NCBI GenBank assembly: GCA_029263275.1
Contig: JAJCXU010000073.1
Coordinates: forward strand, 1-14,113
DNA from: Ilumatobacter sp.
Lineage (GTDB): Bacteria; Actinomycetota; Acidimicrobiia; Acidimicrobiales; Ilumatobacteraceae
Reading direction: 5' to 3'
DNA length: 14,113 nucleotides
Positions 1 through 14,113 of this stretch are shown one piece after another (within the stretch, counting starts at the first letter, position 1; every line of letters begins with the position of its first letter). The translations under genes were made by a program, and so were the position numbers. The notes below the pieces were generated by a model. It did not search any database. It worked only from the letters and a program-made list of their open reading frames with translations, and was not told the DNA's origin.

Positions 1-1
1 G

Positions 2-595
2 CCGCCGGGAGCGATCACCATTCCCGTCCTCGGCGCGGACGCTCCGCCGGCACCGGCGTGGCTGCGACGACCCGTCATCGGCCGACACGCGGACCGCGAT
101 TTACCGAGTCATCTCCAGCGCGAGTTGAACGGCATGGCCGCCATCCTGCACGACATTCGCCTGCCGAACACGGCCCACACCCTCGACCACCTCGTGGTCG
201 CACCATCGGGCGTCTGGCTGATCGACACCATGCACGTCACGGGACGCCTCACCCGTCACGACGTGGGAACGCGCCATGAACACGAATTTCGGCTGCTGCT
301 CGACGGAGTCGATCGCAGTTCGATCGTCGACTCTCTCGGCATTCTCCGCCAGGGACGCCATGCAATTGCCGCCATGCGACTCGGCGTGGACGTGCAGACA
401 ACAACGTGTTTGGTCGACACCACGTGGCCGATGTCGGCTCGTCCCTTCCAAGTTCGGAACCACTGGGTCACCTGGCCGCGAGCCCTGACCGACAAGATCC
501 GGTCAACCGGGCTGGTTCCCATTCGCACCGCGCACGAGATCGCCGAGGCGATCTCCGCTGCAGCCCACCTCGGAGCACCAGCCAATACGATGTGA
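2..595 (+). CDS. NERD-domain protein, 5' end cut by window edge
   Basis: The reading frame is open from the first bases of the window to the TGA at 593-595, so about 197 C-terminal residues are visible and the true start lies upstream. TTG at 125 or ATG at 134 are possible internal starts but would cut into the domain. The region LDHLVVAPSGVWLIDT matches the NERD (nuclease-related domain) core, usually 'IDHvvvgp.GvfvIDtK', and the later VRNHWVTWP stretch fits the C-terminal half of actinobacterial NERD proteins. NERD belongs to the restriction-endonuclease-like fold and is thought to act on DNA, but many members are uncharacterised. Here the usual lysine after the second acidic residue is methionine (IDTMHVTG), which may mean no nuclease activity. 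A lipoprotein gene begins at or just after the stop. The family is fairly secure; the function is unknown. Confidence 0.7.
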   Translation, partial: PPGAITIPVLGADAPPAPAWLRRPVIGRHADRDLPSHLQRELNGMAAILHDIRLPNTAHTLDHLVVAPSGVWLIDTMHVTGRLTRHDVGTRHEHEFRLLLDGVDRSSIVDSLGILRQGRHAIAAMRLGVDVQTTTCLVDTTWPMSARPFQVRNHWVTWPRALTDKIRSTGLVPIRTAHEIAEAISAAAHLGAPANTM

Positions 596-603
596 CGGTG
601 CGC

Positions 604-753
604 ATGAAGTCGGTAGTGGTGCTGTTGGCAAGCGTCGTGGCAGTCGTCAGTTGCGGTGCAGCGTCGGACACGCCCATCTACATCGACGACGAAGTCCGCA
701 CTCCGACCACGACGGCACTGATCGTCCCCTTGACCACGCTGCCGCCGCCCTAA
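604..753 (+). CDS. Very small putative lipoprotein
   Basis: This is a 49-residue protein starting MKSVVVLLASVVAVVSCG. It has a short basic start, a run of about 14 hydrophobic residues, and a lipobox-like VVSC with the lipidation cysteine at residue 17. The mature part is only about 33 residues, rich in Thr and Pro and ending LTTLPPP, with no recognisable domain. An in-frame GTG at 592 overlaps the stop of the NERD gene (ATGTGA) and would add MTVR in front, suggesting translational coupling; ATG 604 is chosen because it gives a compact signal peptide. It is probably exported and anchored to the membrane. Function is unknown. It is short enough that chance coding cannot be excluded, but the signal peptide and lipobox at the right position argue for a real gene. 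Confidence 0.5.
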   Translation: MKSVVVLLASVVAVVSCGAASDTPIYIDDEVRTPTTTALIVPLTTLPPP

Positions 754-811
754 CCGATCGACGACCCTCTGGGGCTGCCTCATTCGGTCCCTGGATAGCG
801 CGGCTCGTAGG

Positions 812-2236
812 GTGCCAGCGGTGCAGTATCGGACGCGAGTGATGGTTGTGTACGTCCTCGCTCTGTTCATGACCGTGATGGACGGCACGATGGTCAACGT
901 CGCACTTCCGACGCTGGCCGAGGAGTTCGACGTTGCGTCCACCGACATCGAGTGGGTCGCAGTCGGGTACCTGCTCAGCCTTGCCGCCGTCATCCCCGTC
1001 GCCGGCTGGCTCGGCGACCGGTTCGGGTCCAAGCGGGTCTTCATCACCGCGCTGACCGTGTTCATCGCTGTGTCGCTGGGCTGCGGCGCCGCCCAGACGC
1101 TCGATCAGTTGGTGGCGCTGCGCGTTCTGCAGGGCATGGGTGGCGGACTCCTCACCCCGGTCGGCAGCGCAATGCTCTTCAGGGCGTACCCAATGGCCGA
1201 TCGGGCCAAGGCCGCGATCGGCGTGCTCAGCGTCGTCGTGATCGCCCCAGCTGTCGGCCCGGTGCTTGGCGGCGTGCTCGTCGATCAGACCTCCTGGCGG
1301 TGGATCTTCTTCATCAACGGACCCATGGGCGCCGCTGCGGTCCTGCTCGCAATACTGTGGCTCCGCTCCGACGACGGCACGGAGACCAGCGCGGCAGGCC
1401 GATTCGACGCTCCCGGATTTGTCCTGTCCGCGATTGCCGTGAGCGCGTTGATCTACACCTTGACAATCGGTCCGGAGCAGGGATGGGCATCGACGCGAGT
1501 GATCGGCTTCGCCGTCGTTGGCATCACTGCGGGCGTCGCGGCCATCACCGTCGAGCTTCGACGGCGCGATCCGATGCTCAAACTCCGGCTGCTGAGCGAC
1601 CGCCACTTCCGCACCATCAACATCGCCGCACCGTTCGTCTACGCCGGCTTCTTCGGGTGGATCATCGTCGTGCCGCTCTACATGCAAACACTGCGCGGCT
1701 TCTCCGCGACGTCGAGTGGTCTTGTCCAAGCACCACAGGCGATCGGCGTGTTTCTCGTGTCGAACCTGATCGGTCGGCGCTTGTACACCGCCATCGGGCC
1801 ACGCCGGTTGATGATCGTCGGTTCGCTCATCCACGCCGGGTTCACTGCGTCGTTCGCACTGGCCACTCTGACCACGCCCATCGGTGTCCTCGCCGCGCTG
1901 TCCTTCGGCCGCGGCGCGTCGGTTGGCATGGTGTTCATCTCGATCCAGACCGCCGTCTATGCCACGACGTCGTTGGCCGACACCGGACGCGCCACGTCGG
2001 AGTTCAACACCGTTCGCCAGATCGCCTACACGAGCGGCGTCGCCGTAGCGATCACGGTGATCGCCGCCCGCCTCTCCACCGTCGGCGGCGACGGTGCCGC
2101 AGCCGCCGATCGACTCGGCGCATACCAGTGGGGATTCCTCACCTGCGGTCTTCTGATCGTGCCCGCGGCAATCGGCAGTTGGTTCCTCCGCGACAACGAC
2201 GTCGCTGCGACCCGCGGCCTCGAGCCAGCTAGCTGA
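812..2236 (+). CDS. MFS transporter, DHA2 (EmrB/QacA) drug:H+ antiporter family
   Basis: This 474-residue integral membrane protein has the 14-helix layout of the DHA2 family, which exports drugs and other hydrophobic compounds in exchange for protons. Helix 1 carries the DHA2 signature MDGTMVNVALP (residues 23-33, with the membrane-embedded acid D24). Motif A, GWLGDRFGSKR, is at 65-75 after helix 2. RVLQGMGGG at 104-112 is motif B with its arginine. The antiporter motif C is the Gly/Pro-rich APAVGPVLGG around 145-154, followed by the family's SWRWIFFINGP at 161-171. Length is normal for the family. GTG 812 is used because it keeps the basic RTR before helix 1; ATG 842 is an alternative. It overlaps the end of the opposing metallophosphoesterase by 8 bases. 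The substrate cannot be inferred. Confidence 0.9.
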   Translation: MPAVQYRTRVMVVYVLALFMTVMDGTMVNVALPTLAEEFDVASTDIEWVAVGYLLSLAAVIPVAGWLGDRFGSKRVFITALTVFIAVSLGCGAAQTLDQLVALRVLQGMGGGLLTPVGSAMLFRAYPMADRAKAAIGVLSVVVIAPAVGPVLGGVLVDQTSWRWIFFINGPMGAAAVLLAILWLRSDDGTETSAAGRFDAPGFVLSAIAVSALIYTLTIGPEQGWASTRVIGFAVVGITAGVAAITVELRRRDPMLKLRLLSDRHFRTINIAAPFVYAGFFGWIIVVPLYMQTLRGFSATSSGLVQAPQAIGVFLVSNLIGRRLYTAIGPRRLMIVGSLIHAGFTASFALATLTTPIGVLAALSFGRGASVGMVFISIQTAVYATTSLADTGRATSEFNTVRQIAYTSGVAVAITVIAARLSTVGGDGAAAADRLGAYQWGFLTCGLLIVPAAIGSWFLRDNDVAATRGLEPAS

Positions 2237-3038
2237 TCTCGGACCAGGCCGGTGTGAACGGCGTCTCACCGGTGTCGACGTATCGGGTGTGCGCAACGAT
2301 GGCGTTGCCGTCAATGCGCCAAATGCGGTAGCCGGCCGGGTCACGAATGACCTGCAACGGACCGTCAGGGGCCAGGTCAAGGGCAACGTGTACCGCTGTG
2401 GAGATCCCGACCTCGGCGGGGACGCCCGCGACCATCGAACTCATCGGCCGGTGCATGTGTCCACAGATGATGCGATCGACGTGCACATCCGCGACGACGG
2501 AGACGAAACGGTCGAGACCGACGAACCCCGCAGCATCCATCCAGTCGATTCCCGTGGCGAACGGTGGGTGGTGCATCGCCAACAACGTGGGCCCCGCGTG
2601 CGGATTGGAGAGAGCGGTACGCAACCACTCCTCACGGCCCGGATCGAAGAGTGCGCCTGGCTCACCGGGGATCGTGGTGTCGAGACCGATGATGCGAACG
2701 CCCTCGACTTCGACGACCCAGCTCAGATGACCGTCGCCGCTCGGCCAGGGATGCTCAGGAAAGCACCGTCGCAGGCCGGCACGCGTGTCGTGATTTCCGG
2801 GAATCGGCAGGATCGGCACGTCGAGCGGAGCGATCACTTCGGCGAGCTGGTCGTATTCGGCATCGCTCCCCCACTGCGTCAGGTCACCCGTCGCGAGGAC
2901 TGCATCCATCGCCGGCGACTCATCGACGATGGCGGCAACGGCCGCTGCCGCGCGTCCGTTGTTGTCGACGTACAACACCTCGTCCGTCCCTTCAGCGACG
3001 ACATGCATGTCCGAGAGCTGCGCGAGATGCACCAACAT
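2229..3038 (-). CDS. Class III metallophosphoesterase, CpdA-like (cyclic-nucleotide phosphodiesterase family)
   Basis: This is a 269-residue cytosolic enzyme with all the calcineurin-like metal motifs in order: DMH (D10, H12), GDLTQWG (D52), GNHD (N82, H83), MHHPPF (H156/H157) and GHMHR (H194, H196). This set and the overall length match the CpdA/Icc group, which hydrolyses 3',5'-cAMP or related phosphodiesters at a two-metal centre. Actinobacterial members vary in substrate, so cAMP is only a suggestion. The frame extends upstream to 3101, but that start would overlap the divergent sulfurtransferase gene and adds a basic segment with no homology. ATG 3038 places the first beta strand (LVHLAQLSD) right after the start. 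It shares a 44-base intergenic region with the sulfurtransferase and converges on the MFS gene. Confidence 0.88.
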   Translation of the reverse strand: MLVHLAQLSDMHVVAEGTDEVLYVDNNGRAAAAVAAIVDESPAMDAVLATGDLTQWGSDAEYDQLAEVIAPLDVPILPIPGNHDTRAGLRRCFPEHPWPSGDGHLSWVVEVEGVRIIGLDTTIPGEPGALFDPGREEWLRTALSNPHAGPTLLAMHHPPFATGIDWMDAAGFVGLDRFVSVVADVHVDRIICGHMHRPMSSMVAGVPAEVGISTAVHVALDLAPDGPLQVIRDPAGYRIWRIDGNAIVAHTRYVDTGETPFTPAWSEIS

Positions 3039-3046
3039 GGTGCTGC

Positions 3047-3076
3047 TGACCGTAGTTCGCCGAATGCGAATACTGT
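3047..3076 (+). promoter_or_regulatory. Probable promoter for the sulfurtransferase gene, leaderless
   Basis: TACTGT at 3071-3076 fits the -10 consensus TANNNT and ends six bases before ATG 3083, so transcription would begin at the start codon itself. A weak -35-like CTGACC lies at 3046-3051, about 19 bases upstream. There is no Shine-Dalgarno sequence before this ATG. Confidence 0.4.
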
Positions 3077-3082
3077 CGATGC

Positions 3083-3910
3083 ATGGATCACTCGCTGCCA
3101 CCAGTCGTCTCCGCAGACTGGTTGACGGGCCAACGATCGATCGTCATCGTGCACGTCGGGACCACGATGTCCGGTCGGGACCCCGCTGCGGACTACGTCG
3201 ACCGTCGCTTGCCCGCGGCCCGCTACGTCTCACTCGACGATGACCTCGCGGCACCACCGGCCCCGATCGAGGGGCGCCATCCGCTGCCGACGCCGACGGC
3301 ATTCGCGGCGGTGCTGAACCGGCTCGGCGTCGACGCCAAGTCCAGCGTGGTCGCGTACGACGACAGAAACGGAGCATTCGCGGCACGACTGGTCTGGATG
3401 CTGCGCATCATCGGGCAGCCGGCCGCGCTGCTCGACGGGGGCATCGCCCTCTGGCCGGGACCATTCGAGTCGGGGCCGCCCGATCGCGCTGACGCGGGAC
3501 TCGACCGGCAGGCCGTGCCGTGGCCGGTTGAGGCGATCGCAAACGCTGACGACGTTGCCGCGCACATCGAGAGCGGCGGCGTGGTCATCGACTCTCGAGA
3601 TCCGCAGCGATTCGCCGGCGAGATTGAACCGATCGATGCCGTTGCCGGGCACAGTCCCGGTGCGATCAACCTGCCGTTCGTCGACAACATCGCTGACGGC
3701 CGCTGGCGCGACACTGCTGATCTCACCGCCAGGTTCGCCGTCGCAGCGAACGACCCTCAGGCGATCGTCTACTGCGGGTCAGGAGTCACGGCATGCCACA
3801 ACGCTCTGGCGATCGAGGCCGCGGGCCAACCGCTCCCGCGCGTCTTCGTCGGTTCCTGGTCGGGATGGTCGACCGACCCTGAGCGCCCGGTCGCGACTGA
3901 TGCTCGATGA
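3083..3910 (+). CDS. sseA: Two-domain rhodanese sulfurtransferase (thiosulfate / 3-mercaptopyruvate type)
   Basis: This 275-residue protein has two rhodanese domains. The N-terminal, non-catalytic one covers roughly 10-125 and shows the family's AYDDRNGAFAARLVWMLR and LLDGG segments. The C-terminal one covers about 150-270, with VIDSRDPQRFAGEIEP, the linker AGHSPGAINLPF, and the active-site loop CGSGVTAC, in which C231 carries the persulfide. A loop reading CGSGVTA is typical of mercaptopyruvate/thiosulfate sulfurtransferases of the SseA type, which move sulfane sulfur from a donor to cyanide or thiols. The terminal GSWSGWSTDPERPV is also characteristic. Start ATG 3083 has a TANNNT box at exactly -12 to -7, suggesting a leaderless transcript. 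The stop overlaps the start of the VanZ-like gene by four bases (ATGA), so the two are probably co-translated. The choice between thiosulfate and mercaptopyruvate is not settled. Confidence 0.88.
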   Translation: MDHSLPPVVSADWLTGQRSIVIVHVGTTMSGRDPAADYVDRRLPAARYVSLDDDLAAPPAPIEGRHPLPTPTAFAAVLNRLGVDAKSSVVAYDDRNGAFAARLVWMLRIIGQPAALLDGGIALWPGPFESGPPDRADAGLDRQAVPWPVEAIANADDVAAHIESGGVVIDSRDPQRFAGEIEPIDAVAGHSPGAINLPFVDNIADGRWRDTADLTARFAVAANDPQAIVYCGSGVTACHNALAIEAAGQPLPRVFVGSWSGWSTDPERPVATDAR

Positions 3911-4392
3911 CGCTCAGGCATCGGCCGAGCCTGGGCGTGCGCAGCGCCATCGCGCTCGTCGCGTTCTGCCTCGTCGTTGCCAATGCCATGGTGCTGCTGT
4001 CCGATCGAGCGCCCGGGGTGCTGCGGTCCGTCTTCGGTGACTTCGCTCGCCGAGTCAGCCAGCGGATCGACGCAGGCGGCAGCGCGGAGGCCGCTCTCGG
4101 TGCACGCGACCTCGGTGGCGACTCGATCGTCCACTTCGGCCTCTGGGCGGTCGCCATGGCGGTCGTCGGCTTCGCTGTGTGGTCGTGGGCCGGGCTGCTC
4201 GTCGCCTCGTTCACGGTTGCAGCAACGAGCGTCGCCCTCGAGATAGCGCAGGGCCGTTACACGTCGTCGCGCGCCGTTGAGGCCAGCGACGCTGCGTTCA
4301 ACCTCCTCGGTGTCACCGTCGGCGCAGGCGTGGCCGCCGTCGCGTATCTGAGCGTCGAAGCCGTGGGTCGGCTGATCAGCCCACCGGACTGA
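3907..4392 (+). CDS. VanZ-like family membrane protein
   Basis: This 161-residue protein has about four membrane segments (roughly 12-32, 76-95, 97-113, 132-151). It carries the conserved VanZ-like pattern: D72 and H76 in DSIVHFGLW, E112 and Q115 in LEIAQG, SR at 121-122, and D128/N132/G135 in SDAAFNLLGV. VanZ in glycopeptide-resistance clusters gives low-level teicoplanin resistance, but most VanZ-like proteins are stand-alone and of unknown function, so resistance should not be assumed. The start overlaps the sulfurtransferase stop (ATGA), so expression is probably coupled. Its 3' end overlaps the opposing EamA gene by 17 bases. The family is fairly secure because the D-H, E-Q and D-N-G residues are all present; the role is unknown. 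Confidence 0.75.
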   Translation: MTLRHRPSLGVRSAIALVAFCLVVANAMVLLSDRAPGVLRSVFGDFARRVSQRIDAGGSAEAALGARDLGGDSIVHFGLWAVAMAVVGFAVWSWAGLLVASFTVAATSVALEIAQGRYTSSRAVEASDAAFNLLGVTVGAGVAAVAYLSVEAVGRLISPPD

Positions 4393-5302
4393 GCAACGGT
4401 TCAGCGTCAGGCTCGGTCTGACGAACGAGCCACACCACCGAGGTCAGGATGACGGCGCCACCGAACAGCGTGGCGATGCCTGGTGTCTCGCCCGGCCAGA
4501 TCCACACCCAGAGCGGCGCCAACACCACTTCGGTCATCAGCAGCAGCGGGATCCGCGCCGCGGCGACCGAGCGATGTCCGAGGTTGAACATCGGAAGGCC
4601 GATGCCGAGCGACATGCCACCGGAGATCGATGCCATCGCGACATCGCGAGCGGAGATGCCGATGCCGCCATCTCCCACCAGCGCGGCGGCTCCGGCGCCG
4701 ACCGTCAACATCACGCTGGCGATCAGCGCGGGCACGACAGGGTCGATCGTGGTCATCGAGCGCATCAGCACGCTGTAACAGCCAACCGCAACGGGAATGA
4801 TCGCAGCGAACAGCAGTCCGAAACCGGACCCCACGCTCAGGCTCGCTCCGACGGTGATCCCCACGCCGGTGGCCGTGAGCCCGATGGCCACGTAGGTGGA
4901 ACGCGCCACCTTCTCCCGGAGGAACAACCACCCGAAGACGGCGGCGAACACCGGCGAGGCCGCGAGCAACGACAACGTCGTCGCGGCGGTCGTTCCTGCA
5001 AGCGCCAGGATGTACAACATCGACGTCGCCGCGAGGACGACACTTGCAGCCCACGTCGTCCGTGTGATCCCCGCGAAGCTGACGGGGCGACGACCACGCC
5101 GCACAACAATCAGCAGGAGCATCGCGAGTGCGGTCGACAAGCCTCGATACGTGAGGAACTGGAAGTCGGTGGCCCCTTCGACGCCCGCGTAGGCGATCGC
5201 GGTGAAGCTGAATGCCACGCCCGCACCGGCGACGAGTACTGCTCCTTGTCGTTCGGTCAGTGCCCCCTCACCCGCGAATGCGTGTGCGACAGCCCGGAAC
5301 AT
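4376..5302 (-). CDS. EamA-family (DMT superfamily) transporter
   Basis: This 308-residue integral membrane protein is made of two repeats of five helices, the normal EamA layout of ten. The first repeat ends with the typical TTAATTLSLLAASPVFAAVF and the LREKV segment around residue 130, and the second with RIPLLLMTEVVLAPLWVW followed by a Gly-rich last helix. The conserved glutamate in the second-repeat TEVVLAP segment is present. Family members export amino acids, nucleotides or other metabolites; the substrate cannot be read from sequence. ATG 5302 is supported by a TAGGCT box at exactly -12 to -7. The N-terminal 18 residues are cytoplasmic-like. It converges on the VanZ-like gene and diverges from the NERD helicase. 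Confidence 0.85.
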   Translation of the reverse strand: MFRAVAHAFAGEGALTERQGAVLVAGAGVAFSFTAIAYAGVEGATDFQFLTYRGLSTALAMLLLIVVRRGRRPVSFAGITRTTWAASVVLAATSMLYILALAGTTAATTLSLLAASPVFAAVFGWLFLREKVARSTYVAIGLTATGVGITVGASLSVGSGFGLLFAAIIPVAVGCYSVLMRSMTTIDPVVPALIASVMLTVGAGAAALVGDGGIGISARDVAMASISGGMSLGIGLPMFNLGHRSVAAARIPLLLMTEVVLAPLWVWIWPGETPGIATLFGGAVILTSVVWLVRQTEPDAEPLLSPVG

Positions 5303-5308
5303 CCACAG

Positions 5309-5314
5309 AGCCTA
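5309..5314 (-). promoter_or_regulatory. -10 box of the EamA transporter gene, leaderless start
   Basis: Read on the minus strand, TAGGCT fits TANNNT and occupies positions -12 to -7 relative to ATG 5302, so the transcript would start at or next to the ATG. No Shine-Dalgarno sequence is visible in front of this ATG. Confidence 0.4.
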
Positions 5315-5336
5315 GGTATGGCTGCGACATCGATCC

Positions 5337-5353
5337 GGGTGGAATTGCCACCC
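5337..5353. promoter_or_regulatory. Perfect 6-bp inverted repeat between divergent genes
   Basis: GGGTGG and CCACCC are separated by AATTG. The element lies 34 bases upstream of the EamA start and 73 bases upstream of the NERD-helicase start, a position suited to an operator acting on either gene. A chance hairpin in GC-rich DNA is also possible. Confidence 0.3.
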
Positions 5354-5426
5354 TGAAGGGCGCCTCGATTCCGCCACTCGTCTTCGTTTCCTCAAGATCG
5401 AACGAAATCGCGTCGATAACAGGCAT

Positions 5427-7583
5427 ATGGCCCTGCTTCGCCCACCGCTGCACCAATTCGACCAGTTGACGCAGCCACTCAACGAGTCCGAAATGGCCGC
5501 TGCTCAGGCGCTGGCCCAACTCGACGACGGCTGGACTGTGTATGTGCAGCCCAAAGTGGCGCTCGATCGGCCCGATTTCGTCGTCGTCCACGAACTGCTT
5601 GGCGTGTGCGTCATCGAAGTCCGCGACTGGAACCCCGAGGCTGCCCGGCCAGCACACGACGACCCGCGATTCATCGCCGCCCGCACGCGATCGGTCATCT
5701 TCGACCAGTTCTTCGCCTTGCCGAGCGACGGCACCGAAGTCACCGAGGCAGTCCGCGCTGCCGTCGTCCTGCCGCGTTGCACCCAAGAGCAGACCGGACA
5801 ACTGCTCGGCGCATCGGAGGCCGAAGGCGGCGAACGACACGTCGAGGTCTGGGGTGGCGACGGGCTTCGCGATCAGCTCGACCGACTCGTTCGAGGCACC
5901 GGCTGTGCCCATCCTCGCCCCGAGTCGATCACACGGCTTCGCGATCACCTGGTCCCATCAGAGCTCCCATCAGTCCGGCCTGCGCCGTTCCCACGAAGTG
6001 CGGGCGCATTCGAGATCGAAGTCAACAAGCAGGGCGGGTCCGTGCGTCGAGCGCGCGGCGGCGCCGGCAGTGGGAAGTCCTTCGGCCTCGCGGCTCGCGC
6101 GGCCCACCTCGCGGCGCAAGGCAAGCAGGTGTTGGTGCTGTCGTTCAACGTCACGCTGGCCAATCATCTGCGGACAATGGTCACCGATCGATGCGCCGAG
6201 TACGGCACCAATCCGACGCGCGTGACGTGCACCAACTTCCACTCGTTGTGTACCCGAATCGTGCAGGACGCCGCACGTGTCGGCATCGAGCCGCCCGCTC
6301 CTCGCGGCGTCCGCTGGACCACAGCGATCGTCAAGAAGGCAGAAGGCGTGCTGAGCGCTGGGATTGTGCCGCGCTACGACGCTGTCCTCGTCGATGAAGG
6401 GCAGGATTTCGAAGCGGGATGGTGGCACCTCCTTCGCGAGCATCTCATCGTTCCTGGCGGCGAGATGTTGCTCGTCGCCGATCCGACGCAGGATCTCTAC
6501 GACCGAACCACGTGGCACAACGACGAAGACATGCGTGAGGCTGGCTTTGACGGTGACTGGCTCGAACTCGACGGTTCATACCGACTGCCAGCAGATCTCG
6601 CCAAACATGCCGCCGACTTCGCCGCACATCGTGTCGGCGGCCAGCCGATCATCACCATTGCTCCGGAAGACCTGGCCGAGGTCAGCGGTGCATCACATGG
6701 GTCTCTGCGGCTGTGGCAGAACGTCGACCGTGTCGGCGACCTCGGCACCGCTGTCGGGCGTGAAGTGGTCAGGTTGCTCAAACAGCACCCGATCCTCCAA
6801 CCGGCAGACGTCGCGTTCATCTGCGAATACCACCACGACGGTGTCGCCGCGGTGCGCGAAATCGAAGCAGCCGGGTACCCGGTCCATCACATCTTCAGTC
6901 GCGATCCTGACGACGCCCGACGGCGCCGCAAGTACCGGTTCTCACCACAGGCCGATGCGATCAAGGGCAGCACGGTCCACAGTTTCAAGGGCTGGCAGAC
7001 CTCGGTGCTCGTCATGGGAATCGGTCTCGAGTCCAAGTCGAAGCGGATGGCGTATGTCGCGATGACCCGCGTCCAGAACCACCCCACTCGCCCAGCCGTG
7101 CTGTCAGTGGTCAATGCCGACAAGCACCTCGACGACTTCGGCGCCACCTTCGCCGGCACGCCCGACATCCCAGCATCATCTGCACAGCCCCCGGCTGCGC
7201 AACCACAACCGCAACCACAACCACAACCACAACCGGAACCAGCCCCGGCGCCAGCGACTTCGGCACTAGCCCCGGCACCGGTCGTTGGGACGACTGCAGT
7301 TGCAGAACCTGCGCAGCAAGCACCAGATGCACCGGACACGGCGTTGCCCGAAGTGATCTCGATTCCCCCGTTGCCCTCGACACCGCTGATCGCGCCGACA
7401 CCCAACCCGCCAATGCCGTCCGGCCCGCCGCGGGACATGGCGCCGCCGGCAGCAGCGCCCGCACCAGCTGCATCGACGGCACTGCCGCCCCCACCGCCGC
7501 CCACGCCAGCACCGACAGCCGGGTCAGCACCCCTGGCTCCGCCGACCGTTTCCTGGGACGCGCCAACGGCAGTCACCGACTGA
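5427..7583 (+). CDS. NERD domain fused to superfamily I (UvrD-like) DNA helicase, with proline-rich tail
   Basis: This is a 718-residue fusion. Residues about 20-110 form a NERD domain, with the acidic RPDFVVV (D50) and VIEVRDW (E64), where the usual lysine is arginine (R66). A superfamily I helicase core follows: Walker A GGAGSGKS (211-218), motif Ia-like VLSFNVTLANHLR, TNFHSLC (269-275), Walker B LVDEGQDF (321-328), motif III LLVADPTQDLY (348-358), motif IV GSYRLP (383-388), motif V STVHSFKGWQ (515-524) and motif VI YVAMTR (543-548). Such proteins are predicted to unwind DNA and possibly cut it, but few have been tested. Residues 580-718 are low complexity, mostly Pro, Ala, Gln and Thr, including a QP run at 592-602; this tail is unusual for the family. 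The Gfo/Idh/MocA gene follows after 27 bases. No good ribosome binding site is seen before ATG 5427. Confidence 0.88.
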   Translation: MALLRPPLHQFDQLTQPLNESEMAAAQALAQLDDGWTVYVQPKVALDRPDFVVVHELLGVCVIEVRDWNPEAARPAHDDPRFIAARTRSVIFDQFFALPSDGTEVTEAVRAAVVLPRCTQEQTGQLLGASEAEGGERHVEVWGGDGLRDQLDRLVRGTGCAHPRPESITRLRDHLVPSELPSVRPAPFPRSAGAFEIEVNKQGGSVRRARGGAGSGKSFGLAARAAHLAAQGKQVLVLSFNVTLANHLRTMVTDRCAEYGTNPTRVTCTNFHSLCTRIVQDAARVGIEPPAPRGVRWTTAIVKKAEGVLSAGIVPRYDAVLVDEGQDFEAGWWHLLREHLIVPGGEMLLVADPTQDLYDRTTWHNDEDMREAGFDGDWLELDGSYRLPADLAKHAADFAAHRVGGQPIITIAPEDLAEVSGASHGSLRLWQNVDRVGDLGTAVGREVVRLLKQHPILQPADVAFICEYHHDGVAAVREIEAAGYPVHHIFSRDPDDARRRRKYRFSPQADAIKGSTVHSFKGWQTSVLVMGIGLESKSKRMAYVAMTRVQNHPTRPAVLSVVNADKHLDDFGATFAGTPDIPASSAQPPAAQPQPQPQPQPQPEPAPAPATSALAPAPVVGTTAVAEPAQQAPDAPDTALPEVISIPPLPSTPLIAPTPNPPMPSGPPRDMAPPAAAPAPAASTALPPPPPPTPAPTAGSAPLAPPTVSWDAPTAVTD
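7200..7235 (+). repeat. Hexanucleotide microsatellite CAACCR x6 inside the helicase gene
   Basis: Six uninterrupted copies of CAACCA or CAACCG encode six Gln-Pro pairs in the helicase tail. A six-base unit keeps frame whatever the copy number, so tail length could vary without breaking the gene. Confidence 0.9.
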
Positions 7584-7610
7584 CCACCGCGTTCGGGCGA
7601 GACTGCTCGA

Positions 7611-8573
7611 ATGACACACCGGATTGGGATCATCGGCCTCGGCACCGTCGGGGCTCGATTCGTCGAACAGTTCAATCACCACGCCGACTTCGAGCTCGTT
7701 GCGGCCTGGGACCCCGACCCCGTTGCCTGCGCGGCTCATCGCGCCGACGTCGACATCAGTGACGACGCTGCTGGCGTCATCGCTGCCGCTGACGCGGTGT
7801 ACATCGCGGTACCGCCGCTCTTTCACGCGGGCTACGTCGAGCAGTGCGTTCGCGCCGGAGTTGCCATCTTCTGCGAGAAACCACTGGGCATCAACGTCGA
7901 CGAGAGTCGTCGACTGGTGGCCTTGGTCGAATCCAGCGGATTGCCCGCTGGCGTCAACTTCGTGTTCAGCTCTGCACCTGCGGCTGTCGATCTGCAACGA
8001 CGGGTTGGCGATGGCGAGATCGGCCAGATCGTGCGCGGCGACCTTCGGCTGCACTTCGCCGAGTGGCCGCGGGCCTGGCACGCCAAGGCGCAATGGCTGC
8101 GCCTGCGCGACCAGGGCGGTTGGATCCGCGAGGTCGCCTCACACTTCTTGTTCCTCGCCACTCGCGTACTGGGCCCGCTTGCGATCGACTCCTCAGCGGT
8201 GACGTACCCCGACGGTGCGGATGCGGAGCTCTGCGAGGTCGATGTCCAAGCTCGGCTGTCGTCGGCGACGGCACCGCTCGTACTTGCTGGCACGAGCGAG
8301 GGCGTCGGCCCCGACATCAACGATCTGACGATTCGCGGCACCACCGGTTCATTGCGCGTGTGGGATTGGTATCGCCTGCAACACAGCGACGGCGGCGAGT
8401 GGACCGACAAGATCGGCACCGACCGGGCCGAGCAGGCCGCGGCGGCCTACGGCGGCCAACTCGACGAACTGGCTCACCTGCTCGCCGGCGAGCCCTCGAC
8501 GATCGCGTCCTTCGCCGAGGCACTCGCCGTGCAAGAACTCGTCGAGCAGCTGCTTGGCAACGTGTCGACCTGA
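7611..8573 (+). CDS. Gfo/Idh/MocA-family NAD(P)-dependent oxidoreductase
   Basis: This 320-residue cytosolic enzyme has an N-terminal Rossmann fold with the dinucleotide motif GIIGLGTVGARF (residues 6-17) and an acidic residue after the second strand (WDPD). The family signature CEKPLG is at 88-93, where K90 is the usual catalytic lysine. The C-terminal part carries DQGGWIREVASHFLFLA (167-183), which supplies the catalytic histidine (H178). Family members oxidise or reduce sugars, inositols, biliverdin and related carbonyl compounds; the exact substrate is not visible. Length is slightly short for the family (usually 330-390). It starts 27 bases after the helicase stop on the same strand and may be co-transcribed, although no functional link to the helicase is obvious. 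Confidence 0.87.
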   Translation: MTHRIGIIGLGTVGARFVEQFNHHADFELVAAWDPDPVACAAHRADVDISDDAAGVIAAADAVYIAVPPLFHAGYVEQCVRAGVAIFCEKPLGINVDESRRLVALVESSGLPAGVNFVFSSAPAAVDLQRRVGDGEIGQIVRGDLRLHFAEWPRAWHAKAQWLRLRDQGGWIREVASHFLFLATRVLGPLAIDSSAVTYPDGADAELCEVDVQARLSSATAPLVLAGTSEGVGPDINDLTIRGTTGSLRVWDWYRLQHSDGGEWTDKIGTDRAEQAAAAYGGQLDELAHLLAGEPSTIASFAEALAVQELVEQLLGNVST

Positions 8574-8614
8574 ATCAGCGCTGTGCCCCGCTGGACAACT
8601 CCGGTCGGGCCTGG

Positions 8615-8671
8615 TCAGGCCGTCGGCGATCTCATGAGGTAGTTGCGCACCCTCTGCGCAAGGACCTCATG
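8615..8671 (-). pseudogene. Possible C-terminal remnant of a second YunG-like gene
   Basis: The minus strand reads HEVLAQRVRNYLMRSPTA followed by a stop, resembling the end of the intact YunG-family gene downstream, HHVLAERVRRNLVTAAS followed by a stop (8 of the first 12 residues identical). Upstream on the same frame there is no recognisable YunG core, so at most a fragment remains. The overlap with a perfect-arm hairpin means the resemblance could partly be chance. Low confidence. Confidence 0.25.
8633..8671. terminator. Long imperfect hairpin (8 + 7 bp stems, 5-base loop)
   Basis: The left arm CATGAGGT-AG-TTGCGCA and right arm TGCGCAA-GG-ACCTCATG pair over 15 of 17 positions, with a 2x2 internal bulge (AG opposite GG) and loop CCCTC. 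It starts 59 bases after the stop of the Gfo/Idh/MocA gene and could terminate its transcript, but no T-tract follows on either strand. It may instead be a mobile-element or recombination structure. Confidence 0.45.
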
Positions 8672-8738
8672 CAATCGACCGAACGGACAGCGAACCCCAC
8701 TCCGGAACGCGGTCCATTCGGAGGGCAGCTCTGGAGCA

Positions 8739-8849
8739 GGTGATATTGGCACTGTTGCTGAGTGACGCCCGATGTCGCCGGATCCAGAGCGGGCCCAAGC
8801 CCCACCGGCAGATATGGACATGCGCCCCTGATCCGGCGATATGGGACAG
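8739..8849 (-). mobile_element. Repeated ATATC-containing units, possible IS21-type end remnant
   Basis: On the minus strand three same-orientation copies occur: CTGTCCCATATCGCCGGATC (8849-8830), ATGTCCATATCTGCCGG (8821-8805) and CAGTGCCAATATCACC (8754-8739). The outermost copy begins with TGT at 8848. IS21-family elements commonly begin with TGT and carry several repeats near each end. A related inverted copy (ATGTCGCCGGATC, 8772-8784) pairs with 8830-8842 at 12 of 13 positions. No transposase gene is present in the window, so this could only be a solo end or relic. It could also be a set of regulator-binding sites. Confidence 0.3.
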
Positions 8850-8942
8850 GTCCGGCCGCGCGAGAAGTGCCGATCAGGAGCGGGCTGGGCGATGTGAGGC
8901 GTCCGTCGTTTCTGAGCGGTCTCGACGTCCATTGTCGCGGGC

Positions 8943-9320
8943 ATGGCGATCGATGTAGGTGTTCTCGAAGCGGTCATTCGGTCGTGTTGGATGGCGGACA
9001 CGCGCGATGATCCTGATGAGTGGTCTGCCTCGAATCCCTCCCGCGGTCAGTGTGCTGTCACGGCAACGGTCGTTCAGGACTATCTCGGAGGAACGTTGCT
9101 GATCGCCCCGGTGCTGGAGAACGGCAAACCTGTGGAAGCCCACTGCTGGAATGTGCTGCCCGGAGGGGAGCATCTCGATCTGACCGCAGATCAGTTTGGC
9201 GGGCCGTTTCTTCTCGGCGATGCGGAGGAGCGAGAGCCGGTCGTTGATCACACCGGGGTGAATCGTCATCACGTACTCGCTGAGAGAGTCCGGCGCAACC
9301 TCGTGACCGCAGCCAGCTGA
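8943..9320 (+). CDS. YunG-family protein of unknown function
   Basis: This 125-residue protein matches the YunG family (Bacillus subtilis YunG and actinobacterial relatives). It has SCWMADT near the start, PSRGQCAVTATVVQDYLGG (32-50), EAHCWNVLPGG (65-75) and HLDLTADQF (77-85). The biochemical role of the family is not known to me. The order Cys37, then His67 in H-x-W, then Asp79 in D-x-T resembles the transglutaminase-like Cys/His/Asp triad, which is an inference rather than an annotation. ATG 8943 is the only start that keeps the N-terminal helix of the family. A hairpin lies 7 bases after the stop, consistent with termination between this gene and the converging VOC gene. It is cytosolic, with no signal peptide or membrane segment. 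Confidence 0.75.
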   Translation: MAIDVGVLEAVIRSCWMADTRDDPDEWSASNPSRGQCAVTATVVQDYLGGTLLIAPVLENGKPVEAHCWNVLPGGEHLDLTADQFGGPFLLGDAEEREPVVDHTGVNRHHVLAERVRRNLVTAAS

Positions 9321-9327
9321 TCCATTC

Positions 9328-9345
9328 GCTCAAGCGTTCTTGAGC
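9328..9345. terminator. Hairpin between converging yunG-like and VOC genes
   Basis: GCTCAAG and CTTGAGC are perfect 7-bp arms around a CGTT loop, 7 bases after the YunG-like stop. The symmetric stem could stop transcripts from both sides, although there is no T-tract. Its right half is also the left end of the weakest copy of the bipartite repeat. Confidence 0.5.
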
Positions 9346-9380
9346 TGGTAGCCGCGCCGATACGTGCCGAGCCTGAGCGG
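9334..9380. repeat. Bipartite 47-base repeat, copy 3 (degenerate)
   Basis: GCGTTCTTG at 9334-9342 matches the left block ACGTTCTCG at 7 of 9. TGCCGAGCCTGAGCGG at 9365-9380 matches the right block TGCCGTTTCCGGACGG at 10 of 16. The two blocks start 31 bases apart, the same offset as in the two better copies. It lies beyond the 3' end of the first VOC gene. Confidence 0.4.
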
Positions 9381-9417
9381 CGGGCGGTGCGGCTGCGGGC
9401 GCTGTGACATGCGTACC

Positions 9418-9804
9418 TCAGAGCTGGTGGAACGGCGCTGGTTCGCTGGGAATCACGTGAGCCATCACGCAGAACTCGTTGCCGTCCGGATCGGCCATCA
9501 CGACCCATGAACTGTCTGTCGGGCCGAAGTCGGTTCGAGTCGCTCCCAGCGATTCAAGTCGAGCCACCTCTTCGTCTCGGGTCGTGCCCTGTGTCGGGCA
9601 AACATCGAAGTGGATGCGGTTCTTGTGAAGCTTTGTGTCGCTGGATCGGAGGAAGAGCATTGTCGGCGCTGACGAGGCTCCGTTAATCGCAACGTAGGTG
9701 TCGTCCGCGTCGGCGACGCGATAGCCGAGCGCTTCGCACCAGAATGCGGCGACCTGTTCTGGGTCGCTGGAATCGATCACAATGTCGCGGATGCGAACGG
9801 TCAT
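9418..9804 (-). CDS. VOC-superfamily (glyoxalase-like) protein
   Basis: This 128-residue single-domain protein has the beta-alpha-beta-beta-beta layout of the vicinal oxygen chelate superfamily. It opens with TVRIRDIVIDSSDPEQVAAFWCEALGYRV, matching the glyoxalase-like subgroup 'DxxDPxxlAxFWxxlLGyxv', and closes with SWVVMADPDGNEFCVM, the family's 'DPEGNEFCv' C-terminal strand. Members include isomerases, dioxygenases and antibiotic-binding proteins; many in this subgroup are of unknown role, and the usual glyoxalase metal ligands are not clearly all present. ATG 9804 starts right at the first strand. It is bounded by copies of a bipartite repeat (9334-9380 and 9835-9881) and lies in tandem with another VOC gene of a different subgroup (9936-10319). 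Confidence 0.88.
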   Translation of the reverse strand: MTVRIRDIVIDSSDPEQVAAFWCEALGYRVADADDTYVAINGASSAPTMLFLRSSDTKLHKNRIHFDVCPTQGTTRDEEVARLESLGATRTDFGPTDSSWVVMADPDGNEFCVMAHVIPSEPAPFHQL

Positions 9805-9834
9805 GTATGCAATCGTTGCACATGCTCAAGCCGC

Positions 9835-9881
9835 ACGTTCTCGAGCGGGGGTACCCCATCGGATGTGCCGTTTCCGGACGG
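9835..9881. repeat. Bipartite 47-base repeat, copy 1
   Basis: The left block ACGTTCTCG (9835-9843) and right block TGCCGTTTCCGGACGG (9866-9881) are both identical to the copy at 10444-10490, at the same 31-base offset. The 22 bases between the blocks differ and here contain the palindrome GGGGTACCCC (9848-9857). It lies 31 to 77 bases upstream of the first VOC gene. Confidence 0.75.
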
Positions 9882-9935
9882 GTTGACAGCCACGCCTGGT
9901 CCGATGTTCTGAGCGACGCTGGCCCCGAGACGTAC

Positions 9936-10319
9936 CTACGACTCGGAGTGTTTCGCTACTGCCGTCCAGAGGCCGAAGGAGACGCCGCTCGGGTCTGTGA
10001 TCCTTGCGAACCACCGGTCGTCTCCGCCCAGCGCTGTCCGCACGCGTTCGACGATGGCCCCGAGTTTGGCTGCGCGTTGGAGAGCGTGCTCCAGATCGTC
10101 CACCGCCACGTAGAGCCGCACACCGGCGGCGGGCGTTGATCTGCCGTGGCTGCGTTGCAATCCGCCGATGCCGTTCGCTCCTTCGCGAACAATCCAGTAG
10201 TCCGCACCCAGTTCGGTGCTTTCGAACGCGGGCTCAAATGTCCAACCCCACATCGCAGCATGGAAGTCCTGGAAGGCCTTCGGGTTCGGAGTCTCGACCT
10301 CCCACCACACGATTGCCAT
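9936..10319 (-). CDS. VOC-superfamily protein, second copy (distinct subgroup)
   Basis: This 127-residue protein starts MAIVWWEVETPNPKAFQDFHAAMWGWTF, the pattern of VOC proteins of the 'glyoxalase/bleomycin resistance' type, where a FYxxLFGWxF-like segment follows the first strand. The second half repeats the fold with VRLYVAVDDLEHALQRAAKLGA and ITDPSGVSFGLW, again typical. The function is unknown; such proteins often bind or modify small molecules. ATG 10319 is chosen because translation upstream of it (from a GTG at 10457) shows no domain and would run into the repeat at 10444-10490. It is not a close copy of the neighbouring VOC protein, so the pair is not a recent duplication, although both are bounded by the same bipartite repeat. 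Confidence 0.85.
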   Translation of the reverse strand: MAIVWWEVETPNPKAFQDFHAAMWGWTFEPAFESTELGADYWIVREGANGIGGLQRSHGRSTPAAGVRLYVAVDDLEHALQRAAKLGAIVERVRTALGGDDRWFARITDPSGVSFGLWTAVAKHSES

Positions 10320-10443
10320 GTCCAAGAGTGTGGCAGACGGACCCAAGCCCGTGAATCGATCGTGCAGCACAGATCGCCCGGCGCTCATCAGCCAAACGGA
10401 ACTCGCCCACGCCAACGCCTCGAAGGGAACGCCCGCCGATCGA

Positions 10444-10490
10444 ACGTTCTCGCGCACCTGACCGCGCGCTCATTTGCCGTTTCCGGACGG
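10444..10490. repeat. Bipartite 47-base repeat, copy 2
   Basis: ACGTTCTCG (10444-10452) and TGCCGTTTCCGGACGG (10475-10490) are identical to copy 1 with the same 31-base offset; the 22-base centre is different. It lies 125 bases upstream of the second VOC gene and 57 bases beyond the 3' end of the M24-family gene. The rest of 10320-10546 holds nothing else I can identify. Confidence 0.75.
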
Positions 10491-10546
10491 TCGGGAAACT
10501 TGTCGTGGCCGTGGATATCGGGCGGCCTGGACGGATGGTCTCGGTG

Positions 10547-11782
10547 TCACGTTGAAAGGCGCTCGTCGAACCGGTAGGTCGACATTCTCTCAACGCCGGC
10601 GTCGAGGATCAAGAACTGGTCTTCGAGCTTGACACCTTCGCCTGATTCGTCGGACCCGATGTAGCTCTCGAGGCAGATGATCATGCCCGGCTCGACGCAC
10701 CCGTCGAGTGGGTAGTCGACTCCCGGTTCGTCGTGTGGGATGTTCGGCCATTCACCCGACATTCCGAGGCCGTGGCCGACGCAGTAGTAGCGGCTCGCCT
10801 GATGGTCGTCCGGCACTTTCCACGCTCGACGCGCCAGCTCTGCGAACTCGATGCCTGGCCGCAGCAACGAAGTGTTCCACTCCAGCTGCTCCTTCGCTCT
10901 GCCGTAGAGCAGTCGTTGCTGGGGAGTGGCCGTCGTGTCGCCGCAGAGGAAGGTCCGGGAAAAATCGACGCAGTAGTTCTCGTAGCCGTTTGCGTCGGTG
11001 TCGAGTGCGAGGAGTTCGCCTGCCCGTAGCCGCCGCTGGCCTGCTTCCTGGAAGTACGGATACGTGTTCGGTCCGGACTGGAACAGTCTCGTGACGGTGT
11101 GTTGGCCGTCCTTGGCCATCAGCTCGAAGTGAAAGTGCGCCCACGCCTCGGACTCGGTCATTCCTGGTTCGGCCGCATTTTCGAGTGTCTCGACGGCTAC
11201 TTCTACTCGGCGCATCGCTTCGCGCAGGTACGGGACCTCGATGGGCAGCTTGATCGAACGCGCCGGAGAGAGAACGGTGTCAGCGGGAACGAGGGCCAGG
11301 CCGGCGGCGCGGAGTTCATCAGTGGCGGAGAACGGGAACCGGTCGACAGCGAGGCGCCGTGCACCATGGTGGCGCAGCTCGGCTCCGATCTCGCGGGCGA
11401 GTTCCTTCGACGCGACAGTTACTTCACCACCGGAGCTGACGATGTCGAGCCCGACGGCGAGCCGGATCTCGTTGATCGTGGACAAGCCCTCTGCGAGATG
11501 CTCACAGCCGCGGTATTCGAAGAGGATCGCCGGCCCGCCGTCGACGACGAGGAGGTACCGGGCTGGCGTTCGCGCGCAGAAGATCTGCATGTTCATTGCC
11601 CCGCTGACGTAGAAGATGTCGTTCGGGTCGCAAATCAGCAGCGCATCGACGTCCGCACGAGCGAGGTGCCTACGGACGTGTTCCATCCGCGCCCCGTAGA
11701 GCTTGTCGGCGTGTTCATCGAGGCCGTCCGCGACTTCCCCGCTTCCCGGTGATCGTTGGCGGTGCATTGGCTCGGGCTCCAT
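10547..11782 (-). CDS. M24-family enzyme closely resembling DMSP lyase DddP
   Basis: This 411-residue 'pita-bread' M24 (creatinase/aminopeptidase P) protein has an N-terminal creatinase-like domain (to about 175) and a metal-binding C-terminal domain. The six ligands D261, D263, D273, H337, E372 and E387 have exactly the spacing I recall for DddP (295, 297, 307, 371, 406, 421), and Y332 falls at DddP Tyr366. Further DddP-like segments are NMQ at 64-66, TRLFQSGPNTYPYFQEAG, GEWP, and VKLEDQFLI. DddP cleaves dimethylsulfoniopropionate to acrylate and dimethyl sulfide. The residue at DddP Asp377 is glycine (G343), so activity is uncertain; a DddP-related hydrolase or peptidase is the alternative. 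The N-terminus is about 35 residues shorter than DddP. ATG 11782 is used; ATG 11767 has a better GGAG upstream. The frame runs to 12022, but that part is not protein-like. Confidence 0.8.
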   Translation of the reverse strand: MEPEPMHRQRSPGSGEVADGLDEHADKLYGARMEHVRRHLARADVDALLICDPNDIFYVSGAMNMQIFCARTPARYLLVVDGGPAILFEYRGCEHLAEGLSTINEIRLAVGLDIVSSGGEVTVASKELAREIGAELRHHGARRLAVDRFPFSATDELRAAGLALVPADTVLSPARSIKLPIEVPYLREAMRRVEVAVETLENAAEPGMTESEAWAHFHFELMAKDGQHTVTRLFQSGPNTYPYFQEAGQRRLRAGELLALDTDANGYENYCVDFSRTFLCGDTTATPQQRLLYGRAKEQLEWNTSLLRPGIEFAELARRAWKVPDDHQASRYYCVGHGLGMSGEWPNIPHDEPGVDYPLDGCVEPGMIICLESYIGSDESGEGVKLEDQFLILDAGVERMSTYRFDERLST

Positions 11783-11817
11783 ACGTTCCACTCTTACATC
11801 TGGAGGAAGAACGTGAG

Positions 11818-11832
11818 GTGACTCCAAGTCAC
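11818..11832. promoter_or_regulatory. Operator-like palindrome upstream of the M24-family gene
   Basis: GTGACT and AGTCAC are perfect 6-bp arms separated by CCA, centred about 43 bases upstream of ATG 11782. The size and position suit a dimeric regulator site controlling the DddP-like gene. The regulator is not known. Confidence 0.4.
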
Positions 11833-11886
11833 GAGAGCGCAGTAATCCGGAGTGTCGCGCCCGCAGACCACTCGATATTGGGCCTG

Positions 11887-11913
11887 GGCGCCGCGAGCGA
11901 TAGTCGCGGCGCC
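11887..11913. terminator. Perfect 10-bp hairpin, no adjacent gene end
   Basis: GGCGCCGCGA and TCGCGGCGCC pair fully around the 7-base loop GCGATAG. No T-tract follows and no recognisable gene ends here, so calling it a terminator is only the nearest available label. It could also be a structured RNA element or protein-binding site. Confidence 0.4.
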
Positions 11914-12093
11914 TCAACGGCCACGAACCCGTCCGGCATCCGGCGGTGAAGATCGCATCTGCGAGGCCGCTCGTCGAGTGCGCAATATGGAGTGGGTAGC
12001 CGAGCAAGGATGTGCCGATCAAGAGTGCAAAGTCGCGTGGCCGAACGTCGGCGATAGCGGGCTGTTGGTCGCATCTCTGTGTCGGCCTCGCAA

Positions 12094-12099
12094 TACGTT
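12094..12099 (+). promoter_or_regulatory. -10 box of the small membrane protein gene, leaderless GTG start
   Basis: TACGTT fits TANNNT at exactly -12 to -7 before GTG 12106. This decides the start in favour of GTG 12106 over GTG 12079 or ATG 12124. No convincing -35 is seen. Confidence 0.35.
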
Positions 12100-12105
12100 G
12101 GAGCG

Positions 12106-12468
12106 GTGAACGTTGGCGAACGCATGCGGCCGAGCTTGCGGCGGAACATCCCGGTGCTGGCCTTTTGCCTCGTCGGCGGGCTGTTCGGGGTGCTCGTCGA
12201 TGATGTTCCTGCGATTGGGCGCGTGTTCGGGCTCATGTTCGCCGCGGCACTCATCCCGTTCTTGTTGCTGCTCCTCACGACCTGGTTTCGAATTTTGCAA
12301 CGGCGTCGTGCCCACCTCGGTATTGGGCCGGGCGCGCTCATTTCGCGTCGAGGAGTCAACCTTCAGGCTGCCGCCCTGGCGGTGGGATACTTCGGGAAGT
12401 CGACTGCGGTCGAACTTCGGTCCGCGGCTGCACGCCGGACAGTGTCGCTTGCCACCGAGCCGACGTGA
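12106..12468 (+). CDS. Small two-helix membrane protein of unknown function
   Basis: This 120-residue protein has a basic N-terminus (ERMRPSLRR), then two hydrophobic segments (IPVLAFCLVGGLFGVLV and VFGLMFAAALIPFLLLLLTTWF) joined by a short acidic loop, and a basic cytoplasmic tail of about 60 residues (RILQRRRAH... ending SLATEPT). I recognise no family. The two-helix hairpin with positive charges on both ends predicts both termini inside. GTG 12106 is favoured by a -10 box at the leaderless position; ATG 12124 would remove six residues. It diverges from the DddP-like gene across a 323-base gap and converges on the LuxR-type regulator. It is probably a real gene, given the clean membrane pattern and positive-inside charge. 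Confidence 0.55.
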   Translation: MNVGERMRPSLRRNIPVLAFCLVGGLFGVLVDDVPAIGRVFGLMFAAALIPFLLLLLTTWFRILQRRRAHLGIGPGALISRRGVNLQAAALAVGYFGKSTAVELRSAAARRTVSLATEPT

Positions 12469-12532
12469 CCATTCCGACGCAACGTCCTTGTCCGCAGCGA
12501 ATCCTGCCCGGCCATCGAGGTTCTGAGCGACG

Positions 12533-14113
12533 TCAGAGCAGTCCGTGTTGCCGTGCAGCGTGGACCGCTGGCTTGCGGCCGTCCGCGCCCAACTTGCGGT
12601 AGATGGCCTTGCAATGCGTCTTCACCGTGTTGAGCGAGACGAACAACTCACTCGCGATCTCGCGCTGGGAGAGCTGCGAGGGCAGATAGCGCAGGACGGC
12701 GAGCTCGCGTTCGGTGATCTCCTCGACTAGTTCGGTCGATGGTTCAGCTCGCACGCCGAGCCTGTGTCGGGCTTCGAGGCGGGCGAGCGTTGCGCCGACG
12801 ATGCCGGCGTCGGGGCACCGGTCGACGGTCTGGCGAGCTTCACGGAGCAGCTGTGGTCCCGCCGGGTCGTCGGCTTCGCAGGCTGTGTCGCCGATGAGGG
12901 CGAGGACGTACCCCAGGGTGAAGGGCTCAGGTGCTCGCCGAGCGAGTTCGAGCGCGTGCTCCGCCGTGGCGGACCGTTGTTGCGGATCGGAGGTGGTGCA
13001 CGCCAGCACGGCGTGCGACATGGAGAGCTGCGGTGATTCGGCGACGCCGTGGAGCCGGGCGTGTTCCAAGCTCGCCGCCGCGTGGTCAGCTGCCGACGAT
13101 CGGTTCCCCAACTCCATCTCGACGACAGCAGCGAACCCGGGCGCGATCGTCAGCGCATAGTCCGACGGCTCGGACGCGCCGAGTTCGCGGGCGATCGCGA
13201 TGTACCGCAGCGCTTCGTCGAACATCCCGGCCCACGTGTAGGCGGCGACCAGCCCGATCGCTTGGGTCGACTCGGTCGGGTGATCCATGCGCCGGGCGAT
13301 CGAGATCGCGTCACCGAGGAGACCTTCGGCGAGGTGCACCATGATTCCGAGCGACGCGGTGAGGTTGGCGTCGGTTTCGTCGTCGCACTCGACGGCGATG
13401 TCGTAGTAGTGACGAGAAGCCGCGAAGCGGCCCGTCGCGAGGTTGATCCAACCGCGCACGAGCGCACTTGGCGAGTGGCGTTCGGGGAGGTCGCCGAGCT
13501 GGTCGAGCAAACGGAGCACGGTGAAGATCTGTCCGCCGTTGAGCAGCGCAGTGGCGTGGATCGAGATCAGATCGCCGGCCGCGACGAGATCGCCTCCCGC
13601 GATGTAGTGCTCGATCGCCGTGTACATGTCGCCGCGATCGTGATGCCACGATGCGGCGGCGAGGTGCAGTTCGGGAAGACGATCGGGGATCTCACGGTCG
13701 GCCTCGAGACGAAGAAGATCACGCAGGAGGTGGTGATACCGGAACGTGGTGCCCGTCCGGTCGAGCCCGATGAACAACTGGTTGGCGGCAGCGGTACGCG
13801 TCAGCCACTGGCTGCCGTCGGTCGAACCGGTCACGGCGTCGATCAGCGGACCGGTGAGCTGATCGAGGATCGACGTTTCGATCAGACGTCGGCGCTCGTC
13901 GGGTGGGATCGACGCGAGGAGTTCGTCGGTGAGGTAGTCGACGACGAGCTGGTCGTCGCCGCGGAAGCCGGCGATGAATCGGGACGTGTCGTCGACGCCT
14001 GCGAGCGACAGTCCTGCGAGGACGAGCCCGGCCGCCCACCCCTCGGTTCGGTCGCACAACGTGAGCAGCGCCTCGCGATCCAGAGACGAGGTCCCGAGCA
14101 GGCCAGCCGCCTC
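12533..14113 (-). CDS. LuxR-family regulator, LAL/MalT type, N-terminus beyond window
   Basis: The frame is open to the right edge, so about 526 C-terminal residues are visible. The start and the AAA+/STAND ATPase with its Walker motifs lie outside; a TTG at 14059 lies in frame but inside conserved sequence. The visible part begins with the end of the NB-ARC-like region (TEGWAAGLVLAGLSLAG, LFIGLDRTGTTFRYHHLLRDLL), the classic LAL signature. It continues with some 330 residues of helical TPR-like repeats, rich in Ala and Leu, that typically bind an inducer. It ends with a GerE/LuxR helix-turn-helix in the last 66 residues (ITERELAVLRYL, SQREIASELFVSLNTVKTHC, KAIYRKLG). Whole LAL proteins are usually about 850-950 residues. 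They activate transcription when bound to ligand and ATP. No target can be named from the context. Confidence 0.9.
   Translation of the reverse strand, partial: EAAGLLGTSSLDREALLTLCDRTEGWAAGLVLAGLSLAGVDDTSRFIAGFRGDDQLVVDYLTDELLASIPPDERRRLIETSILDQLTGPLIDAVTGSTDGSQWLTRTAAANQLFIGLDRTGTTFRYHHLLRDLLRLEADREIPDRLPELHLAAASWHHDRGDMYTAIEHYIAGGDLVAAGDLISIHATALLNGGQIFTVLRLLDQLGDLPERHSPSALVRGWINLATGRFAASRHYYDIAVECDDETDANLTASLGIMVHLAEGLLGDAISIARRMDHPTESTQAIGLVAAYTWAGMFDEALRYIAIARELGASEPSDYALTIAPGFAAVVEMELGNRSSAADHAAASLEHARLHGVAESPQLSMSHAVLACTTSDPQQRSATAEHALELARRAPEPFTLGYVLALIGDTACEADDPAGPQLLREARQTVDRCPDAGIVGATLARLEARHRLGVRAEPSTELVEEITERELAVLRYLPSQLSQREIASELFVSLNTVKTHCKAIYRKLGADGRKPAVHAARQHGLL

Follow-up and report, generated by a model that had tools for sequence, protein, structure and literature searches.

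A group of M24 proteins with glycine at the place of Asp377 of DddP, represented by an Ilumatobacter gene and placed by sequence beside the clade that holds this DMSP lyase

Introduction

The locus described here raises the question of what enzyme is made when the metal site of the DMSP lyase DddP is combined with a glycine at a position proposed to be catalytic in DddP. The window, i.e., the whole stretch of 14,113 nucleotides analyzed from a contig of Ilumatobacter sp., contains such an M24 metalloenzyme gene at 10547–11782 on the minus strand (411 residues as given, with ATG at 11782). The initial annotation, made from the DNA letters, offered two readings, a DMSP lyase of actinobacteria that works by a changed mechanism and a sister enzyme from which DddP evolved. 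The limits of the DddP family affect estimates of dimethyl sulfide (DMS) production and matter for this reason, because dddP makes up approximately 65% of the ddd genes in one ocean survey, according to a passage of PMC10686828.

Results

The M24 gene and its surroundings in the window

The plus-strand translation of 10547–11782 contains four stops, and the minus-strand reading frame is clean; the initial annotation named no strand. Both Peptidase_M24 (109.3 bits) and Creatinase_N (32.9 bits) of Pfam are over their cut-offs in the window protein. The nearest copy, in an Ilumatobacter MAG (L023), is 93% identical to the window gene. The distribution of the differences between the two copies should be noted. 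Within residues 1–17, 20 of the 51 bases differ, and the true start of the gene is uncertain because these differences are spread evenly over the codon positions (8, 6, and 6). After residue 17, 74 of the 1182 bases differ, 56 of them at third positions. The coding signature appears to begin only around residues 17–18 (approximately 11734), and the first 17 residues look non-coding. The doubtful start leaves the enzyme domain untouched.

No match above 42% identity to the window protein was found in nine congeners (72–99% complete). In the tree described below, the neighbors after L023 and L024 are Proteobacteria and Anaerolineae, with the other acidimicrobia on a separate branch. Taken together, the absence of a closer match in the congeners and the non-acidimicrobial nearest rows suggest horizontal transfer of the gene.

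Two VOC (Glyoxalase_6) genes (9421–9804 and 9939–10457), likewise encoded on the minus strand, follow the M24 gene, and its upstream side has a small ORF on the plus strand and a gene for a LuxR-type regulator. In a blastn comparison, the window matches L023 only at 10489–11944, so that the neighbors in the window carry no conserved message. Reading a substrate from the VOC genes was dropped, since no conservation of these genes is seen next to L023. Farther away, a UvrD/REP-type helicase of 718 residues with a long Pro/Ala/Gln-rich C-terminal tail is encoded at 5427–7583 on the plus strand.

Metal ligands and pocket positions

The alignment of the window protein with RlDddP (PDB 4s01/4rzy; E 1.7e-60) is far beyond chance. 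The codons of D261 (11000–11002), D263 (10994–10996), D273 (10964–10966), H337 (10772–10774), E372 (10667–10669), and E387 (10622–10624), all on the minus strand as are those given below, specify the six metal ligands, which align with D295, D297, D307, H371, E406, and E421 of DddP, respectively, at a constant offset of 34. Tyr332 (10787–10789) aligns with Tyr366. The initial annotation had named this spacing and the Tyr366 match, and the alignment reproduces both; the motifs it quoted (GEWP, VKLEDQ, and SGPxTxPxFQExG) are right. It had also read SGEWP in place of CDEWP of DddP, and Gly343 (10754–10756) indeed falls on Asp377. In PMC4108388, Asp377 is favored as the base, Tyr366 is the alternative, and both are described as invariant in DddP lyases. 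According to the PDB titles, 4s01 and 4s00 are the D377N and Y366A mutants of RlDddP, respectively.

As far as the alignment tells, the six-ligand set is not diagnostic of DddP, because all six are kept in 96 of the 99 aligned DddP-like M24 proteins. The three exceptions (L096, L128, and L130) have Gly for D263 (D297 in DddP). Position 343 is Gly in 50 of the 99 proteins, Asp in 44, and Asn in five. Tyr332 is Tyr in 94 of the 99, including 50/50 Gly343 rows and 44/44 Asp343 rows. In the proteins with Asn at the place of Asp377 (L014, L015, L094, L095, and L123), Tyr366 is also lost.

Four further positions should be noted. Arg71 (11570–11572), in the N-terminal domain, is found in 39 of the 50 Gly343 rows, none of which has His71, the residue of 45 of the 49 Asp/Asn343 rows. 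Tyr243 (11054–11056) is shared by 43 Gly343 rows, and Trp occupies this position in 49/49 Asp/Asn343 rows. Tyr333 (10784–10786), four residues before the His ligand and at a place where RlDddP has Gly, is kept in 46 Gly343 rows and 0/49 Asp/Asn343 rows; the four deeper Gly343 rows without it have T, T, F, and L. Asn347 is present in 43 Gly343 rows. The changes at positions 71, 243, 333, and 347 are best taken as clade marks, not as independent proof of contact, because they are confined to one or two branches of the tree. In an excerpt of the review PMC5395565, a tryptophan and a tyrosine are said to hold the sulfur in DddP, and a later proposal for the mechanism is described, in which a moving iron binds the carboxylate and an aspartate takes the alpha proton. 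The Trp is unnumbered in that passage; alignment position 243, Trp in all Asp/Asn rows, is Tyr in the window protein.

The same positions were compared with those of prolidase 1wy2. Tyr243 aligns with the His of its "LPH" motif, which is also the residue in the outgroup rows L021, L098, and L143, and Gly343 aligns with the His of its "HEWP" motif. Tyr333 corresponds to the third prolidase His by spacing only (four residues from the ligand His), since the alignment program put a gap there. The accessory active-site histidines of E. coli aminopeptidase P are His243, His350, and His361; entries for Ala mutants of aminopeptidase P histidines are present among the PDB matches. The Gly343 group thus appears, on the aligned residues, to be without two (by spacing, three) accessory prolidase histidines and also without the Asp of DddP.

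Relation to DddP

The best solved relatives of the window protein are RlDddP (4s01, 4rzy, and 4s00) and RdDddP (4b28), at approximately 30% identity. The initial annotation had named a firm position among prolidases or creatinases as the outcome that would speak against it; such a position was not found, and the nearest solved protein, in sequence as well as in fold, is DddP. The window protein is recognized by the NCBI DddP model (E 3.4e-76), but its 256.8 bits (256.1 bits in the genome search) are below the cut-off of 600 of this equivalog model (NF043017), and it is 32% identical to canonical DddP. The PepQ, PRK09795, and PRK10879 models, whose cut-offs are 630, 393, and 465, give 53.5, 50.6, and 39.5 bits, respectively.

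The DddP model was also searched against the genomes behind 17 Gly-type loci. Among the 56 places found, nine, in eight genomes, reach at least 600 bits, and the rest score from 522 bits down, the copies of the window's group at 244–279 bits. DddP over the cut-off therefore coexists with the Gly type in 8 of 17 genomes, all 17 of which were chosen for carrying the Gly type. Often, one genome has all three kinds: a DddP that reaches the cut-off, a copy of the Gly type, and other DddP-like paralogues.

For the phylogeny, 104 proteins, including the 99 DddP-like ones, were aligned. A duplicate (L001), the partial or broken L007, L013, L017, L056, and L057, and sequences shorter than 360 residues were dropped before alignment, and removal of 16 near-duplicates left 88 rows for the maximum-likelihood tree, whose root rests on a long outgroup branch. 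The Gly rows lie on one side of a branch (bootstrap 85, SH-aLRT 88), and a single change suffices for them in 94% of 200 bootstrap trees. The Asp/Asn rows, minus the long-branch L142, form the sister clade (97/96), with DddP deep within. A clade made of the 8 DddP rows and 31 core Gly rows against the 49 other rows was rejected by the AU test (p-AU 9.45e-52). These results support a sister relationship between the Gly343 group and a larger Asp/Asn clade that has DddP as one of its branches. There is no sign in the tree of DddP arising from the Gly343 group, because the sister is the whole Asp/Asn clade, of which DddP is only one branch. The word "sister" in the initial annotation thus holds for this larger clade, and its suggestion that DddP evolved from such an enzyme finds no counterpart in the tree. 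By curated score, by the residue at 377, and by the clade test, the window protein is judged not to be DddP.

Spread of the Gly343 group

A homologue search over 5.8 billion proteins gave 743 matches. Gly is found at 343 in 121/121 sequences, i.e., the query and the best 120 of the 743 matches, in a motif of the type GHGLGMSGEWP. Glycine 343 is a family-wide feature, neither a lesion nor a quirk of the window gene. The idea that the window gene is a DddP with one odd mutation was abandoned in view of this uniformity and of the separation of the groups in the tree and the AU test. Across 36 diverse members, 56–69% identical to the query, 79 columns are invariant, including those of the six ligands; W214, R232, Q235, Y243, F244, Y332, Y333, and N347 are likewise invariant. 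The records of the group (38 loci) include Ilumatobacter, Leisingera, Yoonia, Lentibacter, a Comamonadaceae strain, Arenicellales, Candidatus Thioglobus, Kiloniellales, and Anaerolineae. No title or abstract start describing the group was found in the open-access literature searched.

Plasmid pAMI1 of Paracoccus aminophilus (L158, 8875–10167) encodes a Gly343 protein outside the aligned rows and the tree. Since it combines Gly343 with His71, Met332, and Pro333, Gly343 may have arisen more than once, and the pair of Gly343 and Arg71 is weakened as a mark of single origin. The gene is followed by an ABC transporter (a binding protein, two permeases, and two ATPases).

Neighborhoods of the core Gly343 genes

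In Leisingera (L053) and Lentibacter (L034), a peptide-type ABC binding protein is encoded within 40 bp downstream of the Gly-type gene, and next come a gene of the mandelate-racemase family and one for an Ldh-family dehydrogenase; in L053, these neighbors occupy 11222–15107. In L038, the upstream side has peptide-type ABC genes and a gene resembling L-threonate dehydrogenase (301 bits, cut-off 350), and the ORF arrangement of L055 is the same. An S15 peptidase-type gene in L040 and an amine oxidase gene in L042 lie approximately 12 bp and 9 bp upstream, respectively. In actinobacterial MAGs (L041, L044, L047, L050, L051, and L058; Pfam check in L044 only), a YbaK-type tRNA-editing-like gene recurs on the upstream side of the Gly-type gene, at distances from approximately 60 bp to 2.6 kb.

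A peptide transporter is present within 7 kb in 7/37 core Gly loci, which include close relatives, against 2/40 control stretches (p 0.06), and is adjacent in 3/37 core Gly loci against 2/443 control genes. All six transporter query proteins come from loci of the counted core Gly group, two of them from scoring loci. The link of peptide transporters to the core Gly group is weak, and it is circular because the queries were taken from the group that was counted.

Neighborhoods elsewhere in the superfamily

Asp343 M24 genes of rhizobia and Burkholderiaceae (L061, L064, L159, L160, and L162) are annotated as "Xaa-Pro peptidase family protein." The Asp type stands behind a Rieske oxygenase and a hybrid-cluster reductase in one Paraburkholderia and three Rhizobium records (annotated plasmids); in Caballeronia, it stands behind the hybrid-cluster reductase, and the Rieske gene is close by on the opposite strand. 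The Asp-type gene of Rhizobium TAL182 is also near a proline/glycine betaine transporter and a 4-hydroxyproline epimerase. In Rhizobium johnstonii (L160, 13235–16285), an Asp-type M24 operon is near two annotated DMSP lyase genes and two ETF genes. A deeper Gly343 gene on pSymA of S. meliloti and on a Shinella plasmid lies beside genes for an MttB-family methyltransferase, an isochorismatase-family hydrolase, and a betaine ABC transporter. Among the DddP genes over the cut-off, L104 and L105 are directly behind an MttB-family methyltransferase gene and L102 is behind a dimethylglycine-dehydrogenase-like gene (G067, G066, and G065, respectively; 640–681 bits with the DddP model). Some "DddP" proteins over the cut-off may act on N-methyl compounds.

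Enrichment was assessed against 40 control stretches from 10 of the genomes, a part of the counted loci being from other genomes. MttB, Rieske, and dimethylglycine-dehydrogenase-like genes within 7 kb, when pooled, show no significant enrichment against these stretches: they are found near 3/9 DddP genes over the cut-off, 11/34 other Asp/Asn, 1/5 deeper Gly, and 1/37 core Gly genes, and in 7/40 control stretches. The candidate link of the whole superfamily to methylamine or betaine genes at this distance was rejected on this result. Rieske genes alone are near 8/34 other Asp/Asn genes against 1/40 controls (p 0.007, uncorrected). Same-strand adjacency (≤400 bp) to the three families is found for 3/9 DddP genes over the cut-off (p 0.001) and 5/34 other Asp/Asn genes (p 0.002) against 9/443 control genes, in counts that ignore kinship (L126, L129, and L131 fall in a single subclade, and L104 is closely related to L105). 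No such adjacency was found for the 5 deeper Gly genes, with the reference plasmids uncounted, or for the 37 core Gly genes.

DddP family limits and actinobacterial candidates

Three DddP sequences of 890–903 bits (L069–L071), which are not a ratified set, served as the identity reference. The Gly rows reach at most 36.8% identity to them, and therefore such an identity filter would exclude the window's group. Twenty-two other rows pass 40% and 70% against L069–L071, and three of these are Asn343 rows without Asp377 and Tyr366.

In the class to which the window belongs, DddP-like genes with E 1e-40 or better occur in 25 of 296 genomes, and the DddP cut-off is passed in none of the 296. Residues were read in the ten best loci of this search (L203–L212), which hold 13 DddP-like proteins with 442–475 bits. 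All 13 have Asp at the 377 place, Tyr366, Trp243, and His71 as on the DddP side, and they are 53–66% identical to the nearest rows beside DddP in the tree. Judging from these residues, they are more promising than the window gene as candidate actinobacterial DMSP lyases.

Discussion

The window protein is, on the tree and the residue table, a member of an uncharacterized M24 clade, the Gly343 core group, sister to the clade that holds DddP. Its members share Tyr243, Tyr333, Gly343, Asn347, and mostly Arg71, with the predicted fold and the six ligands. We tentatively favor a dinuclear-metal M24 enzyme with a rebuilt pocket that hydrolyzes a small amide, peptide, or betaine-like compound (probability roughly 0.4). 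Two metal ions would be bound and would activate water or a substrate carboxylate. The substrate, perhaps an imported small molecule such as an amide, a dipeptide, or a betaine-like compound, would be placed by Tyr332/Tyr333 and Arg71, where DddP has Asp and His, and its C–N bond would be hydrolyzed. Gly343 may give space for a group larger than DddP accepts. The replacement of His residues of M24B peptidases argues against an ordinary peptidase. A betaine or an amine could be an alternative substrate, by analogy, because deeper Gly343 genes lie in betaine-type operons and L042 has the amine oxidase gene upstream.

Other chemistries of the same site have to be weighed. The group might instead be an eliminating lyase for an N-onium or S-onium substrate, with Tyr333 or Tyr332 as the base in place of Asp377. 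In PMC4108388, a tyrosine base is the proposal for the cupin lyase DddQ and is considered as the second option for RdDddP, the two tyrosines are kept in nearly all or all Gly343 rows, and deeper Gly343 relatives lie beside betaine transporters and the MttB-family methyltransferase gene. However, Tyr332 is no replacement, being equally kept in the Asp rows, Tyr333 is missing in four deeper Gly343 rows, and an MttB, Rieske, or dimethylglycine-dehydrogenase-like gene is adjacent in none of the core loci; we regard such a lyase as unlikely. An ordinary Xaa-Pro dipeptidase or aminopeptidase, the name given to homologues by automatic annotation and found in the source records, would suit the Pfam domains and the peptide-type ABC and S15 neighbors of some relatives. 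The prolidase histidines that align with Tyr243, Gly343, and, by spacing, Tyr333 speak against it, as do the peptidase model scores far under their cut-offs, and even RlDddP is reported, in the excerpt of PMC5395565, to be without activity on Val-Pro. This identity is distinctly unlikely in our estimation.

A physiological role of the window protein as DMSP lyase is not expected. DddP is its closest solved relative, and several marine actinobacteria that lack any known ddd gene are described in PMC6309047 as releasing DMS from DMSP (DddP2 of Oceanimonas doudoroffii is mentioned there as well). Those actinobacteria belong to other genera, however, and the residue described as invariant in DddP lyases is Gly in all 121 sequences examined. 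The score under the DddP cut-off, the low identity to canonical DddP, the tree and the AU test, the better candidates in the same class, and the retention of the Gly type beside DddP in 8 of the 17 genomes selected for that type all weigh in the same direction, so that the actinobacterial DMSP lyase with a changed mechanism, as put forward in the initial annotation, has little in its favor and seems improbable. A catalytically dead M24 fold that serves in binding is most improbable, since the six ligands and 79 invariant columns across 36 diverse members form the pattern of a working site. The window gene should not be counted as a dimethyl sulfide producer without a test. The limits of the DddP family can be drawn with the help of the tree and the residue table.

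A broader picture is conceivable and rather doubtful as a whole: DddP would be a twig of a large, mostly unassayed M24 superfamily whose enzymes act on small molecules, namely methylated-onium and related compounds, position 343 would be a chemistry switch, and the Gly clade would have a new activity on an abundant osmolyte or peptide. At the place of 343, peptidases have His, DddP and its relatives have Asp, one clade has Asn, and the window's clade has Gly, a natural series for testing the change from a peptidase fold to a lyase. If the picture is true, the activity of the Gly clade would be used by many marine alphaproteobacteria, gammaproteobacteria, Anaerolineae, and acidimicrobia.

Comparison with known M24 enzymes

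The creatinase site is metal-free and without the ligands. Such a site was not found in the window protein, which has all six. The NCBIfam models of ectoine hydrolase DoeA give 30.3 bits against 575 and 28.4 bits against 613, both under the cut-offs. M24B prolidases and aminopeptidase P (1wy2, 5cdl, and 1a16; approximately 18–24% identity in the fold matches) have the same fold and canonical metal ligands as the window protein, whereas their accessory histidines are replaced by Tyr243, Gly343, and, by spacing, Tyr333. The Asp343 proteins of rhizobia and Burkholderiaceae belong to the same superfamily, with the six ligands and Tyr332 in common, and differ in Asp343. The deeper protein of S. meliloti pSymA and Shinella shares Gly343 and Arg71 with the window protein but has Trp243, Thr333, and Phe347. 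DddP itself (RlDddP 4rzy/4s00/4s01 and RdDddP 4b28) is matched at the six ligands and Tyr366, whereas Asp377 is replaced by Gly343, residues 71, 243, 333, and 347 differ, and the window protein falls in a separate clade.
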